Shown in pieces: positions 1-64,000 of a stretch of 64,000 nucleotides of DNA (positions within the stretch are counted from its first letter, which is position 1; every line of letters starts with the position of its first letter). Position numbers and translations under genes: made by a program. The stretch is from NCBI GenBank assembly GCA_030431975.1, contig JAUIHP010000006.1, positions 1-64,000 on the forward strand, given 5' to 3'. This stretch comes from a bacterium (GTDB lineage: Bacteria; Eisenbacteria; RBG-16-71-46; CAIMUX01). Below the pieces are notes generated by a model. It did no database searches, had not been told where the DNA came from, and was given only the letters and a program-made list of their open reading frames with translations.

Positions 1-53
1 GACCCGTTCTCCTCGGCCATCTTGACGAGCGGGACTATCGGATCCACGATCAT
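1..53 (-). CDS. Possible N-terminus of the transposase of the edge IS (partial)
   Basis: On the minus strand an ATG at 53 opens 17 codons to the window edge, reading MIVDPIVPLVKMAEENG. It points away from the IS end at 76-127, as expected for a transposase gene. No domain can be judged from 17 residues and no clear Shine-Dalgarno sequence precedes it, so the assignment rests on position only. Confidence 0.25.
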   Translation of the reverse strand, partial: MIVDPIVPLVKMAEENG

Positions 54-127
54 CTGGGAAGGGACAGACGGAAAAAGTGTCACCCATGTCCCTAGTTCAA
101 AGTGTCACCTATGTCCCCGTTCGTTCA
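1..127. mobile_element. Right end of an insertion sequence extending off the left edge
   Basis: Two copies of the motif AGTGTCACC(C/T)ATGTCC lie at about 76-91 and 100-115. Read from the right, the end begins TGAACGAACGGGGACATAG near 127. Paired subterminal repeats of this GTGTCACC-ATGTCC type are what I know from ends of IS21- and IS481-like elements. The boundary near 127 is inferred because HigB-like coding sequence begins just after it. The rest of the element, and therefore its family, lies outside the window. Confidence 0.5.
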
Positions 128-502
128 TGGAAGGATGGCCATGCCTACGAAGTCGAAATCGCGGACTACCACAGTAGCGGGCGTCGCTTGCCGCGGCGTC
201 GGCCGCCCACGCACCCTGGCGAGATGCTGCTCGAGGAGTTCGTTGTTCCACTTGGGCTAACCCAAACCGAGTTAGCCGCCGCGCTGGGTGTTTCTCATCC
301 GCGATTGAACGAGATCGTCAACCGTCGACGGTCCGTAACTCCGGATACGGCTCTGCGTCTCGCAAGGGTTGTCGGAATGTCTGCCGACTTCTGGCTGGGG
401 TTGCAGCAAGACTGGGATCTTTGGCACGCGATGCAGGGGCCGGGAGCCGATGAGATCCTGAAGCTCAAGCCCCTCGATGGGAAGCCGCGAGATGCCGCCT
501 AA
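77..502 (+). CDS. higA: HigA-family antitoxin with a HigB C-terminal remnant fused in front
   Basis: The C-terminal ~100 residues are a HigA-type antitoxin: the entry motif PPTHPGEMLLEEF, an XRE helix-turn-helix (LTQTELAAALGVSHPRLNEIVN) and the family ending ADFWLGLQQDWDLWHAM. HigA normally neutralises the HigB mRNA interferase and autorepresses the operon. Here the upstream in-frame residues (WKDGHAYEVEIADYH, about 128-176) look like the last residues of HigB, and before them the frame runs into the IS end. The IS therefore seems to have removed most of higB. The open frame begins with GTG at 77, but a TTG at 188 would give a normal-length (~104 aa) HigA. This is the first cassette before attC site 1. 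Confidence 0.8.
   Translation: MSPMSLVQSVTYVPVRSWKDGHAYEVEIADYHSSGRRLPRRRPPTHPGEMLLEEFVVPLGLTQTELAAALGVSHPRLNEIVNRRRSVTPDTALRLARVVGMSADFWLGLQQDWDLWHAMQGPGADEILKLKPLDGKPRDAA
128..178 (+). pseudogene. higB: 3' remnant of a HigB toxin gene
   Basis: The translated segment WKDGHAYEVEIADYH matches the usual C-terminal pattern of HigB/RelE-fold toxins, which end in GHAxDVEIVDYH-like sequences just upstream of higA. Everything 5' of it is IS end sequence. No stop separates it from higA in the same frame. The catalytic core is absent, so no active toxin is expected. Confidence 0.5.
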
Positions 503-607
503 CAAGGCGATGCAGCGGACGGTCCCTCTTGTCACGCCGCTTGGATCAAGCGGCGCGCCAAGCCGCGTTGCGGACCGGTCCGCAGCTGAACCCCAGAGAC
601 GTTAGAT
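497..607 (+). repeat. attC recombination site 1
   Basis: This is a 111-bp site with the inverse core GCCTAAC at 497-503 and the core GTTAGAT at 601-607. Inside, GCAGCGGACGGTCC near the left can pair with the GGACCGGTCCGCAGC segment near 573-586, which gives the folded single-strand attC structure recognised by integron integrases. The right part (CAGCTGAACCCCAGAGACG) is nearly identical in the other sites of this window, the mark of one resident attC family. Confidence 0.85.
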
Positions 608-611
608 CCAC

Positions 612-1040
612 ATGAGAACCTTGGGTACTTTCCTTTTAACGCTTTCCCTCGGCTGCGCCAGCGCTCCAGTGCGAACCGAGAGCATTGAACGATCTCATCG
701 CCCGCCGCCGGCTCCTGTCGAGCCCTGCTCCGAGTTAGATCGAGTTCCCTGGTACGACAATCGGGACATCGACAAGCCTCCGTACCCGATCCACCAGGTC
801 CCCGCTCAATACTCGCAACTGGCACGAGACATGCACCTCGAGGGAATCGTCATGGTCCACATCACGATTGGCAAGGCCGGCCACGTTTGCGATGCCAAGG
901 TTTCGACCTCCAGTGGCTTCCCCTTGCTCGACGACCACGCTGTCGAGGCTGCCGAGAAATGGCGTTTCGAGCCAGCCCTCGTAAAAGGCGAACCGGTCGC
1001 CTGTAGCCTCGTCATCCCGTTCCGGTTTAGCCTGAGCTAG
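612..1040 (+). CDS. TonB C-terminal domain lipoprotein (cassette gene)
   Basis: A 142-residue protein with a lipoprotein signal (LLTLSLGCAS, Cys about residue 15), a Pro-rich stretch, and a TonB C-terminal domain: VPAQYSQLARDMHLEGIVMVHI, then VSTSSGFPLLDDHAVEAAEKWRFEPA, ending in a VPFRF-like strand. TonB C-terminal domains dock outer-membrane transporters in the periplasm, but there is no N-terminal inner-membrane anchor and no ExbBD here. It is more likely a stand-alone TonB-like lipoprotein. It lies between attC site 1 and a half attC site. The start is 5 nt after the attC core, without a Shine-Dalgarno sequence. Confidence 0.75.
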   Translation: MRTLGTFLLTLSLGCASAPVRTESIERSHRPPPAPVEPCSELDRVPWYDNRDIDKPPYPIHQVPAQYSQLARDMHLEGIVMVHITIGKAGHVCDAKVSTSSGFPLLDDHAVEAAEKWRFEPALVKGEPVACSLVIPFRFSLS

Positions 1041-1086
1041 TCACCTTCGGGGTCAGGCCGCTAGCTGAACCCCAGAGACGTTAGCT
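1041..1086 (+). repeat. Half attC site (3' half only)
   Basis: The stretch AGCTGAACCCCAGAGACGTTAGC at 1063-1085 repeats the right half of the neighbouring attC sites almost exactly. The left half with the inverse core is missing; the TonB-like gene ends at 1040 instead. A truncated site should recombine poorly, which would lock this gene to the next cassette. Confidence 0.65.
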
Positions 1087-1140
1087 TACCGCGCGCGGAA
1101 AATTCTTGATCGTATGCATCAGTCGCGCATACTCGTACAT

Positions 1141-1338
1141 ATGAGAACTACACTGAACATCGACGACGACCTTCTCGACGAGGCCGAAAGGCTTACCGGC
1201 GTCTCCGAAAAGACTGCATTGGTCCGCCTTGGACTTGAGGCACTCATCGCCCTCGAAAGCGCAAAGAGACTCGCCGCACTCGGGGGAACTGAGAAGAAAC
1301 TGAAGAAGGCCACGAGAAGGCGGTCCTCCGCAGCATGA
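1141..1338 (+). CDS. vapB: VapB-type antitoxin
   Basis: A 65-residue protein starting MRTTLNIDDDLLDEAERLTG, the standard N-terminus of type II VapB antitoxins (ribbon-helix-helix/MerR-like operator binding, toxin wrapping at the C-terminus). The C-terminal half is basic (KKLKKATRRR). I chose the ATG at 1141 over an upstream one at 1114 because it begins exactly at the family N-terminus. It overlaps the toxin gene by ATGA at 1335-1338, so the pair is translationally coupled. Confidence 0.85.
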   Translation: MRTTLNIDDDLLDEAERLTGVSEKTALVRLGLEALIALESAKRLAALGGTEKKLKKATRRRSSAA

Positions 1339-1703
1339 TTCTTGTCGACTCCTCCGTCTGGGTCGATCACCTCAGCAAGGGTGACAATCACCTTGCCGAC
1401 ATTCTGAATGAAGGAGTCGTCCTCGGGCACGAATTCGTCATTGGCGAACTGGCCTGCGGAAACATCAGAAAGCGAGAAGAGATCCTCTCGCTTCTTGATG
1501 CGCTGCCCAAGGCCAAGCTCGCCTCGCACGAGGAGACCATGATCCTCGTCGAAGACCACAGGCTTCACGGCAAAGCCATCGGCTGGATCGACGCCCATCT
1601 GCTTGCCTCATCTCTTATCTCTCACGCGGCGATCTGGACGAGAGACAAGCGACTTCGTACGCTCGCTTCTCGACTTCGTATCGAGTATGCAGGCGCAAGC
1701 TAA
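1335..1703 (+). CDS. vapC: VapC toxin, PIN-domain RNase
   Basis: A 122-residue PIN-domain protein. The acidic metal-binding residues are visible: Asp in MILVDSSVWVDHL, Glu in VIGELACG, Asp in GWIDAHLLASSL and Asp in TRDKRLR. VapC enzymes cleave RNA, often tRNA, when released from VapB. The VapBC pair forms one cassette bounded on the right by an attC site. Toxin-antitoxin cassettes are typical of sedentary chromosomal integrons, where they are thought to stabilise the array. Confidence 0.9.
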   Translation: MILVDSSVWVDHLSKGDNHLADILNEGVVLGHEFVIGELACGNIRKREEILSLLDALPKAKLASHEETMILVEDHRLHGKAIGWIDAHLLASSLISHAAIWTRDKRLRTLASRLRIEYAGAS

Positions 1704-1808
1704 TAAGGGGTTGCAGCTGACAGTCCCTCTTGTCACGCCGCTTGTTCCAAGCGATGCGCCACCACCCCTCCGGGGTCGGGTCGCAGCTGAACCCCAGAGA
1801 CGCTAGAT
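1698..1808 (+). repeat. attC recombination site 2
   Basis: Starts AGCTAATAAGGGG and ends GCAGCTGAACCCCAGAGACGCTAGAT, with the same internal GTTGCAGCTGACAGTCCCTCT segment as other sites here. The core is degenerate (GCTAGAT instead of GTTAGAT). The ATG of the next gene (1807) sits inside the core. Confidence 0.75.
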
Positions 1809-2349
1809 GACCAAGAAGGCACGAATCACTCAACTGTGGCCTGCACTGCTCCTCGCGCTCGTACCCATTTTGCTGTACTTGATCTTGGTCAACAGGCCCG
1901 GCACTACCCGACCGAGCTTCCCGGTCTATTCACCGCCAGGTCCTGAAGAACCTTTGATCGCGTCCATCACCATTGCGCTCGGTCTATTCCTACTCTGGCG
2001 ATCTCGAATAGCCCTTCCAGTCGGATCCAGGCGAACATCGATCATCGCGACCCCAGTTCTTGCTCTCCTTCTCTGGGGCGCTGAACGCGGAATCAGCCGA
2101 GCCGTCGCCGCCGCGACAAAAGACGTCGGTGGTGTTTCCAAGTCCGGTCTTTCACTCCTCTTCGTGTTCGGCGTCATCTTCCTTCTCGCCGCGCTCTGCC
2201 GATACTCACTCAGCTTGGCGATGGAGCATAGGCCTCATACGACGAACGCCACGGCTCGCCACACACTACAGTTTGCTGCCTTCATGGTCGCTCTCCTAGC
2301 AGCTTGGTTGATGGCATCCACGTTCTACATGATCGGACGATATGGATAG
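1807..2349 (+). CDS. Small multi-pass membrane protein of unknown function
   Basis: A 180-residue protein with about five hydrophobic segments (LWPALLLALVPILLYLILV near the N-terminus, IASITIALGLFLLW, IIATPVLALLLWG, LLFVFGVIFLLAALC and FMVALLAAWLMASTFYMI). I recognise no family. Its start codon overlaps the core of attC site 2, so translation would begin at the recombination joint. No attC separates it from the next gene 16 bp downstream, so the two probably share one cassette. Confidence 0.6.
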   Translation: MTKKARITQLWPALLLALVPILLYLILVNRPGTTRPSFPVYSPPGPEEPLIASITIALGLFLLWRSRIALPVGSRRTSIIATPVLALLLWGAERGISRAVAAATKDVGGVSKSGLSLLFVFGVIFLLAALCRYSLSLAMEHRPHTTNATARHTLQFAAFMVALLAAWLMASTFYMIGRYG

Positions 2350-2364
2350 GGGTTTGCCACCTGC

Positions 2365-2814
2365 ATGACGAGGGTTTTGATCAAACTCGTGCTCTTACTG
2401 TCGCTACTCGGCTGCGCGAACTCCGCTGCTCAGGACGATCTGGCCTATTCCTGGGGAGTCCATCCGTACATTCGCACCGACAAGGACGTCGAAACCATCG
2501 AAGCCTACTCGGCCATTCGAGCGGCAAGCGCTCACCGAAAGACCCCTGATCGCGTCGTTCGGTGGTTCGTGACCTCTACCCTCAAGAAGGATCCTCGTAT
2601 CGTCGATCAACTTCCGCCCTCCCGAGTTCGAGGCTTGAGCCCGCACCTCCACCCAGGTTGGAAAGAAGTTCCCGAAGTACGGTTTCTGTTGCTGAGTGCC
2701 ACCGTAAGTCGTTCGAACGAAGGTTCACGCGGACTGGAGTACCTAATCGATCCGACGACCTGTGAAGTGGTAGTCTGTCGAGAGTTCACTCGACTTGAGT
2801 GCAGGTGGCCATGA
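2365..2814 (+). CDS. Lipoprotein of unknown function (cassette gene)
   Basis: A 149-residue protein with a lipoprotein signal peptide (LVLLLSLLGCANSA, Cys ~17). The body has no domain that I recognise; it contains LHPGWKEVPEVRFLLLSATVSRS and a Cys pair near the end (TTCEVVVCREF). It ends 2 nt before attC site 3, the usual arrangement of a cassette gene. Confidence 0.6.
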   Translation: MTRVLIKLVLLLSLLGCANSAAQDDLAYSWGVHPYIRTDKDVETIEAYSAIRAASAHRKTPDRVVRWFVTSTLKKDPRIVDQLPPSRVRGLSPHLHPGWKEVPEVRFLLLSATVSRSNEGSRGLEYLIDPTTCEVVVCREFTRLECRWP

Positions 2815-2815
2815 G

Positions 2816-2929
2816 ACCCGACAAGGGGCCGCAGCTGACAGCCCCTCTCGTCACGCCGCCTGCATACGTAACCGGCGCGCCGACCCGCTTCGCGGACGGG
2901 GTCGCAGCTGAACCCCTGAGATGTTAGCC
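2816..2929 (+). repeat. attC recombination site 3
   Basis: The inverse core is ACCCGAC at 2816-2822 and the core GTTAGCC at 2923-2929. Internal segments GGGGCCGCAGCTGACAGCCCC and GGACGGGGTCGCAGCTGAACC (about 2898-2914) can pair. The right half differs from site 1 by only a few bases. Confidence 0.8.
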
Positions 2930-2936
2930 ATACACG

Positions 2937-3341
2937 ATGATTGACTGCAGGCTCATACGTTCCAGTTTCGCGGCCATTCTGGTCGTTCTCGTCCTCGCCG
3001 GATGCTCCGCTGCGAACCGATGGAACGGAAGCGGTGACATCGATCAGTTTCTTCGACCCGAGTTCTCCGGAATGCCAGCTCACATTCACACTGCATCCGG
3101 GTCTGTTCGGGGAACTCTGACTGGATTCGATCCCGAAGAACGGGTCATCCATTTTCGAACGCAGACATCCGCATTCGACGGTGGCGAGACTCTCTCCATC
3201 GCCTTCGAAAACGTGATCGACATCTCAGTCTTGGCTCCAGAAACACTCGATCACGGAAAGTCCGCGGTAGCCGTAATTGTTCTCGTTCTCGCCGCAGCCA
3301 TCGCCGATTCTCAAGGTCCGTCCATTGTGGTCCCGTCGTAA
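2937..3341 (+). CDS. Lipoprotein of unknown function (cassette gene)
   Basis: A 134-residue protein with a strong lipobox (ILVVLVLAGCSAANRW). The middle part (ASGSVRGTLTGFDPEERVIHFRT) looks like a short beta domain. A hydrophobic segment, SAVAVIVLVLAAAIA, lies near the C-terminus and could be membrane-inserted. No named family is recognised. It follows attC site 3 by 7 bp and has no Shine-Dalgarno sequence. Confidence 0.6.
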   Translation: MIDCRLIRSSFAAILVVLVLAGCSAANRWNGSGDIDQFLRPEFSGMPAHIHTASGSVRGTLTGFDPEERVIHFRTQTSAFDGGETLSIAFENVIDISVLAPETLDHGKSAVAVIVLVLAAAIADSQGPSIVVPS

Positions 3342-3342
3342 G

Positions 3343-3591
3343 ATGAGCTTGAGCCACAAAGAAGTGCCGACCATCGTCACCGACTTTCCTTCCTCCAACT
3401 TCTGCAATCGGCTAGCCTTTGATTGGCCGGAGTGTGAGCTGTGGCAGACCGACAGCCTATATGTGGTGCTGCGGACTGATGAGTTTCCAAACGGCGAGCT
3501 TCGTGGACAGATAATGTATGACGAGCCAAGACCGATCATCCGTCATTCCTGGGGACAGTCGAAGAGACACTGGCTCCCCCAAACGAACTGA
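3343..3591 (+). pseudogene. C-terminal fragment of a CHRD-domain secreted protein
   Basis: An 82-residue frame without signal peptide. The segment CELWQTDSLYVVLRTDEFPNG followed by ELRGQI aligns by eye with the end of the CHRD domain encoded at 9112 (CALLSDGRLGFVITTSHFPLG followed by EVRGQF). It then ends with the SWG tail PIIRHSWGQSK. The N-terminal half of the domain is missing, so this is probably a 5'-truncated copy. It begins 2 nt after the preceding stop codon. Confidence 0.5.
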
Positions 3592-3640
3592 TCGTTTTCA
3601 TAGCCAGGCGAAGCGGCGGCTCCCAGAGCTGGCCTACTGA

Positions 3641-3747
3641 ATTCCGGCGTTGTGGCTGGCCGTAGGTTGCGGGTCAGATGTCTCCTCCGTGTCCGAGGCC
3701 GAAACAAAGGCAACTGGGTTCGAGCGGTTGAGCGTTCAAGAGTCGAC
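3641..3747 (+). pseudogene. 5' part of a cassette gene split by IS21
   Basis: The frame is open from 3641 and reads through LWLAVGCGSDVSSVSEAETK to the target duplication GTCGAC. Removing the IS and one copy of the duplication joins it in frame to 6156 onward (SVQE then STSLQQQSPGITVF). LAVGC resembles a lipobox, but only about six residues precede it, so the true start is unclear or lost. Confidence 0.6.
3742..3747. repeat. Target-site duplication GTCGAC, left copy
   Basis: GTCGAC directly precedes the left IS terminus TGACTAGCGACAA. The identical hexamer follows the right terminus at 6150-6155. Direct repeats of 4-8 bp are the norm for IS21-family insertion. Confidence 0.85.
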
Positions 3748-3799
3748 TGACTAGCGACAACTACTTTTCCTTCGAACGACAACTATTCTTCCCTTCGTT

Positions 3800-4573
3800 C
3801 TAGGTCGACTTCTCCGAGATCTTCTTCGTGCTTTCCGACTTTTCCAGCCTGTAGCTGGGCAGGTTCAGTTCCAGGATGACGCTGTGGTGCACGAGCCGGT
3901 CGATAGCTGCAGCCGTGGTCATCGGATCCTTGAAGATGGACTCCCACTTCGAGAACGGGAGGTTGCTCGTGAGAAGGACGCTACCCCTTTCGTAGCGATC
4001 GGCGAGCAGCGAGAAGAGGACTTCCATCTCCTCCCGGCTCTGCTGGACGTATCCGATGTCGTCGATGATCACCGCATCGAACTTGCTCAGTTTCTTCAGG
4101 AGTCGGGCCAGCTTGAGATCCCGTTTCGCGATGAGCAGATCCTGGACCAGGGTCGCACACGGTGTGAACAAGACACGTCGTCCCCGCTGGATCAGCTCGT
4201 GCCCGAGGGCGGCGAGTAGGTGGGTCTTTCCGGATCCTGGGTTCCCGAAGGCGAGGACGTTCTCGCATCGATCAAGGAAGCTACCCTCCAGGAGTGTCCG
4301 GTACGGTGCGACGACTTTCCTCGGAAGTCGCTTCAGGTCGAACGACTCCAGGGTCTTCTCCATGGGAAGCCGAGACTCTCGGAGAAGACGCGCGATACGG
4401 TTCTGCGTTCGGACCTCGACCTCACGTTCGGTCAGCTCGAGAAGGTAGTGTTCATAACTGAGCGACTCCTTGGCCGCCCGTACGGCTTCAGACTCGAAGC
4501 TTTCCCGGATCGTGGGAAGATGCAGCGTACGGAGGTTCCGAACGAGGCGATCGTTGAGTTCGACCGTCTTCAT
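3800..4573 (-). CDS. istB: IS21-family helper ATPase IstB
   Basis: A 257-residue AAA+ ATPase with Walker A GNPGSGKTH, Walker B AVIIDDIGYV and sensor-1 VLLTSNLPF. IstB forms DNA-wrapping oligomers that select the target and activate the IstA transposase. It begins in an ATGA overlap with the istA stop at 4570-4573, the usual coupling for this family. The length matches typical IstB (about 250-265 aa). Confidence 0.95.
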   Translation of the reverse strand: MKTVELNDRLVRNLRTLHLPTIRESFESEAVRAAKESLSYEHYLLELTEREVEVRTQNRIARLLRESRLPMEKTLESFDLKRLPRKVVAPYRTLLEGSFLDRCENVLAFGNPGSGKTHLLAALGHELIQRGRRVLFTPCATLVQDLLIAKRDLKLARLLKKLSKFDAVIIDDIGYVQQSREEMEVLFSLLADRYERGSVLLTSNLPFSKWESIFKDPMTTAAAIDRLVHHSVILELNLPSYRLEKSESTKKISEKST

Positions 4574-6048
4574 ACGGTCTCCTCCACACTCGCGAGAAGC
4601 TGGTCATACAGTGCCAGATCGACCGCATCGACCTTGACGTCCGTAACGGAACCGCCGGAGTTTCGGCCGAGCTTGCTTTCAACGGTGGCCTTCTCGATCT
4701 CCCCGCCGCCGTCGATGAGCTGGCGGAGAGCCTCATCGACAGCATCCTCGTTGACTTTGGCCGCCAGCTCCAGGATCTGCAGATAACTGCGTGACGCCGT
4801 TGCCGGACTTCGCTCCACCAGATGATCGTAGGCCATGCGGAACCGACTCGTCGGGAAGAGGGCATCCCGATACAGGTAGTTCTCGAACGCGCCCGGCTTG
4901 CGAACCAGCCAGTCCATCATGTGGCGATAGTCGATCCGGTGCTTCTTACGACCACGAAGGCGCGGAAAGCCATCGACCCGCCGTTGCCCGTACCAGATCT
5001 CCAGATCCTCCGGGCCCACCTTGACGACAACCTGCTCGCCGATCAGACGACTGTGAACGGAGTACACATTCTCGAGGACTCGGATTGTACTTCCGGGACC
5101 GACACGGACCGTCAGGTTCTTGCGGGCCTCGAGGCGATGGGCGGGCAGAGGACACAACACGGCTCGTTCTTCTTCGAAGCGCTTACATCGACCTGCGTTC
5201 CGGGCCGAGAAGATGGAGCGAAGGAAGCCTTCGTACTCAGTCCGGTCTTCGAAGTCCCGACTGCCGCGGAGGAGAAGGGCCTGTTCGATCGCTCGCTTCA
5301 GGCCATCGTGGCTCTTTTCGATGTCTCCGTTCTCATGTGCGCTTTGCGGGTTCGTTCTCTCACCTTCGAGTCCGTAATGACAGAGAAGGTCCTGATAACG
5401 ATCGGTGAACTCGTTCTTGTCCGGGACTCGGTGGACCGCTGACGAGAGACGATCCGTGCGATGGGAACGAGGTGTGCCGCCGGCTTCCCAAAGCGCGTCC
5501 TGAAGTCCCTGGCTCAGGCTTTCGAAGCTCTCCGAGAAGCAGATCGTTCCCGTCTCCCAGTTCGAGTAGGTCAGGACGAAGTGATAGAGCAAGTGCTCGA
5601 ACGGCTGGCCGGCGATCGTGATGCCAAGTGAGCTCATGTGGGTGAAGTCGGAAGCCGACAACACTCCCGGGTGATGGATCTGTGGGAAGTAGACTTCGCG
5701 CGCCGGGCCTTCCGTCGCCCGCCAGTTCTTCACCTTGCGCTGGAAGGTGCGCAGCTGACCATCAGAGAAGCGTCCCGGGTGCTCACGCTGCAGCGCCTCG
5801 AACAACGTCTTGGCCTCCAAGCCGGGAGCAACCTCAAGAAACTCCGCCGCCCAGGGCCAGACCTCCTCAAACGGATCCGGCCGCGTTCGCCAGGTCCGAT
5901 CGGGCGTCAACTCGCTCGGAAGCTTCCCCGATCGCAGGTATTTCCGGGCCGTCTTCTCGTCCATCCCTGTCTTCAGCGACGCCAACGACAACTTCATCCC
6001 TCTCTCCATCAGGTTCCTCAGTTTCTTCACCTGTCGATCCGTCACCAT
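4570..6048 (-). CDS. istA: IS21-family transposase IstA
   Basis: A 492-residue transposase. The N-terminal helix-turn-helix (LSLASLKTGMDEKTARKYL) binds the IS ends. The RNase H-like catalytic core shows the DDE residues: Asp in LSASDFTHM, Asp in RSHRTDRLS and Glu in AHENGDIEKSH. The reading frame is uninterrupted and of normal length, so the element is probably still active. It starts about 100 bp inside the right terminus. Confidence 0.95.
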   Translation of the reverse strand: MVTDRQVKKLRNLMERGMKLSLASLKTGMDEKTARKYLRSGKLPSELTPDRTWRTRPDPFEEVWPWAAEFLEVAPGLEAKTLFEALQREHPGRFSDGQLRTFQRKVKNWRATEGPAREVYFPQIHHPGVLSASDFTHMSSLGITIAGQPFEHLLYHFVLTYSNWETGTICFSESFESLSQGLQDALWEAGGTPRSHRTDRLSSAVHRVPDKNEFTDRYQDLLCHYGLEGERTNPQSAHENGDIEKSHDGLKRAIEQALLLRGSRDFEDRTEYEGFLRSIFSARNAGRCKRFEEERAVLCPLPAHRLEARKNLTVRVGPGSTIRVLENVYSVHSRLIGEQVVVKVGPEDLEIWYGQRRVDGFPRLRGRKKHRIDYRHMMDWLVRKPGAFENYLYRDALFPTSRFRMAYDHLVERSPATASRSYLQILELAAKVNEDAVDEALRQLIDGGGEIEKATVESKLGRNSGGSVTDVKVDAVDLALYDQLLASVEETV

Positions 6049-6149
6049 GGCGCCAAGTCCCTCCCAAAGAGGAACTTGCGACGGTGACCGCCACAGGAAA
6101 ACCGGGAATTCTAGTTGTCGTTGCCGGGAGTTCTAATTGTCGCTGATCA

Positions 6150-6155
6150 GTCGAC
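6150..6155. repeat. Target-site duplication GTCGAC, right copy
   Basis: Right-hand copy of the hexamer at 3742-3747, directly outside the IS terminus ending CTGATCA. Confidence 0.85.
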
Positions 6156-6603
6156 CAGCCTTCAGCAGCAATCACCCGGTATCACTGTCTTTCGATCCCT
6201 ACAAGAATGGGAGGCGTTCTGGACAACGAACTCGGAGCTGCCGTTACCCGAAGCTGATTGGGACGAGGAGTTCGTCATCGCACTTTTCTGGCCCATACAG
6301 TCGGGCTGCTCGGATGTGGCCCAAGCTGTCACCGCGGTTCGGCACTTGGACACTCACCTTCAGGTCGTAGTTGGACCGCTGCCTCACCTAGGTGATTGCA
6401 GGGCTCTACAATCACCGAGGGAATTGTTGCGAACCCAGCGCCGGGAGGGTCCAGTCCAGTTTGTGGGTTTTGGCGTCGGAGAGATCTTCGAGTCGTCTGA
6501 CAAGGGGTCGCCGCAGACAGCCCCTCTTGTCACGCGGCTTGTTCCAAGCGTCGCATCAAGCCCCTATGGGGCCGGGTCTACAACCGATCGCCGGAGACGT
6601 TAG
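6156..6603 (+). pseudogene. 3' part of the IS-split cassette gene
   Basis: The frame continues STSLQQQSPGITVFRSLQEW, EAFWTTNSELPLPEADWDEEF and IALFWPIQSGCSDVAQAV, then GDCRALQSPRELLRTQRREG and PVQFVGFGVGE. The pattern (residue capture of a query load, a WDEEFVIALF strand, a final GDCRA...PVxFVG strand) suggests a small beta-rich protein. I do not recognise a named domain. It reads into attC site 4, and its stop codon TAG lies within the attC core at 6601-6603. An open frame with an ATG at 6115 is an artefact of IS end sequence. Confidence 0.6.
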
Positions 6604-6605
6604 AG
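6495..6605 (+). repeat. attC recombination site 4
   Basis: The inverse core GTCTGAC lies at 6495-6501 and the core GTTAGAG at 6599-6605. The left half (ACAAGGGGTCGCCGCAGACAG then CCCCTCTTGTCACGCGGCTTG) clearly belongs to the same family as sites 1-3. The right half is more diverged (CCGATCGCCGGAGACGTTAG). Confidence 0.75.
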
Positions 6606-6609
6606 AGAC

Positions 6610-7053
6610 ATGTCGCGCCTAGAAGTCATCGTCGTCCTGGTCCTGCTTCTGTCCACGGCTGGAGCGAGGGCTTCCGAGCTTCGATTTGTCGAAGTCGAGA
6701 TAGTGGAGGCCGCGACAGGCGTGCCGCTCCCCCGTGGCGGAGTCGTTCTCGACAACGTCATTCACACCCCGCTGGAAGACCACCGCTTCCGCGTTCCCCT
6801 CCTTTCCGATCAAACCGTCGAGGTGGGGATCGTGCACCTAGGCTACCTGAACCAGACGGTCATGATCCCTCCTGGTACCGACACTATCGTGGTCGCGCTG
6901 CGCCCTCACCCGGAGGATCCTTTCCTGCTGCACGACAGGCATAGTAGACTCAGATGGGCGTCAGAGCCCGATTTGCCGATCATGGATACCCCGATTGAAC
7001 GCGTTCCGGCACGTCGCGAAATGGAATGCTCCCTGACACGGCGATGCAGCTGA
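6610..7053 (+). CDS. Secreted protein, paralogue of the 11222 gene
   Basis: A 147-residue protein with a signal peptide (VIVVLVLLLSTAGARASE). The domain begins LRFVEVEIVEAATGVPLPRGG, the pattern of a carboxypeptidase-regulatory-like beta domain. The protein encoded at 11222 starts its mature part with the similar LQFVEIVLVEHATGQPLSEGS and shares the later HxGF/HLGY and VVxxRP features. It follows attC site 4 by 4 bp. Its stop codon lies inside what looks like the left part of an attC site (7031-7060). Confidence 0.65.
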   Translation: MSRLEVIVVLVLLLSTAGARASELRFVEVEIVEAATGVPLPRGGVVLDNVIHTPLEDHRFRVPLLSDQTVEVGIVHLGYLNQTVMIPPGTDTIVVALRPHPEDPFLLHDRHSRLRWASEPDLPIMDTPIERVPARREMECSLTRRCS

Positions 7054-7060
7054 CGAAGCG
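7031..7060 (+). repeat. Relic of an attC left half
   Basis: The sequence CCCTGACACGGCGATGCAGCT followed by GACGAAG resembles the left part of attC site 1 (CTAACAAGGCGATGCAGC then GGACGG). No right half with a GTTAG core follows. The next gene appears to start inside this relic at ATG 7044. A deletion joining two cassettes is the simple explanation. Confidence 0.45.
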
Positions 7061-7556
7061 CTGGACTCCATTCCTCATGTTGGCCGCCGCGACTACCGCC
7101 ATGATCGCGCCGGCTCAGGCGACCTTCGTCTCCAAGGACGACGGACGCTGGTTCTTGGAACCAACCCCTTCGAACTCGAGGCCGCCAGGTCGACCGATAC
7201 TCGAAGTTTGCCGGGTGGAGAAAATCGCGGCTGTGCCCGCTACACCGCCCAAGACGGTAGGTCTCAGGAGAAAAAAGGGACGGCCCTATCAGCCCCCCTA
7301 TCTTCTCCTTCACATCACCGTGGCCGAAGCCTCTGACGATCACACCGAAACCCACAACCTGTGGTTCTCGACCGCGACCGACACTTACGCCAACATCAAC
7401 CCACCTCGAGACTCTGATCACTGTGGGCTGTCCACGACCCTCGACCTGCGAAGGCAATCTACCACCATTGATACGGTCTTGATCATCTATGCCGTGGATG
7501 AAGACGGGAACTGGAGCCCACCGTGTTCACTTCAAGTAGAGTGGATTGATGGGTAG
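7044..7556 (+). CDS. Secreted protein of unknown function
   Basis: A 170-residue protein whose N-terminus has a signal peptide (FLMLAAATTAMIAPAQA). The mature part contains a Pro/Ser-rich stretch and a beta-rich C-terminal region (DTVLIIYAVDEDGNWSPPCSL) of fibronectin/CARDB-like look. No family is assigned. The ATG at 7044 is preferred over one at 7026 because it starts directly before the signal sequence; the first codons derive from the attC relic. Confidence 0.55.
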   Translation: MQLTKRWTPFLMLAAATTAMIAPAQATFVSKDDGRWFLEPTPSNSRPPGRPILEVCRVEKIAAVPATPPKTVGLRRKKGRPYQPPYLLLHITVAEASDDHTETHNLWFSTATDTYANINPPRDSDHCGLSTTLDLRRQSTTIDTVLIIYAVDEDGNWSPPCSLQVEWIDG

Positions 7557-7598
7557 AACGTTTACAGGGCCCAAAGACCTTGGGCGGAATGGAGGACT

Positions 7599-8213
7599 AT
7601 GAGGCTGGCCCATATCCTGTTGACGATACTCCTCCTCGGCTGCGGCTCTTCGTCCGAGCCGGAAATTAGCGGTGACTTCAGCGGCGAGCTGAGCGGCGTC
7701 GTTACCTCCGCTGAGTCTGGGCTGCCCATTGCTGACCTGCACGTTCTGATCAAGGGCGCAGACCTTTTTGATCGCACCGACTCGAAAGGTGAGTTCCTGT
7801 TCTTCACCCCAATCGGTAGCTTCGAACGGGCGATCGTTCTCGTCGCCGGTCGCGGGTTCGAGTCATCTGAGTTCCGTGTTCGCCGTAGCGATCACCATGT
7901 TTCTGGTTCTCTGTTCCACACCGACGTCGCCCTCAAGCCCGGGGAATCCGACCTTCCGATTCTGTCCGGTCACGTGAGTGACTCAGAATCCGGTCAGGGA
8001 TTGGGAGGGGTCGAGATTCGTTATCGGGGGCGCACCTACTACTCCGAGTCTGACGGGTCCTACGAGGTTCCGTTTCTTGACTACGATCGTGCGCTTATCT
8101 CGGTAGACTTCACCCAGGCTGGCTATCGTTTGGAGAGAATCTCCGAGACAGAGATACTGCAGACCGGCCCTTACGACCTCCAGCTCGATGTGGGGATGGT
8201 GCTTCAAGAGTGA
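7599..8213 (+). CDS. Lipoprotein with two carboxypeptidase-regulatory-like domains
   Basis: A 204-residue lipoprotein (signal HILLTILLLGCGSSSE). Two similar beta-sandwich repeats follow: LSGVVTSAESGLPIADLHVL with TDSKGEFLF, and LSGHVSDSESGQGLGGVEIR with SESDGSYEVP. Such domains are common in extracellular proteins of this kind of bacterium and are usually structural. A GGAGG ribosome-binding site lies 5 nt upstream. It overlaps the next gene by GTGA, and the 10334 lipoprotein has one repeat of the same type. Confidence 0.7.
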   Translation: MRLAHILLTILLLGCGSSSEPEISGDFSGELSGVVTSAESGLPIADLHVLIKGADLFDRTDSKGEFLFFTPIGSFERAIVLVAGRGFESSEFRVRRSDHHVSGSLFHTDVALKPGESDLPILSGHVSDSESGQGLGGVEIRYRGRTYYSESDGSYEVPFLDYDRALISVDFTQAGYRLERISETEILQTGPYDLQLDVGMVLQE

Positions 8214-8449
8214 AGTTGGCCAAGCAGCCACTGAGGCTTCGCGTAACGTACGGTTTCCTTGTGGCCCTCGCCGCCTTGCAAGCTTGCTTTCGTGATCCGG
8301 AAACCAGCGTGTCGGTTTGGCCGGAACCGCTCATCGCAATCACGAGTTCAGCAACTACGGATGTGCGACGATCGTCGGGTTGGCAGCCGGAGGCGCAGTC
8401 GACGAGCGCCGATCCAAGACCATTCGCATCGATTGGGGCTGGATCGTGA
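8210..8449 (+). CDS. Small putative lipoprotein
   Basis: A 79-residue frame starting GTG in a GTGA overlap with the upstream stop codon. Residues about 10-26 are hydrophobic and end in LAALQAC, an acceptable lipobox. The remainder (SVSVWPEPLIAITSSATTDV then polar residues) has no recognised domain. The low-complexity C-terminus could also result from a frameshift in a longer gene. Translational coupling is the main support. Confidence 0.4.
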   Translation: MKLAKQPLRLRVTYGFLVALAALQACFRDPETSVSVWPEPLIAITSSATTDVRRSSGWQPEAQSTSADPRPFASIGAGS

Positions 8450-8462
8450 GAGGTCGACTGCC

Positions 8463-9047
8463 ATGTTGTTGAGAAACGTCGCACTGTCCCACTTTGGGTT
8501 CCTCATGCTCACTCTCGTCTCACATGCGTCGGCATTAAACGCCATATCCGACGATGAGCACGCTCTGTTCGAACTCGTCATCAACGAGCAGTTCCCTCAC
8601 CAGCACGTCCTGGTGCGGGCAGAAACCAGCCCATACCCGAACATTGCCGAAGGAACGCCTCGGGCCTTGTTTCGAGAGATCCGTGAGACACTAGGCCCCT
8701 CGCTCGCTGATGCGTTTGACTTGGCGAACCGAACGAGTGGGCAGATTCAGTGGAGTGAGATCCACCTCCCGAATGTGACCGTCGCCAAGAGCGACGACAT
8801 CAACAGTGCGGTAGGAAAACAACTCGGACCGCAGTTTCGTTCGTACTCATTCCAGAGGCACTTCCACGGGCCAGACTTCCTTGTCATACTCTCACGTGTG
8901 GGGTTCGACCCATCCGATGACTGCGCTGTCGTTCACATGAGTTGGTCCAATGGCACATTGGGGGGAGGATCCGCCGGGTTCTACATAGCAGAGCGGATCG
9001 ATGATCGATGGGCCCTGGTTGGATGGTTCGTCACACGCGTATGTTAG
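8463..9047 (+). CDS. Secreted protein of unknown function
   Basis: A 194-residue protein with a signal peptide (HFGFLMLTLVSHASALNA). It contains FDLANRTSGQIQWSEIHLPN and a C-terminal segment CAVVHMSWSNGTLGGGSAGFY that leads into a final hydrophobic strand ending WFVTRVC. It may be a small stand-alone alpha/beta domain; I cannot name it. The stop codon TAG falls inside a GTTAGTT string at 9043-9049 that resembles an attC core, but no matching left half is visible. Confidence 0.6.
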   Translation: MLLRNVALSHFGFLMLTLVSHASALNAISDDEHALFELVINEQFPHQHVLVRAETSPYPNIAEGTPRALFREIRETLGPSLADAFDLANRTSGQIQWSEIHLPNVTVAKSDDINSAVGKQLGPQFRSYSFQRHFHGPDFLVILSRVGFDPSDDCAVVHMSWSNGTLGGGSAGFYIAERIDDRWALVGWFVTRVC

Positions 9048-9111
9048 TTTAGTGTGCGGCAGCCACGTCCGGGGACGTCATCCTGAGAAGTCAAATCGCC
9101 GAGGAGGAAGG

Positions 9112-10077
9112 ATGCGGGTTCTCATTGCATCGCTCGTACTGACCCTTGGACTTGTCACATCGAGTGCCGCGCAGCAGCAATTCGTGGCCCGCCTCTATCC
9201 ATCTGAAGTCGTTCCTCCCGTCCAGAGCAAGGCGTATGGGGAGGTTTCCATCACGGGATCTTGCAGCCCGCAGGATTCCTCCGCAGTCTTCTTCACAGCC
9301 CGTCAGATTGGCCTAGGTCATATCGTCGAAGCTGTTCTCGTCGAGGCCCAGCCGGGCTTTCCCTATTCCGCTCTTCGCACCGTGATCGACGGCCATTTCT
9401 GGTTCACTTCCGGCTTGCTTACCCTATCGCCGCGGGAATGCGCCCTCCTATCCGATGGCCGACTCGGCTTCGTGATTACGACAAGCCACTTTCCGCTCGG
9501 AGAAGTCCGGGGGCAGTTCGAGGCCGTCGTGCCGACCATCGAGGATTCCTGGGGGACATCAAACGGAGGTACCGTGAATAGTAATCAGCTCTTCGGGTTC
9601 GCGGCCGCGAGGATTGAGCTCTGGGGCTCCGGTCTCGATTCCACTCCGCCCTTCTTGTCTACTCGGTTGCCTCTAAGGTCTCTCCCCGCACTGCGTTCGC
9701 ACTGGTACCGTTTGGCTGGAGCATGCATTGCGTCCCTACTGCTCTGTGCATGCGGCGGCACGACGTTCATGCGTGGGTCCGGGAGGTCCGCCTATGTCCC
9801 CTTCACCATGGTCAAGATTCAACCACCCGGAAGTGGAACACTTTCGCACTTCGAAGAGGACTTTGAGCTTATGTTGTTCATGTACGCCGACTCGGTCGCC
9901 GTGCAAAGAAAGAAGCCCGGTCCCGTTGCCATCATAGGCATGCCGAACGAAGGATGGATTTTCGACCGATGGACAGGTGACGTCCAAGACTCGACGAGTC
10001 GGGAAACGAACGTCCTTGTCAAGTATCAGGGTGAGGCGACGTGCTTCTTCAAGAGGGATACACGTGCAGGCAAGTAG
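9112..10077 (+). CDS. CHRD-domain secreted protein fused to a lipoprotein-like second half
   Basis: A strong Shine-Dalgarno sequence (GAGGAGGAAGG) precedes the ATG at 9112. Residues 1-20 are a signal peptide, then a CHRD domain (SEVVPPVQSKAYGEVSITG ... TSHFPLGEVRGQF). CHRD domains occur in secreted proteins and were named from chordin. After this comes a degraded SWG tail (PTIEDSWGTSNGG). The frame then continues through a second lipoprotein-type signal (WYRLAGACIASLLLCACGG) into another ~95 residues (MVKIQPPGSGTLSHFEEDFE ... WIFDRWTGDVQD). It looks like two formerly separate genes in one frame, possibly after loss of the first stop codon; a TTG near 9667 could start the second part. Confidence 0.6.
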   Translation: MRVLIASLVLTLGLVTSSAAQQQFVARLYPSEVVPPVQSKAYGEVSITGSCSPQDSSAVFFTARQIGLGHIVEAVLVEAQPGFPYSALRTVIDGHFWFTSGLLTLSPRECALLSDGRLGFVITTSHFPLGEVRGQFEAVVPTIEDSWGTSNGGTVNSNQLFGFAAARIELWGSGLDSTPPFLSTRLPLRSLPALRSHWYRLAGACIASLLLCACGGTTFMRGSGRSAYVPFTMVKIQPPGSGTLSHFEEDFELMLFMYADSVAVQRKKPGPVAIIGMPNEGWIFDRWTGDVQDSTSRETNVLVKYQGEATCFFKRDTRAGK

Positions 10078-10333
10078 GTCACAACGGGAACCAGCTTGCC
10101 AGGTCCGGGTGGGTCCCCTCGGATCGCCAGAGAGGAACGCATGACTGACTGAGTTGCCTGAACGTTTCCTGCTCGGAAGGATTCGATTCGACCTTTCGTG
10201 GTCACCTTTGCGGGCGCGGCGTCTCCGCCTTCGAAGCCCAAGTGGTCAACCCAAAGTCAGCGCTAACGACACTGGATCCGAAACGCTCCATGACGGTCAC
10301 CTGCCTCTTCGAGAGGCTGGCAGAGGAGAAGCC

Positions 10334-10675
10334 ATGAACCGAATCTTGTTGATACTTCTCGCGTGTACCATCGCCGCCTGCTCCGAGGATGAGCGCATTC
10401 ACGGTGAAAGGGCGCAAACCCTGAGCGGCTCGGTTGTCGACGCCAAGACCGGAGTCCCCATCGAAGGGGCCGAGGTCTACTACATGGGAAAGCTCTGGAT
10501 GGAAACCGACGTCGACGGCAGCTACGGTGTTGGCACTTTTGGTGCGCTCCGCGACTCTGTCTCGTTCGAAGCGGAAGGGTACCATCGACGCAGTTTCAAC
10601 ATCCCTGAGGACATTCCCCCCTTCGCCGACACCCGTTCCGACGTCCGCATGGACGTCCTGCTGGAGTCGAGGTAG
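10334..10675 (+). CDS. Lipoprotein with one carboxypeptidase-regulatory-like domain
   Basis: A 113-residue lipoprotein (LLILLACTIAACSED) with one beta domain: LSGSVVDAKTGVPIEGAEVY and METDVDGSYGVGTFG. This is the same architecture as each repeat of the 7599 gene. A GGAGAA ribosome-binding site precedes the ATG. About 255 bp upstream (10078-10333) contains no gene that I can support. Confidence 0.65.
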   Translation: MNRILLILLACTIAACSEDERIHGERAQTLSGSVVDAKTGVPIEGAEVYYMGKLWMETDVDGSYGVGTFGALRDSVSFEAEGYHRRSFNIPEDIPPFADTRSDVRMDVLLESR

Positions 10676-10766
10676 TGGTTCCCGGTTCGTCAACTCTTTG
10701 ACTTGAGTTTCCGGCCCGTGGCGAGGACTCAGCGCTGAAGCTTACGATGAGGAGAGGGCACCCACG

Positions 10767-11225
10767 ATGAGCATCTGGAACCACATCTTCCTGAGCGGCG
10801 AGTTCCGTGATCGTGAGACCTTACTGTCGGGCCTCACTCTCGAGCAGGTAACTCTCCGTCCGCCGGGCGCCTCGCACTCCATCTTCGAGGAGCTTTGGCA
10901 TGCGGCGACGATTCAGCGGTGCATCGTCGAGCAGGACAAGGACCTCGAGGCGGAGCTGCGTGGCGGGACTCGGTATCCAACGACGGAACCGGAAGCGGAA
11001 CAGCAGTGGCACGACCTGGTGACGAACTTCCTGTCGGGGGCACAGGCGGTGGTTGAATTGACACAGGATTCGGCCCGGCTCGCGGAAGAGCTGGAACCGG
11101 AACTGACGATGGCCGAAGAGCTCAGCTGCCTGGCGGTGCACAACGCATATCACCTCGGCAAGATCGTCGCCTTGCGGCAGTCGATCGGCGCATGGCCGCC
11201 GAAGACATCAACGGAGCAGCCATGA
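10767..11225 (+). CDS. DinB-like protein
   Basis: A 152-residue four-helix protein of the DinB/YfiT superfamily. Metal-ligand histidines are visible in FEELWHAATI and in the C-terminal VHNAYHLGKIVALRQSIGAW (HxxxH). Members are thiol-dependent or metal-dependent enzymes of varied function, and the substrate cannot be told. The ribosome-binding site GAGGAGAGGG precedes the ATG. It overlaps the next gene by ATGA (11222-11225). Confidence 0.8.
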   Translation: MSIWNHIFLSGEFRDRETLLSGLTLEQVTLRPPGASHSIFEELWHAATIQRCIVEQDKDLEAELRGGTRYPTTEPEAEQQWHDLVTNFLSGAQAVVELTQDSARLAEELEPELTMAEELSCLAVHNAYHLGKIVALRQSIGAWPPKTSTEQP

Positions 11226-11671
11226 CACACAAGACTCTTATCTTCATCGTCTGCGCCCTCACCCTCACAGTCACGGCACGTGTCGGCACGGCGAAGGGAT
11301 TGCAGTTCGTCGAGATTGTGCTCGTCGAACACGCAACCGGCCAGCCGTTGTCGGAGGGCTCGGCGGGGGTCGGAAACACGATCGCGATTTCGCAGGAAGG
11401 TCGTATCCGGATTCCCGTTCGACCGAACCAACCCCGTTCCATTACGGTGATCCATCCTGGATTCTCGGCCAGGGATATCGAACTACCGCCTGATCCCGGA
11501 AAGGTCGTCGTGCGTATGCAGCCGTGCTCCATCGATCCGTTCCACTTGCTGGACGGAACGGCAAAGGAGCTGAGACAGCGTGAGATCGAGCCGCGCAGAT
11601 ATATTCGAGGACCGTCAGGCTTCATCGACACTCCTGTTCTAACAATAGGAGATGCCTTGCTCTTCGGTTGA
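11222..11671 (+). CDS. Secreted protein, paralogue of the 6610 gene
   Basis: A 149-residue protein with a signal peptide (LIFIVCALTLTVTARVGTA) and a domain starting LQFVEIVLVEHATGQPLSEG. It continues with GRIRIPVRPNQPRSITVIHPG and VVVRMQPCSIDPFHLLDG. The paralogue at 6610 has PHPEDPFLLHD at the same place, so the family has a conserved xDPFxL motif. It is translationally coupled to the DinB-like gene. Confidence 0.65.
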   Translation: MTHKTLIFIVCALTLTVTARVGTAKGLQFVEIVLVEHATGQPLSEGSAGVGNTIAISQEGRIRIPVRPNQPRSITVIHPGFSARDIELPPDPGKVVVRMQPCSIDPFHLLDGTAKELRQREIEPRRYIRGPSGFIDTPVLTIGDALLFG

Positions 11672-11806
11672 GAGATACACTCAATCAATAACAGCGGATC
11701 CACGAGTAGGTCTCTGTTTGTGTCAGACCAGTAGGAAGGCACAACTGCACGTCCGACTGCGGGCGGCAGGACCACTGTCACAGTACCCACAGTTCAACAG
11801 GAGGAA

Positions 11807-12397
11807 ATGATGCTGTTCTCGATCCTCTGTCTGGTTCTCATCACGGCCAATGGAGCAGGGTACAACGCCTGCGGATCGTTCTGGGAGTTTGGCGATGAGG
11901 TCTACTTCTATTCGGCATCGCCTCCTGGACTCCTACAAGTCACGAGCGTCGGTGAGTATCAGATGTATCAGTGGGTTCGTGTCGATGGCGAGCTGTCCTT
12001 CTGCGAGCCGGAATGGGATGACGCCATCGGTTGCATCGAGATCTCATCGACTCAGGATTGCGGTTCCGTCGACCTCGGATGTGGAGTCATCACAAACATC
12101 GGCGAGTTCTGCGCGGAGTGGGAGTCTGAAGACCACGGCCGGGTCGACATCGTCGGCAGCATTGACGGCGCAGCGGTAGGAGATACGCTTCGCGTCCACG
12201 GAACTCTCGTCCAGGGCGGAGACCCTATCTGCCTTACGGGTGCGGCCTTCGCTTCCGACGTCGACTTCTTTGAGCCGTGCAAGGTCACGCCGATCACCGG
12301 AATCTCGTGGGGTACCCTCAAGGCGCGATATCGCCAGACTCGCGGCCCGCGCCCGTCCGGGCATACATCAGATCAGAACAGGAGTCAGATTCCGTGA
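11807..12397 (+). CDS. Secreted Cys-rich protein with an SWG C-terminal tail
   Basis: A 196-residue protein with a short signal peptide (FSILCLVLITANGAG), about nine further cysteines (DDAIGCIEISSTQDCG, LGCGVITNIGEFCAEW) and the tail PCKVTPITGISWGTLKARYR. The SWGxxK tail recurs in other secreted proteins of the window. The domain itself is not recognised. An AGGAGG ribosome-binding site precedes ATG 11807. About 20 extra residues after the tail suggest the original stop codon was lost. It overlaps the next gene by GTGA. Confidence 0.6.
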   Translation: MMLFSILCLVLITANGAGYNACGSFWEFGDEVYFYSASPPGLLQVTSVGEYQMYQWVRVDGELSFCEPEWDDAIGCIEISSTQDCGSVDLGCGVITNIGEFCAEWESEDHGRVDIVGSIDGAAVGDTLRVHGTLVQGGDPICLTGAAFASDVDFFEPCKVTPITGISWGTLKARYRQTRGPRPSGHTSDQNRSQIP

Positions 12398-12963
12398 TCC
12401 TCAATCTCGACCACATCGCCGTGCTCGTCACCGACGTCAAGGCGGCTGCGGCAACCCTGCCGGACTGGCTCACTCGTCATGAGTTGGAGGAACAGCCCGC
12501 GGAAGGAACTCTCGAGCAGTATGCCTGCCCACCGGCGGACAGTGACCCGTGCCTGCTCTTGATGGAAGCTGTAAAGTCAGGTCCCTATGAGACCGCAATG
12601 ACGAAGCGCGGCCCGGGACTGCATCACCTCGCCTACAACACCGACTCGATCACGGACGCGGCGTTGCAACTCGGAAAGCACGGGCTCTTGTTGCACCCGA
12701 TGAGCTTGAAGTCTCAATCCATGGGCGTCGTGTGGATGTGCCGCCCCGGGATTCCGTTCCTGCTTGAACTGACGGAGTCTGCCGACATCGCAGCGGCCAA
12801 CCAGAATCCAACGGTGATCGAACTTCCCGTCGACCGCTTCGGCGAAATGGCGCCGATCGATTTCCTCCCCAACGTATCCATGACGAGGGGATCCAAGAAC
12901 GCGCTTGTCATTCGACTTGCCGACGCAGAGTGCGTTCTCGACCTGACAGCGACCTCGACATAG
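12394..12963 (+). CDS. VOC (glyoxalase/methylmalonyl-CoA epimerase-like) protein
   Basis: A 189-residue protein of the vicinal-oxygen-chelate fold. It starts with LDHIAVLVTDVKAAAATLPDW and has a second metal-ligand strand PGLHHLAYNTDSI plus HPMSLKSQSMG. Its layout is closest to methylmalonyl-CoA epimerase-like members, but the C-terminal ~55 residues are extra, so the substrate is uncertain. The GTG start overlaps the preceding stop codon, with GGAG about 10 nt upstream. Confidence 0.75.
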   Translation: MILNLDHIAVLVTDVKAAAATLPDWLTRHELEEQPAEGTLEQYACPPADSDPCLLLMEAVKSGPYETAMTKRGPGLHHLAYNTDSITDAALQLGKHGLLLHPMSLKSQSMGVVWMCRPGIPFLLELTESADIAAANQNPTVIELPVDRFGEMAPIDFLPNVSMTRGSKNALVIRLADAECVLDLTATST

Positions 12964-12977
12964 TGACAACGGGCTAG

Positions 12978-13178
12978 CTAGCGCTTGCGGGCAAACATCC
13001 CGATGCCGCCGAGCAGTGCCAACCCACCAAGGATCAGGGGAATGGGTGATGTCGAGCGGGAGACCGACAACTCAACTCCGGCAAGAGATGCGGACTCGTT
13101 GTTCTGGCTGTACTCGTAACCCCAGTAACCGAGCAGGGCGACGCCGATCACGATCAGGATCATGGGCAGGTTCTTCAT
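12978..13178 (-). CDS. DUF3185-like small membrane protein
   Basis: A 66-residue protein with two transmembrane helices (LPMILIVIGVALLGYWGY and PLILGGLALLGGIGMFA) separated by a polar loop and ending in ARKR. This is the DUF3185-type layout; function unknown. I chose the ATG at 13178 (MKNLPMIL), since the upstream ATG at 13220 adds 14 non-conserved residues. Confidence 0.7.
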   Translation of the reverse strand: MKNLPMILIVIGVALLGYWGYEYSQNNESASLAGVELSVSRSTSPIPLILGGLALLGGIGMFARKR

Positions 13179-13328
13179 CGCTTCGATTCTCCAAGATGGA
13201 ACCAACGGATCAAATGACACAAAGTGCGCCTCAGACTACACTCTTCGGACACGACCCTCCAAGCTTACTACAGGAGAACCGCTCGGCAGCTACGATGCCG
13301 ATCTCAATGACAAGCAGGAAGGTTCTTC

Positions 13329-14069
13329 ATGCGCCGACTTTCACCCATCCGGGCGACCGGGTTGTTCCTTCTTGCCACAACCATCTTCGGCTGCGCGATT
13401 CAGTCGTCCTTACGGAGTGATGAAATGACGTCCTCACCCCATGGCTTTCTCGTGGCTCCAGAGTCCGGCACGGGTCCCGGAGTGCTTCTGCTTCACGCAT
13501 GGTGGGGACTGAATGACACCATGAAGCAGTACGCGCGAGATCTGGCCGGAAGCGGCTTTGTCGTCCTTGCACCGGACCTCTACGACGGCAAGATCGCCGA
13601 GACGATTCCGGAAGCCGAAACTCTTTCCGGAGCACTCGATGAAAGGCACCTCGAGGCCAAGGCGACGATCGAGCGAGCGGTGGCGCACCTTGTGGAACGC
13701 TCCGGGCAAGAGCGTGTTGCCGTCGTCGGCTTCTCACTGGGCGGCTACTATGCGCTTCACCTGGCCGGCTCGGATCCGGATCGGGTTCACGCCGTCGTGC
13801 TCTACTACGGATGTGGAGATCCGATGGCGGAAACCTCGAAGGCGACCTACCTCGGGCACTTCGCGGAGAATGACCCTTTCGAACCGTCGGAGAACGTCGA
13901 GTTCGTCCGGTCGCACTTGGAACAGGCGGGGCGACCGGTGTCGTTTCATCAGTACGACGGCGTCGGTCACTGGTTCGCTGAACCGGACCGGGAAGACGCG
14001 TACGATCCCCAGGCTGCGGGACTGGCCTGGACGAGAACTCTGGACTTCCTGAAGGCGGCCCGTCCGTAA
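13329..14069 (+). CDS. Dienelactone hydrolase-family protein, putative lipoprotein
   Basis: A 246-residue alpha/beta hydrolase. After a lipoprotein-type signal (GLFLLATTIFGCAIQ) come GVLLLHAWWGLNDTMKQYA, the nucleophile elbow VGFSLGGYY with Ser where classic dienelactone hydrolases have Cys, the acid residue region GHFAENDPFEP, and the catalytic His in GVGHWFAE. It probably hydrolyses an ester or lactone in the periplasm; the natural substrate is unknown. An AGGAAGG ribosome-binding site is present. Confidence 0.8.
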   Translation: MRRLSPIRATGLFLLATTIFGCAIQSSLRSDEMTSSPHGFLVAPESGTGPGVLLLHAWWGLNDTMKQYARDLAGSGFVVLAPDLYDGKIAETIPEAETLSGALDERHLEAKATIERAVAHLVERSGQERVAVVGFSLGGYYALHLAGSDPDRVHAVVLYYGCGDPMAETSKATYLGHFAENDPFEPSENVEFVRSHLEQAGRPVSFHQYDGVGHWFAEPDREDAYDPQAAGLAWTRTLDFLKAARP

Positions 14070-14092
14070 CAGAGCGACTGGAGTCCGACCGG

Positions 14093-15043
14093 ATGATCGG
14101 TGGCGCCACTCCGCAGATCGACTCCGAACTCGCCCGACGTCTCATCGACGCGCAGTTTCCGGAGTACTCCCGACTTTCCATTCACCCGGTCCTGCCCGGC
14201 GGTTGGGACAATCGAACCTTTCGGCTGGGAGATGACCTCGCCATTCGGCTTCCGAGCGCCGAGCGGTATGCTCCGCAGGTAAACAAGGAACATCGGTGGC
14301 TTCCAATACTGAGGCCGCTCCTCTCCCTGCCGATCCCAGATTCGCTCGCACTGGGTTCGCCGGAGCCGTACTTCCCCAGACCGTGGTCCGTTCGCCGTTG
14401 GATCGATGGTCATTGTCTCGCGGGAATCAACGGATCAGTGATCCCTAGATCCGTCGATTCCCGTGTCGCGAAGGGGCCGGTACCGATGGGCGCGAAGGCC
14501 GAGGAAAACCTGGCGCACTCCCTCGCAAACTTTCTGCAAGAGCTTCACGCGGCCCCCAGCAGCGAGGGCCCGACGCCGGGACCACACAACTTCTATCGCG
14601 GCGGGTCCCTGCAGAACTATGACGCTGAGGTTCGCTCGTCGCTGAATGCGGCAGAGTCAGAGAACAGCGGCAGAGAGATCATCAAAGTATGGGAGGCGGC
14701 ACTGGATTCAAAGTGGAGCGAGCCACCGGTTTGGATTCATGGCGACATCGCACCCGGCAATCTGCTGGTCGACGATGAGGCGCGGCTTTCCGCCGTCATT
14801 GACTTTGGATCCTGCGGCGTCGGCGATCCGGCCTGCGATTTGACGATGGCCTGGACTTTCTTCCGGGAACCGTCCCGGCGTATCTTTCGGGCGAGTCTGA
14901 AGTCACTCGCTCCGGACGTGTGGCTTCGGGCGAAGGGTTGGGCGCTTTGGAAAGCCCTGATTACCGCCGCCGATGATTCATCAACGGAGACCCAACAAGA
15001 CGGCGCGCGGCGGGTCATCGACGAAGTCCTTCGAGACACGTAG
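14093..15043 (+). CDS. Aminoglycoside phosphotransferase (APH)-family kinase
   Basis: A 316-residue kinase-like protein. The N-lobe has LPGGWDNRTFRLGDDLAIRL, the catalytic loop is WIHGDIAPGNLLVDD, and the metal-binding segment is AVIDFGSCGVGDPACDL. The family phosphorylates aminoglycosides, macrolides, homoserine and other small molecules, and nothing in the context points to antibiotic resistance. It starts 24 bp after the hydrolase gene and could be co-transcribed with it and the following SDR gene. Confidence 0.8.
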   Translation: MIGGATPQIDSELARRLIDAQFPEYSRLSIHPVLPGGWDNRTFRLGDDLAIRLPSAERYAPQVNKEHRWLPILRPLLSLPIPDSLALGSPEPYFPRPWSVRRWIDGHCLAGINGSVIPRSVDSRVAKGPVPMGAKAEENLAHSLANFLQELHAAPSSEGPTPGPHNFYRGGSLQNYDAEVRSSLNAAESENSGREIIKVWEAALDSKWSEPPVWIHGDIAPGNLLVDDEARLSAVIDFGSCGVGDPACDLTMAWTFFREPSRRIFRASLKSLAPDVWLRAKGWALWKALITAADDSSTETQQDGARRVIDEVLRDT

Positions 15044-15063
15044 TAGACGCACCGGAAAGACAA

Positions 15064-16023
15064 ATGCGATATCTAGTCACCGGAAGTTCTGGGCACCTGG
15101 GCGAAGGCCTGGTCCGGACCTTGACGCAGCGCGGCGAGGACGTCGAAGGTCTTGACCTTCTTCCCTCCCCCCACACCCACCGTGTCGGGTCCATTTGTGA
15201 CCGGGACTTCGTGGCAGAATGTATGAAAGGCGTGGACGCAGTCATCCATGCCGCCACTCTGCACAAGCCTCACGTCCACTCCCACTCCAAGCAGGACTTC
15301 ATCGACACCAACATACAGGGAACGCTGACTCTTCTCGAGGCCGCCGTCGCGGCAGAAGTCGGTGCGTTTGTCTTCAGTAGCACGACTAGCGCCTTCGGGA
15401 AGATGCTCACTCCCCCGGAAGGTGGACCGGCGATTTGGATCGACGAGAGCGTTCCGTCGGTGCCCAAGAACATCTACGGAACGACGAAGGTGTCGGCTGA
15501 AGATCTGTGCGAACTCTTTGCGCGAACCGAAGGGTTGCCGTGCGTGGTGCTTCGAAATGCCCGCTTCTTTCCGGAGGAAGATGACGATCCGAAACGGCGG
15601 GAGGGGTTCGAGCCCGACAATCTGAAGGCGATCGAGTACCTCTACCGGCGTCTCGATCTGGAGGACGCTGTCGAGGCGCACATCCTGGCGGCCGGCCAGG
15701 CATCTTCGCTGGGTTTCGACAAGTTCGTTCTCAGCGCAACGACGCCGTTCGGGCAGCGACACCTGATGCAGTTGCGCACGGATGCGACATCCGTGGTCGG
15801 AGAACTGTTTCCCGACTTTGAAGCGGTGTTCGAAGGAAGAGGATGGACCATGCTTTCATCACTCGACCGCGTCTACGTCAATCGAGCGGCACGAGAGAAG
15901 CTCGGGTGGAAACCCAAATGGGACTTCGCCGCGATTCTCGAACGCATCCGCAGAGGCGAGAGCATCTTCAGCGACCTCGCCCTCACGGTCGGAAGCAAGG
16001 GATACCATCGACCCGCCCGATAA
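15064..16023 (+). CDS. NAD-dependent epimerase/dehydratase (extended SDR)
   Basis: A 319-residue extended short-chain dehydrogenase. The nucleotide-binding motif is YLVTGSSGHLGEGLV (GxxGxxG), catalytic Ser/Thr lie in VFSSTTSAFGK, and the YxxxK motif is IYGTTKVSAE. Members convert nucleotide sugars or related substrates; the substrate here is not deducible. It follows the APH-like gene by 20 bp. Confidence 0.8.
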   Translation: MRYLVTGSSGHLGEGLVRTLTQRGEDVEGLDLLPSPHTHRVGSICDRDFVAECMKGVDAVIHAATLHKPHVHSHSKQDFIDTNIQGTLTLLEAAVAAEVGAFVFSSTTSAFGKMLTPPEGGPAIWIDESVPSVPKNIYGTTKVSAEDLCELFARTEGLPCVVLRNARFFPEEDDDPKRREGFEPDNLKAIEYLYRRLDLEDAVEAHILAAGQASSLGFDKFVLSATTPFGQRHLMQLRTDATSVVGELFPDFEAVFEGRGWTMLSSLDRVYVNRAAREKLGWKPKWDFAAILERIRRGESIFSDLALTVGSKGYHRPAR

Positions 16024-16101
16024 CAACCCTGACCTGAAGTTCTACTGCGAGGCCCGGCAGATCGAAGAGTCCGCAAGGGTCTTTCGCGCGACGGTGCCTT
16101 G

Positions 16102-18831
16102 TCAGTCCAGCGCCTCCCAGTTCGGAATCAGGTAGAGCGGGGTAAGCACCATCGGTCGCTGACGAGTTCCGTCGAGCAACGTCTGCAAGTATTCCGTCTC
16201 GCCTGCGGTGAAAGGCCCGGTTCCGTCCGCGCTCTCTTCGTCTTGAGAGCCGCCTGGACTCGGAATCCCATCGCCGAAGAACGAACGGTAGGAAGACCGA
16301 GTCCAGTCGCGGATCGGATCCCGTTGCCACAAGCCTCGCAGCCCGGGAAGGCTGGGCAGCAGACCACTGGTTCGAAACCAACCGAGTTCGGGACCTTCTT
16401 CGACCCGTACGGCCTGGGCCGGATCGATCCCGGCGGCATCCTTTGCCCGGGCCAGTGCGTCCCAAAGTCCGCCGATCTCGTCGACCAGACCGTTGGCCAC
16501 CCCGGCCCGTCCGCTCCAGACTCTGCCCTGCCCGATCGCATCGACTTCGGACGGCTCCATTCCGCGCCCGTCGGCCACCGACTCGAGGAATCCGTCGTAG
16601 AGACTTCGGATCAAGGTCTCGACACGGTCGCGCTCTTCCGGATGCATCGGTCGGTGCGGAATCTGAATTCCCAGGAAGGGATCGCGGGGACCCGAGAGAA
16701 CATCTGCGGATCGACCTCGGGAGATCCCGTCATAGTCGACACCCATCTTCTCTCCGATACCGTCGTCCCAGATGTGACCGTAGATGACACCGATCGAGCC
16801 GGTGATCGTCATGGGTGAGGCGAGAATCTCGTCGCCATACATGGAGATCCAGTAGCCGCCGGACGCCGCGACCCGCCCCTGCGTCACGATGACCGGTTTC
16901 ACTTCGGACGTCTTCTTGAGTTCGCGTGCGACCCAGTCACTGGGAAGAGGATCCCCACCCGGAGAGTCCGCGCGGAAGACAACGGCTTTGACGGACCGGT
17001 CCTCGCGCGCGTCCTTGATCGCCTGGGACAACTTGCGGCCTTCGATTCCACTTTCCATCGAGGTCGGCCCGACAGCATAAAGCACGGCGATTCTGGAGCG
17101 AGCGCCCCACTCTTCCGCGGCCCAGATGGGATCACCAAAGATCGTCCCGAGATAGGCCGTGGCTGCATCGGGAGTCTCGCGTCGGGCGGCGTCCCTCGCG
17201 CCCTCCTCGGCCTGTGCGTAGCTGCCGATCTTGTCGATCAGTCCGAGTTCGAGTGCCTCCTCTGCGCTGAGCATTCCGTAGTCATTGACGACTTGGTCCC
17301 AGGTGGAACGAGGGATTCCGCGCGAAGTGACGACGTGAGAAACGATCTCTTCATAGATGTCATCGAGCAGTGCGCCGATCTGTACTTTCGATGCCTCGGA
17401 GAGAGAGGTTCGGGAGAGGGTTTCCAATGCAGACTTGTAGGTGAAGAACCGCACCTCATCGAAGCCGATGCCGGACTTGGCCAACGACTCTTTGTAGAAA
17501 CTGCGACCGGCGTGCAGGCCCTTGAGATCGAGATCCCCGATCGGGTCCATCCAGATCTCGTCCGCGACGGTGGCCAGCATGTAGCCCGGCATGTTGACGC
17601 GATCGAAGTAGAGAACGACTTTCTTCCCGCGCGCGCGAAAGGCGGCCAGTTGTGACCGTAGTTCCCAGAGACCGCTTCCCGACAAGCGCAGTCCGGCCAT
17701 GTTGACGGTCAGACCTTCAACGGTTGGGTTCTCTGCGTAGTAGGCGATTCGAGCGAGGATGCTGGCAAAGCGCGTTCGGCCGTCGAGAAACCGGTAGGTG
17801 CGATAGGGCTTGGGACCTCTCAGGTCCAGTCCCGGGTAGTGCCCGGAGGACGGCGGAAAGAGCTGCCCCAGATGATGCCCGGGCCTTAGTTCCACCGACC
17901 AGCTTTGTGCCGTCTCTTTGATGTTCCCGTCGGCGACCGCAAGACGATGCCGCTCGGCGCCGTCCTGATGGGTAAACGCTGCGCGAATCCCGGCCAGGGG
18001 AGAGATCTCGATGCGCGCGCTCCAGGGGTCGTCGTCGAAACCGTTTTCGTCCGCGACAACGTAACGTCCCGCGACCGTAACTCCCGGCACGATGTGGGCC
18101 TCCGCGCCGAAGCCGTAGGCCAGCTCATCCCAGTCTTCGTTGTCAAACTTGAAGGCGTCGGCAAACAGGGTCAGACGTGGGCCGAAAGGACGGAAGCCGA
18201 AATCCGCCTGCGTCACGTCGTCCAGTCCGCCCGAGTTCCACGTGCGGGTGAAGCCCAGAGAAAAACGACGTGAACGATGGATACTGCCAAGACGAAACTC
18301 TTCCTCTCCGGGAAAGACCGCGCGTCCCCCGCGAACCCAGGAGTAGGAGAAGCCGACCGCTCTGGCCTGGTCGCCGAAGCCTCCGCCGACCGAGTAGCGA
18401 TACTGCGACTGGTCTGTGTCGGCGTGCATTCGCTGTCGAACGGAGAACCCGAGTGAACCCAAAGAGAAGGCGCCGCGAAAGACGTCATAGTCTTCCTCAG
18501 TCTGGTCCCAACCCAGATAGATGCCGCCTCGTTGCGCTACCGGCCAGGCCGCGGGATTGAGTACTCCCGCCCAAACGCTGTTGCTGCTTCCCGGGACCTG
18601 GACCAGCGGATCCACATCACTGAAGTAAACCGACTGACGGTAGGCATACGCGTCGTTGACCGACGCGGCCGCACTGGACCCGGTGATCCACGACACGGAG
18701 TCCGCGACGGCGCAACCGGCTATCCCCGCAGCGATGGAGAGCAGCATTCCAAGAGCGCGACGAAATGAACCTGTCCTGCCCGCAGAGGATCGCCGGCTGA
18801 CAGCGTTGTCGTTGGAAATGCCGTGTCGCAC
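16102..18831 (-). CDS. Beta-barrel-like domain fused to tandem S49 (SppA-type) protease
   Basis: About 909 residues. A signal peptide (GMLLSIAAGIAGCAVADS) is followed by ~290 residues of alternating beta strands rich in aromatic and Gly residues (YRYSVGGGFGDQARAVGFSY, RRFSLGFTRTWNSGG). This looks like an outer-membrane barrel of the type preceding FCB surface proteins. Then come two S49 domains: the first has the catalytic-Lys motif YKSALETLS, the second the nucleophile motif RVAASGGYWISM after FRADSPGGDPLPS. E. coli SppA (618 aa) is an inner-membrane protein, so a barrel fusion would place the protease in the outer membrane. GTG 18831 is chosen because AAAGGAG lies 7 nt upstream. Confidence 0.8.
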   Translation of the reverse strand: MRHGISNDNAVSRRSSAGRTGSFRRALGMLLSIAAGIAGCAVADSVSWITGSSAAASVNDAYAYRQSVYFSDVDPLVQVPGSSNSVWAGVLNPAAWPVAQRGGIYLGWDQTEEDYDVFRGAFSLGSLGFSVRQRMHADTDQSQYRYSVGGGFGDQARAVGFSYSWVRGGRAVFPGEEEFRLGSIHRSRRFSLGFTRTWNSGGLDDVTQADFGFRPFGPRLTLFADAFKFDNEDWDELAYGFGAEAHIVPGVTVAGRYVVADENGFDDDPWSARIEISPLAGIRAAFTHQDGAERHRLAVADGNIKETAQSWSVELRPGHHLGQLFPPSSGHYPGLDLRGPKPYRTYRFLDGRTRFASILARIAYYAENPTVEGLTVNMAGLRLSGSGLWELRSQLAAFRARGKKVVLYFDRVNMPGYMLATVADEIWMDPIGDLDLKGLHAGRSFYKESLAKSGIGFDEVRFFTYKSALETLSRTSLSEASKVQIGALLDDIYEEIVSHVVTSRGIPRSTWDQVVNDYGMLSAEEALELGLIDKIGSYAQAEEGARDAARRETPDAATAYLGTIFGDPIWAAEEWGARSRIAVLYAVGPTSMESGIEGRKLSQAIKDAREDRSVKAVVFRADSPGGDPLPSDWVARELKKTSEVKPVIVTQGRVAASGGYWISMYGDEILASPMTITGSIGVIYGHIWDDGIGEKMGVDYDGISRGRSADVLSGPRDPFLGIQIPHRPMHPEERDRVETLIRSLYDGFLESVADGRGMEPSEVDAIGQGRVWSGRAGVANGLVDEIGGLWDALARAKDAAGIDPAQAVRVEEGPELGWFRTSGLLPSLPGLRGLWQRDPIRDWTRSSYRSFFGDGIPSPGGSQDEESADGTGPFTAGETEYLQTLLDGTRQRPMVLTPLYLIPNWEALD

Positions 18832-18897
18832 TCTCGTACTCCTTTCGGGCGCCCCGCAACTCAACGGTCCGCCATCACCTTCCGAAGGGAAACAGAT

Positions 18898-18925
18898 TGG
18901 GGGCGATTCCGAAGAACCGCCCCCA
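18898..18925 (-). terminator. Rho-independent terminator-like hairpin
   Basis: Read on the minus strand, TGGGGGCG pairs with CGCCCCCA, extended by TTC/GAA around a TTCG tetraloop. A short T-poor tail (ATCTGTTTCC) follows. It lies just after the stop codon of the DUF937 gene and before the S49 gene, so it probably ends the former. Confidence 0.65.
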
Positions 18926-18988
18926 CATTCTAGTGCGACCGCTGCCCGGGTTCGAACCCGAGTTGATCGCTTTTGCCGACTTCTCGTT

Positions 18989-19594
18989 CTATCGCTTGAG
19001 GAAGCCGCCGAGCAGGCCCATACCCTTCTGCGCGAGGTCGCTCATATCGACGTCACCGTCACCATCGGCATCGAGGAGGTTACCGAGAACGCCCATCTCC
19101 ACCGGAGCCTTCTTCTCGATGGCCTCACGCTCGCCACCGAGCATGCCGGCGAGGGCATTGGCGTCCATCCCGGTCTTCCGCTGCGTCTTGCCGAGGGCAC
19201 CGAGCAGTAGGGGCGCAGCCATCGCGAGGAGCTTGGTGACTTGGGCGGTATCCATCCCGGTCGTCTTGGAGAGACCGTTCTCGACACGCTGCTGCTTGGT
19301 TCCGAAGAGGTGACCGAGGATCCGCTGGCCATCGGACGTGTCGCCCCGGTTGAGGAAGCCGGCGACGTCATTGAGGATGCTTCCATCGTGATCGCGGGCG
19401 ACGGCGCCGTGAAGTGCCTGCGCGCCGCCACCGGAGGACGCGTTGCGAGAGAGGGCGCCGAGCATGAGCGGCAGCGCCGCGCTCAATGCACCCTGGGTCT
19501 TGGTCTCGTCCGAGCCCAGCTGCTTGCTGAGGGCGCCGAGGGCATTATCGTCCAACTGACTCTGCAGCAAATCCATGATCGTCGACATCTTCAT
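18989..19594 (-). CDS. DUF937 protein with a C-terminal Ca-binding-type loop
   Basis: A 201-residue protein. The helical DUF937 domain (MDLLQSQLDDNALGALSKQLG, LPLMLGALSRNAS, MAAPLLLGALGKTQRK) fills residues ~1-155. It ends with LLDADGDGDVDMSDLAQKG, an EF-hand/dockerin-type acidic loop, then GLLGGFLKR. DUF937 proteins have no agreed function. A GGAGG ribosome-binding site is present, and a terminator hairpin follows. Confidence 0.8.
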   Translation of the reverse strand: MKMSTIMDLLQSQLDDNALGALSKQLGSDETKTQGALSAALPLMLGALSRNASSGGGAQALHGAVARDHDGSILNDVAGFLNRGDTSDGQRILGHLFGTKQQRVENGLSKTTGMDTAQVTKLLAMAAPLLLGALGKTQRKTGMDANALAGMLGGEREAIEKKAPVEMGVLGNLLDADGDGDVDMSDLAQKGMGLLGGFLKR

Positions 19595-19707
19595 TCCTCC
19601 TCGAAGTGCATGCGCTCGTTCGCGACCGTCCCCGCTCGGATGGCGAGAGGTTCACAATGTTCCCAACTTAGACAACGGGAGACAACAAGAAGTCACGGAT
19701 GGCGTTC

Positions 19708-22700
19708 TCACTGAGCCAAAAAGGGAGAACTGACGTCGGGCGCCCTTCCGGTGCGTGACGTCTCGAGGACACTGGACATCCGTTCGCCTCGCGCCATGGA
19801 CTGGATGCTTTCGACCGTCCAATCCGACTGGCGCGCGGTACGGATGGCGTCGACCATAGCCCGACTACCGGAGAGGGTCGTGATACAAGGGACGCCGAAG
19901 GCCAGAGCGGCCTTTCGAATCGCAGCCTCGTCGTAGAACGAGTCCCGGCCCAGCGGAGTGTTGATGACCAGCACGACCGTACCGTCGGCAATGCGATCGG
20001 CGACGTTGGGCTCCCCTTCGTTGACCTTGAACACGAGTTCCGTCTCCAAGCCATGGGAGAGCAGAAACTCCCGAGTTCCGGCCGAGGCAAGAAGCTTGAA
20101 TCCGAGCTGAACGAGTTCCTTGGCGATGGGCAGCAGATCCGGTTTGTCATTGTCGTGAACACTGACAAACGCGGTGCCCTCCAGCGGAATCCGTGTACCC
20201 GCCCCATAAGCTGCCTTGAGAAACGCCTCTCCGAAGTCTCTTCCGATTCCCAGGACCTCACCGGTGGACCGCATCTCCGGACCGAGAAGGGTGTCGACTT
20301 CGGGAAATCGGTTCGAGGAGAAAACCGGCATCTTCACGATGACACGGTCCGGCAACAGTGTTTCGAAGGGAAGCGGCTTGTCCTCGTCCTCGGCGACCGG
20401 ATCGAGAAGGAGTTCCGGGTCCAGAAGCGAGCTCAAGGAACGACCCAGGATGACCTGCGTGGCCAGTCGCGCCAGCGGCACGCCGATGGCCTTGCTCACG
20501 TAGGGAATGGTTCGGGACGCCCGGGGATTGGCCTCGATGACATAGATCGTTCCGTCCTTGATCGCGTACTGAACATTGAGAAGCCCGACGACACCCAGGG
20601 CCCGCGCCAACTGAATCGTGTAGTGCGAAAGCTTCCTCTGGTCGGCCCGGCTCACCTTGTACGGCGGAATGACACAGGCGGAATCTCCGGAATGAATTCC
20701 GGCCTCTTCGATGTGCTGCTGGATTCCCGCGACGAACACATCCTTGCCGTCGGACACCGCATCGACATCCAGCTCGAACGCGTCCTCGAGGAAGCGATCC
20801 AGAAAGAGAGCGTGGTCGGGAGACAACTCGAGAGCCTCGCCGACGTACTCTCGAAGGTGCGTCTCGTCGTAAACAGTCTGCATGGCACGTCCACCCAGCA
20901 CATAGGACGGACGGGCGATAACCGGATACCCGATACGGTCGGCTTCTTTGACCGCGGTTTCCAAGTCCGAAGCCGTACCCATTTCGGGCCTGGGGATTCC
21001 GAGCTCGCCGAGCAGCTTTGCGAAGAGGTTTCGGTCCTCGGCCAGATCGATGGATGCGACCTTGGTGCCGAGTACAGGAACACCGGCGTCTTCCAGCGCA
21101 TTGGCCAGGTTGAGGGGAGTTTGCCCGCCGAACTGAACGATGACGCCTTTGGGTTTCTCTCTCTCGAAAACGTTCATGACGTCTTCGAAGGTGACCGGCT
21201 CGAAGTAGAGACGACCGGCCGTGTCATAGTCCGTCGAGACCGTCTCGGGGTTGCAGTTCAGCAGGATCGATTCCATCCCCATGTCCTGAAGTGCAAACGC
21301 AGCGTGGCAGGCACAGTAATCGAACTCGATCCCCTGCCCGATCCGGATCGGACCGCCACCCAGGACGAGAACTTTCTCCTGGTCGCTCGGATCGGCCTCG
21401 CAATACGACTCGTAGGTCGAGTAGAGATACGGCGTGAACGACTCGAACTCTCCGGCACACGTATCGATCCGGTGAAAGACCGGCCGGACATCCAACGCTT
21501 CGCGGCGGGTCCGCACCGATCCGGGATCGGTTCCAAGTAGACGAGCGAGACGCACGTCCGAGAATCCCTGACGCTTGAGGCTCTTCAGTTGATCGCGATC
21601 GAGCGTCTCGAGAAACGTCCCTTCCAACGCCTTCTCCGCCGTGACGACGGCTTCCATCTCGTGAAGGAACCAGGGATGGATCTTCGTAATCTCACTGACT
21701 TTCTTCACGGAAAGGCTGCGGCGGAACGCCTCACGGAGGGCATACATCCGCTCCGGATGGGGAATGGCCAACTCGGACTCGAAGTCTTCGGAACTCATCC
21801 GTGACAGTCGATCCTGCACGCGCTCGGCGTTTCGGCTCGTCGAAAGCTCGAGGGAACGCATCCCCTTCTGCCAGGCTTCCTGAAAGGTGCGCCCGATGGC
21901 CATGACTTCCCCAACCGACCGCATCTGCGTTCCGAGTTCGGTTCGGGCGCCTGAGAATTTCTCGAAGTTCCACCGCGGGATCTTGACGATCACATAGTCG
22001 AGCGCAGGTTCGAAACAGGCCGGCGTCTTCTTCGTGATGTCGTTGTCGATTTCTTCCAGGGTGTACCCGACCGCAAGACGCGCGGCGATCTTGGCGATGG
22101 GAAAGCCGGTGGCTTTCGATGCAAGAGCCGAAGAGCGGGAAACGCGGGGGTTCATCTCGATGACGACGATGCGTCGCGTCTCCGGATGGATCGCAAACTG
22201 AATGTTCGACCCGCCGGTTTCGACCCCGACACGGCGAATGACCTGAAAGGCCATGTCCCGCATGCTCTGATACTCGCGGTCGGTCAGGGTCATGGCGGGA
22301 GCGACCGTTACGGAGTCGCCGGTGTGCACACCCATCGGATCGATGTTCTCGATGGAACAGATGACGACGGCCTGATCCTTCGCGTCGCGCATGACCTCGA
22401 GTTCGAATTCCGTCCACCCGTGCACCGACTCCTCGATCAGCACCTGATGAACCGGCGACAGTTCGAGTCCCCGCTCGACGACCTGCCGGAACTCGTCTTC
22501 GTTGCGCGCGGTTCCGCTGCCCATCCCTCCAAGCGTGAATGAGGCGCGTGCCACGAGCGGATACCCGAACTCCCGCGCAGCTTGAAAGGCTTCCTCGAGT
22601 GAAGAGACCAACTGACTCTTCGGGACGTCGAGCCCGATCTCGATCATGGCCTCTTTGAATCGCAAACGGTCCTCGGCCAGTCGAAGTGCATCCGGATTCG

Positions 22701-23070
22701 CTCCGAGCAAACGAATGTCGTATTGCTCGAGAACGCCGGCATCCGCCAGCTCCAACGTCGCGTTGATCGCTGTTTGGCCGCCGACCGTCGGAAGGATCGC
22801 GTCGGGCCTTTCCGCTTCGATGACACGGCGCAACGCGTCGAGTGTCAGCGGCTCGATATAGGTGGCGTGATTGAGTTCGGATCCGGAGAAAAGCTCCGGG
22901 TCGGTCATGATCGTAGCGGGGTTCGAGTTGACGAGGATGACCCGGTAGCCTTCTTTGGAAAGCGCCTTCACGGCCTGGGTACCGGAGTAGTCGAACTCGC
23001 AGGCCTGCCCGATGACGATGGGTCCGGAACCGAGGACGAGGATCGAGTGGATCGACGTGTTCTTAGGCAT
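19708..23070 (-). CDS. carB: Carbamoyl-phosphate synthase large subunit
   Basis: About 1120 residues, slightly longer than E. coli CarB (1073). Two ATP-grasp halves are evident: first [20 protein letters not shown] ... [19 protein letters not shown], second [20 protein letters not shown] ... [18 protein letters not shown]-terminal methylglyoxal-synthase-like allosteric domain follows ([28 protein letters not shown]). It makes carbamoyl phosphate for pyrimidine and arginine synthesis with CarA. The ATG at 23070 overlaps the carA stop codon (ATGCCTAA), so it is chosen over the upstream start at 23103. Confidence 0.96.
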
Positions 23071-24244
23071 GGCTCGTCCCTCCGACAAGAGAAGGCGTTT
23101 CACCGAGCATGTCCGCGAAACGATCGAAGAGTGAGTTGCACTCGTGTGGACCCGGGGACGCTTCGGGATGGAACTGCACGCTGATGAGCTTTCTCTTTTT
23201 GGACATCAGGCCCTGCACCGTTCCGTCGTTGAGGTTGATGTGGCCGACCTCGACATCGCTGGGAATCGTGTCCGGATCGATTGCGTAGTTGTGATTCTGC
23301 GACGTGATGGACACCGCCCCGGTGGTGACGTCCTGTACCGGGTGGTTGGCGCCGTGGTGTCCGAAAGAGAGCTTGAGGGTACGGCCGCCCAAGGCCATCC
23401 CGACCAGCTGGTGTCCCAAACAGATGGCCAAGGTCGGGTAGCGGTCGATGACCTCCCGAACGAACGGAACCAGGGCCTCGAGGGCGGCCGGATCCCCCGG
23501 ACCATTCGAAAGGACGACTCCGTCCGGCTGCGCTTTTGCCAACTGCGCGATCGTGGTGTTCGCGGGGAGCACCTCGACGCGGCAACCGCGTCGCGCCAGC
23601 TCGCGCAGGATGTTCTCTTTCACCCCGAAGTCGAGAGCCGCGACCCTCGGCGCCCGGTCCGACCCCGGAACGACGCGTTTCGCGGGATCACCTTCCGTGA
23701 ACACATAGGGATTCTTCGTCGTCACCGAAGAAACGGCGGGAACGTCGCACATGCGCGGCACCTGCCGGGCGCGGCGGATGGCCTCTTCAGGATCGCCGAC
23801 TTCCGTCGTGAACCAACCCCGAAGTGCTCCCTCTTCCCGTAGGACCAAAGTCAGTTCGCGCGTATCGACGCCGGTGAGTCCGAATCGTCCGTGTCGCGCA
23901 AGAAACTCGGGAAGACTCTCGGACATCTTGGCGTGGGATGGATTCGTGCACACGGCGCGAGTCACGGCCCCCACCGCACGGGGTGAGGCAGACTCGGAGT
24001 CATCGGCATGCACGCCGTAGTTCCCGATCTGAGTCGCCGTGAAGACGACGATCTGTCCGAAGTAGGAAGGGTCGGTCAGGACTTCCTGGTAGCCGGTCAT
24101 AGCCGTATTGAAGACGACTTCGCCTCCGCAAGGCCGGGCATCGGCAAAAGATTGTCCTGTGAAGATTCGACCGTTCTCGAGAGCGAGCAAGGCGTCCAAA
24201 TGGGAGGGTCCTCTTGACCGAGGGAGCTGATTCGCTCCGCTCAA
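23063..24244 (-). CDS. carA: Carbamoyl-phosphate synthase small subunit
   Basis: A 393-residue glutamine amidotransferase subunit. The N-terminal CarA domain contains [20 protein letters not shown]. The class I amidotransferase domain has the nucleophile Cys in [11 protein letters not shown] and His/Glu in [10 protein letters not shown]. It releases ammonia from glutamine and channels it to CarB. The gene heads a carAB operon behind a well-formed sigma-70-type promoter at 24260-24288. Confidence 0.95.
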
Positions 24245-24259
24245 GGTCTCGAGGACTGG

Positions 24260-24288
24260 ATTATAGGGAAAAAAGGACCGGGCGGCAA
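24260..24288 (-). promoter_or_regulatory. Predicted carAB promoter
   Basis: On the minus strand, TTGCCG (24288-24283) and TATAAT (24265-24260) are separated by 17 bp. Transcription would start near 24253, only ~10 bp before the annotated carA start, so the leader is very short or carA starts further downstream. The -35 region and spacer overlap the upstream terminator hairpin. Confidence 0.6.
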
Positions 24289-24304
24289 TGTCGGTGCGCC
24301 CGGT
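24266..24304 (-). terminator. Rho-independent terminator of the Omp28-like gene
   Basis: On the minus strand, ACCGGGCG pairs perfectly with CGCCCGGT (24304-24297 with 24284-24277), followed by CCTTTTTTCCC. This is the clearest intrinsic terminator in the window. It ends transcription from the thiol-protein gene just before carA. Confidence 0.85.
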
Positions 24305-24386
24305 TCGTCTGATTGGCTCTGCCAGGCACTTCGGAGTGGCCCCTGCTTCCGCCGATCGTGGGTTGCATAGACCGCCGTAGGATTGA

Positions 24387-25199
24387 CTACCTTAGGAAAG
24401 TCTCCGACTTCGGATCGAAGAGCAGTTTGATCTCGCCCCATGAAGACTGGATGACCGGAAGCAGCGGCTCGATATCTCCCTGCGCTGCATTGATGACGTA
24501 GCGGTTACGACCGGGATCATCCGATTCGCGCTGAACCCAGGCGACGACCGACAGGTTCGTCGGGTCCCAGCCCTCCAGGACGGGAAAGCTCTTCGAAACG
24601 ATTTGAGACTCGCCGGCCGCACTCACCGTCAGGCTCTCATCGGAAAGGACCTCCCGCACGGTCCGATCAAAGTTGCGGTTCCGGTAGGTCAGCCCGTCCT
24701 CGACGATGACCATTCGAATGACGCACTCCTCGGGAAACTCGACGTTCTCCGCCAGATTCACCGTCACGTCGATCTGAGCCCGCTGCTCCCGACTGTTGAG
24801 CTGGGCGTCGACCTTGACCGAAAGCGGAACGAGTTGCTTGGACGCCTCATTGATCTTGGCCAGAAACCGCTGGTAGTAGTTCCCGCCGCCGCGAATGAAC
24901 GACTCTCCGTCGAACCAGACCGTCGGCCAGCCGTTGGCGTTGTAGTAGTGCCGGCGAGCCACGGAACCGGGAACGTCAAACTGTCCCGTCACATGGAAGT
25001 CGGCATAAACGACCGTTTCGGTTCCCAGCTCATCCTGAATCCGTCCCAGGGCCGCACGGGCCTCAGGGCAGAACGGTCATTCAGAGTAGCCGAACTTCTC
25101 TGCGAAGACGGTTCGAGGGACACCCTCTGCCCACGCGGTAGCCGCGAAGAGAAGTGGAAGGATCATCGAGAGCATCAGGGCTCGGGCTGTGCGTACCAA
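24387..25199 (-). CDS. Omp28-like secreted thiol-redox protein, candidate selenoprotein (TGA read as Sec)
   Basis: Reading TGA 25079-25077 as Sec gives a 270-residue protein. A TTG start with GGAGG 5 nt upstream leads into a clean signal peptide (MLSMILPLLFAATAWA). Then follow VFAEKFGYSE-U-PFCPEA, so Sec is residue 41 in a UxxC motif where Omp28/thioredoxin-like proteins have CxxC. Next come YNANGWPTVWFDGE (the cis-Pro region of this fold), a beta domain and the tail PVIQSSWGEIKLLF. A bSECIS-like hairpin directly follows the TGA. Without recoding, the product would be a 40-residue stub, and the downstream frame alone (from 24992) would lack both signal and redox motif. A TGC-to-TGA mutation is the alternative. 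Confidence 0.7.
25041..25079 (-). promoter_or_regulatory. Putative bacterial SECIS element
   Basis: After TGA (25079-25077), the 36 nt to 25041 can fold: CCGT with ACGG, CCC with GGG, GGCC with GGCC, closing a CGTGC loop. There are 18 nt between the TGA and the apical loop, and a G is in the second loop position. This agrees with the published bSECIS description (small loop with an early G, 16-37 nt from the UGA). The fold was done by eye; energy was not calculated. Confidence 0.55.
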
Positions 25200-25469
25200 G
25201 GTCGCCTCCATAGGAGCGTGGTTGGGCGCCGGGTCGCCGGATCGGCGGGATCTCGGGATCGCCGGACCGCAAACAGGGTGGGATGACCGCCCTCTTTGAG
25301 AGGTACCGCCGGCTCCACCAAGTGTGACCAGTCCTAATTATCGGTTCGGTCGGTGGGCTCTCGATGGATGCGTTAAGTGGACGGACAGGGGGCGGGCGGG
25401 GTCAGACGAGAGTTTGGATGGCGCACCTTGGGTGTGTGCGCAAGGACCGGTTTCCCCTGTACCCACGGG
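25200..25469. other. Intergenic region with no gene
   Basis: Contains the upstream region of the candidate selenoprotein gene. I see a GGAGG before TTG 25199 and a short CCTCT/AGAGG hairpin near 25291-25303. No convincing promoter pair and no coding frame are apparent. Confidence 0.5.
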
Positions 25470-25503
25470 AAAGCCCGCCCCCTCATCAGGGACGGGCTTC
25501 CAG
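25470..25503 (-). terminator. Terminator-like hairpin after the glyoxylate fusion gene
   Basis: On the minus strand, GAAGCCCG and CGGGCTT flank an inner CCC/GGG pairing, followed by TTCCC. It is located 30 bp after the stop codon of the malate synthase-isocitrate lyase gene. The T tract is weak. Confidence 0.55.
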
Positions 25504-25532
25504 GACATGTTTCTCGCCTACTTTCGCAGGAT

Positions 25533-28727
<3,195 letters not shown>

Positions 28728-28806
28728 GTGGTGCTCCCCTCACTCCTTCCAAATGTTTCTGAGTAAGTCGGTTAGGTAAAACGTCACTGCGACCGCTATA
28801 GCGATA

Positions 28807-28835
28807 ATTGTAATTGAAAGATTATTGACACTCAA
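28807..28835 (-). promoter_or_regulatory. Predicted promoter of the glyoxylate fusion gene
   Basis: On the minus strand, TTGAGT (28835-28830) and TACAAT (28812-28807) are spaced 17 bp, about 80 bp upstream of the start codon, in an AT-rich island. A palindrome lies immediately upstream of the -35 box. Confidence 0.55.
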
Positions 28836-28847
28836 TAACTTCAAGCA

Positions 28848-28860
28848 TTGCAATATGCAA
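28848..28860. promoter_or_regulatory. Operator-like palindrome TTGCAATATGCAA
   Basis: TTGCA-ATA-TGCAA, arms of 5 bp, located 13 bp upstream of the -35 box of the fusion gene. RamB of Corynebacterium, a relative of the adjacent regulator that controls aceA/aceB, is known to bind TTTGCAAA-like sites, so this is a natural candidate site. Not tested. Confidence 0.45.
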
Positions 28861-28873
28861 CGCCGTTTTGGGC

Positions 28874-28901
28874 TTGTGAAGTCACGTTGTAACATTGTAA
28901 T
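28874..28901 (+). promoter_or_regulatory. Predicted promoter of the RamB/ScfR-type regulator
   Basis: TTGTGA (28874-28879) and TGTAAT (28896-28901) with a 16-bp spacer, about 90 bp upstream of the TTG start. A palindrome overlaps the -10 box. Confidence 0.4.
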
Positions 28902-28904
28902 GTT
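28891..28904. promoter_or_regulatory. Operator-like inverted repeat AACATT-GT-AATGTT
   Basis: Perfect 6-bp arms around a GT centre, overlapping the predicted -10 of the regulator gene. The position fits autorepression. Confidence 0.4.
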
Positions 28905-28996
28905 TTGTCAACACGGATGAGCGGTGTCTGCGGTCGGGTGACCCCAATCTGGGCCGGTCAGGACCGGATAGAGCAGGAACGATCAGGGGGAACGGT

Positions 28997-30430
28997 TTGA
29001 GCACGAACCTGTTGCTGGGAAAGAAGATACGCTCGGCCCGCCGTGCGCAGGGGCTGACTCAGGCACGTCTCGCCGAAGATCTGGGGATCTCGGCCAGCTA
29101 CCTGAACCTTATAGAGAACGAAAAGCGCCCCATCACCGCCGAGCTGCTGCTGAAGGTGGCGGCGGCCCTGCACCTGGATCTGCAGAGCCTCGCGTCGAGC
29201 GACGTCTCCGGTCTAACCGACGACCTGCTGGAGGTGTTTGGAGATCCGGTCTTCGAAGACCAGCGCCTGACGGGACCGGATGTCCGGGAGTTCGCCCGCA
29301 CCCAGCCGGATGTGGCGCGGGCCGTCCTCGAGCTGTTCCAGGCCTACTCGTCGACTCGGCAGTCGGTCGCGGCCCTGTCAGAGTCCGTGCATGACCGGCA
29401 GGAGTTTGGAGGAGTCGACCGAACCCAGCTTTCGTCCGAGCAGGTCTCCGACCTCCTTCAGAAACACAACAACCACTTCCCGGTGTTGGAAGAAGCCGCC
29501 GAACGCATCTGGCGGGACGGAAAATTGGAAGGCGAGGACCTGTTTGCCGGACTCGAAAAGTTCCTGCAGGAACGTCACGGTGTTCTTACGGAAATCCTTC
29601 ATGTCGACCAGCTGAACGGCGCGGTTCGATCCTTTGATCGGTCTTCCCGGAAACTTGCGCTGTCCGAAGTCCTTCGACGCGGATCGCGAAACTTTCAGCT
29701 CGCTCATCAGCTCGCGTATCTCGAGACCTCTTCTGAAATCAATCAGATCGTTTCCGACCCGGTCCTGACTTCCGACGAGTCGCGCGCCCTCGGACGCGTC
29801 GCGCTGGCCAACTACTTCGCCAGCGCAGTCCTCATGCCGTACAAAGAGACGCTCGCCGCCGCGGTGGAAACACGTTACGACATCGACCTGATGGGGCACC
29901 GATTCCGGGTGAGTTACGAGCAGGTTTGTCATCGACTGACGAGCCTACGAAGGCGCGGACAACAGGGCGTGCCGTTTGACTTCGTTCGGGTCGACATCGC
30001 GGGAAACATCTCGAAGAAGTTCAGCGGTGCGGGTGTGCGTCTGCCGCGCTTTTCCGGACTCTGCCCGTTGTGGAACGTTCACGCAGCGTTTCTTCAGCCG
30101 GGCCGAATCCGGGTCCAGTTGAGCCAGCTTTCGGATGGAACGCGTTTCTTTTCCATCGCCCGAACCGTTCGAAAACATCGGGGCGGCTTTCATGCGCCGA
30201 ACGTTCTTCATGCCATTGCCCTCGGCTGCGACATCGAGTCGGCACGCAAGCTCGTCTACGCGGACGGGATCGACCTGGAGAGCCGGGGCGCGGCAGTGCC
30301 TGTAGGCGTGACCTGCCGACTTTGCGACCGGATCAACTGCGAAGCCCGAGCGTTTCCGTCGTTGCAACGGCCGCTCAAGGTCGACGAGAACGTACGCGGA
30401 GTGTCGTTCTACACACCGATCGAGGATTGA
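28997..30430 (+). CDS. XRE/ImmA-type regulator, RamB/ScfR/MccR-like
   Basis: A 477-residue regulator. The N-terminal XRE helix-turn-helix is LTQARLAEDLGISASYLNLI with ENEKRPI. The middle part carries the DUF955/ImmA-like segment (ALGRVALANYFASAVLMPY ... RVSYEQVCHRLTSLRR). The C-terminal domain has Cys residues in VPVGVTCRLCDRINCEARAF, as in short-chain fatty acyl-responsive regulators. RamB/ScfR/MccR proteins control acetate, propionate and glyoxylate-cycle genes, which fits its divergent position to the glyoxylate fusion gene. Start TTG 28997 follows GGGGG. A strong hairpin terminator follows the gene. Confidence 0.85.
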   Translation: MSTNLLLGKKIRSARRAQGLTQARLAEDLGISASYLNLIENEKRPITAELLLKVAAALHLDLQSLASSDVSGLTDDLLEVFGDPVFEDQRLTGPDVREFARTQPDVARAVLELFQAYSSTRQSVAALSESVHDRQEFGGVDRTQLSSEQVSDLLQKHNNHFPVLEEAAERIWRDGKLEGEDLFAGLEKFLQERHGVLTEILHVDQLNGAVRSFDRSSRKLALSEVLRRGSRNFQLAHQLAYLETSSEINQIVSDPVLTSDESRALGRVALANYFASAVLMPYKETLAAAVETRYDIDLMGHRFRVSYEQVCHRLTSLRRRGQQGVPFDFVRVDIAGNISKKFSGAGVRLPRFSGLCPLWNVHAAFLQPGRIRVQLSQLSDGTRFFSIARTVRKHRGGFHAPNVLHAIALGCDIESARKLVYADGIDLESRGAAVPVGVTCRLCDRINCEARAFPSLQRPLKVDENVRGVSFYTPIED

Positions 30431-30453
30431 TTCCGACGTGCGCGGCTGGAACG

Positions 30454-30488
30454 AGGAAGCCGAGCCCGGAATGAGGGCTCGGCTTCCT
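30454..30488. terminator. Bidirectional terminator hairpin between convergent genes
   Basis: AGGAAGCCGAGCCC (30454-30467) pairs perfectly with GGGCTCGGCTTCCT (30475-30488) around a 7-nt loop. It lies 24 bp after the regulator stop codon and 30 bp from the end of the convergent gene. There is no long T tract on either side. Confidence 0.75.
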
Positions 30489-30517
30489 GATACAAACCTT
30501 ACGTCTGCGACGGGCCG

Positions 30518-33352
30518 TTACCGGATGCGGACGACCCTCCGGCTGTCGCTGAACTGCGGCGACGTCATTCGGATGACGTACGTCCCGGACGCGACCGGGC
30601 GACCGGCATCGTCCTCACCGTTCCAGTCGACGGTGGCCACACCGGCATCGACCCATCCATCGACGAGACTGCGGACCCGGCGACCATCCACCGAGTAAAC
30701 GGCAACCTCGACCTCAGACCGCTCCGCGACGCCGAAGCGAATGGTCGTTCCTTCCGTGAACGGATTGGGACGACTCATCTGCAGGCCCCATTGCGTGATC
30801 TCGAGGTCGCGGTCGAGGTCCGGCTCGAACGGAAGGTCATTGCCGTCACGTGTCGGCCCCGGGTCGATGCACTCGATCACAACCTGATCGATGACCATGC
30901 CGAACGGCCCGTCGTCCAAGCCCTCGAAGAAGATATAGTCATAGTCGTTTTCGACCTGGAACTCCCCTTCGAAACGCTGCCACGGAGTGCCGCGGGGGCT
31001 GAAACCCCGACCGGCGTAGAAGCGGCCGAAGTCCTGGGAGTTCTCGAGATAGACACGGGCCGTGTTGATCCGCGCCCGCGGATGAGCCGAGTAGAGGAAC
31101 GAAAGACGGTAAGTGTTGCCAATGACCAGATCAGACAACCCCTGAAAGATGGTTCCACGGTCGCTTCCGGCCAGCTCCAGGACCTGCGCTCCATCGCCGG
31201 GATGACGGTTACCGATTCCGTTGCTGCCGATATGGTGGAGATCGACCGTACCGTGCACCACCTTCCAAACGCCCCCAACAAACTCCCCGGTACCGTACCG
31301 GACGTACTCGTTGGCCGGAACGGTCGGAGGGCTTTCGAAACTCCAGTTCTCGAGAAGCCCGCCAACCGGCGCCGTGATCGTCCAAGTGAAGCGGCCGTAG
31401 TGCTCGTTCTCGTCCATATCGACAACCCAGACCCAGACTTCATGGACCCCGGCGTCACAGGGACCGAACTCTCCGTAGATCGTCTTGGTCGCAGGGTCGA
31501 ACTCCAGTGACTCCGGAAGTCCTTCGACTTCGAGCCAGTAGTACGGCCCGTTCAGATCGAGGGTGAGTTCGACCTCATCCCCGGCTTCGTTCGTCTGATC
31601 TCCCGGCGCCGTGAAGGAGAACGGCGGTTGTTCGCCGGCCTCGGCAATCTCTTCTGCCGAAAGCACCCGGTCGTAAACGCGAGCGTCGTCGAGGCTGAGC
31701 GGCATTTCGTAGTCGCCTTCGTATGAGTCCACGAGGTACGGGAAGTTGCCGAGGAAGAGCGGGCCGCCCATGTCGGACAGGCGATAGCCCTCGCCAAAGC
31801 TACCTTCCATGTTGAGTTCACCATTGATATAGATCTTCCAACCGGAGTCGTCGGCAGTCACGGCCAGGTGGAACCACTGGTCGAACGGGTAGTCGTAGGT
31901 GTAGCCGTACACCATCTCGTAGTAACCAAACTCATCCTCGACGACGAAGCCGACTTCCAGCTCGTCATAGAACTGCACGATGTAATAACTCAGGTAACCA
32001 CTCTCGGCGCCGTAGAACGGATCGCCCTTCAGGATGACGACCTCGGGACCGTAACCACGATCCTGGTCATGGGAGTGCTCTTCCTCGTCGAAGCCGTAGC
32101 TCGACATGACCCAGCCGCTGAAGCTGAACTCACCGCGCAGCGAATGATTGTCGGCGGGTTCCGTGGCCACGAAGCGTCCGCGGTCGAACCTCAAGGCCTG
32201 ATCGGTCGGTCCCGGAACGACGTGCGGCTCCGGCACGATGATGCCCGTGTTCTCGTAGGGAGACATGTCGGGGGTGAAGTACTCGTAGTAACCGTCGGCG
32301 CCGAAGTCGCCTCCGCCCCAACCGTCGCCTTCTTCGATCTCGTTGAACGGGTAGTGGAGAACCATACCGTCCTTCGAAAAGACCTCCCAAACGAAGTAGC
32401 CGTAGTCGTAGTCACCGTTCTGGCCGTCGATCCAGACGTCGACGTAGTAGGTTCCGGCGTCTCCAAGTCCGGTCATCCCGCTGACCATCCCCGTTACGGG
32501 ATTCAGCTCCAGTCCCGGAGGAAGCCCCTCGGCATGGAACTCTGCCGGCGTCCCACCCGTAACCGGAATCGGCCACGACACGGACTCGTCTTCCTTCGTT
32601 CGGAAGACCATCGGGATGTCGAGGCTCACATTTGACGGAGGAACGCATTCGATCTGGATGTTGTCGATCATGACTCCGTGAGGACCACCGGTGTCGGATT
32701 CGATCGTTAGTTCCTCAGTCGTGTCCCACGCCGTGAAGAAGCCTTCTTCGGTTTCCCATGAGCGGTTGGCCGGGTTCGAGGCCTCGACGTAGCCGTGGGA
32801 CTCATAGCCGACGTTCCATTGGGCGGCCGCGAACTCCGCGTCCGGATTCACGGCATAGTCGAAGGTGACCCGGTAGCGTGCGCCCGGAATCAGGCCTGTG
32901 AAGTCCTGGGAGATGCCTCCCGCACCGCTGCCGTTCAAGTCGAGCACATAGTTGCGCGAGCGTTGGTGGCGGTATCCGAGACGGTGCAGCTCGACGCTCC
33001 CGTAGACATCCCAGACGCCGTGGAGAGTCGGCCCGTCGTAGATCTCGCTCGATCCACGGGACATCGACGATCCGTCCTCGAAGGATGGGTCGAGGATGGT
33101 GGCTGCGTCGTCACACTCCCAGTCTTCCCAGTCCGTGCGCTCTTGCGTCGTGCCGTGTCGTTCCGTCTTCCGAGTCAGCCGCTTCGCCTTTTGCTGTTCA
33201 TTGAACTCGGCCACGCGCTGTTCGATCTGACGGTGGAACTCTTCTCGATTCAACGAGCGGCTCTCGTCGGCGCGGGCTTCCGCTGCCCATCCGCCGGTCA
33301 CGAGAGAGAGCGCCAAGGCTCCGTGCATCCACTTCACCAGGCTCTGATGCAT
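30518..33352 (-). CDS. Large secreted protein: two DUF642/anchor-C-like domains, LamG-like domain, FlgD-type tail
   Basis: 944 residues with a signal peptide (LALSLVTGGWAAEARA). In order: a DUF642/choice-of-anchor-C-like domain (ILDPSFEDGSS ... NYVLDLNGSG ... MIDNIQIECV), a putative Ig domain (GLPPGLELNPVTGMVSG), a LamG-like domain (LHYPFNEIEEGDG ... HSLRGEFSFSGWV ... FPYLVDSYEGDYEMPLSLDD), a second putative Ig (GLPESLEFDPATKTIYG), a second anchor-C-like domain (LLENWSFESPPTVP ... VLELAGSDRG), and a FlgD-Ig-like tail (TVDWNGEDDAGRPVASGTYV). The tail is the standard surface-sorting type of such lineages. It likely binds carbohydrate or matrix at the cell surface. Confidence 0.85.
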   Translation of the reverse strand: MHQSLVKWMHGALALSLVTGGWAAEARADESRSLNREEFHRQIEQRVAEFNEQQKAKRLTRKTERHGTTQERTDWEDWECDDAATILDPSFEDGSSMSRGSSEIYDGPTLHGVWDVYGSVELHRLGYRHQRSRNYVLDLNGSGAGGISQDFTGLIPGARYRVTFDYAVNPDAEFAAAQWNVGYESHGYVEASNPANRSWETEEGFFTAWDTTEELTIESDTGGPHGVMIDNIQIECVPPSNVSLDIPMVFRTKEDESVSWPIPVTGGTPAEFHAEGLPPGLELNPVTGMVSGMTGLGDAGTYYVDVWIDGQNGDYDYGYFVWEVFSKDGMVLHYPFNEIEEGDGWGGGDFGADGYYEYFTPDMSPYENTGIIVPEPHVVPGPTDQALRFDRGRFVATEPADNHSLRGEFSFSGWVMSSYGFDEEEHSHDQDRGYGPEVVILKGDPFYGAESGYLSYYIVQFYDELEVGFVVEDEFGYYEMVYGYTYDYPFDQWFHLAVTADDSGWKIYINGELNMEGSFGEGYRLSDMGGPLFLGNFPYLVDSYEGDYEMPLSLDDARVYDRVLSAEEIAEAGEQPPFSFTAPGDQTNEAGDEVELTLDLNGPYYWLEVEGLPESLEFDPATKTIYGEFGPCDAGVHEVWVWVVDMDENEHYGRFTWTITAPVGGLLENWSFESPPTVPANEYVRYGTGEFVGGVWKVVHGTVDLHHIGSNGIGNRHPGDGAQVLELAGSDRGTIFQGLSDLVIGNTYRLSFLYSAHPRARINTARVYLENSQDFGRFYAGRGFSPRGTPWQRFEGEFQVENDYDYIFFEGLDDGPFGMVIDQVVIECIDPGPTRDGNDLPFEPDLDRDLEITQWGLQMSRPNPFTEGTTIRFGVAERSEVEVAVYSVDGRRVRSLVDGWVDAGVATVDWNGEDDAGRPVASGTYVIRMTSPQFSDSRRVVRIR

Positions 33353-33637
33353 ATGGGTCTACCCCCTGTCCTTTCCCATAGTTAGAAGTCCACCGGCTCT
33401 TCCTGCCGCTGGACGGCTGCCGACTTGTCGGTACGGCGCACTAGGGGTTGCTCGACGCAGGGCGGAGCTTGCTGAACGAGGGGGAATCGGACGGACGGGT
33501 AGGGGGTAGCCGCCACCTGAACCTCAACACAAGAAGGGGCAGGCGGTTAGAAGAGTGACGGAAGAGCGCCACCGCCCACACAAAGTGGCCAACATGGACC
33601 GGATCCGAATAGACTGCCGATGATGTCGATTCGTTGG
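33353..33637. other. Intergenic region with no gene
   Basis: 285 bp upstream of the large secreted protein gene. A GGACAGGGGGTAG stretch precedes its ATG on the minus strand. No gene, promoter pair or hairpin that I would support. Confidence 0.5.
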
Positions 33638-34282
33638 CTACGGCGAGTTCGGGTCGTCCTCTACGTACGACTTGAGCTTGGCCAGCAACCCTTCGTTTCC
33701 GCGTATGAAGAACTGCATGAGTTCGTCGTACTCCGGAGTGTCGCTGTATCCAACTCCATAGCTTCGAACCCGAGCGCCACCCTCCGGCAGCGGATCGAAC
33801 AAGACAACGTTCATAAGGCGGCCATGGTCCTGCTTCATAACCTCCGGCCAGTTGTCCTGCAGCTCGGCGCGAAGCGTCAGGACTCTCTCCGGCACATAGT
33901 TCAAAATGTGCAGTGTGTTGGTTCCGGGATCACCGATCTTGGCGTTGGCATCGTAGTGCGTGTGGATCGTTCCGCCCGCACGCAGGTCGATCTCCACGAC
34001 CGGCGAGGCCCAAGAGCCCCAGCCTTCTTCGGTAACGTAGGCCTTCCAGAGGTCGGAAACAGATGCGTCGAAACTGGCCTCCTGAATCAACACCCGCTCC
34101 CCCGCGTCGGTGACCTCGACTCGACTGGAAATCGGCGAATCGGAATCGTCGGCCGTCGCATGCACGGCCGCCACGAAGGACACGGCCATCGCGACGAGTG
34201 TCCCGGCCACGGCAACCGGACACGAAAGCCGGCCGCGCGCACATATGAGTTGTTGCCTGCCAACGGAACTGAAACGAAACAT
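33638..34282 (-). CDS. SRPBCC/AHSA1-like secreted protein
   Basis: A 214-residue protein with a signal peptide (LVAMAVSFVAAVHATADD) and a START/SRPBCC-type ligand-binding fold: EASFDASVSDLWKAYVTEEG with WGSWASPVVEIDLRAGGTIH. AHSA1-like domains bind hydrophobic ligands or act as co-chaperone domains; the secreted form is of unknown role. The ATG at 34282 is used because GGGAGGAG precedes it. Confidence 0.75.
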   Translation of the reverse strand: MFRFSSVGRQQLICARGRLSCPVAVAGTLVAMAVSFVAAVHATADDSDSPISSRVEVTDAGERVLIQEASFDASVSDLWKAYVTEEGWGSWASPVVEIDLRAGGTIHTHYDANAKIGDPGTNTLHILNYVPERVLTLRAELQDNWPEVMKQDHGRLMNVVLFDPLPEGGARVRSYGVGYSDTPEYDELMQFFIRGNEGLLAKLKSYVEDDPNSP

Positions 34283-34357
34283 GGCGACTCCTCCCATCTA
34301 GCCCGAACGATCCATGAAGGTCGGGCTAGGACGTGGACCGAGGATCGCACAAGCGAA

Positions 34358-34394
34358 AGCGCGGAGGGAAGACCGAGCGTCTCCCCTCCGCGCT
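34358..34394 (-). terminator. Terminator-like hairpin
   Basis: AGCGCGGAGGG (34358-34368) pairs perfectly with CCCTCCGCGCT (34384-34394); inside, AGAC and GTCT extend the stem. It lies 28 bp after the stop codon of the 34422-36278 gene. Confidence 0.65.
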
Positions 34395-34421
34395 GATAGG
34401 CGGCTAGTTTTTGGCCCCGGC

Positions 34422-36278
34422 TTACCGACCGAGATCGCGGACGGCGATTTCCGTTGCCGTCCAGGCGCCTTCCTTCGGATCCAGGCCTTCGATCAGCCAG
34501 TCGACGGCCATCCCGGAAGCCTCACGAACCTGGTCGGCCTCGAACCACCAAGGCTGGAAGTTGAAGACGACCGTGCGTCCCTGGCCAAACCCGTTCTCCC
34601 ATTCTTCGATCGGAGATTCGTAGCGATGGGCAACATACGCGGTTTCCAAACCGGACTCACGATCGCCGCAACAGATCGTCGTGTTGAACGTGTCGACGGT
34701 GTAAAGCGGCTCGAATCCGGGGAGACCTTCATTCTCGTAGAAGTCGGGCATCAAGGCTTCCCACGAGACGATCCCGCTGCGGTAGCGGTCACCGCCGTTG
34801 ATGATCTCGTAGGGATCGCGCTTGGTCAGATCGAGCTGCAACTGCGGGAAACCGGAAGCGACAGCCGTGGCGCCGACCATTCCGCCCGCTTCGTTTGCGG
34901 CCTCGCCATCGTCGGTCGGGGCTCCGACGATCTCGTCGCGATACTGTAGATAGTCTCGAACGAACTCCGTCGGTTCCGGCTTGGGATAGGCGAAGTCACC
35001 CCGCGCGCTGACGAGCTGGCTGCTGATCCGGTCACCCACGATGAAGAGTCTTCCGCCACCTGCAAGGTAGGTCGCGAGATTGAATCGGTTGAGCCACAGT
35101 CCCGTCGCGTTCTCCACGGGGACGCCGGCGTTCGTGTGCCAAACGAGAACCTTGTACTGGCCCAGGACATCGAGCGGGATCTCACGGGCCCGGCGACGCT
35201 CGGGGTTGTTGCCCTGCGGAGTGTAGATCGCAATGTCATCGACCTCTCCGAAGTCATGAAGTCTGTGGGCGACGTTGTCGTGGATGAAGGCGTCGTGCTC
35301 TTCGTCCGACGGCGGAATCGTCGCGAACTTCGCGTCGTCGATGACGGCGGCCCACTTCTCGAAGGTCAACTCGGCGACATGGATTCGGATTTCGCACAGC
35401 TGAACCGATTCTTCCGACTCCGTGTAGTCGCGGGCCTTGATGTAGAGCACATGGTCGGTTCCCGCATCCTCGGAATCGAAGACGAAGGGAGTGACCAACG
35501 TGGTGCGACGTTCCCATCCGACCCATCCACCGATCCCATTTGGATCGAACGGCGTTTCGTCGTCCGGATCGGGCACATCGAGAGCGTAGTTTGACTCCCC
35601 GCCGTAGTACCCGTAGTGGCTTGCATCGATGTACCAGTCAAAGTTCACCGCAAAACCAGGTGCAACGACGATCTCCCAAACGTCTCCGTCATTCGGGAAG
35701 TAGTGAATGCCGGAACGGGGCTCGGTCACGGCCACTGTTGGCTGTGGTTGGATGGTTCCATGAACGTAGGGAATGAAGTTGCGGTTGCGTTCGAGATCCG
35801 ACTCGACGGTACCGTCCGCTGCGACGGCGCGAACGGCGAAGGTCAGGTCGATCCCGGGCCCTTGCTCGACGAAGAGCTGACGAGTCGAGGAAGACACCCG
35901 AGTCCATTCGACGGAGCCATCGCCGGCAAGCAGGTTCTCGCCGGTCATCAACGCGTCGATGATCTCTTCATCGGTGTCTACGACGATGGATTCGATCTCG
36001 ACGAGCTTGTACTCGAAGAACGCTGCCGACTCCGGAAGGTCTCCGAGTTCGGACTGGGTGTCATAGGAATCCCAGCGGAAGAGCGCCACCGGCGGAAGCT
36101 GGTTGATCGCTCCCGTCTGAGGCAGAATGAAACGCGCCGCCAACTCGTCGACGCCGGCCGTAGCCAGAGCGGCATCGCCGTGAAGCGGAGCCTGAAGTCT
36201 GTGTTCGCCCTCGGTACAACCCGCGACGAAAGTCGCGATGCCCAGCAGCAAGAGTCCCTGGCTCGAGAATCTACGCAT
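34422..36278 (-). CDS. Large lipoprotein with a C-terminal GATase-like region
   Basis: A 618-residue lipoprotein (LLLLGIATFVAGCTEGE). The N-terminal half has fibronectin-like segments (PVALFRWDSYDTQSELGDLP ... FAVRAVAADGTVESD). The C-terminal half has KVLVWHTNAGVPVENATG, FNLATYLAGGGRLFIVGDRI and AGMAVDWLIEG-like elements. These recall GATase1-like/ThuA-type domains found in secreted proteins that hold a 'bar in lowered state' query. I cannot name a function. No neighbours on the same operon are evident; a hairpin terminator follows. Confidence 0.7.
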   Translation of the reverse strand: MRRFSSQGLLLLGIATFVAGCTEGEHRLQAPLHGDAALATAGVDELAARFILPQTGAINQLPPVALFRWDSYDTQSELGDLPESAAFFEYKLVEIESIVVDTDEEIIDALMTGENLLAGDGSVEWTRVSSSTRQLFVEQGPGIDLTFAVRAVAADGTVESDLERNRNFIPYVHGTIQPQPTVAVTEPRSGIHYFPNDGDVWEIVVAPGFAVNFDWYIDASHYGYYGGESNYALDVPDPDDETPFDPNGIGGWVGWERRTTLVTPFVFDSEDAGTDHVLYIKARDYTESEESVQLCEIRIHVAELTFEKWAAVIDDAKFATIPPSDEEHDAFIHDNVAHRLHDFGEVDDIAIYTPQGNNPERRRAREIPLDVLGQYKVLVWHTNAGVPVENATGLWLNRFNLATYLAGGGRLFIVGDRISSQLVSARGDFAYPKPEPTEFVRDYLQYRDEIVGAPTDDGEAANEAGGMVGATAVASGFPQLQLDLTKRDPYEIINGGDRYRSGIVSWEALMPDFYENEGLPGFEPLYTVDTFNTTICCGDRESGLETAYVAHRYESPIEEWENGFGQGRTVVFNFQPWWFEADQVREASGMAVDWLIEGLDPKEGAWTATEIAVRDLGR

Positions 36279-36489
36279 TTACCACCTCGATCACCCCGAC
36301 AGAGACGGTAAGAAAAGGAGAGCCTTTCGGACAAAGTACAACTCGCGACGTCTCGAAACGAGATGGTCGCCGGACCGGAGAGGGAAGTTCACTATGCATC
36401 CGCAAGTTGAGCTGAGTCAAACGATTTGTATCCGAGCGGAAGTGTCTGTGAACGTCACAACCCCGTGGCGTGGAGCTGGCTGGAGCTGA

Positions 36490-38346
36490 TCAATGAACCC
36501 TAGGCGACCCGCCTTTGGTCCCGGTCCCGGTGGACTCGAACGCAGCCCGCTGCAGCTCGTCGATCAGCTGGCGCGCCCGTTCCAGCGCCTCTCCTTCCCG
36601 GCGATCCAGCTGTAGCTCGGAGTAGATTCCGGCGGCCTGGTGGAAGCAGCGAATCGCCTCCGGCCGGTCGTGCTCGACTTCAAGATCCCCGCGAACCATC
36701 AATGTGTTCGCCCGTCCCGACCGATCGCGGTAGCTGTGGCAGAGCTTTTCCGCCTGATCGAAAGCAAGTCGCGCCTCGACGGGATTGCGGGAAGCCGATT
36801 CGATCTCCCCAAGCACCCGATAGAGATCACTCTGGATCGTAGGAATGCTCTTGAGCTCGCAGATCCGGAGCCCTGCACAGGTCGAGGACCGTGCCGCGTC
36901 CACTTTGTCTTCCTGGAGGTTGAGCTTCGCCAAGCTCATCAGGACGGAAGCCTCTCCCATTGCGTTCTCGAACTCGCGGCAAAATGAGAGGCACCCGTCG
37001 AGTTCCTTTCTCGCTTCTACGAGTCGTCCCTCCCGACGGAGACACTCGGAGATCCCCCAACGTGCATTCGCCTCTCCGGGTCGATGTCCGATGGCGGCAT
37101 ATTCCGACGCGGCTTCCTCGAAGAACCGTCCAGCCTTGTCCAGATCATCGACGTCCAGTTCCAGATTCGCACTGGCCAGTGCGGCGATAGCCCGGCCCTG
37201 CGCGACCTTTAGCTCGGCGAACAAGGCGCGCGCCCGCTCGGCGACTTCGCGACCACGCTCAAACTCGCCGAGCGTGGAAAGCACTCCGATTTGGGGCACG
37301 AGGGACTGGGCGACTCCGCTGAGATCGCCCGCCTCCCTGGCCAGATGCTCCGCCCGGCTCAGCTCCTTTTGGGCTTCCTCGACCCGCCCCATTTTGGAGA
37401 AGAGATGTCCCAGGCGCGCCACCGCCATCGCTTCCATAGAGACCTCCTCCAGTCCGCGATAGATGAGGATGGCATGCTCGAGGTGACCACGGGCCGACTC
37501 CAGGTTCATCTCGCCCTGCTCAAAGGTCGCGCTGACAAGAAGCCCGTCGGCCTCTGCGTGTCGATCGTCGGCGATCCTTGCGGCTTCGACCGCTCGGTCC
37601 AACCAGACCCGGACCTTGCTCGGCGGAATCCGTGTCCTGGCAATGAGGCAGAGACGGTGGAGCGCCCGGGCCTCCTCCGCGTGTCGCCCCTCGTCCCGCG
37701 CGATGTCCGCGCTTCGCTCGTACGTTTCCAGTGCCTGCTCCCACTCCCCCTTCATTTGGAGTTCGTAGGCGCGCTTCATCAACGACTCAACCTGGCCCGG
37801 CGTGGTTTCAGCCTTCCACTCGTCCGGGAGCATCAGTCCCTGATCGGACAGCCATTCGAGAAGCTGGGCCGGGCTGAGAGTCTCACCCGCGCGGCGAAAG
37901 GAAACGTCTTCAAGTCGGATGTAATGGGGATCGAGTGTCGCACGCAGGACGGATTTCCCCGTGATGGCCAGAAGAGCGCTAAGCGCGTTGTGCGCGACCC
38001 AACTGCGGTCCCCAAGAAGGAACAGCGGATGCGGACCCAGGACTTCGCGCACCCACTTGCTTCGGCTGCGGGATGGGTCGGAGTCGAGGAGCAACTGCTT
38101 GACCCGGCGCATGACGTGGCCAATCGGCGTGTCTGCCTCGACCGCCAAGGAAGCTCGGCGGCGCCCAAGTTGATGCGCCACAACGAGAAGCCCCAGGAGT
38201 TGGGCCAGCGGAGCCGGATCGCCCCGGGTCGGGGCCGGCGCATCTTCCCTGGGACACTCGTCCCAATCCAGCCAGATCGAACGAATGCTCGCATTGACGT
38301 CCAGCTCTACTGTCAGTGTCGCGCGCACGCGGACCACCCCCTTCAT
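36490..38346 (-). CDS. TPR-repeat protein without an evident output domain
   Basis: 618 residues, no signal peptide. Residues ~1-190 form an unrecognised N-terminal domain (LAQLLGLLVVAHQLGRRRAS, HPLFLLGDRSWVAHNALSAL). From ~190 to the end there are about nine TPR-like units (LQMKGEWEQALETYERSADI, ARLGHLFSKMGRVEEAQKEL, RWGISECLRREGRLVEARKE, LGEIESASRNPVEARLAFDQ). TPR arrays mediate protein-protein contacts. It is transcribed away from the following regulator/Tricorn genes. Confidence 0.75.
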   Translation of the reverse strand: MKGVVRVRATLTVELDVNASIRSIWLDWDECPREDAPAPTRGDPAPLAQLLGLLVVAHQLGRRRASLAVEADTPIGHVMRRVKQLLLDSDPSRSRSKWVREVLGPHPLFLLGDRSWVAHNALSALLAITGKSVLRATLDPHYIRLEDVSFRRAGETLSPAQLLEWLSDQGLMLPDEWKAETTPGQVESLMKRAYELQMKGEWEQALETYERSADIARDEGRHAEEARALHRLCLIARTRIPPSKVRVWLDRAVEAARIADDRHAEADGLLVSATFEQGEMNLESARGHLEHAILIYRGLEEVSMEAMAVARLGHLFSKMGRVEEAQKELSRAEHLAREAGDLSGVAQSLVPQIGVLSTLGEFERGREVAERARALFAELKVAQGRAIAALASANLELDVDDLDKAGRFFEEAASEYAAIGHRPGEANARWGISECLRREGRLVEARKELDGCLSFCREFENAMGEASVLMSLAKLNLQEDKVDAARSSTCAGLRICELKSIPTIQSDLYRVLGEIESASRNPVEARLAFDQAEKLCHSYRDRSGRANTLMVRGDLEVEHDRPEAIRCFHQAAGIYSELQLDRREGEALERARQLIDELQRAAFESTGTGTKGGSPRVH

Positions 38347-38917
38347 CCCGTCGAAAGACGGGGAAGCCCCCTGGTGGTTTTGCAGAATCCGTGGAAGACG
38401 GCAGAGAGTGGGAAGAGAGCGGCCCGGTCTCCTCGAGTCTGCTTTCAGCTGAGTGCCCGGCCAAACCGAGCGTGGGAAGAGTATAGGGGGAAAACGTCTT
38501 AAGCTCTAGCGGACAAAAGCGTGGAACTCGTTTGGACAATAGTTGGAGGAATGGACATTGTTTTCGTAGCGATCAATCTGAGAGTATCTTCATCGGCCGC
38601 TGAGCTCGGTCGTCCGCGAGGAGGCCGGGCTCAGCTTCTTTCCCCCACCGTCTCCATCCCCCCAGGCCCGTTCCAATCACCCGAGATAGCAGCTGGGATC
38701 GGGTCCGGAGATGCCCCAGCCACAACTCGTGCCTGACGGCCTGGCTCCCTGCTGGACTGACCGACTGACTGCGTGCCGGCCTTGACGCCTTCGCCATACC
38801 GCAAAATCTGATTCAAATCGGGGCTCGTTTTCAATTTGAAAATAGCACGAAACTAAACTAGTCTTTCGCACGTTCTGCAGGATGAGAAAGACACTCAAGA
38901 GACCGGAGCGAGGTGAG
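38347..38917. other. 571-bp noncoding region with a strong hairpin
   Basis: Separates the divergent TPR and HTH genes. At 38599-38635 GCTGAGCTCGGTC can pair with GGCCGGGCTCAGC (two wobbles), followed by TTCTTTCC on the + strand: a terminator-like structure with no + gene before it. A small open frame at 38521-38736 has neither a ribosome-binding site nor a recognisable protein. An AT-rich stretch (TTTTCAATTTGAAAATAGC) near 38829 probably holds the HTH gene promoter. Confidence 0.5.
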
Positions 38918-39487
38918 ATGGCCAACAAGCGGAAAGTGACCAAGGTCAACTCGCCCAAGGCCGTCTCTTCCCTGACGTCTCCACTCCGCATGGAGATTCT
39001 TCAGGCGTTTGGAACAGGCGATCGTTTGACCGTGGGTGACCTCGCTGAACGCGTTGGAAAGCCGCGGAGCTCGCTTTACTACCACATTCGAAAGCTGATC
39101 GAGATGGGTCTGCTCGTCGAGGTGGAACGAAAGCTCAAGGGAAAGAAGTACGAGTCGTCTTTCGAGACGGCGTCCGACCGGATCATCATCCAAGCCAACA
39201 CCTCGACGAAGCCGGGTCGGGAAGCGATGGCCAAGCTCATCCGTTCGATGACCCGGCAGGCGGCGCGGGACTTCGAGCGTGCACTGGAAACCCACGCTCT
39301 GGACGGCACCAAGGCCGCCGATGTGGGACGCCGCCAACGGGCCTGGCTGACCGAAGACGATGTGAAGAAGGTCGATGAACTCTTCACGAAGATCGAAGCG
39401 ATTTGTGCAAAGCGACGGACGAAGGGCAAAGGCCGGCTTTATTCGGTGACCAGTCTCTTCGTTCCATTGGAACCGGAGAAAACCTAA
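38918..39487 (+). CDS. Winged-helix (ArsR/MarR-like) transcription regulator
   Basis: A 189-residue protein. The winged helix is clear: SLTSPLRMEILQAFGTGDRL, TVGDLAERVGKPRSSLYYHI and RKLIEMGLLVEVERKLKGKK. The rest is helical and charged (KLIRSMTRQAARDFERALE). ATG 38918 (MANKRKV) is chosen because GAGGTGAG directly precedes it. It sits 75 bp upstream of the Tricorn-like protease gene, so it may regulate or be co-transcribed with it. Confidence 0.8.
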   Translation: MANKRKVTKVNSPKAVSSLTSPLRMEILQAFGTGDRLTVGDLAERVGKPRSSLYYHIRKLIEMGLLVEVERKLKGKKYESSFETASDRIIIQANTSTKPGREAMAKLIRSMTRQAARDFERALETHALDGTKAADVGRRQRAWLTEDDVKKVDELFTKIEAICAKRRTKGKGRLYSVTSLFVPLEPEKT

Positions 39488-39562
39488 CCCATCTCGGATG
39501 CCGGACCGAGAAACGCGACCCCGGGCGGCCTCCCCTCTCTGCCGCCGAAAGGAGCCGAAGCG

Positions 39563-42500
39563 ATGGCCGACACTGGCTATTACCGATACCCGACGATTCA
39601 CGGTGACAAGATCGCCTTCGTCTGTGAAAACGATCTGTGGCTGGGCTCCAGCGAAGGTGGTCTCGCCACCCGCCTGACGGCCAGCCCGGGGAATGTGATT
39701 CTTCCGAAGTTCTCGCCGGATGGAAGCGAGATCGCCATCACCGGACGCGACGACGGCCCGATCGAGGTCTACATCGTCCCGGCGGACGGTGGAGACGCAG
39801 AACGACTGAGCTGGTTCGGCTCGGCGACACAGGTCGCGGGTTGGAGTCGAGACGGGAATTCCGTCATCGTCGCCACCGACTGGCGTCAACCGTTCTCGAA
39901 AACGATGCACCTGGTTTCCATTCCCAGGAAGGGAAGCCACAAACCCGAACCGCTCCACGTCGGTCCTGCGCGATCGATGGACTTCGGTGCGGACGGCGGA
40001 ATGGTCATCGGCCGCAACTCCGGCGACCCGGCAAGGTGGAAGCGGTACAAGGGCGGCACCGCCGGAAACCTGTGGGTCGATCGCAACGGCGACGGCAAGT
40101 TCCAACCGTTGATCAAGCTCGACGGCAATCTCGCCAACCCGATGTGGATCGGGGACCGGATCTACTTCCTGTCCGATCACGAAGGCTTCGGGAACCTCTA
40201 TTCCTGCACCCCGACAGGCCGGAGCCTGCGACGTCACACCGACCACGAAGACTTCTACGCACGCTTTCCTTCCACCGACGGGCGGCGCATCGTCTACCAC
40301 GCCGGCGCTGACCTGTGGGTCTTCGATCCGGAAACCGACGAGACCCGCAAGGTCGACATCCAGGTTTCGAGTTCCCGCAGCCTGGCCCGGCGCAAGTTTG
40401 CCAGCGGCAGTCGCTATCTCGAATCCATCGACCTGCATCCGCAGGGGCACTCACTGGCCGCGGTCAGCCGGGGCGGCGCGTTCACGATGGGACTGTGGGA
40501 AGGGCCGGTCCGTCGCTACGGGCATGTCTCTTCCGTGCGCTATCGTCTCGCACGTTGGCTGCCCGACGGCAAGGGCATCGTGGCGGTCCACGATGAAGGG
40601 AGCGAGGAAAGTCTCGTCCTCTTCAGCCCGGACAGCGACCAGCCGGACAAGGTCATCAGCGGAGACTTCGGCCGACCGACCGAGATGAAGGTCCAGCCGC
40701 ACCCGAAGGAAGTCGAGAAGGACGGAGACAAGCCCGGCGCCAAGAAAACGAAGAAGAAGACCACGAAGCCGGGACCGACTCACGTCGTGCTGCTCAATCA
40801 ACGGCATGAGGTCATTCTGGTCAACGTCTCCACCGGACGAAGCAAGGTCATCGACCACACCAGAATGGGACACGGAATCAACGGAGTCGCGTGGTCTCCG
40901 GACGGACGTTGGCTTGCCTACAGCAAACCGATCACGCAGCGCTGCGCGAGCATCTTCGTCTATGAGGTAAAGACCGGGAAGACGACACAGGTCACACGCG
41001 ATGACTTCGTCGATGTCTCGCCGAGTTGGGACCCGACAGGTTCCTATCTCTACTTCCTCTCCTGGCGCACCTTCGATCCGGTCTACGACAGTCACTACTT
41101 CGACCTGGGCTTCCCCAAGGGCTCCCGTCCGTACCTCATTCCACTTCATGCGGACACGCCTTCGCCGTTCTCGATGGCGACACGCGAGCTTCGGGCTCCA
41201 AGCGCGGACTTCAACGGAGGCTTCGAGAACCGGAAGCGGATGGCCAAGCGCGCGGCCGAGGTAAAGATCGATCTCGACGGGATCGTCGACCGGGTTCTCG
41301 CCTTCCCGGTCCCGGAAGGTCGATATCAGAAGATCGAGGGAGCGGCGGGACGTGCGCTCTTCTCGAGCATTCCGCCGGTCGGAAGCCTTCACGGCGACGA
41401 CGAAAATCCTGCCGGACAGTTGGACGGCTGGGACTTCGAGCAGAACAAGATGGAGCGCGTCGCCAGCGGGATCGCCGGCTTCCAGCTCTCGAAGGACCGG
41501 CAGACCCTGGCCATTCGCACTGGAAAGAAGCTACGCGTCGTCTCTGCCTGGACCAAGGAAGGCGGACCCCGCTCTCAATCGGACACGAGCATCAGTCGTG
41601 AGTCCGGTTGGGTCGATCTCGACCGCATGCGCGTCGCCGTCGATCCTCGCCTCGAGTGGGGACAGATGTTCGATGAAGCGTGGCGTTTGCAGCGGGATCA
41701 GTTCTGGACCGAGAACATGTCGGGGATCGATTGGAACAAGATTCACGCCACGTACCGCCCGTTGGTCGATCGCATCAGCACCCGTGCAGAGTTCTCCGAT
41801 TTGATCTGGGAGTTGCAGGGTGAGCTCGGGACTTCGCACTGCTACGAGATGGGTGGGGACTACCAACCTTCTCCTTCGTGGTATCAGGGTTTCCTCGGAG
41901 CAGACCTGGCCTACAACGAGAAGAAGAAGGCCTGGTACGTCGAGCACATCCCATTCGGCGACAGTTGGGACCCCTCGCAGAACTCGCCGATCGCGGCGCC
42001 GGGAACTCAGGTCAAGGTCGGGGACCAGATCGAGTCCATCGGCGGCGCGCCCGTCGGTGAGAAGAAGACTCCCTATGAGACCCTTCTTCATCAGGCCGGC
42101 CAGCCCGTTGAGATCATGGTCAAAGGACCTCGTGACAAGAAGGCTCGACGGATCGTGGTCGAAGCTGCGAAGAGTGAAGCCCTACTTCGTTACCGGGACT
42201 GGGTGGAGATGAACCGCCTCTGGGTTCGGGAGCAGTCGAAGGGCCGGCTCGGGTACGTCCACATCCCGAACATGGGGCCGTGGGGATTCTCCGAGTTCCA
42301 TCGCTACTTCGCCGTAGAAGTCGAGAAGGAAGGACTCCTCGTCGACGTTCGCTTCAATGGAGGCGGGCACGTCTCCCAGATCCTGCTCGAGAAGCTGATG
42401 CGGAAGCGGATCGGTTACGACGTCAATCGTTGGGGCGAGCCGGAACCGTACCCGCTCGACTCTCCGATGGGTCCGGTCGTCGCGCTGACCAACGAGTTCG

Positions 42501-42868
42501 CCGGGTCGGACGGCGACATGTTCAGCCACGCCTTCAAGCTGAACAAGATCGGTCCGCTCATCGGAAAGAGAACATGGGGCGGAGTCGTCGGCATCTGGCC
42601 ACGTCATCATCTGGTCGACGGGACGGTCACGACCCAGCCGGAGTTCGCCTTCTGGTTCCAGGACGTGGAATGGGGCATCGAGAACTACGGTACCGATCCG
42701 GACATCGAGGTCGAGATCCGGCCTCAGGACTACACCGCCGGGAAGGATCCTCAGCTGGAGCGTGGCGTGTCGGAGTTGATGAAGTCTCTGAAGAAGTCTC
42801 CGCCGACCTTGCCCAAGTTCTCGAACCGACCGAAGCTGCGGCCGAAGAAGCTGCCGAAGCAGAAGTAG
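39563..42868 (+). CDS. Tricorn-type S41 protease
   Basis: A 1101-residue protein of near-identical length to Thermoplasma Tricorn (1071 aa). The N-terminal beta-propellers hold repeats such as ILPKFSPDGSEIAITGRDDG and GVAWSPDGRWLAYSKP. A PDZ domain follows (GTQVKVGDQIESIGGAPVG). Catalytic residues are visible: Ser-His in LGTSHCYEMGG, the nucleophile Ser-Asp in NEFAGSDGDMFS and Glu in DPDIEVEIRP. Tricorn degrades peptides released by larger proteases. No signal peptide is seen, so it is probably cytoplasmic. A Lys-rich insertion (KPGAKKTKKKTTKPG) lies near residue 395. Confidence 0.93.
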   Translation: MADTGYYRYPTIHGDKIAFVCENDLWLGSSEGGLATRLTASPGNVILPKFSPDGSEIAITGRDDGPIEVYIVPADGGDAERLSWFGSATQVAGWSRDGNSVIVATDWRQPFSKTMHLVSIPRKGSHKPEPLHVGPARSMDFGADGGMVIGRNSGDPARWKRYKGGTAGNLWVDRNGDGKFQPLIKLDGNLANPMWIGDRIYFLSDHEGFGNLYSCTPTGRSLRRHTDHEDFYARFPSTDGRRIVYHAGADLWVFDPETDETRKVDIQVSSSRSLARRKFASGSRYLESIDLHPQGHSLAAVSRGGAFTMGLWEGPVRRYGHVSSVRYRLARWLPDGKGIVAVHDEGSEESLVLFSPDSDQPDKVISGDFGRPTEMKVQPHPKEVEKDGDKPGAKKTKKKTTKPGPTHVVLLNQRHEVILVNVSTGRSKVIDHTRMGHGINGVAWSPDGRWLAYSKPITQRCASIFVYEVKTGKTTQVTRDDFVDVSPSWDPTGSYLYFLSWRTFDPVYDSHYFDLGFPKGSRPYLIPLHADTPSPFSMATRELRAPSADFNGGFENRKRMAKRAAEVKIDLDGIVDRVLAFPVPEGRYQKIEGAAGRALFSSIPPVGSLHGDDENPAGQLDGWDFEQNKMERVASGIAGFQLSKDRQTLAIRTGKKLRVVSAWTKEGGPRSQSDTSISRESGWVDLDRMRVAVDPRLEWGQMFDEAWRLQRDQFWTENMSGIDWNKIHATYRPLVDRISTRAEFSDLIWELQGELGTSHCYEMGGDYQPSPSWYQGFLGADLAYNEKKKAWYVEHIPFGDSWDPSQNSPIAAPGTQVKVGDQIESIGGAPVGEKKTPYETLLHQAGQPVEIMVKGPRDKKARRIVVEAAKSEALLRYRDWVEMNRLWVREQSKGRLGYVHIPNMGPWGFSEFHRYFAVEVEKEGLLVDVRFNGGGHVSQILLEKLMRKRIGYDVNRWGEPEPYPLDSPMGPVVALTNEFAGSDGDMFSHAFKLNKIGPLIGKRTWGGVVGIWPRHHLVDGTVTTQPEFAFWFQDVEWGIENYGTDPDIEVEIRPQDYTAGKDPQLERGVSELMKSLKKSPPTLPKFSNRPKLRPKKLPKQK

Positions 42869-42889
42869 AAGCGGGCCAATCACTTGCCT

Positions 42890-42921
42890 GTGCCGTCGGA
42901 TGCGAAATCATCCGGCGGCAC
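42890..42921 (+). terminator. Terminator-like hairpin after the Tricorn gene
   Basis: GTGCCGTCGGATG pairs with CATCCGGCGGCAC (one wobble) around a 6-nt loop, 21 bp after the stop codon. There is no T tract, so termination efficiency is uncertain. Confidence 0.5.
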
Positions 42922-43213
42922 GGGGCCTCTCGCCCGCTTTTCTCGCCCACTCTTCTCGCCAGTTCCCGCCGACCTGCCCGCCGATGTAAGTCCCGTCCTC
43001 CCAAATATTTGGCTACAATGCGCCAAAATGGATTTTTGTCCTACACCGAAGAATTTTCCTAGATCAGGACACAAGTTCGGCTATTATTGAATTCGCGCGA
43101 GTTGCGTGGTCCATCGGGGCGGGCTGCCTCCGGACAGTTCAGGTACGGTTCAATTAGATACGACACATCAACCCCTTCGCCATGCACGCACGGGGGCTGG
43201 GAGCACTACGACG
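42922..43213. promoter_or_regulatory. Upstream region of the PEP-CTERM gene with palindromes
   Basis: Holds a 12-bp perfect palindrome CCAAATATTTGG (43001-43012), an overlapping inverted repeat TTTGGC-N8-GCCAAA (43008-43027) and TGTCCT-N23-AGGACA (43037-43071). No coding frame is supported. A GGGAG lies about 10 nt upstream of the ATG at 43214. Confidence 0.45.
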
Positions 43214-43945
43214 ATGAAGATGATGAGGATCCTGTCGCTGACGAGCCTTGCGGCTGCCGCCTTGGGACTGGCGACCCCCGCACTCGCCGTGTCCTTCGGG
43301 GTCATGGGCAATTTCAACGCGAACGGTCACGACTACAGTGGCTTCAGCGCTTACCTGAACGACTACCAGCACACCGACGGCAATATGTACACGTCCGGCG
43401 TCTGGAGCGTGGGCGTGAACAATCCGTGGCTTTCGACCACGGGTGGGTACGGCACCATCGCCAACTTCGCGACCTACCGCGCCTACTGGGCCAATCACTA
43501 CAGCACCGGCTTCCAGGCGGTCAGCTTCGACTTCGAGTACGAGGTCAAGGTCCGCAAGCACGGCCAGACGATCGCCAGTCACGTCTTCGAGTGGAATCTC
43601 TCGACGAACGGCAACGGCCAGGAGCTGACGGTGGATCTCGGAAGCGATCGCGCCTTCGACTTCAGCTACGGCGGCGAGGACTACACCTTCGACATCTGGG
43701 GCGCGACCAGCGGTCACGGCTTCAACCCGAACGAAGAAGGTTCGCGTTCCTCGACGTACGACTACGCCAACTACACCGACGACGGCTGCAACTACTGGCA
43801 GTACGTGGACGGATCCCACTCCAAGGTCAAGGCCGGGATCAGCACGTCCGCCGCACAGCCGGTTCCGGAGCCGGCCACGCTGCTCCTGCTCGGTACCGGA
43901 CTGGCGGGCGCGGGCATCATCCGTCGTCGTCGTCGCAACGCCTAG
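43214..43945 (+). CDS. PEP-CTERM-sorted secreted protein
   Basis: A 243-residue protein. Signal peptide SLTSLAAAALGLATPALA; then an Asn/Tyr/Gly-rich body (VMGNFNANGHDYSGFSAYLN, FNPNEEGSRSSTYDYANYTD) without a named domain. The C-terminus is a textbook PEP-CTERM signal: PVPEPATLLLLGTGLAG, hydrophobic helix, then IIRRRRRNA. Exosortase cleaves such tails and links export to exopolysaccharide production, so an exosortase is expected elsewhere in the genome. ATG 43214 is taken because it starts directly at the signal peptide. A strong terminator follows. Confidence 0.85.
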   Translation: MKMMRILSLTSLAAAALGLATPALAVSFGVMGNFNANGHDYSGFSAYLNDYQHTDGNMYTSGVWSVGVNNPWLSTTGGYGTIANFATYRAYWANHYSTGFQAVSFDFEYEVKVRKHGQTIASHVFEWNLSTNGNGQELTVDLGSDRAFDFSYGGEDYTFDIWGATSGHGFNPNEEGSRSSTYDYANYTDDGCNYWQYVDGSHSKVKAGISTSAAQPVPEPATLLLLGTGLAGAGIIRRRRRNA

Positions 43946-44001
43946 AGTTTCAACAGTGGATCGATGACGTTCGGACCTCGGACCGGGCGTCACTCAGGAT
44001 C

Positions 44002-44035
44002 GCGGCCCTACTCCCCGGTAGGGCCGCTTTCTTTT
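44002..44035 (+). terminator. Rho-independent terminator of the PEP-CTERM gene
   Basis: GCGGCCCTAC (44002-44011) pairs perfectly with GTAGGGCCGC (44018-44027), followed by TTTCTTTT. The hairpin overlaps the last codons of the convergent PAP2 gene. Confidence 0.85.
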
Positions 44036-44907
44036 GCTCCGGGTCGGGTGGAGGAGATCCAGGTCTCGAGACGGCGGTGCCACCTCGTTCCGAGCAATCC
44101 TCCGACCAAGCCCACCACCACGCCGACCAACGAATCGATCGCGTAGTGAAACCCGCCGTAGATCGTGGCCACGACGATCCCGACCGCGACGATCGTGATG
44201 AACGTGGCCATCGGGGGCGCAGCGAAACGGATTCCGCAAATCGCGATCGCGGTGGCTGCCGCACAGTGGCTGGATGGAAAGGCCGTTCCTATGCTGGCCC
44301 CTCCTTCCAGGGTCCGGTAGACGAGTCCGACGAAGAACGATCCGGGTGCTTCGACCCGATCGAACGTGTAGTACGGCCCCAGCACCGGGAAGAGAATGAA
44401 GATCGCGTAGCAGAAGTAAAAGACCGAGGCCACGGTGGTCACGGTGACGAGAAACTCCCGACGGCGCCCCTTCAGATACAGATACAACCCAAGCAGGGGG
44501 ATCAGCCAAAGATAGAAGTAGTAGCAGAAGTGCAGCAGTTCACTGAGCGGGACGAAAGGCAAGGCGTCCGCGAAGTATGCGTTGGGATGTCCCCCGAATA
44601 CGACCTCATCCAGACGAATGATCTCGTCGTCGAAGTATCGATCGTGATAGGCCCGGCTCAAAGCCCCCGCCGCGTAGTAGGACGGCGCCAAGACAAAGAA
44701 GGGAAAGCTCTCCCGAAAGAACCGGAGTATCCGATTGCCGCCCGGTCCCCAAAAGCGAAACGAGAAGGCAAAGAGAAGGAACGCGGTAAAGGTCGCCAGC
44801 CACAGCGGTCCGTCTTCGACACTTTGCATCCCAAAGATGAGCGTGCCGACACAGAACGCGGCGAACCCCATGAAGACGATGTCGGCGGGAAGATAGCCTT
44901 TGTTCAA
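44008..44907 (-). CDS. PAP2-superfamily membrane enzyme, Aur1/IPC synthase-like
   Basis: 299 residues, about six transmembrane helices. The PAP2 catalytic motifs are GTAFPSSHCAAATA and YGGFHYAIDSLVGVVVG (His and Asp). The layout with FPVLGPYYTFDRV before them resembles the Aur1/inositol-phosphorylceramide synthase branch (PAP2_3) more than simple phosphatidic acid phosphatases. TTG 44907 is chosen: it overlaps the stop codon of the upstream gene (TTGA) and has GGGAGAG before it. As the last gene of a ceramide-type cluster, it may add or remove a phosphate-containing headgroup. Substrate unproven. Confidence 0.75.
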   Translation of the reverse strand: MNKGYLPADIVFMGFAAFCVGTLIFGMQSVEDGPLWLATFTAFLLFAFSFRFWGPGGNRILRFFRESFPFFVLAPSYYAAGALSRAYHDRYFDDEIIRLDEVVFGGHPNAYFADALPFVPLSELLHFCYYFYLWLIPLLGLYLYLKGRRREFLVTVTTVASVFYFCYAIFILFPVLGPYYTFDRVEAPGSFFVGLVYRTLEGGASIGTAFPSSHCAAATAIAICGIRFAAPPMATFITIVAVGIVVATIYGGFHYAIDSLVGVVVGLVGGLLGTRWHRRLETWISSTRPGAKESGPTGE

Positions 44908-46013
44908 AGCCAGCCACTCTCCCGATACCAGGAGAGAGTCTCTTCCAAACCCGAATCCAAGTCGACCTCCGGCTCGTAGCCCCACGTCATGAACGCTTTC
45001 TCCGAAGAGCAGACCCAGTGCGCTTGTCGCATCTCCTGGACCTTCCACCGGTTCAGCATCGGAGCTTTGCCGGTGACGGCGCCGACCACCTCCCCCACGG
45101 ACGCGACGAAGCGGCTGACGACCGGAGGGATGCGCACCTCGCGCAGATCGGAATGCATGTACTCCGCTGCCCGACGACCGAACTCGTTCCAGGTGTAGGC
45201 TGAGTCGTCGGTGACGTAGTACGTTCCGGCGAGATCAAGTTCCGCGACGGCCTTGGCGGCACGAACGAGATCGTGCACGTGGACCAGACAGAGGCGCGCT
45301 CCTTCGGGACCCCCGAGCGGAAGAATCCCCCGCTTGATCCAACGGAAGAGTTCCAAAACGCCCTGGTCCCTCGGCCCATAGACGACCGGCGGCCGGATGA
45401 TTGCGGGACGGATCTTTCCGGACGACTCGGCGATTTCTCTGAGTGCCTGCTCACCCTGAAGCTTGCTCTTGCCGTAAGGATTGATCGGCGTATCGGGGTC
45501 GGTCTCCGTTCGAACCGGAAAGGGTTGGCTGGCCGTCGCGATAGCCGGTCCACCGGCTGCCAGGGAACTGCAGTAGACGAAGAAGCCGGAGCCGTCGCCG
45601 CGCTCGGCCAACGCCTCGGCCAGGTTCCGCGTTCCTTCGTAGTTGGCTGCGTAGAACTCCTCCGCTGTGCGGGCCGAAGTGAGCGCCGCGAAGTGAAAGA
45701 CGTTCTCGACTCCAGTGCAGGCTCCCGCCAACGAAGCCTTGTCGCGAATGTCCCCGTACGCCAGTTCCACGGGAAGTCCGCGCACCCACTGCAGGTTTGA
45801 TGATTTCCGAACGAGAACCCGCAGGCGATAGCCGGACTCGCAAAGGGATTCGACAAGGTGGGATCCAACGAAACCGGACGCTCCCGTGACCAGGCAGAGC
45901 CCCGTCGGGATGCGGCGCTCATCGGCCGTGAATCGGCTGCCTTCGGTCTCTTCCAACGAGACTCTGGAGACGGCGCGATCCGTGTCTCGGACCGGCATCG
46001 GCGAATAACTCAT
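44904..46013 (-). CDS. NAD-dependent epimerase/reductase, CerR-like
   Basis: About 369 residues, extended SDR. Motifs: LCLVTGASGFVGSHLVESL (GxxGxxG), YCSSLAAGGPA and the catalytic INPYGKSK (YxxxK). The C-terminal part has TWNEFGRRAAEYM. In Caulobacter an SDR of this kind (CerR) reduces the 3-oxo group in ceramide synthesis, and NSDHL-like enzymes act on sterols. Its position between an SPT-like enzyme, a GNAT and a PAP2 enzyme favours the ceramide role. Several upstream ATGs exist (46088, 46052); 46013 is picked because the SDR domain begins soon after. Confidence 0.75.
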   Translation of the reverse strand: MSYSPMPVRDTDRAVSRVSLEETEGSRFTADERRIPTGLCLVTGASGFVGSHLVESLCESGYRLRVLVRKSSNLQWVRGLPVELAYGDIRDKASLAGACTGVENVFHFAALTSARTAEEFYAANYEGTRNLAEALAERGDGSGFFVYCSSLAAGGPAIATASQPFPVRTETDPDTPINPYGKSKLQGEQALREIAESSGKIRPAIIRPPVVYGPRDQGVLELFRWIKRGILPLGGPEGARLCLVHVHDLVRAAKAVAELDLAGTYYVTDDSAYTWNEFGRRAAEYMHSDLREVRIPPVVSRFVASVGEVVGAVTGKAPMLNRWKVQEMRQAHWVCSSEKAFMTWGYEPEVDLDSGLEETLSWYRESGWL

Positions 46014-46106
46014 GAAGGAACTCGCTCCAACGTGGAAGCCCGGATCGTTCATGCAGGTCTGCTGAGGCGACGGATCGAACCGCAGCATTTGACCTTCATA
46101 AAGAGT

Positions 46107-47261
46107 TCAGGCTTGGCCCCCGAGTTGCTGCTCGTAGATTCGGTACGTCTTGTAGACGCGGGCTCCGATGCTTTCCAGCGGCTTCCTCATCGCCTCGTTG
46201 TCTTCGAGAACCCAGGAAAGTTCACCGGACCGAATTCCGCGCTCGACTGCTCCTTCGAAGAGCGACGCGTAGAGGAGAATATCCGCTCCCGTGTTCCGAA
46301 AGTCACGCAAAACCCCGAGAGTGAGAACACGCAAGTGCTTGGCTCTGCGCAAACCCCGCCGAATGTGGAGGAATCCGAAGGGAAAGAGTCGCCCGTCGGC
46401 CTTTTGTAAGCCGGAAGTCGCGTCAGGGAGAGCGAGGACGAAGCCGATCGGGCGGCCGTCCTTCTCGGCAAACGCGACGAGAGACGGGTCGATGACGGAC
46501 TTCAGATCTTTCGCCAACTGATCGATCTCGGCGTCGGTCATGGGAACGAAACCCCAGTTCTTCTCCCAGGCTTGGTTGTAGAGGTCGCGAACCACCTCGA
46601 CTTCCTTCCGAAAGCGACGCATGTCGAGTCGGCGAACATCGACCCGTCGACGCTTGCGCACGGCGGCAGCGAGCCGAAAGACACGGGTCCGAACATCCTC
46701 CTCCGTCAGCCAGTAGGCAACCAGGTCCTTGGCCTTGGTCAGACCGTGACCTTCCAACAGGTCGACATACGTCCTGGGGTTGTAGGTCATCATGACCATC
46801 GGAGGTGAATCGAAACCGTCGACGAGAAGTCCCCACTCCTCGTTGCTCGAAAAGCTGGCCGGTCCCCGCATCCGTTCCTGGCCGTGTTGCCGTAGCCAAT
46901 CCTCGGCGGACTGCAGCAGCAAACTGGCCACCCTCTGGTCGGGCACGCTCTCGAAGAAACCGAAGAAGCCGGTCTTCTCCTCGTGAAAGTCGTTGTGGGC
47001 GTGGTTGACGATGGCGGCGATGCGACCGACGACCTCTCCCGGGCGCGAGCCGCTGGCCCCGCGGCGGCGGGCGAGGAAGTACTCGACGTCTGCGTGCTGG
47101 TGGAACGGATGCTTCTTCCGATCGAGCAGCTTTCGAAGTTCACCCCTCAGCGGAGGCACCCAGTTCGGGTCGCCGTCATAGATGCGCCAGGGCAGCTGGA
47201 TGAACGCGTCCAGGTCGGCGGCGGTTCGGACCGGAGAGATGTCGACGTCCGGCAACGGCAT
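46107..47261 (-). CDS. GNAT-like N-acyltransferase, candidate bacterial ceramide synthase
   Basis: A 384-residue protein of a widespread GNAT-related family. Landmarks are LPWRIYDGDPNWVPPLRGEL, EVVGRIAAIVNHAHNDF, GFFGFFESVPDQ, RGPASFSSNEEWGLLVDGF and MMTYNPRTYVDLLEGHGL, with a C-terminal acetyl-CoA-fold half (AFAEKDGRPIGFVLALPDAT). Bacterial ceramide synthase (bCerS) is a non-homologous acyltransferase of GNAT type that N-acylates the sphingoid base. The cluster context suggests that role here, but sequence alone does not show acyl-chain or amine specificity. It lies 80 bp after the SPT-like gene. Confidence 0.65.
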   Translation of the reverse strand: MPLPDVDISPVRTAADLDAFIQLPWRIYDGDPNWVPPLRGELRKLLDRKKHPFHQHADVEYFLARRRGASGSRPGEVVGRIAAIVNHAHNDFHEEKTGFFGFFESVPDQRVASLLLQSAEDWLRQHGQERMRGPASFSSNEEWGLLVDGFDSPPMVMMTYNPRTYVDLLEGHGLTKAKDLVAYWLTEEDVRTRVFRLAAAVRKRRRVDVRRLDMRRFRKEVEVVRDLYNQAWEKNWGFVPMTDAEIDQLAKDLKSVIDPSLVAFAEKDGRPIGFVLALPDATSGLQKADGRLFPFGFLHIRRGLRRAKHLRVLTLGVLRDFRNTGADILLYASLFEGAVERGIRSGELSWVLEDNEAMRKPLESIGARVYKTYRIYEQQLGGQA

Positions 47262-47265
47262 GATG

Positions 47266-47325
47266 GGATGAATCCGTTCGGGTTGGTTCCGCCCGGGGTG
47301 AATCCGTCCGGGTTGAATGGCCCGG
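47266..47325. repeat. Two-copy 30-bp tandem repeat
   Basis: GATGAATCCGTTCGGGTTG with GTTCCGCCCGG is followed by GGTGAATCCGTCCGGGTTG with AATGGCCCGGG. It fills the gap between the SPT-like and GNAT-like genes, partly overlapping the GNAT upstream region. Confidence 0.6.
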
Positions 47326-47341
47326 GCTCAATCCTTATGGG

Positions 47342-48583
47342 TTAGATCAGTCCGGCTTCCTTTCCGGCACGTGAAAAGGCGCCCAATGCTTCGTCGATGA
47401 GGTCATCGGTGTGCGAGGCCATGAGGCTCGTGCGAATCCGGCACGTATGCTCGGGAACAGCCGGTGGTACAACTGGATTCGTGAAGACCCCGTGCGACAG
47501 CAGCGAACGCCAAAAGACAAAGGTCTGCTTCAGTTCGCCGACGATGATGGGAACGATTGGGGTCGTCGTCAAACCGGTATCAAAACCCAGGGAGTCGAGT
47601 CCCTGCCAAAAGCGATCCTTGTTTCTCCAGAGCCGCTCTCTCAGTTCGGGTTCGGTTCGAAGAATGCGGAGACACTCACGTACCGTGGCGACCGAGGCCG
47701 GCGCCATCGAGGCACTGAAAATGAAAGACCTCGCGTGGTGCTGAATGTACTCGACCACTTTCTCATCGGCGGCGATGAATCCCCCGATGGAAGCAAACGA
47801 CTTGCTGAAGGTTCCCGCAAGGACGTCGCAGTCGTCGGTGACCCCGAAGTGCTCGTGAACGCCCGCTCCCGTCGGCCCCATCACTCCTGTGGAATGCGCT
47901 TCGTCGACCAAAAGCCGCGCACCGTATCTTTTGCAGAGCCCGATGATCTCCGGAAGATTGGCGACATCTCCTTCCATACTGAAGATGCCGTCGACGATGA
48001 CGAGCTTGCCGCCGTCGGGGCACTCGTGGTCGGCGCGCTGCAGCACTTCTTCCAACTGAGCCAGGTCGGCGTGGTCGTAGCGGTACTTTTGCGCACTCGA
48101 AAGCCGAGCCCCGTCGATGATGGAAGCATGGTCCAGTTTGTCCGTGATGATGGCGTCATGTCGTTGCGCCAAGGTCGTGATTGCACCCAGGTTCGTCTGG
48201 AAACCGGTCGAGAAGACGAGCGCTGCCGGCTTGCCCATGAACTCCGCCAGCTCTCTCTCCAGCGCCAGGTGGATGTCGAGGGTGCCATTCAGGAAGCGAC
48301 TCCCGGTGCAGCCGGTGCCGTACTCATTCGTCGCTTCCACCGCCTTGGCAATCACTCTCGGGTCGTGGGTGAGGCCCAGATAGTTGTTCGAACCGAGCAT
48401 GATCTTGCGGTGCCCGTCGATGGTGACCTCCGTCCCCTCCGAACCCGAGATGGGCAGGAAGTAGGGATAGAGGCCGGCGGCCTTGGCTTCGGCGACGCGG
48501 CCGAACTTGGCGCACTTCTCGAAGAGGTCGGGGGCGGTGCCGGGTGGAAAGGAGGCGGTTTCGATCGGATTCAATGTACTCAT
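47342..48583 (-). CDS. Alpha-oxoamine synthase, serine palmitoyltransferase-like
   Basis: A 413-residue PLP enzyme of the SPT/KBL/AONS family. Landmarks: MLGSNNYLGLTHDPRV, FSTGFQTNLGAITTLA, the ring-stacking His in DKLDHASIIDGAR, the DEAHSTGVMG Asp and the PLP-Lys motif GTFSKSFASIGGFIA. The latter, with SFIFSASMAPASVAT, fits serine palmitoyltransferase better than 8-amino-7-oxononanoate synthase or glycine C-acetyltransferase. There are no biotin genes nearby. It heads the minus-strand cluster with GNAT, SDR and PAP2 genes and would make 3-ketosphinganine. A 9-bp inverted repeat lies upstream. Confidence 0.8.
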   Translation of the reverse strand: MSTLNPIETASFPPGTAPDLFEKCAKFGRVAEAKAAGLYPYFLPISGSEGTEVTIDGHRKIMLGSNNYLGLTHDPRVIAKAVEATNEYGTGCTGSRFLNGTLDIHLALERELAEFMGKPAALVFSTGFQTNLGAITTLAQRHDAIITDKLDHASIIDGARLSSAQKYRYDHADLAQLEEVLQRADHECPDGGKLVIVDGIFSMEGDVANLPEIIGLCKRYGARLLVDEAHSTGVMGPTGAGVHEHFGVTDDCDVLAGTFSKSFASIGGFIAADEKVVEYIQHHARSFIFSASMAPASVATVRECLRILRTEPELRERLWRNKDRFWQGLDSLGFDTGLTTTPIVPIIVGELKQTFVFWRSLLSHGVFTNPVVPPAVPEHTCRIRTSLMASHTDDLIDEALGAFSRAGKEAGLI

Positions 48584-49059
48584 CTCAGGCCTACCTCAAT
48601 CGGAAAACCAGGATGTCAACCCGTTGACAGTAGCGGTCTTGGGGCCGTTGACGTGGGCTCCGGAGTCCTCGGGCGACCGCTCACCAGCTCTGCAATGCTC
48701 GATGCCACAGAAACGTTCCCGTTTCTGTCTGTATCCGACGATACGTAAGATCCGAAGTCGAGCCCTCCCCACCAAACCAATTCCCAACGAAGCCGGGGAG
48801 GAAGAGCGCTAGCCCTACAGACCTCGATTGTGCCACTGTATCTCAGGCTGGTCGCTGCCCGGCATTTGTCCGATACTCTAAGATAGCAGCGTGGATAAAG
48901 AACGACCGATCGCCCGCGGCGCCCGCTCCGCCCGGGTTGGATGTCGGCACACACCGTCGCACCACGATTTCCCGATTCTCCGCACTATTCGATTCCGAGG
49001 CAGGGGCCGGTGTGAACGGAACTTCGGTAAGACCGAAGAAGAAAAGGAAAGTTAGATAG
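48584..49059. other. 476-bp divergent intergenic region
   Basis: Lies between the SPT-like operon and the helicase gene. It contains the inverted repeat at 48707-48728 and a TTGACA on the minus strand at 48619-48614, without a matching -10 box. No coding frame is supported; GGAAAG lies upstream of the helicase ATG. Confidence 0.5.
48707..48728. promoter_or_regulatory. Operator-like inverted repeat upstream of the SPT-like gene
   Basis: ACAGAAACG-TTCC-CGTTTCTGT: perfect 9-bp arms around a 4-nt centre. A regulator binding site or a small hairpin are both possible. Confidence 0.5.
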
Positions 49060-50622
49060 ATGAGTTTTGAGGCCCTCGGGCTCCGGCCCGAGATCCTGCA
49101 AGCCTTGGAAGAGCTCGGCTACAATGAGCCGACCCCGATTCAAGAACAGGCCATTCCCAAAGTACTCGCCGGCTCCGACCTGATGGCGTGCGCGCAAACA
49201 GGTACGGGCAAGACCGCCGCCTTCTCATTGCCCATTCTTCACCGACTGGCCGGAGGCGAGCGCGCTCCCCTCCGTGCGCTGGTCCTCGTTCCCACCCGGG
49301 AGCTGGCCATTCAGGTGGCGAAGAACATCAACTCCTACAGTGCGCACCTCGATTTCGAGTGCACCTGCGCCTACGGCGGCGTTCCGATCGAACCTCAGGA
49401 GATGATGCTTCGGCACGGCGTCGACATTCTCGTCGCCACTCCTGGTCGCCTGATCGACCACATGTGGCGGGGCAACATCGACTATCGGCACACCGAGGCG
49501 CTCGTCCTCGATGAAGCCGACCGCATGCTCGACATGGGCTTCATCAAGGACGTCCTCGAGATCGTCAACGAGATTCCGGAGAACCGGCAGTCCCTGCTCT
49601 TCTCCGCGACCTTGGGCGGAGAGATCGGACGTCTGTCAAAGAAGATTCTGAAGAACCCGGAACGAGTCGAGGTGGCGCCGTCCGCATCGACCGTCGACCA
49701 GGTCGAGCAGATGATCATTCCCATCTCCCGAGGCGACAAAGCCGATCGTCTGGAGCGTCTCATTCGCGATCATCGAATGGAGCGCTCGATCGTCTTCACG
49801 AAAACGAAGATGGGCGCGTCCAAGTTGGCCAACCATCTTCGGTCACGCGGTATTCGGGCTCGGGCGATTCACAGTAACCGGACCCAGGAAGAGCGCGTGC
49901 GCACGTTGGAAGCTTTCCGCGCCGGTGACGTCCACGTACTGGTCGCCACCGACATTGCGGCACGCGGCATCGACGTCGACGAGATCACACATGTCGTCAA
50001 CTACGACGTCCCGTATGCCGCCGAGGACTACGTCCACCGAATCGGACGGACCGCACGTGCGGGCCGCTCCGGTGTCGCCATCACGTTGGTCACCCCGGAA
50101 GAGCGACGCGGGATCAAGGCCATCGAGAGGTTGATCGGGTTTTCCCTACCCCTCGAAGGAGAGAGCGCGAACGGCCGTCCGTCGAGCAACGGCGCCGGCT
50201 TCGATGATGACGACTATGAGTCCGGAGATCGCGGTTCCCGCTCGAGACGACGTCGGCGCGGCGGAAGCGATCGTCCGCGCGGATCCAGAAGCGAGCGCGG
50301 GGGCCGGAACGAGCGTGGGGGCCGAGACGAGCGAGGAGGCCGGGGTGACGGATCCGGGCGCAGACGGCAAGGCCGCCGCCGGGATGAAGACTCTTCGAGG
50401 TCTGTGGACTCTGCTTCCGATTCCCGCCGCAGGTCACGCCGCGACTCAGACGGGAGCGACTCCGGAAGGAAGCGTTCCGATCGCCGCCGAAAACGTGATG
50501 ACGCCGGAAGTCGTGGCTCCGACTCCCGGCCGTCCAGAGACTCCCGGCGTAACGACCGGACTGATTCGAAACCGAAGAAGTCCATCCTGCGGAGACTCGC
50601 CGACAAGATCCGCGGCAAGTAA
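49060..50622 (+). CDS. DEAD-box RNA helicase, RhlE-type
   Basis: 520 residues. All core motifs are present: Q motif (NEPTPIQEQAIP), I AQTGTGKT, Ia PTRELA, II VLDEADRMLD, III SATLGG, V ATDIAARGIDV and VI HRIGRTARAG. From about residue 375 there is a long tail rich in Arg, Ser, Gly and Asp (RGGRNERGGRDERGGRGD) that probably binds RNA non-specifically. It ends in ILRRLADKIRGK. RhlE proteins act in ribosome assembly, RNA decay and cold adaptation. No operon partners are seen. Confidence 0.93.
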   Translation: MSFEALGLRPEILQALEELGYNEPTPIQEQAIPKVLAGSDLMACAQTGTGKTAAFSLPILHRLAGGERAPLRALVLVPTRELAIQVAKNINSYSAHLDFECTCAYGGVPIEPQEMMLRHGVDILVATPGRLIDHMWRGNIDYRHTEALVLDEADRMLDMGFIKDVLEIVNEIPENRQSLLFSATLGGEIGRLSKKILKNPERVEVAPSASTVDQVEQMIIPISRGDKADRLERLIRDHRMERSIVFTKTKMGASKLANHLRSRGIRARAIHSNRTQEERVRTLEAFRAGDVHVLVATDIAARGIDVDEITHVVNYDVPYAAEDYVHRIGRTARAGRSGVAITLVTPEERRGIKAIERLIGFSLPLEGESANGRPSSNGAGFDDDDYESGDRGSRSRRRRRGGSDRPRGSRSERGGRNERGGRDERGGRGDGSGRRRQGRRRDEDSSRSVDSASDSRRRSRRDSDGSDSGRKRSDRRRKRDDAGSRGSDSRPSRDSRRNDRTDSKPKKSILRRLADKIRGK

Positions 50623-50640
50623 ATCCGTCGACGCAGCCCG

Positions 50641-50670
50641 AGCCCGGATCGGAACGGCCCGGGCTTCCAT
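50641..50670 (+). terminator. Terminator-like hairpin after the helicase gene
   Basis: AGCCCGG (50641-50647) pairs with CCGGGCT (50659-50665), followed by TCCAT. Short stem and weak tail. Confidence 0.45.
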
Positions 50671-50836
50671 CTCCGCAAGGTAGCCCCCCGGTCGGCGCGT
50701 CGAGTTCGGATCGCATCGCCCCACTCGACCCTCCAGCCACGAAACCGGTTATGGCATAATCAGTAACGAGCTGTTTTCCCGCGCCCGCAAGACTTCGCGG
50801 CCGCGGCTCGCACCGAACCAGACCCGCGGAAAGAAC

Positions 50837-51412
50837 ATGGAAACCTCCGGCCCGGTAACACAGTGGCTAACCCGCATGCGGGAAGGTGACGAGCAGGCAC
50901 TCGACCGGCTTATCCCTCTGTTGTACGAGGACTTACGGGATATCGCCCGGGCTCACCTGCGCCGGGAACGTAGCGCCCATACGCTGAACGCCACGGCCCT
51001 GGTCAATGAGGCCTACCTCCGACTCTCGAACCAGGAGAAGCTCCTCCCCGAAAACCGGAAGCAATTCTTCCTCGTCGCCAGCCGGACGATGCGGCGAGTG
51101 CTGGTCGACTACGCGCGCGCCCGCAAGCGGAAGAAGCGCGGTTCCGGGGAGCTACCGATTCCGCTCGAGGAAGCGCAGATCGCTCTCTCCGAAAGTGGCG
51201 CTGACGAGATCCTCGCCTTGGATGAAGCCATAGAACGGCTCGCCCAGAAGAACGAACGCGCGGCTCAGATGGTTCAGTACCGTTTCTTTGGCGGAATGAC
51301 GCTCGCCGAGACCGCGGAGCTGCTTGATGTCACGGTCAAGACGATCCAGCGGGACTGGTTGTTGGCGCAGGCCTGGTTGCGGAAGGAAATCGCGCAGGAC
51401 ATGGGCGAGTAG
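50837..51412 (+). CDS. ECF sigma factor, Acidobacteria-type (TIGR02999-like)
   Basis: A 191-residue sigma factor. Region 2 contains HLRRERSAHTLNATALVNEAYL; region 4 contains YRFFGGMTLAETAELLDVTV and KTIQRDWLLAQAWLRKE. The LNATALVNEAYLRL and RRVLVDYARARKRKKRG motifs mark the ECF group that is usually encoded next to a Ser/Thr kinase with TPRs, as here. It probably drives a signal response with the kinase as its partner; the target genes are unknown. Confidence 0.9.
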   Translation: METSGPVTQWLTRMREGDEQALDRLIPLLYEDLRDIARAHLRRERSAHTLNATALVNEAYLRLSNQEKLLPENRKQFFLVASRTMRRVLVDYARARKRKKRGSGELPIPLEEAQIALSESGADEILALDEAIERLAQKNERAAQMVQYRFFGGMTLAETAELLDVTVKTIQRDWLLAQAWLRKEIAQDMGE

Positions 51413-51544
51413 CGGACGGCAGGGCGGGAGTGCGGCAGTGCGGGAGTGCGGTTGCGTCTCCCTACGACAAAGATGCTGCGATCAATGTCCAACTAGTCGA
51501 AGGATTGTCGCGAGGAAGAAGGTAGACAGCGAGTCGCATGGCAT

Positions 51545-54403
51545 ATGCCCGACTTGCAAGGCTCCAACCGGAGAGAACTTTCGTTGAGCGACAACGATTG
51601 GGCTGACATCGAGCGGGTCTACTTCCAAGCCCTGGAACTACCCGAATCCGAGCGTGCGGCGTTCCTTGACCAGGAATGTCACGATCAGCCGGCACTTGCC
51701 GAGGAAGTCCGGCAGCTTCTGGACGCCACGGGCGACCAGCAGGCATTGACCATCGAGTCGGAACTCCTCACCGAGAATCCCCTGCCGCAGGCCGATCGTT
51801 CCGGAGAAGAGGTCGGCGGCTACCAGCTGGAAGAACGTATCGGCCTCGGTGGAATGGGCGAAGTCTATCGAGCCACTCGCGTAGAAGTGGGTTTTGACAA
51901 GCCGGTCGCGCTGAAGCTTCTGAGGCCGGAACACCGATCGGAAGAGACCATCCGTCGTTTCCGGGCCGAACGCCACATCCTGGCCCGGCTGGATCACCCG
52001 GCCATCGTCCCGATCATGGACGGCGGCCTGCTGGATGACGGACAGCCGTGGTACGTCATGCCGCTCATCACGGGCGCCCCGATCACGGAGTTTTGCGCGC
52101 GTGAGTCTCTCGACATTCGCGCCCGGGTTCGTCTCTTTCTGCGCATCTGCGACGGCGTGCAGTATGCGCACCGCAACCTGGTCGTCCACCGGGACCTCAA
52201 GCCGTCGAACATTCTGGTCACCGACGAGGGAGCTCCGCAGCTACTCGACTTCGGAATCGCGAAGCTGCTGGAGCGCGGGGATACGCAACACACGCTCGCC
52301 GAAACGCGCACCGGATCGTGGCTCATGACGCCGGACTATGCGGCGCCCGAGCAGGTCCTGGAGAAGCATCCGACCACCTCTGTCGACGTCTACGCGCTGG
52401 GAATCCTGCTTTACGAAATCCTGACTGGTACGAATCCACAGGCATCGGCGGGCGGTCCACGCACCGAGCAGCTTCAAAGAATCTGTGAGGTCGACCCGCC
52501 TCTGGCCAGTCGGAGCGCCCGGCCTGAGGATGTCCGACTCATCGTGGGAGATCTCGACCGGATCATCTCCATGGCGCTTCGCAAAGAACCGGAGCGACGT
52601 TACGCGTCGGTCGCGGACTTGGCGGACGACCTTCGCCGTTGGTTGGATGAACTCCCCGTTCGCGCACGCCCGGATACCCTTCGCTACCGCACCACGAAGT
52701 TCGTTCGACGCAACCGTACCGCCGTCTTCACCGCGGGTGCGCTTCTGGTCGGTCTCATTTCGGTCGCCGCCTTTGCCACCTATCAAGCCCGTGTCATCGC
52801 AACGGAGCGCGATCAGGTCGAACTCGAACGCGACCGGGCTCAGCATGTCGTCAACGTCCTGACCGATCTCTTCCGGACGACGGATCCGACCTTGAATCCC
52901 GGCGGAGACACGCTGCGCGTGGCTGAGTTCGTCGAGCAGTCCGGAACGCAGATCATGGAGGACCTCGAAAGCCAGCCCCTCATTCGCGCGGAGATGATGC
53001 ACGTCTTCGGCAACGTCAACCGGAACCGGAGCCAGTTCGAAGAGGCGGAGAGGTTTCTGAAGTCGGCCCTGGACACCCAGGTCGAACTCGCCGGTTGGGA
53101 CGACGCTCGTACGGTTCGCTTCTTCCACTCCCTGGCGGTGCTGAACAAAGAGATGGGACGACCGGAAGCGGAAGAGATGCTACGCGAATCCCTTTCCCGT
53201 CATGAAGCCAGGTACGGGCCGCAGTCGCTTCAAGTGGCGGACGTCAAACTGGACATGGCCAGCGGCATCGCCAATCCCGCCGGAGCCCTCGCTGTGGCCG
53301 AGTCGGGTTTGGAACTGCAAAAACAGTTCGCCCCGAAAGATACGGCAGCGCTGGCCGCGGCTCTCAACCAGGTCGGAATCCAGCACTACCGAAACTCCAA
53401 CTACCAACAGGCCTTCGAGCACTTTGAACAGGCCTATGAGTTGGCCGTCCCCGTGTTGGGCGAACGCAATCAGAAGATCCTGAGCTACCTTGGAAACATG
53501 TCTGCGGCCGCTGGGCAGTGGGGAATCGACCTTGATCGCGCGGTGGAGACGGAACGTCGTATTCTCGAGATTCAGCGCGAAGTGCACGGCCCCGTCAGCC
53601 ATCCCGTCGCCACCAACCTGAACAATCTCGCTACCTACCTGGTTCTGACCTACCGAATCGAGGAAGCCATCGAGACGTTCCTGGATGCGTACTCGATCTA
53701 CAGGCAGATCTTCGGTCAGCGGCATCCGCAGGTCGCAAACACGGCCCGGAACCTTTGCGTAACGTCGATCATCCTGACTGCGGATCCGCCGCACGACCTT
53801 GTCGGCTCGTCTGAATCCGGCTGGTCTGAAACCGGCGCGCCTGAGTCCGGCGCCTCCACGACCGGCTGGTCCGGGACCCACTTGGCCCGGAAAGATGCGG
53901 CTATCGCGTTTGCGCAGGCTTGGGCCGACAGCGCGGTTGCGGCCTCTCGCGACATCGTCCCCTACGGGCCGAGTGAGTCCGTCATCTACGAGATGCTTCC
54001 TCCGTGGGTCCGCATCCAAAGCGAGCGGGCGACCGAGGCCATCCCGATGTTGGAGGCCGTGCTCTCCGGGATTCCAGAGAGTGATTCCACGCAAACGATG
54101 AACCGCTACATCATCGAAATGTGCCTGGCCATGGCCAACCTCGAAGACGGCCGGTTGGAAACCGCCCAGGAGTTCTTTGCATCCGCAGAGCCTTTGGCCC
54201 AGGGGACCGAGCTGCCCAAACCAAGCCGGATGGAAGCACGGCTGGGTCAGGGAGTGGTGGCCTTCGAAAGAGGCGAGCTGGATCGGGCGCGCGAGTTGTT
54301 GGAAGGGTCGGAGACCTATACCGACTGGATCTTGAGTTCACCGTGTTTGAGGGCGCGCATCCTGGAGGCGGCGAAGGGCATTGCCATGACTGCCGGCTCC
54401 TAG
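51545..54403 (+). CDS. Transmembrane Ser/Thr protein kinase with TPR sensor domain
   Basis: 952 residues. The kinase domain spans ~93-360: Gly-rich loop IGLGGMGEVYRA, VALKLL Lys, catalytic VHRDLKPSNILV (residue ~215) and LDFGIAKL. One transmembrane helix follows at ~390-415 (FTAGALLVGLISVAAFATY). The C-terminal part is TPR-rich (ALNQVGIQHYRNSNYQQAFE, NLNNLATYLVLTYRIEEAIE) with a Gly/Ser insertion (SESGWSETGAPESG). This is the usual partner of the preceding ECF sigma factor gene (132 bp upstream). Confidence 0.93.
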   Translation: MPDLQGSNRRELSLSDNDWADIERVYFQALELPESERAAFLDQECHDQPALAEEVRQLLDATGDQQALTIESELLTENPLPQADRSGEEVGGYQLEERIGLGGMGEVYRATRVEVGFDKPVALKLLRPEHRSEETIRRFRAERHILARLDHPAIVPIMDGGLLDDGQPWYVMPLITGAPITEFCARESLDIRARVRLFLRICDGVQYAHRNLVVHRDLKPSNILVTDEGAPQLLDFGIAKLLERGDTQHTLAETRTGSWLMTPDYAAPEQVLEKHPTTSVDVYALGILLYEILTGTNPQASAGGPRTEQLQRICEVDPPLASRSARPEDVRLIVGDLDRIISMALRKEPERRYASVADLADDLRRWLDELPVRARPDTLRYRTTKFVRRNRTAVFTAGALLVGLISVAAFATYQARVIATERDQVELERDRAQHVVNVLTDLFRTTDPTLNPGGDTLRVAEFVEQSGTQIMEDLESQPLIRAEMMHVFGNVNRNRSQFEEAERFLKSALDTQVELAGWDDARTVRFFHSLAVLNKEMGRPEAEEMLRESLSRHEARYGPQSLQVADVKLDMASGIANPAGALAVAESGLELQKQFAPKDTAALAAALNQVGIQHYRNSNYQQAFEHFEQAYELAVPVLGERNQKILSYLGNMSAAAGQWGIDLDRAVETERRILEIQREVHGPVSHPVATNLNNLATYLVLTYRIEEAIETFLDAYSIYRQIFGQRHPQVANTARNLCVTSIILTADPPHDLVGSSESGWSETGAPESGASTTGWSGTHLARKDAAIAFAQAWADSAVAASRDIVPYGPSESVIYEMLPPWVRIQSERATEAIPMLEAVLSGIPESDSTQTMNRYIIEMCLAMANLEDGRLETAQEFFASAEPLAQGTELPKPSRMEARLGQGVVAFERGELDRARELLEGSETYTDWILSSPCLRARILEAAKGIAMTAGS

Positions 54404-54468
54404 ACCGAACGATTCACGTGGGTCTATCTACTGCGGTGACGAAATTCATGTAAGAGGACGGGCTACGG

Positions 54469-54957
54469 TCAGAACATCGAGTTCTCGTTGGCGGACTCGG
54501 CCGGGACAGGTTGGACCACGTCCCAGTGCTCTACCATCCGGCAATCTTCCACCCGAAAGATGTCGACCACGGCAAAGCCAAGATCGTCCGGACCTGCCTG
54601 ACTGTGATAGTGGACCACGACGAGATCATCGGAAGCCACCACCCGGTGAATGGTGAAAGTACGGTCGGGAAAGCGCTCGAGTAATCCTTCCAAGAACGTG
54701 ATTACGGCCTCTCGACCATCTGGGAGGGAAGGCTTGTGCTGGATGTAGTCGGGATGGACCCAAGTCTCAAACGCTTCACGGACCTTCTTCTGGCGATAGA
54801 ACAAATCGATGAACTCTTCAACGACCTCCCTGGGCGACATCGTGCACCCTTCCTCGCTTCGCGACGACGGATGCTCGGATGCCTCAGCAGGAACAACCAT
54901 CGCGAGTATCGCAACGAGAGGCAGGAGACCTCTCCAGCTCCAGAGTCGATTCGTCAA
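54469..54957 (-). CDS. SnoaL-like ester-cyclase-family secreted protein
   Basis: A 162-residue protein with a signal peptide (LLPLVAILAMVVPAEA) and a SnoaL fold: VVEEFIDLFYRQKKVREAFE, YIQHKPSLPDGREAVITFLE, VVVHYHSQAGPDDLGFAVVD and IFRVEDCRMVEHWDVVQPVP. SnoaL-like proteins include polyketide cyclases and isomerases, and many have no known reaction. No neighbours point to polyketide synthesis. Confidence 0.8.
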   Translation of the reverse strand: MTNRLWSWRGLLPLVAILAMVVPAEASEHPSSRSEEGCTMSPREVVEEFIDLFYRQKKVREAFETWVHPDYIQHKPSLPDGREAVITFLEGLLERFPDRTFTIHRVVASDDLVVVHYHSQAGPDDLGFAVVDIFRVEDCRMVEHWDVVQPVPAESANENSMF

Positions 54958-55062
54958 TCTCCGTCTCCCTTCCGGCTTTCCCCGTCGGGCCGGGGGCTAC
55001 ATCACAAGGATCGGAGCATACAGGCAACCGCATGTGTGAGTCTCCGGAGGATTCGTTCGAGC

Positions 55063-55743
55063 TTACTCTGCGGCCTTGGAAGCGACGCGCCTGCGGAACT
55101 CCTCCAGATAGCCCGGGAGAGTCGTATCCTCCGCCAACGCCGCGTCTGCCTCTGGAGATAGCGCGACTTCCCGAATGGGAATCACACCCGCCCAGTGAGG
55201 CAGCGCCATGTCTTCCTCCTCATCCGCAACTCCTCCGGCACGGACCTTGGCGGACGCGCTCTCGATTCGGACGGCGACGAACGATGTCGCCGCCAACTCC
55301 TTGGGGTTGGGCATTCGACAATCGTCGGCACGGCCCGGAACGACCTTCTCTGTGATCGCTCGTACCGCCTGTTCAACTCCCTCCGGATCGGTGAGTCGGC
55401 GACCCGTTCCGTAGATGACCGCGGAGCGGTAGTTCATCGAGTGATGAAATGCAGACCGCGCAAGAACGAGACCATCGAGCAGAGTCACTGTGATGCACAC
55501 GGTAGCGCCGGACTCGATGTAGCGGGTGATTCGCCCCTTGTTGGCTCCGTGGATCAGGACATCCTCACCGACCCGCGCGAAGAACATGGGGATCACGACC
55601 GGTTGGCCGCCGATTGCCATCCCGACGTGGCAGATCCGCGCCTCGTCCAGGATGGCATGGACCGTGGCCTCGTCATAACTGGCCCGGTTGGGGACGCGAA
55701 CGATCTTGTTGCGTGGTGTGACGTCGTACCGGCGCGACTCCAT
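55063..55743 (-). CDS. Pyridoxamine 5'-phosphate oxidase-like flavin protein
   Basis: A 226-residue split-barrel protein: RASYDEATVHAILDEARICH, GQPVVIPMFFARVGEDVLIH, GATVCITVTLLDGLVLARS and AVIYGTGRRLTDPEGVEQAV. This family (NimA/PNPOx-like) binds FMN or other cofactors. It is divergent from a MocR-type regulator that has an operator repeat between the genes, so its expression is probably controlled by PLP or a related signal. ATG 55743 has AAGGAGAG upstream and is preferred over starts further up. Confidence 0.8.
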   Translation of the reverse strand: MESRRYDVTPRNKIVRVPNRASYDEATVHAILDEARICHVGMAIGGQPVVIPMFFARVGEDVLIHGANKGRITRYIESGATVCITVTLLDGLVLARSAFHHSMNYRSAVIYGTGRRLTDPEGVEQAVRAITEKVVPGRADDCRMPNPKELAATSFVAVRIESASAKVRAGGVADEEEDMALPHWAGVIPIREVALSPEADAALAEDTTLPGYLEEFRRRVASKAAE

Positions 55744-55804
55744 CTGGACTCTCCTTGTGGTTTCGATTGCCGAGTTATCAGCTTCGTCGAAATCATGGAT
55801 GTAG

Positions 55805-55852
55805 ATTGGTATGATTGACATATCCAATTTCTGATATTCTCACCATACCAAT
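55805..55852. promoter_or_regulatory. MocR operator: inverted and direct repeats
   Basis: ATTGGTATG (55805-55813) and CATACCAAT (55844-55852) are perfect inverted 9-mers. A third similar box, CATATCCAAT (55819-55828), is a direct repeat of the right box. MocR/PdxR regulators are known to bind combinations of direct and inverted repeats in divergent promoters. A TTGACA lies at 55815-55820. Confidence 0.65.
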
Positions 55853-55884
55853 ATGGACAAGCCGTTCCGCGAGGAGAAAGCGCC

Positions 55885-57507
55885 GTGTCAGGGTTCGACT
55901 TCGGATGTATTCGACTTCGTTCCGAGTCATCCACTCCACTCTTCGAGCAGCTCTCAGACCAGCTGAGACGCGAGATCCTGCACGGGCGCCTTGTCGGCGG
56001 ACATCGACTTCCGTCGTCGCGCGAGTTGGCTCGTCAGCTTGCGGTGTCCCGGACGACCATCGTCACCGCGTTCGATCAGCTCACGGCCGAGGGGTACCTC
56101 GAAGGCAAGATCGGCGCAGGTACGTATGTCAGCGATCAACTTCCCGAGGAACATCAGATCGCGCGCTTCTCCGATCGGGATACATCCGCCGCGGACATCG
56201 GAAACTCAGCACGAGGCTCCGCACCGGACTCAGTACATGGTTCCGCACGAGGCTCAGAAAGCGGCTCAGAGCGACACTCAACACGAAACCCTGCGCGACA
56301 GTCAGAAGACGCCCCGCGAAAGACTCCGTCCCTGAACACCTACCTCTCCCCGACCAGCCGGAAGTGGATGGCGAAGGGGTGGACAACCTCCGGCTTCGCC
56401 GGCCGACCCAGACCGTTCCAGGCAGGAGTGCCGGCGTTGGATGAGTTCCCTATCGATGTTTGGGCCGCCCTCTACCGTCAGCGCTGGAAGAAGTTCTCGG
56501 TCGGCGACATCTCCTACGGTCCGCCTGCCGGTGCCCAAAAGCTGCGCACATCGGTCGCACGGTATCTGGGACTCCATCGCGGGGTCCGTTGCACCCCGGA
56601 TCAAGTGGTCATTGTTCGCGGAACCCAACAGGCCGTCGACATCACCTGCCGCCTTTGCCTGGACCCGGGAGATCCGGTCCTCTTCGAAGATCCCGGCTAC
56701 AACTCCGCACGGGTTCGCTTCCTCTCCGCCGGCGCCCGCATCGTTCCGATGCCGGTCGATGAAAGTGGCGCGCGTGTGTCCGACGCGCTCCGCTCTCCGT
56801 CCCTTCGACGCGGTCGACAGGCCAAGCTCGCGTACGTGACGCCCTCCCACCAATTCCCGCTCGGTGTGACCCTCTCGATCGAGCGCAGGATGGAGCTGAT
56901 CGATTGGGCGCAACGAACCGGCGGTTTGATTCTCGAAGACGACTACGACAGTGAGTATCGCTACTCGCAACGGCCGATCCCTGCGCTCCAGGGACTCGAT
57001 CGCATGGACCGAACGATCTATGTCGGCAGCTTCAGCAAGGTCGTCTTCCCCGCCCTCGGGATGGGGTATGCGGTCGTTCCGCCGGCCATGGTCGAACCGT
57101 TCACGCGGATGCTTGGAATGGTTGGGAGGCCGGCCTCAGTCCTTGATCAGATCGTGCTCAACGACTTCATCGAGGAGGGGCACTTCGACCGTCACCTTCG
57201 AAGAATGCGGGGCGTTCACCGATCCCGCCGCGACGCTCTGGTTCAAGCGATCGAGAAGCATGCAACGGATCGGCTCGAACTGTTCGGCGACGAAGCCGGA
57301 CTCCACTGTTCCGCGCTCTTCCTTGGCGATGCTGACGACGAAGCCGTGGCAGACAGGCTGGCCGACCACAAGATCACGGCTCCGGCGCTGTCCAGTTACT
57401 ACCTGAAGAGGGAACGCGCATCCAGCAACGGACTCGTGTTGGGTTTTGCTTCCGCACCTCCGGACCGGATTCGGGCAGCCGTACGAAAGATGGCTACGCT
57501 TCTGTGA
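55885..57507 (+). CDS. MocR/PdxR-type regulator (GntR helix-turn-helix plus aminotransferase fold)
   Basis: 540 residues. N-terminal GntR winged helix: TPLFEQLSDQLRREILHGRL, GGHRLPSSRELARQLAVSRT. A low-complexity Ser/Gly/Arg linker follows (about 105-150), then a fold-type I aminotransferase domain with PLP-Lys motif VGSFSKVVFPALGMGYAV. MocR proteins sense PLP or amino compounds and control PLP metabolism or neighbouring genes. GTG 55885 follows GAGGAGA. The divergent PNPOx-like gene is the obvious target; the GNAT gene downstream may be co-transcribed. Confidence 0.92.
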   Translation: MSGFDFGCIRLRSESSTPLFEQLSDQLRREILHGRLVGGHRLPSSRELARQLAVSRTTIVTAFDQLTAEGYLEGKIGAGTYVSDQLPEEHQIARFSDRDTSAADIGNSARGSAPDSVHGSARGSESGSERHSTRNPARQSEDAPRKTPSLNTYLSPTSRKWMAKGWTTSGFAGRPRPFQAGVPALDEFPIDVWAALYRQRWKKFSVGDISYGPPAGAQKLRTSVARYLGLHRGVRCTPDQVVIVRGTQQAVDITCRLCLDPGDPVLFEDPGYNSARVRFLSAGARIVPMPVDESGARVSDALRSPSLRRGRQAKLAYVTPSHQFPLGVTLSIERRMELIDWAQRTGGLILEDDYDSEYRYSQRPIPALQGLDRMDRTIYVGSFSKVVFPALGMGYAVVPPAMVEPFTRMLGMVGRPASVLDQIVLNDFIEEGHFDRHLRRMRGVHRSRRDALVQAIEKHATDRLELFGDEAGLHCSALFLGDADDEAVADRLADHKITAPALSSYYLKRERASSNGLVLGFASAPPDRIRAAVRKMATLL

Positions 57508-57568
57508 AGTACGTTCTCGATCGTCCGCAGAGTCAACGTCTGTCCTCCTATCAACTCGAGGCTCTCTT

Positions 57569-58060
57569 GTGAGATTCAGCATCGAAACAGCAACCGAATT
57601 GAACGTCGAGGATGAAGAGCTGCAGGACCTTTTGCGTTGCGTCTACGTCCAAGGTGGCTTCACCAGCGAAGCACGCGCGAGCTCTATCTTTGATCCAGCC
57701 GCGGTTCGGAGTCGTGGCCTGTTGCTCTGTGCGCGCGATGATGCCACGTCGGCCTTGGCCGGAATGGTCATCGTCGTAAGCCCTGGCTCTCCGGCGGCTG
57801 GGATGCAGGGGAGCGACGAGTCGGAGCTTCATCTGCTTGGAGTGAGGTCGGAGTATCGGGGCCAAGGCCTGGGTCGCGCACTGGTCCTTGCGGCTGTCGA
57901 GGCGGCGAAGAGTATGGATTCATCCCGGATGGTTCTTTGGACGCAGCCGACGATGCACGCCGCTCACAGACTGTATGAGGCCACCGGTTTTACTCGGGCT
58001 CCTCACCGGGACTTCCGGAGTGAGGAGCGTGAGTTCATGGTCTTTGAGAAACGGATCTAG
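57569..58060 (+). CDS. GNAT-family N-acetyltransferase
   Basis: A 163-residue protein with the GNAT acetyl-CoA motif: ELHLLGVRSEYRGQGLGRAL (R/Q-x-x-G-x-G) followed by VLAAVEAAKSMDSSRMVLWT and HRLYEATGFTRAP. Substrate unknown. GTG 57569 is assumed; it lies 61 bp after the MocR gene. The combination MocR, PNPOx-like, GNAT is frequent in bacteria. Confidence 0.8.
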   Translation: MRFSIETATELNVEDEELQDLLRCVYVQGGFTSEARASSIFDPAAVRSRGLLLCARDDATSALAGMVIVVSPGSPAAGMQGSDESELHLLGVRSEYRGQGLGRALVLAAVEAAKSMDSSRMVLWTQPTMHAAHRLYEATGFTRAPHRDFRSEEREFMVFEKRI

Positions 58061-58112
58061 CCCAAGTTGCCTCAGCAAGATCGGGTCCGGCGCCTCATCC
58101 GAGCCTGGGCGC

Positions 58113-59273
58113 TTACGGCCTGCGCGTTCCCCGTATCTTCCACGGCTCGGTCCAGGTCACCCCGCCGTCGGTCGACGACTCGGCATGCCAGGAGTACGAG
58201 TCCTCGGACATGTCGTGAAAGATCCAGTAGCTGATCGGCGAGTCATTCCGATCGGCCGCGAACTGGTGCAGCACGATGCGGTCATCTTCGCGAACGCCGC
58301 CGAAGTGAAGAATGCCGTTGAAGCGGTTGGTGATGTACATGCTTTCCCACCGGCGCATGGCTCGATTGTAGATTCGAACGATCGAGGTCGCGGCATCGGG
58401 AAGAGACGGATCCACGTCGTACCAACCGAACTCGAGGATCCCGTGACCGTCCAGACAGTGCACCGCCGACCCGTTGGCGGGAAAGCTGACCGGGCCGCCA
58501 CCGAAGTTCATGTCATGCTGATCGCTCCACTCACCGACGAGGAAGTCGAACTGCCGCGCCTCTTCGGGCAGACCGGACGCGGGGGAACCGAAACCTTCCG
58601 CCGGAGCTTCGTGTTCGGTCGGAGCGGATCGCCGCATGTAGCTGCGCACGAGTTGCAGCTCCCAGGTCTTGCCCAGGTCCGTCGAAACTTCGAGACGCGC
58701 TTCAAGTGCATCCTGACCGGAAGATGTACAGGTCACGCGGGAGAGCTCGATGGCCGCGCCGCCCAACGGCCGGGAGGCATCATGCAGGACCAGCTGGTCG
58801 TCCTCCATCGAGCCGCTGTGCACTTGGATGGACTCCCCGACATCCGTGGCGGTGCCGAGAAGCCATGATTCGGAACCCGCGCTGTACGCGAGGAAAGAGA
58901 TCGAGTTGAGGGTCAAACCCTGACCGTCGAAGTCCGGGCAACGGAAACGCTCCATGACGGCGTGTCCCCGATTCATGAAATTGACGTCCGCCTGGCCCGT
59001 GGCCGTGTGAGTGACTTCACCGTCTTTGAAGACCCGGAGTTCCACATCCCAATCTCCGACGAAGTGCAGGACCTTATCGAGCTGTTCGGGCGCGCCGTCC
59101 GCTCGGTCCGTCATCGTAACGCCCGAGTCAAACAGTCGTCCGTCCCGAGCTTCCGATGTTGCGGAAGTGGCGACAAGGATGGTGAGGAGCAGCGCGAAAC
59201 AGCGTGCGACCGTTGGCCGTCGAGGAATACAAATCACGGGAGATCTCCTGTGAGCAGGATTCATCCTCGCCAA
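58113..59273 (-). CDS. Secreted protein with two DUF1579-like domains
   Basis: A 386-residue protein with a signal peptide (CFALLLTILVATSATSEA). Two related beta-barrel domains: LDKVLHFVGDWDVELRVFKD ... VMERFRCPDFDG, and ARQFDFLVGEWSDQHDMNFG ... VHCLDGHGILEFGWYDV. The FLVGEW and LHFVGDW motifs with later WLLG/WESMYI strands are typical of DUF1579. Function unknown; the fold resembles lipocalins. TTG 59273 has GGAGG 6 nt upstream; ATG 59264 is the alternative. Confidence 0.75.
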   Translation of the reverse strand: MARMNPAHRRSPVICIPRRPTVARCFALLLTILVATSATSEARDGRLFDSGVTMTDRADGAPEQLDKVLHFVGDWDVELRVFKDGEVTHTATGQADVNFMNRGHAVMERFRCPDFDGQGLTLNSISFLAYSAGSESWLLGTATDVGESIQVHSGSMEDDQLVLHDASRPLGGAAIELSRVTCTSSGQDALEARLEVSTDLGKTWELQLVRSYMRRSAPTEHEAPAEGFGSPASGLPEEARQFDFLVGEWSDQHDMNFGGGPVSFPANGSAVHCLDGHGILEFGWYDVDPSLPDAATSIVRIYNRAMRRWESMYITNRFNGILHFGGVREDDRIVLHQFAADRNDSPISYWIFHDMSEDSYSWHAESSTDGGVTWTEPWKIRGTRRP

Positions 59274-59567
59274 CGGAGACCTCCCCCGCCGCCACTCCCG
59301 AGGATTGCGTCACGAGGAGTCTACCGGAGACTGCGGGCTGTCGGCGAGGTGCCGGTGAGAGGTGCCGGTGGGTTGCCGTCGAGCCAGCCGAGTTGGGGTC
59401 GTCGCGACCCCACGCCGCACTGGCATGTTAGGCTCCGAAAGTCAGCCGGTGGAGGGACGCGCCTGACCTTCCCTCGTTGCCTAGGGTCACGCCTCGCCTC
59501 GCGCCAACGCCCGTGATCACATCGCCCAGAACAGGGGCGGGGCCAAGTGTCAGAATCGGGGGAATCG
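59274..59567. other. Intergenic region with no gene
   Basis: 294 bp of divergent upstream region. The stretch GAGGTGCCGGTGAGAGGTG with CCGGTG is a short direct repeat near 59348. No promoter pair or coding frame that I would support. Confidence 0.45.
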
Positions 59568-62021
59568 ATGTCTCGTTCGACTCGCCGTGTCGTCCGTACA
59601 CTCCGCACCGCCCTCACCGTCGCATGCCTCGCGTTTGCGACCGTGTTCGGTTCCAGATCGGACGCGCAGAGCCTCAACGTCACCCTCCGCGCCAACGTCC
59701 ACGATCACATCAACTACAACGATGTGTGGGGCTACTCCGCTCCGGACGGAACCGAGCTCGCGATCCTCGGTCGCGTCGAAGGAACTTCCTTCGTTGATGT
59801 GACCGATCCGGACGTCCCCGTCGAGGTTCTGAACATCCCCGGCGCGCTCACGATCTGGCGCGACATCAAAGTCTATGACCACTACGCCTACATCGTGGAC
59901 GATGCCGCGGGCGAAGGACTGGTCGTCGTCGACCTTTCCGACCCTTCGGCCCCCGTCGAGGTCGCCCGCTATACCGACGTCTTCACGACCGCACACAATG
60001 CCTGGGTCGACGAAGAGGCCGGGCTTCTCTTCTGCTGTGGAAGCGACGGTGGCACTCATGTCTTCGATCTCGTTCCCGATCCCGTCGCGCCCGTCTACCT
60101 CCATACCTTTTCCGATTTCTACGTCCACGACCTCTTCACTCAGGACGACGTTGCCTACTTTGCCGCCATCGGCTCGGGAGTCCTCGCTACCGGAGATCTC
60201 ACGGGACTACCCGGATCGATCCCGGTTCTCGACACGGCACCTTCCGACGACCGGGCGACTCACAACGCCTGGACGACAGACGACGGCAACTACACTCTGA
60301 CGACGGATGAACGTTCGGGAGGCCACCTGACCATCTTCGACACGAGCGACCCGACCGAAGTCTCCAAGGTGGCGGAGTATCACCACCCGACGGACCCGAC
60401 CTCGGTCATTCACAACGTGGTTCTCCGAGGAGATCTGGCTTTCGTCTCCTGGTACACCGCCGGTCTGGAGATCGTCGACATTGCGGACCCGCGTTTCCCA
60501 AGTCGAGTGGGCTTCTACGACACCTATCCCGGCAGCGGACCCGGGTTTTCCGGAGCCTGGGGCGTCTACCCTCTGGCCGACTCCGGGCTCATCTACATCA
60601 GCGACATCCAGACCGGGCTCTATGTCGTCGAGTTCGATCCAAACTATGGAGCCGTCGAGGGAATGCTTCGGGACGCAGTCGACAATGACCCGGTGGCGAA
60701 CGCGGTCGTAACTCTCGTCGGTGAGAACCGCACTGTCGTAACCGGAGCCGATGGGTTCTTCCGCATCGCGTCTCCACCGGGTAACTACATACTCGAGATC
60801 GAGGCATACGCCTACGAGGATGTTTCCGAAAACATAGCGATCGCAAGAGAGGAAGTCGTGGAACTGGAGATCCCGCTTCCACGAGTTCCGAGCGCTCGGG
60901 TCTCCGGTACGGTCTTCGTGGGCGACCCGCCCGTTCCTACCGAAGGGATCCGTGTCGACATTCTGGATACTCCGCAAAGCGTCGTTTCGGCAGCGGACGG
61001 AACGTTCGCGTTCGAGTTCGTTCCTGCCGGGCCCCAAACGTTGCGAGCTTCCCTTTTGGGTTTCGGTGCAACGGAAGCCGGCCGCATCGTTCTCCCCGAC
61101 GATCCCCTCGCGGTGGATCTCCTCCTCGGGCCTTCGGTCATCTACGACGACCTGGAAGGCGAGACCGGTTGGACCGTTGGAGCGACCGGAGACGACGCGC
61201 TGACCGGGATCTGGGAGCGCGTCGATCCCGTGGGAACCCGCAACGGCACGGTGCAACCGGAAGACGACCACACTCCGTCCCCGGGAACGATGTGTTTTGT
61301 CACCGGTCAGGGAGAGAATCCGCTCGCCGTCGACGAGAACGACGTCGATGACGGAACGACCACTTTGGTCTCGCCGACCTACGACCTTACCGACGTGCCC
61401 CGACCCCAGGTTCGATACTTCCGTTGGTACGTCAACGACCTCACGACGATCGTGGACGACGAGTTTCACGCAGAGATCTCGAGCAACGGAGGCGTGGACT
61501 GGGTGCGGCTGGAAACGCTGACGGAGTCCCGTCCCTTCTGGGAAGAAGTTTCGTTCTACATAGAAGACTTCATCACCCCAACGGATCAGGTTCGTTTCCG
61601 CTTCATCGCCTCGGACCTGGAGATGGCGTCCATCGTCGAAGCAGCCATCGACGATCTGGAAGTTTTCGGGGAGGACGAAACGTCGGACGCACCCGGACTG
61701 CCGGGCGATCCGGGCCTGCCCGATGCGGTCGGGCTGCTGGAACTCCGGACCTGGCCGCGCCCCGTCTCTGGTGAAGGTGCGTTTCAACTCCAACTGGACG
61801 GCGTTGTCGCCGGGCCCGTGAACTGGAGCTTGGTCGACATATCCGGCCGGCGGATCTGGTCAGCAGATAGCGCAGTCGAGAGCCCGCTTCATGGCGGCGC
61901 ACTGCGGACATCGTCGTCCGATCTCGGTCTGCCAACGGGGCGCCTTGGATCGGGCGTCTACTTCCTGAGAGCGGAGCAAGCGGGGCGTACGGTGTCCGCA
62001 AGAATCAGAGTCACTCGCTAG
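59568..62021 (+). CDS. LVIVD-repeat/choice-of-anchor-B secreted protein with sorting tail
   Basis: 817 residues. Signal peptide (ALTVACLAFATVFGSRSDA), then an LVIVD/choice-of-anchor-B beta-propeller: YNDVWGYSAPDGTELAILGR, GLVVVDLSDPSAPVEVARYT, HNVVLRGDLAFVSWYTAGLE. Two carboxypeptidase-regulatory-like domains follow (MLRDAVDNDPVANAVVTLVG; VSGTVFVGDPPVPTEGIRVD), then a MAM/anchor-type domain (DDLEGETGWTVGATGDDALT) and a FlgD/T9SS-like tail (GRLGSGVYFLRAEQAGRTVS). ATG 59568 has GGGGGAATC just before it. It is a probable large surface or extracellular protein. Confidence 0.85.
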   Translation: MSRSTRRVVRTLRTALTVACLAFATVFGSRSDAQSLNVTLRANVHDHINYNDVWGYSAPDGTELAILGRVEGTSFVDVTDPDVPVEVLNIPGALTIWRDIKVYDHYAYIVDDAAGEGLVVVDLSDPSAPVEVARYTDVFTTAHNAWVDEEAGLLFCCGSDGGTHVFDLVPDPVAPVYLHTFSDFYVHDLFTQDDVAYFAAIGSGVLATGDLTGLPGSIPVLDTAPSDDRATHNAWTTDDGNYTLTTDERSGGHLTIFDTSDPTEVSKVAEYHHPTDPTSVIHNVVLRGDLAFVSWYTAGLEIVDIADPRFPSRVGFYDTYPGSGPGFSGAWGVYPLADSGLIYISDIQTGLYVVEFDPNYGAVEGMLRDAVDNDPVANAVVTLVGENRTVVTGADGFFRIASPPGNYILEIEAYAYEDVSENIAIAREEVVELEIPLPRVPSARVSGTVFVGDPPVPTEGIRVDILDTPQSVVSAADGTFAFEFVPAGPQTLRASLLGFGATEAGRIVLPDDPLAVDLLLGPSVIYDDLEGETGWTVGATGDDALTGIWERVDPVGTRNGTVQPEDDHTPSPGTMCFVTGQGENPLAVDENDVDDGTTTLVSPTYDLTDVPRPQVRYFRWYVNDLTTIVDDEFHAEISSNGGVDWVRLETLTESRPFWEEVSFYIEDFITPTDQVRFRFIASDLEMASIVEAAIDDLEVFGEDETSDAPGLPGDPGLPDAVGLLELRTWPRPVSGEGAFQLQLDGVVAGPVNWSLVDISGRRIWSADSAVESPLHGGALRTSSSDLGLPTGRLGSGVYFLRAEQAGRTVSARIRVTR

Positions 62022-62060
62022 CCCGTCCGGGCACTAGGAAGCGAGACGTGGAGGGCACCA

Positions 62061-62744
62061 ATGGGCACGCGGACGATCATCCTGGTTCGTCACGGACAGT
62101 ATGACCAGTCAAAGAACGGGACACCGGAAGAGCGCCTGACGAAGCTAGGCCGCCAGCAGGCTCGAAGTGCCGGACGCTACCTTCGTAAGCTGGAGATCGA
62201 TTCCCTGTACGTCAGCGACATGCGGAGAGCCCGCGAGACCGCGCGTCTGATTTGCGAATCCCTGGACGGGATCGAACCCATCGTGAACCGCAGTCTCCGC
62301 GAGTGTGTCCCCGCGCTACCGGCCGAGATCCTTTCTCCCAACAGTGACGCCGCCGATCTTCTGGACTTCGTGTTGCGGGCGCGACGGAGTCGAAAGTTTA
62401 GACAGAAGGAACAGAAGGCGCTGGAAGAACAACCGTGGGTAGAGGCCGGCGCAGTGGAACGCGGAGCGGTACAGCTGGAGCGCGCCTGGAATCACTTCTT
62501 TCGCCCCGCCAGTGGTCAGGACCGACTCGAGGTACTGGTCACCCACGGAAATCTCATTCGCGGTCTCCTGACCAAAGTCCTGGGCATTCCACCGGAGTTT
62601 TGGCTCAACCGCATGCTGCCCTTTCATTGCGGGCTGACGACGATTCGGGTTCGGAAGCGCGGGCTCTGCTTTCTGCAGTCATACAATGAGCTTCAGCACC
62701 TGCCCGCGGCGCAGCGGACGGGCCGGAACGTAAGCAGTTCCTAG
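62061..62744 (+). CDS. Histidine phosphatase-family protein (PGAM5-like)
   Basis: A 227-residue protein. The catalytic RHG motif is ILVRHGQYDQ; the second His lies in VLVTHGNLIRGLL; the core also has LTKLGRQQARSAGRYLRKLE and VSDMRRARETARLI. PGAM5-like members are protein or small-molecule phosphatases. A 40-bp spacer and GTGGAGGG precede it, after the LVIVD protein gene. Confidence 0.88.
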   Translation: MGTRTIILVRHGQYDQSKNGTPEERLTKLGRQQARSAGRYLRKLEIDSLYVSDMRRARETARLICESLDGIEPIVNRSLRECVPALPAEILSPNSDAADLLDFVLRARRSRKFRQKEQKALEEQPWVEAGAVERGAVQLERAWNHFFRPASGQDRLEVLVTHGNLIRGLLTKVLGIPPEFWLNRMLPFHCGLTTIRVRKRGLCFLQSYNELQHLPAAQRTGRNVSSS

Positions 62745-62758
62745 CTCATAAGCTGCGT

Positions 62759-64000
62759 TCACCCGCCGTAGAGGATGAACGCCGACCAGTAGCAAGGATG
62801 GGAGTAGGGATGCCTGCCATCGCGTTCATACTCTACGAGCCGTCGGCGCGCCGACTGCAGAGCTGGAAGTAGATCCGGCGACTCATTTGGACGCAGAAAC
62901 TCTCCGTAGAACGTCTCCATGAAGATCCGGGTCGCTTCATCGTCGACGTCCCAGCAGCTGACCAACAGATGGGTGGCCCCGGCGCGAAGAAAGGCCTGCG
63001 CGAACCCGACGACGCCTTCCCCGTGCACATGACGCCCCCGTCCGGTTTCGCAGGCGCTGAGAGTAACCACCAACGCATTGAGTTTCCAATTGCGGCTGAC
63101 CTCCCCCGCCGTGATCTCACCACTAAAGAACCGAGTCTCGTCCAATGCAGCATCGACGGGGTCGGGGAGATCCTGTTGGGAGAGAAGGAGAGCTGATCTT
63201 TCCGGCCGCTCGGGATCGGCGATGGCGTGCGTCGCGAAGTGGAGAACATCGAACTGTTCGAGTTCACCACCCGTCCGCATGTCTTCGATTCGAGCTTCGG
63301 CAGCGTCTTCACCCAATAGGACCCGGACATCGTCGAACAACGGCGTGATCATCTCGACTTCCCGGCGCGTTGCCGGCAGTTGGGGGACGGCTTCCCCAAA
63401 CGGAGGATCACCGAGAAGTAGCGCGCGGGACGGTTTCTTCGTGCGATTTCGTTCCGAAGCCAGCTTGGCGTACGTCGCCGCGGAAGGCATGTACGAGACC
63501 AGGCGTTTCAATCCGACAACAGATCCGCCACGGTCCGACAGGCACTCGACAGGGAATCCGGCCAGAACTCCACTGCTGACCACAACCCAGTGATCGGCAT
63601 CCTCCAGCCACGGTTCTAGAGGCTCGAACCACGTTCTCCAAACCTCTTCCGTTTGGGTGCGATGCGCATCGGGACGCGGCGCCCGCAAGCTCGATCGACC
63701 GGCCCGCGCCAATTCGTCCGCAAGCACCTCGACCGATTGTCTCGCTCTTTCCGGCTGAAAGTTGGGCAGTCGAACCCAACGAACGTCGTCAGAGTCGATG
63801 ACGTAGCCCCAGGCGGGGAAGGACTCGCCTCTTCTCGGTTCGATCCAGCCAACGACGACCGTCCTTGCATCGAGAGCGTCACGAATGCCGTCCATCGTGA
63901 CGACCGCATCGGGCTCAGCCTCATCGACTCGAAAGATTATTTCACGCAGGGCCCGCCCCTGGGCCTTGTCCACCTGAGCCCAGACATCTTCACGACCCAA
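62759..64000 (-). CDS. CHAT-domain cysteine protease (5' end outside the window)
   Basis: The visible 413 residues, open at the right edge, contain a CHAT domain of the caspase-like clan. The catalytic His is in FDVLHFATHAIADPERP and the Cys in LVVTLSACETGRGRHVHGEG. Other landmarks are RALLLGDPPFGEAVPQL, ATRREVEMI and SYWSAFILYGG-like end CYWSAFILYG. CHAT proteases of this form usually have TPR repeats N-terminally, which would be beyond 64000. Such proteases work as self-standing peptidases or within defence systems (TPR-CHAT with Craspase-type partners). No partner is in view. Confidence 0.85.
   Translation of the reverse strand: MGREDVWAQVDKAQGRALREIIFRVDEAEPDAVVTMDGIRDALDARTVVVGWIEPRRGESFPAWGYVIDSDDVRWVRLPNFQPERARQSVEVLADELARAGRSSLRAPRPDAHRTQTEEVWRTWFEPLEPWLEDADHWVVVSSGVLAGFPVECLSDRGGSVVGLKRLVSYMPSAATYAKLASERNRTKKPSRALLLGDPPFGEAVPQLPATRREVEMITPLFDDVRVLLGEDAAEARIEDMRTGGELEQFDVLHFATHAIADPERPERSALLLSQQDLPDPVDAALDETRFFSGEITAGEVSRNWKLNALVVTLSACETGRGRHVHGEGVVGFAQAFLRAGATHLLVSCWDVDDEATRIFMETFYGEFLRPNESPDLLPALQSARRRLVEYERDGRHPYSHPCYWSAFILYGG

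Follow-up and report, generated by a model that had tools for sequence, protein, structure and literature searches.

A predicted exported selenoprotein of the Omp28-like thioredoxin kind in an Eisenbacteria genome

In the 64,000-nucleotide stretch of bacterial DNA analysed here (the window), a minus-strand gene for an apparently secreted thiol protein is interrupted by a TGA, which raises the question of whether this codon ends the protein or is read as selenocysteine (Sec). The initial annotation had proposed the second reading. All our results, taken together, make it very probable that the gene encodes an exported selenoprotein, in which UGA45 is decoded as Sec via SelB and a downstream hairpin, and which acts as a thiol/selenol-disulfide oxidoreductase.

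The reading frame and the predicted protein

Between 24387 and 25211 the minus-strand frame holds a sole in-frame stop before its TAG. This is one TGA, found in the context FGYSE-U-PFC with GWPTVWFDG further on, and 229 codons remain open past it, up to the TAG. The assignment of the TGA to the first residue of a UxxC motif and the choice of a TTG start with a good Shine-Dalgarno sequence, both made in the initial annotation, agree with what is seen on this strand. The protein would be 270 aa long from the TTG and 274 aa long from an in-frame ATG (24387-25211), the TTG being the likelier start, as judged from a GGAGG that lies 5 nt upstream of the TTG only.

24387..25199, minus strand: predicted Omp28-like selenoprotein coding sequence, TTG start, TGA read as Sec, stop TAG
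25209-25211, minus strand: alternative ATG start, in frame, without Shine-Dalgarno
25205..25209, minus strand: Shine-Dalgarno GGAGG, 5 nt before the TTG start (TTG at 25197-25199)
25128..25199, minus strand: probable Sec-pathway signal peptide, hydrophobic LMLSMILPLLFAATAWA, inferred from sequence
25077..25079, minus strand: predicted UGA Sec codon, U45 of the ATG form, first position of UxxC
25068..25070, minus strand: putative resolving cysteine C48 of UxxC, invariant in alignment A2

The upstream neighbour on the same strand (25533-28727) is a 1064-aa ORF which we take to resemble a malate synthase/isocitrate lyase fusion, and the downstream one (23063-24244, same strand) is presumably a carA-like gene. 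No obvious functional link was seen between these flanking genes and the selenoprotein gene, nor any synteny between the window locus and the G006 relative, and no partner or conserved neighbour was found among the loci compared.

The AlphaFold2 model of the read-through protein (alignment A2; mean pLDDT 87.9) consists of a thioredoxin domain, then a beta-sandwich.

24840..25115, minus strand: thioredoxin-fold domain, residues 33-124 (AlphaFold model; Foldseek to HBP35)
24924..24926, minus strand: Pro96 of GWPTVWF, thioredoxin cis-proline position (invariant column; cis state inferred)
24462..24830, minus strand: Omp28 beta-sandwich domain (Pfam PF11551; Foldseek to 2r2c)

The features of a thioredoxin-fold oxidoreductase are found together: a thioredoxin fold, (U/C)xxC at the start of its first helix (U45xxC48 in the model) and a proline at the cis-Pro position (Pro96, before the next strand). 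Columns 45 (U/C), 48 and 96 are invariant in the homologue alignment. The Pfam Omp28 profile PF11551 matches residues 88-247 with E = 6.8e-12 and 46 bits, over its gathering score of 34.9, as is also the case for the known Omp28 lipoproteins (PF11551, NF033782, PDB 2r2c); the window protein differs from these in scoring 38 against 150 bits with NF033782 and in showing no lipobox.

The best Foldseek match in the PDB, which is also the best sequence-profile match, is HBP35 of Porphyromonas gingivalis (PDB 5y1a; E 1.1e-12). HBP35, a thioredoxin of the cell surface, is likewise exported and combines a thioredoxin domain with an Omp28-like beta-domain, but it carries Cys instead of Sec and is only 19% identical to the window protein, which has no counterpart of the C-terminal domain by which HBP35 is proposed to be attached to the surface. 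As recombinant HBP35 has a thioredoxin activity for which both active-site cysteines are needed (PMC2907840), the fold match makes extracytoplasmic thiol/selenol-disulfide exchange the likely function of the window protein. Pfam and NCBIfam profiles find no C-terminal sorting domain of T9SS cargo in it; such a domain is present in 18 of 31 homologues, and the search for a T9SS in the window genome by the PorP family stayed below the cut-off.

We infer export, redox activity and a role of the beta-domain as follows. SelB with Sec-tRNA(Sec) would insert selenocysteine at UGA45, with the hairpin immediately after it as guide, and the product, which is probably exported, would be taken out of the cytoplasm by its signal peptide. 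Sec45 would then attack, or form a mixed (seleno)disulfide, to be resolved by Cys48, with Pro96 beside the active site; the Omp28 beta-sandwich would probably be an anchor or a binding platform. Such a platform could also be the main purpose of the protein, Sec being inserted into what is chiefly a binding or structural surface protein (for heme or adhesion). The large Omp28 beta-domain and the binding of hemin by HBP35 (PMC2907840) speak for this reading. We nevertheless consider it unlikely, in view of the UxxC at the thioredoxin helix start and the invariant Pro96. Sec is, moreover, rarely kept in proteins without a redox use.

Sec/Cys exchange and the decoding genes

An open frame alone is little proof of decoding; chance is ruled out by dozens of independent genomes in which homology extends to either side of the TGA. 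A single-sequence search of genome contigs found no relatives; the read-through protein, used as query against 146 genomes, had matches in 20 of them. Set 1 of the homologues comes from the loci so retrieved and from named genomes that match a TGA-specific DNA pattern (20 of the 25 matches are real members), aligned in six frames by HMM. At the U45 column, its 70 distinct genes have TGA (45), TGC (24) or TGT (1) and nothing else, and the 18 genes of set 2, from other genomes, have TGA in nine cases and Cys in nine. Overall, 54 of the 88 homologues have TGA at this column and all the other 34 have a Cys codon. Cys in place of the TGA, which the initial annotation had suggested looking for, is thus common, and the scattered stops of which it had warned were not seen in relatives. 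The named carriers of homologues include Candidatus Eisenbacteria, Effluviviacota and Delongbacteria.

The window genome (an assembly of 6.19 Mb, 97% complete) contains all four Sec decoding genes named for checking at the outset. selA is matched by its profile with 493.7 bits; selB lies in a 731-aa ORF over the cut-off, its GTPase part scoring 344 bits, or 366.5 when the C-terminal part is included; selC is recognised by ARAGORN as a tRNA-SeC with TCA anticodon and by the Rfam tRNA-Sec model with 70.7 bits; and selD scores 373 bits, its own active site reading CAG-TGA-ASK. Across the homologue-bearing genomes, selA is over the cut-off in 14 of the 16 with the TGA form and absent in three of the four with Cys only; the two TGA-form exceptions are 68% and 75% complete, and in one of them a fragment of selA is seen where a contig ends.

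On the tree, the window gene and its paralogue on contig C1 belong to a group of six that all have Sec (SH-aLRT 97), and at least seven Sec/Cys changes are counted, three of them forced by starred branches. The window genome has four TGA genes of the Omp28-like type, the window gene included. The three further ones (G000 C1:35057-35719, C10:436832-437506 and C17:268332-268598) encode proteins of 365-703 aa whose C-terminal domains are FlgD_ig and, in part, T9SS-like. In many relatives, a Sec-form gene adjoins a Cys-form (CxxC) Omp28-like gene, making a recurring Sec/Cys pair (L071, L072, L073, L078, L082, L084, L091; G112:C2; G115:C1); the window copy has no such adjoining partner.

The hairpin and the reading of the UGA

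A bSECIS-like hairpin had been proposed to follow the TGA. Its loop at 18 nt is recovered by folding and the hairpin is supported at the level of the family, while its significance in the single gene is weak.

25040..25072, minus strand: bSECIS-like hairpin (RNA folding), apical loop CGUGC at 25054-25058, 18 nt after the UGA

With a folding energy of -16.9 kcal/mol, the window hairpin alone is not unusual against dinucleotide shuffles (z = -1.06), and 10 of 60 synonymous permutations are as good. Significance is reached only across the family, not for the window gene alone. The published bSECIS rules find a hairpin in 45 of 45 TGA genes, but GC-rich sequence makes hairpins easy. Stability was judged by permuting synonymous codons within each gene and pooling by Stouffer's method: z is -6.3 in TGA genes versus -1.0 in Cys genes for set 1, and -3.3 versus +0.9 for set 2, values that overstate significance because related sequences are treated as independent. 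The loop starts 17-20 nt after the UGA in 40 of 45 TGA genes versus 5 of 25 Cys genes.

The codons tell the same genes apart. An arginine stands at position +7 in 36 of the 45 TGA genes of set 1, and its codon is always CGG, CGT or AGG (36/36, versus 35/58 for nearby Arg codons; p = 3e-6); the codon is CGC in the two Cys genes with Arg at +7. The protein sequence is apparently shaped here by an RNA signal encoded in the same stretch. The Cys genes of G007 and G008 (L026, L047), which are nested among Sec genes, retain the +7 Arg as CGC, as expected after a loss of Sec to Cys. RNAalifold gives no consensus for all 45 TGA genes together, because the loop register differs between groups; a consensus is found when the two main groups are taken apart, and the stem of the CGT group is conserved, some pairs having changes on both sides. 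The Arg+7 signature does not hold in set 2, whose TGA genes place the hairpin differently, with an AGUU loop 34 nt after the UGA in seven of nine. The AGUU-loop members (L098, L107, L111, L112, L113, L115, L117) are distant and from other families.

The selD gene of the window genome (L018, G000:C52:182266-183189), itself a selenoprotein gene (CAGUASK), has its hairpin loop 20 nt after the UGA, in agreement with the local pattern; the selD genes of other genomes do not show this loop position to be genome-wide.

The Sec decoding genes, the UGA/Cys exchange, the RNA-structure signal and the fold are all shown computationally, and from them the window gene is predicted to be a selenoprotein, as first proposed. 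That the TGA is a genuine stop, followed by a decaying pseudogene or by a separately started ORF, appears very improbable. A 201-aa ORF does begin after the TGA (GTG at 24992) and might be called by annotation pipelines, but the domain is conserved across the TGA, which occupies one catalytic column, otherwise Cys, in 54 genes of unrelated genomes; the Sec machinery is present, and the RNA-structure signal is limited to TGA genes. A sequencing or assembly error hiding a TGC or TGT is more improbable still, since the same TGA is present in independent MAGs from several phyla as well as in four paralogues within the window genome, and the Arg+7 codon and the hairpin differ between TGA and Cys genes. 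General reassignment of UGA (code 4/25-like), or near-cognate readthrough, is just as hard to sustain: carB in the window ends in TGA, so that UGA is a stop elsewhere in the genome, a tRNA-Sec with anticodon UCA is present, and the homologues have Cys, not Trp or Gly. When selenium is lacking, the Sec pathway could in principle supply Cys instead of Sec at the UGA.

Known relatives and the extent of the family

The Sec-containing Omp28-like protein had been thought new, a view that has to be narrowed. Its kind was first found in ocean data, as 74 Sec sequences named GOS_C (Zhang and Gladyshev 2008, PMC2398784), and is listed as 'Hypothetical protein GOS_C, NF045500, UxxC' in a 2026 catalogue (PMC13188914). 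Among the papers searched, none links selenoproteins to Omp28 or Eisenbacteria by name. No NCBIfam model matches the window protein better than NF045500, 'Omp28-related selenoprotein', which also matches 31 of the 31 homologues scanned; a TGA-encoded Sec in UxxC, the thioredoxin-like fold and the Omp28 relationship are common to the window protein and this family. The window protein nevertheless scores only 60.8 bits against a cut-off of 200, covering model positions 39-257 of 377. Homologues whose scores are given individually reach 34-73 bits (best E among the 31, 3.7e-20), and the 200-bit cut-off is reached in none of 385 genomes. By its sequence, then, the window protein is a divergent relative of the known Omp28-like selenoproteins, in a widespread, so far uncalled set.

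As these proteins score below the sole Sec-Omp28 model, standard annotation would probably split the window protein and dozens alike into a fragment or a false ORF. We favour, with moderate confidence, a wider reading in which exported thioredoxins of the Omp28/HBP35 type make up a large radiation of selenoproteins, mostly uncalled and, in Candidatus Eisenbacteria, multi-copy, with several Sec/Cys exchanges and two hairpin positions (about 18-20 nt for the Eisenbacteria type; an AGUU loop at 34 nt for the others). Such a family would add to the uses of selenium known from outside the cytoplasm and offer a natural series of Sec/Cys switches within one fold.

The longer Sec paralogues of the same genome or order (e.g. 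L051, L056, L064) have the same N-terminal Sec-Trx-Omp28 domain; they differ in reaching 660-700 aa with a C-terminal FlgD_ig/T9SS-type domain, whereas nothing follows the Omp28 domain in the window form. As to the model itself, NF045500 positions about 255-377 have numerous matches to short repeats within long proteins encoded by other genomes and look like a repeat region, not an Omp28 domain.
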